This document shows positions 1 to 5,134 of a stretch of DNA of 5,134 bases, in pieces. Numbering within the stretch: the first letter of the stretch is position 1; the number at the start of each line of letters is the position of its first letter. The notes under the pieces are model-generated. The model saw nothing but the letters and a program-made list of their open reading frames with translations, was not told the DNA's origin and made no database searches. Both the position numbers and the translations under genes were made by a program. Origin of the DNA: Candidatus Thorarchaeota archaeon (GTDB lineage: Archaea > Asgardarchaeota > Thorarchaeia > Thorarchaeales > Thorarchaeaceae); the NCBI GenBank assembly GCA_016840825.1, contig JAEORN010000262.1, positions 1 to 5,134 of the forward strand, given 5' to 3'.

Positions 1-773
1 ACAACCCACTTTTCACCATCAACGATTGCCCAAACGTATTTTTTAGTTGGATGTATCCACATGTTGGTGACGCCGAAGATGGTTTCAGGACGTAGTGTAG
101 CAGCCACCAGGAATCCATCTTCAAAGGGCCACTTGATTGCTGTAAACTCCTTTACTTTGGCAGTAGCGCCTTCCAGTAGGTCATCTTCACCAACTGGATT
201 TCCGTCCTTTGGGCAGTATAGCAGGGGATAATTACCCTGTTTGATGTATCCTTTATCCATGAATTTTTGATATTGCCATTCAACGAACCTGTTGTATTCT
301 TTGTCTCCAGTGGTAAACTCTCGTCGCCAATCAATGCCTAAACCTAGAGCATCGAAATCGTGGGAGATTACCTTCGCAAAGAAAGATGCAGTAATCCAAG
401 GATCTGTGAACTTGGCTAGTTGGGTTTCTACTTCTTCTTCAGTATCAAAATACAAGCGTAGGTCACGCTTGTACTGTTCAATAGCAACTGGATCCCCAGA
501 TTTTATCCGGTCAACCATTCCTTGAATTGGGGTCCCAGTCATATGCGAGGCCATAGGATATAGCACATTGAATCCTTGCATTCGCTTGTATCGAGCGATG
601 ACATCACCGATAGTATAGGTTCTACCATGTCCTATATGTAGCGCACCATTTACATAAGGATACGGTACTGTCAAAAAGAACTTCTTTCGTTTGGGGTCTG
701 GATCAGACTCGAAGACTCTGTCTTTTTTCCAACGTTTTTGCCATTTCTTCTCAATCTTAGCAATATCACTCAT
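1..773 (-). CDS. leuS: Leucyl-tRNA synthetase, archaeal type, N-terminal part (runs off left edge)
   Basis: Cytoplasmic class I aminoacyl-tRNA synthetase that charges tRNA-Leu with leucine. The reading frame is open from the ATG at 773-771 to the window edge, giving 257 complete codons. The Rossmann catalytic domain begins at about residue 33 with the class I signature (VPYPYVNGALHIGHG, HIGH at 46-49), followed by the archaeal/eukaryotic LeuRS pattern ASHMTGTPIQG (75-85). The CPKDGNPVGEDDLL segment (187-200) leads into the CP1 editing domain, whose threonine-rich motif TLRPETIFG is at 226-234. Archaeal LeuRS proteins are usually above 900 residues, so roughly a quarter is present; KMSKS, the anticodon-binding domain and the C-terminus lie outside. 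The start fits the alignment and has a GAGGT ribosome-binding site 8 nt upstream. The gene is transcribed divergently from the gene at 982. It is an ordinary housekeeping gene, with no frameshift or damage in the visible part. Confidence 0.97.
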   Translation of the reverse strand, partial: MSDIAKIEKKWQKRWKKDRVFESDPDPKRKKFFLTVPYPYVNGALHIGHGRTYTIGDVIARYKRMQGFNVLYPMASHMTGTPIQGMVDRIKSGDPVAIEQYKRDLRLYFDTEEEVETQLAKFTDPWITASFFAKVISHDFDALGLGIDWRREFTTGDKEYNRFVEWQYQKFMDKGYIKQGNYPLLYCPKDGNPVGEDDLLEGATAKVKEFTAIKWPFEDGFLVAATLRPETIFGVTNMWIHPTKKYVWAIVDGEKWV

Positions 774-781
774 ATCCAGTA

Positions 782-786
782 ACCTC
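782..786 (-). promoter_or_regulatory. Ribosome-binding site of leuS
   Basis: On the minus strand the sequence reads GAGGT, complementary to the archaeal 16S rRNA 3' end, and lies 8 nt before the ATG at 773. This supports the chosen start and implies a transcript with a short leader. Confidence 0.6.
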
Positions 787-826
787 TCGTAATACTGAAG
801 GATTGGAAGAGTCCAAGATGATATCC

Positions 827-834
827 TCTATAAA
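827..834 (-). promoter_or_regulatory. Candidate TATA box for leuS
   Basis: The minus strand reads TTTATAGA, one mismatch from the archaeal TTTATATA-type box. It would place the transcription start near 805 and give a leader of about 30 nt containing the GAGGT site. The box sits between two 6-bp inverted arms (GAGTCC 809-814 and GGACTC 835-840). The purine-rich BRE expected upstream is not obvious, so this is only a candidate. Confidence 0.4.
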
Positions 835-953
835 GGACTCGCAAAAGGAGCGTATGTTAGTTATCGAGAACGCAATCCATCCTGGCTCACTCTCTCCATT
901 CACGCAGTAGGGACTCCCTTATTAGAGCTATGGTTAGCTGGGATTGACTAGCA

Positions 954-961
954 TTATTATG
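954..961 (+). promoter_or_regulatory. Weak candidate TATA element for the gene at 982
   Basis: TTATTATG lies about 25 nt before the ATG at 982, the spacing of a leaderless archaeal transcript. A second A/T-rich element, CTTATTAG at 918-925, would instead give a leader of about 35 nt. Neither is a strong match. The rest of the 774-981 divergent region shows only short open frames that I do not credit as genes. Confidence 0.25.
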
Positions 962-981
962 AAAAAAGAGTGAGAAGAAGA

Positions 982-1608
982 ATGGACCCACAAGATGAGC
1001 ATATTGACATTCACAGCGAACTTTTATCATATGCAGAAGTCCTTCGATTCTTCCAAGAGCTGGAAAAGAGTGGGGCTGTAAAGTCATACTGCAATGGGTC
1101 CAATGTTTCAGGTAGATGGATCTTTCAGATTTTCAATAAGGAGTTCATAGAAGAACTGGCTCAGGTTATTAACAGAGCATTGGGTCGGAGAAGAAAGAAA
1201 CCGCCGGTACTTGAAGTAATGAGTGGTGATGGACGGCTTACCGAGTTCTTGCGTCCCTTGCTTAAAAGACAGTGTATTGCAACAGACAGCAAAGACGGAC
1301 GTTATAATATCGGATATCCAAAATGGGTAGAAACACTCGATGCGATGGAGGCTATTTCGAAATTTTCACCTGCGTTCATTGTCATTTGTTGGGAGCCCTA
1401 TCTATCGATGACAGGGATAGATATTGTAAAAACAGGAGTACCGACAGCATGGATAGGAAATCCAAACATGTGTGGTCATACAGACATCTTTGAACAACCA
1501 CACATTCCTTTGCAGAGTCGATATGCTCTAAGTAGACATGATTACTTCCTCGCGAAGGACTTCAAAACAGACATTTACTTCTTCAACTGCAAACCTGAGT
1601 GGATCTGA
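982..1608 (+). CDS. Methyltransferase-like Rossmann-fold protein
   Basis: A 208-residue soluble protein that looks like a class I SAM-dependent methyltransferase; the substrate is unknown. An N-terminal helical region (about 1-70) precedes the fold. Strand 1 and the glycine-rich loop read VLEVMSGDGRL (76-86), strand 2 ends in the ribose-binding-type acidic residue Asp102 (IATDSKD), and the motif IV-like strand reads FIVICWEPY (132-140). The glycine loop is atypical: the usual ExGxGxG first glycine is Met80, so SAM binding is not assured. The C-terminal half contains a distinctive AWIGNPNMCGHTDIFE stretch (156-171). The frame can be extended to a GTG at 970, adding MRRR; the ATG at 982 is preferred because a TATA-like element lies at leaderless spacing. 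It is followed after 77 nt by the gene at 1686 on the same strand, so the two may be co-transcribed. A regulatory or non-catalytic Rossmann protein is the alternative. Confidence 0.75.
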   Translation: MDPQDEHIDIHSELLSYAEVLRFFQELEKSGAVKSYCNGSNVSGRWIFQIFNKEFIEELAQVINRALGRRRKKPPVLEVMSGDGRLTEFLRPLLKRQCIATDSKDGRYNIGYPKWVETLDAMEAISKFSPAFIVICWEPYLSMTGIDIVKTGVPTAWIGNPNMCGHTDIFEQPHIPLQSRYALSRHDYFLAKDFKTDIYFFNCKPEWI

Positions 1609-1612
1609 TGTT

Positions 1613-1625
1613 AGACCTGAGGTCT
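1613..1625 (+). repeat. Short perfect inverted repeat between genes
   Basis: AGACCT and AGGTCT are separated by one base, 5 nt after the stop at 1608 and 60 nt before the next start. A one-base spacer is too tight for a full RNA stem, so a DNA-binding site is the more natural reading, if it matters at all. Six-base arms can arise by chance. Confidence 0.3.
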
Positions 1626-1685
1626 TACACTGCTTCATATGTTTGCGGCACTTGTTGAAATCATCAGTTGAAAGAAGGTCTTGTC

Positions 1686-2627
1686 ATGGTCAAGGCAGTA
1701 GTCGATGCTGTGGACATCGACCCAAAGACTGGAACTACTCTAGGATACTACACATTCGGAGAAGAGCGTCCAAATGTATTCATCTTGGCAGCCATGAACG
1801 GTCGTTCAGCTACTGACATCTATGCAAGCTATCTCGTCATGAAACATCTGGAGAATCTGGAAAGAATCGATGGGTCTGTAACATTTCTTCCTGTGGCGAG
1901 TCCCCTTGCATTTCGATTACGAGCAAAGATATCACCACTTGACTCCAAGGATCTTGACACAATATTTCCTGGAAACGAGCATGGAACAGTGACTGAGAGG
2001 ACTGCATGGGAGATTTGGCGTCGAGCATCACAAGCTGATTATATCATAAACCTACGTACTGGATGGCAGAACTGTACCAGTCACTTGGTTGCAATGCACA
2101 GAGACTACATACATGTGAGAAATCTTGCTTCACAAATCGGTCTCCCTTATGTTTTTCAATCAACGGGAATGAGAGGAGCCCTTACAACTGAAGCTGCACA
2201 CGAAGGAATACCAGCTGTTTCTGTAGAAATGAGGGGAGATACTGATCAGGTAGATTCGCAGGCGGCTGTTGAGGTGAGAGAAGCAATCCTCAATCTCTTG
2301 CGTACAAAGGATATGATTGTTGGAGAAAAAATAGAAGCCTCAAACACCCTCGTGGGAAGATTACAGCAAGTAAATGTGGACACAGAGGGTTTCTTTGTTC
2401 CAACCGTCAATCTAGGAGAAACTGTAAAAAATGGGGATGTGTTAGGTCACGTACAGGACAAGAATGAGATAATGACCCCCTTTGACGGTGCAGTGATTTC
2501 ATTGAGTAGAATCAATTATGTGTTCGAGGGAGATATGATTGCACGTATCGCCGCTCCACTTAGCGACCAATGGACTTCTATGGCGGATGAGCAAGAAGAG
2601 TCCATGCCAAAGAGAAGGAAATGGTGA
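1686..2627 (+). CDS. Succinylglutamate desuccinylase/aspartoacylase-family protein lacking the zinc site (likely pseudoenzyme)
   Basis: A 313-residue protein with the whole family layout. Active members are zinc-dependent carboxypeptidase-fold (M14-like) amidases that remove acyl groups from amino acids. Expected landmarks are present in order but altered. HGDE (two zinc ligands) is replaced by NGRS (38-41). DLNRxFPG becomes DLDTIFPG (89-96), losing the substrate-binding Asn-Arg. DLHTG (third zinc ligand) becomes NLRTG (122-126). The catalytic-glutamate region remains as AVSVEMRG (177-184, Glu181), and the C-terminal beta domain is intact (GFFVPTVNLGETVKNGDVLG, 235-254; PFDGAVIS, 265-272). 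The frame is open and full length, so this is not simple decay: a non-catalytic binding role or a different chemistry is inferred. The ATG at 1686 is preferred over the in-frame TTG at 1668 because GAAGGT (1674-1679) precedes it by 6 nt. The end overlaps the next gene by 7 nt, suggesting translational coupling. Confidence 0.88.
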   Translation: MVKAVVDAVDIDPKTGTTLGYYTFGEERPNVFILAAMNGRSATDIYASYLVMKHLENLERIDGSVTFLPVASPLAFRLRAKISPLDSKDLDTIFPGNEHGTVTERTAWEIWRRASQADYIINLRTGWQNCTSHLVAMHRDYIHVRNLASQIGLPYVFQSTGMRGALTTEAAHEGIPAVSVEMRGDTDQVDSQAAVEVREAILNLLRTKDMIVGEKIEASNTLVGRLQQVNVDTEGFFVPTVNLGETVKNGDVLGHVQDKNEIMTPFDGAVISLSRINYVFEGDMIARIAAPLSDQWTSMADEQEESMPKRRKW

Positions 2628-3070
2628 TAGTGAACAGCGAGTGCAATCAGGCGCAATACTTGATGAGAATGAATGTTGGAGATAAACACCTGAGAGAGAA
2701 TCCTAATCTCCTATTGATTGGAAGCTGCATGGATAGGTTTCCGGAAATAGTGAAGGAGATTTGCGAGAAGGAGAAGAGTCAATCAACCCTTCACATCTGC
2801 CTTGAGGAAACTCATGCCAACCAAGCAGGTTTCAAGATAGGTTCGATAGTGAAGTACTCTAGCATCAAGAAAGTAACAGTTCTGACAATAGATGGAAGTC
2901 CCCACTGCGTTCAGCTCCATTATGTTATAGAAGATATCAAACGTCACTTTGCACCTGAGATAGAAACAGCTCATTATGTCATAGAGAAGGGAAAACTGTT
3001 TGAGATTTCAGCTGAAGCAGTGAAACGCTCGAGACATTTATCCCAAATTCAGAAGTTGATTGATGGATAG
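2621..3070 (+). CDS. Conserved-looking small protein with DGSPHC motif, function unknown
   Basis: A 149-residue soluble protein. I do not recognise a named family. Visible signatures are GSCMDRF (34-40), DGSPHCVQLHY (91-101), HYVIEKGKLFEIS (118-130) and a basic helix, VKRSRHLSQIQKL (134-146). The two cysteines Cys36 and Cys96 and the histidines His95, His100 and His118 could form a metal, nucleotide or redox site, but nothing proves it. The alternating strand/helix pattern (LLLIGSCMD, VTVLTIDGS) suggests a small alpha/beta domain. The start at 2621 overlaps the stop of the aspartoacylase-like gene by 7 nt, so the two are almost certainly co-transcribed and probably work together. The start is not firm: the ribosome-binding site is poor for 2621, and the in-frame GTG at 2630 or ATG at 2663 are alternatives upstream of the motif region. 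A decayed copy of the C-terminus lies at 3433-3525. Confidence 0.8.
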   Translation: MVIVNSECNQAQYLMRMNVGDKHLRENPNLLLIGSCMDRFPEIVKEICEKEKSQSTLHICLEETHANQAGFKIGSIVKYSSIKKVTVLTIDGSPHCVQLHYVIEDIKRHFAPEIETAHYVIEKGKLFEISAEAVKRSRHLSQIQKLIDG

Positions 3071-3112
3071 TCAATCTGTGGTAAGAGAAATTCAACAAAC
3101 TGCTTTGCAAGA

Positions 3113-3120
3113 CTAAATAT
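3113..3120 (+). promoter_or_regulatory. Candidate TATA box for the zinc-ribbon gene
   Basis: CTAAATAT is centred about 25 nt before the ATG at 3142, the spacing expected when transcription begins at or next to the start codon. No ribosome-binding site precedes the ATG, which fits a leaderless transcript separate from the upstream gene pair. Confidence 0.45.
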
Positions 3121-3141
3121 GCATTGCCGAATAGTATAATC

Positions 3142-3408
3142 ATGCCAAAATGTCCACACTGTTCTGAGGAATTAAGAATAAAACTCGCGGGATTATTTGT
3201 GTATGAAATTGATGATGAGTACTGGTCTCAAATTGAAACGTTTATTCAGCGGTTGCCAAAATTTTCTAGAATAGCCTTCAAGTCACGTATGGGAAGAGAG
3301 AAAGATCAGATAGAGAGAGAGCACCCTCCTTTAGTCAATCTATTAGTTTGCTCGTACTGTGATAATGTCATAGGTGCAGAAATACAGAAAATGGTTCCCA
3401 GTTACTAA
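3142..3408 (+). CDS. Small zinc-ribbon protein, function unknown
   Basis: An 88-residue protein with two CxxC knuckles, CPHC (4-7) and CSYC (70-73), that together could bind one zinc ion as a zinc ribbon interrupted by a 62-residue insert. The insert is charged and probably helical (DDEYWSQIETFIQRLPK, 24-40), with a basic stretch (FKSRMGREK, 46-54). The N-terminal knuckle followed by EELRIKL resembles many archaeal zinc ribbons, but the partner or target (nucleic acid or protein) cannot be told. The ATG at 3142 is preferred to the TTG at 3124: it places CPHC three residues from the N-terminus, and the TATA-like element at 3113-3120 fits leaderless initiation there. The gene is flanked by the DGSPHC gene upstream and its relic copy downstream. 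Confidence 0.75.
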   Translation: MPKCPHCSEELRIKLAGLFVYEIDDEYWSQIETFIQRLPKFSRIAFKSRMGREKDQIEREHPPLVNLLVCSYCDNVIGAEIQKMVPSY

Positions 3409-3432
3409 AGATATTCTTAATCGAGGTAGTAG

Positions 3433-3525
3433 GTCTTCCAGATTAGACAATTACAGGAAATTACTCCTGTGGGTATGAAACCCTTGCGGCATCTGACAAA
3501 GATTCAGAGCATGATAGATGAATAA
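3433..3525 (+). pseudogene. Relic C-terminal fragment of a DGSPHC-protein paralogue
   Basis: Reading this frame gives a tail ending in RHLTKIQSMIDE followed by a TAA stop at 3523-3525. It aligns without gaps to the last 24 residues of the 2621-3070 protein, which end in RHLSQIQKLIDG. About 11 of 24 positions are identical, most others are conservative, and both stop at the same place. Many codons differ synonymously (for example CAT-CTG versus CAT-TTA), so the copy is old rather than a recent duplication or assembly artefact. Homology is clear only from about 3451. An in-frame TAG at 3430 closes the frame upstream, no credible start or ribosome-binding site is present, and the DGSPHC core is missing. 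The fragment is therefore a remnant, lying in the convergent gap before the membrane methyltransferase gene. Confidence 0.65.
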
Positions 3526-3534
3526 TCGCATCCA

Positions 3535-4113
3535 TCATAGTTTTGGGAGGATGAACCCTGCAGTCTTCTTGTATTCAAGGTACTCATCCCCGTAATGCTT
3601 CATGAGCTTTCTTTCTTCAATATATGCACCAATCATAGTGTAACCAATCATACTTAGAGAAAAGACAATCACAACGGGAAATGGGTAGATGAGTGCTAGA
3701 GCCAAAAATACAAGGACTGTAGCCAAGTATAATGGGTGTCGGATTCGGGAATAGATTCCATCAGTGATGAGCTCTGCTTTCCTATCCGTTCTCATATCCG
3801 CAACTGTACTAACTGATATCACTCGAGATGCTATCATTGACAGAACTACTCCTACCAGACCTGATAGAATTCCAAGTACAAACAAGAGGGGTTGAATCAG
3901 TGTTGGTTGTGTGATGAAGTAGATCCAGTCCCAATAGTTCATCGATAGAAATGCAATCAGAAGTGTGAGAACACTCGTTGTGCTGAATATTTTGGCATAA
4001 CCCTCTTTGCCCCATCTATCAATAAGTCTCGTCTTAACACGCAGCGCTGAAAGACCAGAGTGCTGCAATCCAAACAGCGCGGATGCCAGGATAACGATAA
4101 CATACTCAATCAT
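3535..4113 (-). CDS. Integral membrane methyltransferase, NnrU/ICMT (isoprenylcysteine methyltransferase) superfamily
   Basis: A 192-residue membrane protein with about five hydrophobic helices (roughly 2-16, 43-58, 73-97, 129-146 and 147-164). The C-terminal half carries the SAM-binding signature of the ICMT/phospholipid methyltransferase group: TDGIYSRIRHPLY (117-129), with the Arg-His-Pro core at 125-127, then the acidic pair in IEERKL (165-170) and YGDEYLEYKK (174-183). The N-terminus (LFGLQHSGLSALRVK, 13-27) resembles NnrU and the related MddA-type methanethiol S-methyltransferases. Members transfer methyl groups to membrane-embedded or small hydrophobic acceptors; the acceptor here cannot be predicted (lipid, prenyl group, quinone or thiol). 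No isoprenylated protein substrate is visible nearby. The gene is divergent from 4220 across a shared operator-like region, and its 3' end converges on the relic at 3433-3525. The start ATG at 4113 has no strong ribosome-binding site. Confidence 0.88.
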   Translation of the reverse strand: MIEYVIVILASALFGLQHSGLSALRVKTRLIDRWGKEGYAKIFSTTSVLTLLIAFLSMNYWDWIYFITQPTLIQPLLFVLGILSGLVGVVLSMIASRVISVSTVADMRTDRKAELITDGIYSRIRHPLYLATVLVFLALALIYPFPVVIVFSLSMIGYTMIGAYIEERKLMKHYGDEYLEYKKTAGFILPKL

Positions 4114-4156
4114 TGTCCAAACCCTTCAAAATCTGCTCAATTCATATGTCGCTAAC

Positions 4157-4164
4157 CTTATAAG
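4157..4164. promoter_or_regulatory. Symmetric TATA-like element between divergent genes
   Basis: CTTATAAG is self-complementary and so reads identically on both strands. For the minus-strand methyltransferase gene it predicts transcription starting near 4135 with a leader of about 22 nt. For the plus-strand gene at 4220 it predicts a start near 4187 and a leader of about 33 nt that includes the GGTGA site. It directly abuts the inverted repeat at 4165-4193. Confidence 0.4.
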
Positions 4165-4193
4165 TTAACTATTGTGTATTTAACAATAGTTAA
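4165..4193. promoter_or_regulatory. Perfect 11-bp inverted repeat, probable operator of divergent promoters
   Basis: TTAACTATTGT (4165-4175) and ACAATAGTTAA (4183-4193) are exact reverse complements separated by 7 nt. The 29-bp element sits centrally in the 106-bp gap between divergent genes and touches A/T-rich boxes on both sides (CTTATAAG 4157-4164, TTAATATA 4190-4197). The length and symmetry suit a dimeric helix-turn-helix repressor able to control both promoters. The centre-to-centre spacing of the arms is 18 bp, a little under two helical turns. No regulator gene is evident in the window. A transcribed hairpin is possible but less natural at this location. Confidence 0.6.
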
Positions 4194-4197
4194 TATA
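4190..4197 (+). promoter_or_regulatory. Alternative TATA box for the gene at 4220
   Basis: TTAATATA is a better box than CTTATAAG by composition, but it would start transcription close to 4220 and leave the GGTGA site untranscribed. Its first four bases are shared with the right arm of the inverted repeat, so a bound regulator would block it. Confidence 0.3.
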
Positions 4198-4207
4198 TTC
4201 ATGCTTA

Positions 4208-4212
4208 GGTGA
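4208..4212 (+). promoter_or_regulatory. Ribosome-binding site of the gene at 4220
   Basis: GGTGA lies 7 nt before the ATG at 4220, an ideal archaeal Shine-Dalgarno position. It fixes the start and argues for a leadered transcript from an upstream promoter. Confidence 0.65.
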
Positions 4213-4219
4213 ATAATAG

Positions 4220-4792
4220 ATGATTGAAGCAGCAAGGAATCCCTTTTCTCCCATGGAGATGTGGGATGATACAATGGTCACCGTAAATGAAGGTGAAGAG
4301 AAGAAGAGAGTGGATGCCAAGCATTACAGAATCCGCTATCTGGTTGGAGAAAGCGAAGATAAGAGATTTATCGACGGCGGCAGTGATGACATCGCTGAAT
4401 TGAGTGAGAAGACCCTGTTCCTATCACCATCAGTTCATCGGCTCGCTGGAGATCCATTCCACTACGATCATTCGAAAGTGGAGAGCATAAGTGGAAAGAC
4501 AAGGATTTCTGAGAGAACAAAGGAATTGATTCGTCATCCAGCTTGTGAGGACCACAAGACAATCGAAATCATCTTTGAGAGTCCGGGAGTTGAGTGTTGT
4601 GCCATGTCAAAGGAGCAAGCTGACAATATGCGTGTCCCACTCCAATATATGGCAGGATATATGCTCGGTAAAAGTGAGGGGTTGTTGAAAATAGCTCTCT
4701 CGAAGACGGTTGTTGACGAAGGAACTGAGTACTACGATAATATCCACATAATCCCGGAGTCAGCAGTCAAACAGATGTCTTGTCTGGAATGA
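4220..4792 (+). CDS. Unrecognised soluble protein, 190 residues
   Basis: I do not recognise a family. The protein is soluble, acidic in its N-terminal half, and has no signal peptide, membrane segment or obvious helix-turn-helix. Visible elements are a strand-rich start (DDTMVTVNEGEEKKR, 16-30; HYRIRYLVG, 35-43), a His/Asp-rich segment (GDPFHYDHS, 77-85), ISERTKELIRHPACEDH (96-112), a strand plus cysteine pair (IEIIFESPGVECCAMS, 115-130), and a C-terminal helix and strand region. Cys109, Cys126, Cys127 and Cys188 and several histidines could bind metal, but they do not form a known motif. The start is fixed by GGTGA 7 nt upstream. It is divergent from the membrane methyltransferase gene, with a shared 11-bp-arm inverted repeat between them, so the two may be co-regulated. 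Codon pattern and the full-length open frame support a real gene. Confidence 0.75.
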   Translation: MIEAARNPFSPMEMWDDTMVTVNEGEEKKRVDAKHYRIRYLVGESEDKRFIDGGSDDIAELSEKTLFLSPSVHRLAGDPFHYDHSKVESISGKTRISERTKELIRHPACEDHKTIEIIFESPGVECCAMSKEQADNMRVPLQYMAGYMLGKSEGLLKIALSKTVVDEGTEYYDNIHIIPESAVKQMSCLE

Positions 4793-4807
4793 TACGTAAA
4801 AAATCAT

Positions 4808-4886
4808 GAGGTTGAACGTCCGATCATCTCCTTGATCTGGCTATCCCCACACAGCTAGACATCCTTTCGCTTCGGGCGTTCTCCTC
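4808..4886 (+). other. Long imperfect hairpin, possible structured RNA or 3' UTR element
   Basis: Starting 15 nt after the stop at 4792, GAGG (4808-4811) pairs with CCTC (4883-4886), and GAACGTCCGA (4814-4823) pairs with TCGGGCGTTC (4872-4881) over 10 bp with one G-U. Inside, TCTGGCT (4836-4842) pairs with AGCTAGA (4853-4859) over 7 bp with one G-U, capped by a C-rich 10-nt loop. The two helices flank a symmetric 12 x 12 internal loop. Both wobble pairs are valid only for plus-strand RNA; on the minus strand they would be A-C mismatches. A T-rich tract follows. It could be the 3' end structure of the upstream gene or a separate small RNA. It matches no RNA family that I recognise. Confidence 0.45.
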
Positions 4887-4890
4887 TCCC

Positions 4891-4909
4891 ATATTTTCTT
4901 TCTAATTTT
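4891..4909 (+). terminator. T-rich tract, candidate archaeal terminator
   Basis: This stretch has 13 T in 19 bases, with runs of four, three and four. It lies directly after the hairpin and about 100 nt past the stop at 4792. Archaeal RNA polymerase terminates at oligo-T tracts, so this is the likeliest end for the 4220 transcript. Confidence 0.4.
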
Positions 4910-4950
4910 GAAGTATGACTATCCTACCAAATTAACTTACGTTCAGCTGT

Positions 4951-4970
4951 AGTTCATCACGGAATGAACT
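4951..4970. repeat. 7-bp inverted repeat with 6-nt loop
   Basis: AGTTCAT (4951-4957) and ATGAACT (4964-4970) are exact reverse complements around CACGGA. It can form a hairpin on either strand or act as a DNA-binding site. No gene or T tract adjoins it, so its role is open. Confidence 0.4.
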
Positions 4971-5085
4971 TGTACATCCCAGCGTTTTGACTGATTACGG
5001 ATTTTTGTCCATACGTATGTATGAGGATAGTATGTTTTTCTTAAAAAAGAGAGAACAGTGATACATTAGCTCACTCATGCTTAGA

Positions 5086-5093
5086 CTTATATA
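5086..5093 (+). promoter_or_regulatory. Strong TATA-like box near the right edge
   Basis: CTTATATA is the best archaeal TATA match in the window. In plus orientation it predicts a transcription start near 5115, so a gene or RNA may begin at or beyond the right edge. The minus-strand reading (TATATAAG) also fits, but only a 23-codon frame follows it. Confidence 0.45.
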
Positions 5094-5134
5094 CGCAAAT
5101 AATAGCGCTTTTGGAAGCATCCTTCTTGGGCTGT

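Follow-up and report, generated by a model that had tools for sequence, protein, structure and literature searches.

A zinc-less relative of the AstE/ASPA amidohydrolases, conserved in Thorarchaeota and very probably non-catalytic

Hydrolysis by enzymes of the AstE/ASPA family depends on zinc. The closest known systems to the gene described here are amidohydrolases of this family (PF24827; DoeB/EutE 6twm, 3cdx and 2qj8; human aspartoacylase 2i3c). In human aspartoacylase the zinc ligands are given as His21, Glu24 and His116, and the catalytic site as Arg63, Asn70, Arg71, Tyr164, Arg168, Glu178 and Tyr288 (PMC5412892). Eukaryotic pseudoenzymes are described among the M14 carboxypeptidases, namely AEBP1, CPXM1, CPXM2, CPD domain III and Ecm14 (PMC11266112; for Ecm14, PMC7706225). 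According to the table of the review, one zinc ligand is kept in CPD domain III, two in AEBP1 and CPXM2, and three in CPXM1 and Ecm14, and its abstract links M14 pseudoenzymes to collagen binding (PMC11266112). The words aspartoacylase, succinylglutamate and archaea do not occur in the main text of that review. A search of the titles and abstracts of open-licence papers found no description of the zinc-less family, which is no proof of its being unpublished.

The window, i.e. the whole stretch of 5,134 nucleotides from a Candidatus Thorarchaeota archaeon that was analysed, contains one ORF of this family, with the following features at the former active site:

1686..2627, plus strand: putative pseudoenzyme of ASPA/AstE fold, 313 amino acids plus stop
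1797..1808, plus strand: NGRS, residues 38-41, standing where intact relatives have the HG[DN]E zinc ligands
1950..1973, plus strand: DLDTIFPG, residues 89-96, DLNRVFPG in intact relatives, with the Asn-Arg pair changed to Asp-Thr
2049..2063, plus strand: NLRTG, residues 122-126, with the third zinc ligand (DLH) changed to Arg
2220..2237, plus strand: SVEMRG, residues 179-184, with the catalytic Glu181 kept

The encoded protein scored 47.8 bits against the PF24827 profile (curated cut-off 25) and is predicted to have the catalytic and beta domain fold of AstE/ASPA. With the DoeB/EutE equivalog TIGR02994 it reached 45.6 bits, under the cut-off of 402.7. Its relatives are labelled in databases as 'succinylglutamate desuccinylase/aspartoacylase family protein' or 'predicted deacylase'. 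The His-x-x-Glu...His pattern is missing, the zinc-ligand positions being occupied by N38, S41 and R124. The Asn-Arg pair and the upstream Arg (Asn70, Arg71 and Arg63 of aspartoacylase) are likewise replaced, by D91, T92 and K81; the equation of column 81 with Arg63 is our reading of the motif context. The catalytic Glu (Glu178 of aspartoacylase) is present as E181.

The residues were compared by aligning 57 zinc-less rows with 75 intact relatives, the latter a non-redundant set drawn from the best 120 of 640 matches. Nine columns (H38, E41, R81, N91, R92, D122, H124, Q165 and F167) were fixed in all 75 intact rows, and at each of them another residue was commonest in the zinc-less rows. Remnants of the ancestral state were found among the 57 zinc-less rows as Arg81 (16 rows), Asp122 (3) and Asn91 (2). 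The zinc triad, kept in 75/75 intact relatives, was present in none of 155 distinct zinc-less rows, five of which had one isolated His, at either 38 or 124. Among the 155, column 41 was Ser in 154, column 91 Asp in 152, and column 124 Arg or Lys in 146, the other nine having a non-basic residue or His there. Glu181 was kept in 146 of the 155 (missing from 9/57 in the aligned set), and Arg183 of SVEMRG was invariant in 57/57.

In all, 199 relatives of the protein were found, the best 120 of which were at least 66% identical to it; where the source of these was named, it was usually Candidatus Thorarchaeota, and a few entries carried the label Lokiarchaeota, Hodarchaeota or Promethearchaeota. 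Nine Thorarchaeota loci came from nine genomes with one zinc-less copy each, and in five of these genomes a distant paralogue carrying HGIE and [MI]HT motifs was seen as well. When 12 genomes, of which ten encode the zinc-less protein, were searched with PF24827, several proved to contain further family members. Out of 227 Asgard genomes, 50 had a match at E 1e-5: a full-length zinc-less copy in 43, a fragment at a contig end in G216, a relative whose HG[DN]E, DLNR or DMNR, and DLH motifs are intact in four (G012, G013, G015 and G180), and a more distant HGDE relative in two (G021 and G022). We infer that the 43 genomes represent the thorarchaeal lineage. Four apparent absences probably also belong to Thorarchaeota, judged by neighbour genes for the first three and by handle number only for the fourth: in G200 and G206 the contig stops at the neighbouring gene, in G216 just the last 43 residues of the protein are left at the contig end, and G223 is a 0.6 Mb fragment. 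Thus, all Thorarchaeota genomes in which the locus is covered by the assembly apparently carry the gene.

In a tree built by a quick method with SH-aLRT support and a midpoint root, and with several long branches among the intact rows, the 57 zinc-less rows formed one clade (SH-aLRT 100) on a stem of 1.02 changes per column. Its sister was a pair of intact rows (P0121 and P0122; SH-aLRT 97), called the Baldrarchaeota type here after the name that a source gives to their relative P0126. A single loss of the zinc site on a long branch is the simplest reading of this tree. Of the intact Asgard sister proteins, P0121 shares 38% and P0122 39% identity with the window protein, and those of loci L045 and L046 have the C130, HRE and RGxL..EAS features in common with the zinc-less family. 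All four differ from it in having intact HG[DN]E, DLNR or DMNR, and DLH, and in being without the RRKW tail described below. No methyltransferase-like or DGSPHC gene was found in the retrieved flanks of the intact sister genes, and G012 and G013 hold a DGSPHC-family gene elsewhere.

Selection was estimated from 861 pairs of 42 coding sequences. For the 14 pairs with a usable dS (between 0.05 and 1.5), the median dN/dS was 0.049 and the maximum 0.079; the window gene gave 0.042 and 0.034 against those of loci L001 and L005 (dS 0.96 each). The fold of the zinc-less protein is confidently predicted to be preserved, and the gene is not decaying. The earlier note had described a full-length ASPA/AstE relative with its zinc ligands replaced, which is confirmed, and its expectation that the NGRS and NLRTG substitutions are common to a clade was borne out over the 155 distinct rows. 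The catalytic-Glu region persists as claimed, with E181 in the window protein, though this residue is absent from 9/57 clade members. The note had named intact closest relatives together with relaxed selection as the case against a pseudoenzyme family; instead, the nearest relatives are zinc-less and selection is strong. Catalytic residues lost across a whole clade and purifying selection at a dN/dS of about 0.05, well below 1 as the note had anticipated, support the pseudoenzyme-family reading.

Apart from the losses, segments were found that are conserved in the zinc-less clade and not in intact relatives, together with a C-terminal tail:

1707..1751, plus strand: AVDIDPKTGTTLGYY, residues 8-22, N-terminal hairpin
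2100..2123, plus strand: RDYIHVRN, residues 139-146
2253..2282, plus strand: DSQAAVEVRE, residues 190-199, part of a helix
2613..2624, plus strand: RRKW at the C-terminus, residues 310-313, preceded by a linker of low confidence

The strongest clade-only conservation was seen in residues 8-22, 190-199 and 139-146, and within the helix stretch Q192, V195, V197 and E199 are almost fixed. R311, K312 and W313 were invariant in the 57 zinc-less rows, following a linker (294-309) that averages 2.84 bits, and the RRKW tail was found in 0/75 intact relatives. In a search of six genomes, ORFs of more than 75 amino acids ending in RRKW-stop were only those of the family itself. Codons were compared over 42 loci, i.e. 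the window and 41 of the 43 genomes with a full-length copy (G225 and G226 were left out). All six Arg codons are used for R310, with Pro at one locus, and K312 is encoded by AAA at 30 loci and AAG at 12, indicating that selection on RRKW acts at the protein level.

The codons of the tail (2613-2627 in the window) are AGG-rich and contain an ATG (AAATGG) at 30/42 loci; in the window the next gene starts at this ATG. The same bases may therefore both encode protein and act as translation signals, and the overlapping signals may contribute to the conservation of RRKW. The idea that the tail is kept solely because the gene behind it has its start codon or ribosome site there was rejected: with AAG for K312 no ATG is formed at 12/42 loci, R310 is written with all six Arg codons (Pro at one locus), and three loci without the downstream gene still hold RRKW, although the losses of that gene may be recent.

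The following genes surround the pseudoenzyme gene:

970..1608, plus strand: class I methyltransferase-like protein, upstream neighbour
2621..3070, plus strand: DGSPHC-family protein (PF27217, precomputed for relatives), with a start codon overlapping the last codons of the pseudoenzyme gene
3142..3408: small CxxC-containing protein, in 3/42 loci (window, L001 and L005)
3535..4113, minus strand: PEMT/isoprenylcysteine-methyltransferase-like protein, in 38/42 loci
4220..4792: 190-amino-acid protein, in 37/42 loci, best Pfam match at E 0.073, below cut-off

The gene position is conserved. The DGSPHC gene lies directly downstream on the same strand in 39/42 loci. At the other three (L009, L079 and L081) it is missing and the next conserved gene follows 32-74 bases after the pseudoenzyme gene; their genomes (G009, G201 and G215) had no DGSPHC match, and all keep the pseudoenzyme with RRKW. 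At locus L005 the DGSPHC gene (6933-7382) contains a stop codon in frame, its start may lie further downstream, and a second short DGSPHC-like piece follows it.

The methyltransferase-like gene was found in 34/42 loci, at most about 100 bases upstream in 31 of them; at L075, one of the eight loci without it, the contig ends there. Its profile matched in 40 of the 43 pseudoenzyme genomes and not in G192, G197 and G209; missing matches, for this gene as for DGSPHC, may reflect incomplete assemblies. In G194, G217, G210 and G212 the gene lies away from the pseudoenzyme gene or on another contig, and in G206 and G216 it was found at contig ends. Incomplete or weaker matches, with E values from 2e-21 to 8e-7, came from four other Asgard genomes. 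The family is almost confined to genomes with the pseudoenzyme. Its proteins have conserved motifs around LEvMSGDGR, WEP and WIG, the WEP and WIG residues being invariant in 19 aligned members, and Pfam gave only weak methyltransferase matches to the window protein, all below cut-off.

Evolutionary distances were compared over 25 loci holding all six genes (window excluded), with each pair conditioned on the four others. The partial correlation of the zinc-less family was 0.66 with the methyltransferase-like protein and 0.44 with the DGSPHC protein (0 of 2000 permutations each), versus 0.07 with ICMT-like and 0.09 with p190, and methyltransferase and DGSPHC gave -0.08 between them. Control pairs also correlated (ICMT-like/p190 0.57 and ICMT-like/TFB 0.44, 0 of 2000 each; family/TFB 0.28, 79 of 2000; methyltransferase/p190 0.22), showing that rate correlation is not specific to binding. 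The correlations are thus suggestive of a hub role for the pseudoenzyme, and are not proof of it. The idea of the earlier note that the protein is a partner subunit of the DGSPHC protein gains weak support from the downstream position in 39/42 loci and the residual correlation of 0.44. Against it stand the three pseudoenzyme genomes without a DGSPHC match, the 29 of 70 Asgard genomes with a DGSPHC match and no zinc-less protein, and the stronger correlation (0.66) of the upstream methyltransferase-like protein.

The loss of the metal-binding and most of the catalytic residues, the strong selection and the new conserved features together indicate that the window gene very probably encodes a non-catalytic protein with a new job. 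In the proposed course of events, the ancestor would have been an enzyme akin to the intact protein of Baldrarchaeota type, and its zinc site and substrate Asn-Arg pair would have been lost once in the thorarchaeal ancestor. The N-terminal hairpin, the YIHVRN segment, the conserved part of a helix and a disordered linker with RRKW at its end would have been gained. Since the family depends on zinc, hydrolysis of N-acyl amino acids would have been lost, and the present protein may act by protein binding, scaffolding or regulating its upstream neighbour, the methyltransferase-like protein, and in most species also the DGSPHC protein encoded downstream; the RRKW tail would serve as a short linear docking motif. 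This reading, of a pseudoenzyme of single origin, stands about an even chance of being right.

The variability of the former pocket bears on two other readings. Within the clade, entropy averaged 1.59 bits for ten catalytic columns, 0.59 for 17 other intact-invariant columns and 0.98 for all columns, and columns 38, 81, 92, 122, 124, 165 and 167 ranked in the 73rd percentile or higher by variability. The excess of the ten columns over random sets was modest (307 of 20000 sets as high) in a test that includes columns picked partly for having changed, and at the seven positions named from human aspartoacylase it was not significant (4510 of 50000). Part of the old pocket remains under constraint, as Ser41 and Asp91 hardly vary. 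It had been suggested that the fold was kept for ligand binding; preservation of the fold is predicted, and the variation of most former catalytic columns would favour protein binding over conserved pocket chemistry, though not decisively.

The protein could be a small-molecule sensor, in which the old pocket binds a metabolite uncut, the basic residue 124 replaces the charge of the zinc, and a signal is passed to the operon partners. The basic residue in 146/155 rows, which in the homologous fold would point to the old zinc place, the nearly fixed Ser41 and Asp91, and the conservation of Arg183 and Arg139 agree with this possibility, but it appears unlikely given the variable columns 38, 81, 92, 122, 165 and 167 and the nine rows with a non-basic residue or His at 124. 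A retooled enzyme with a new active site, using another metal site or chemistry of Ser41, Arg/Lys124, Arg183 or conserved His and Cys residues, is likewise improbable. Candidate residues are well conserved (Ser41 154/155, C130 153/155, H138 154/155, H143 155/155; D12, D86 and E169 155/155 each; Arg183 57/57), but C130 is Val in two rows, H133 Tyr in six and H138 Tyr in one, Glu181 is missing in 9/57, and most former catalytic columns vary. A decaying gene, pseudogene or annotation artefact, for which nothing speaks apart from the loss of catalytic residues, was rejected as next to impossible in view of the dN/dS of about 0.05, the full-length copy in 43 genomes, the invariant tail and the confident predicted fold.

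The scaffold or regulator reading can be extended, doubtfully, to a Thorarchaeota-specific module in which the zinc-less protein is a hub that, docking through RRKW, would control the methyltransferase and a Cys/His-rich DGSPHC protein of possibly carbonic-anhydrase-like fold. If true, this would be an archaeal amidohydrolase turned into an enzyme-activating subunit. The findings point to what was apparently a single origin of a pseudoenzyme, close to the base of one Asgard lineage, and since the intact sister is still found in other Asgard genomes, the change from catalyst to non-catalyst is open to direct comparison. The hydrolase labels in databases may put a false hydrolase into metabolic reconstructions of Thorarchaeota.

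Compared with the AstE/ASPA amidohydrolases, the window family is without the zinc triad and the Asn-Arg pair, Arg81, Asp122, Gln165 and Phe167 are not fixed any more, and the RRKW tail and a conserved N-terminal hairpin have been gained. With the M14 pseudopeptidases it has in common an M14-type fold, the loss of catalytic residues and conserved genes. Those proteins are eukaryotic carboxypeptidases, none of the five being listed as lacking all three zinc ligands (PMC11266112), whereas the window family is archaeal, belongs to the AstE/ASPA branch, has lost all three ligands and carries a linear C-terminal motif.
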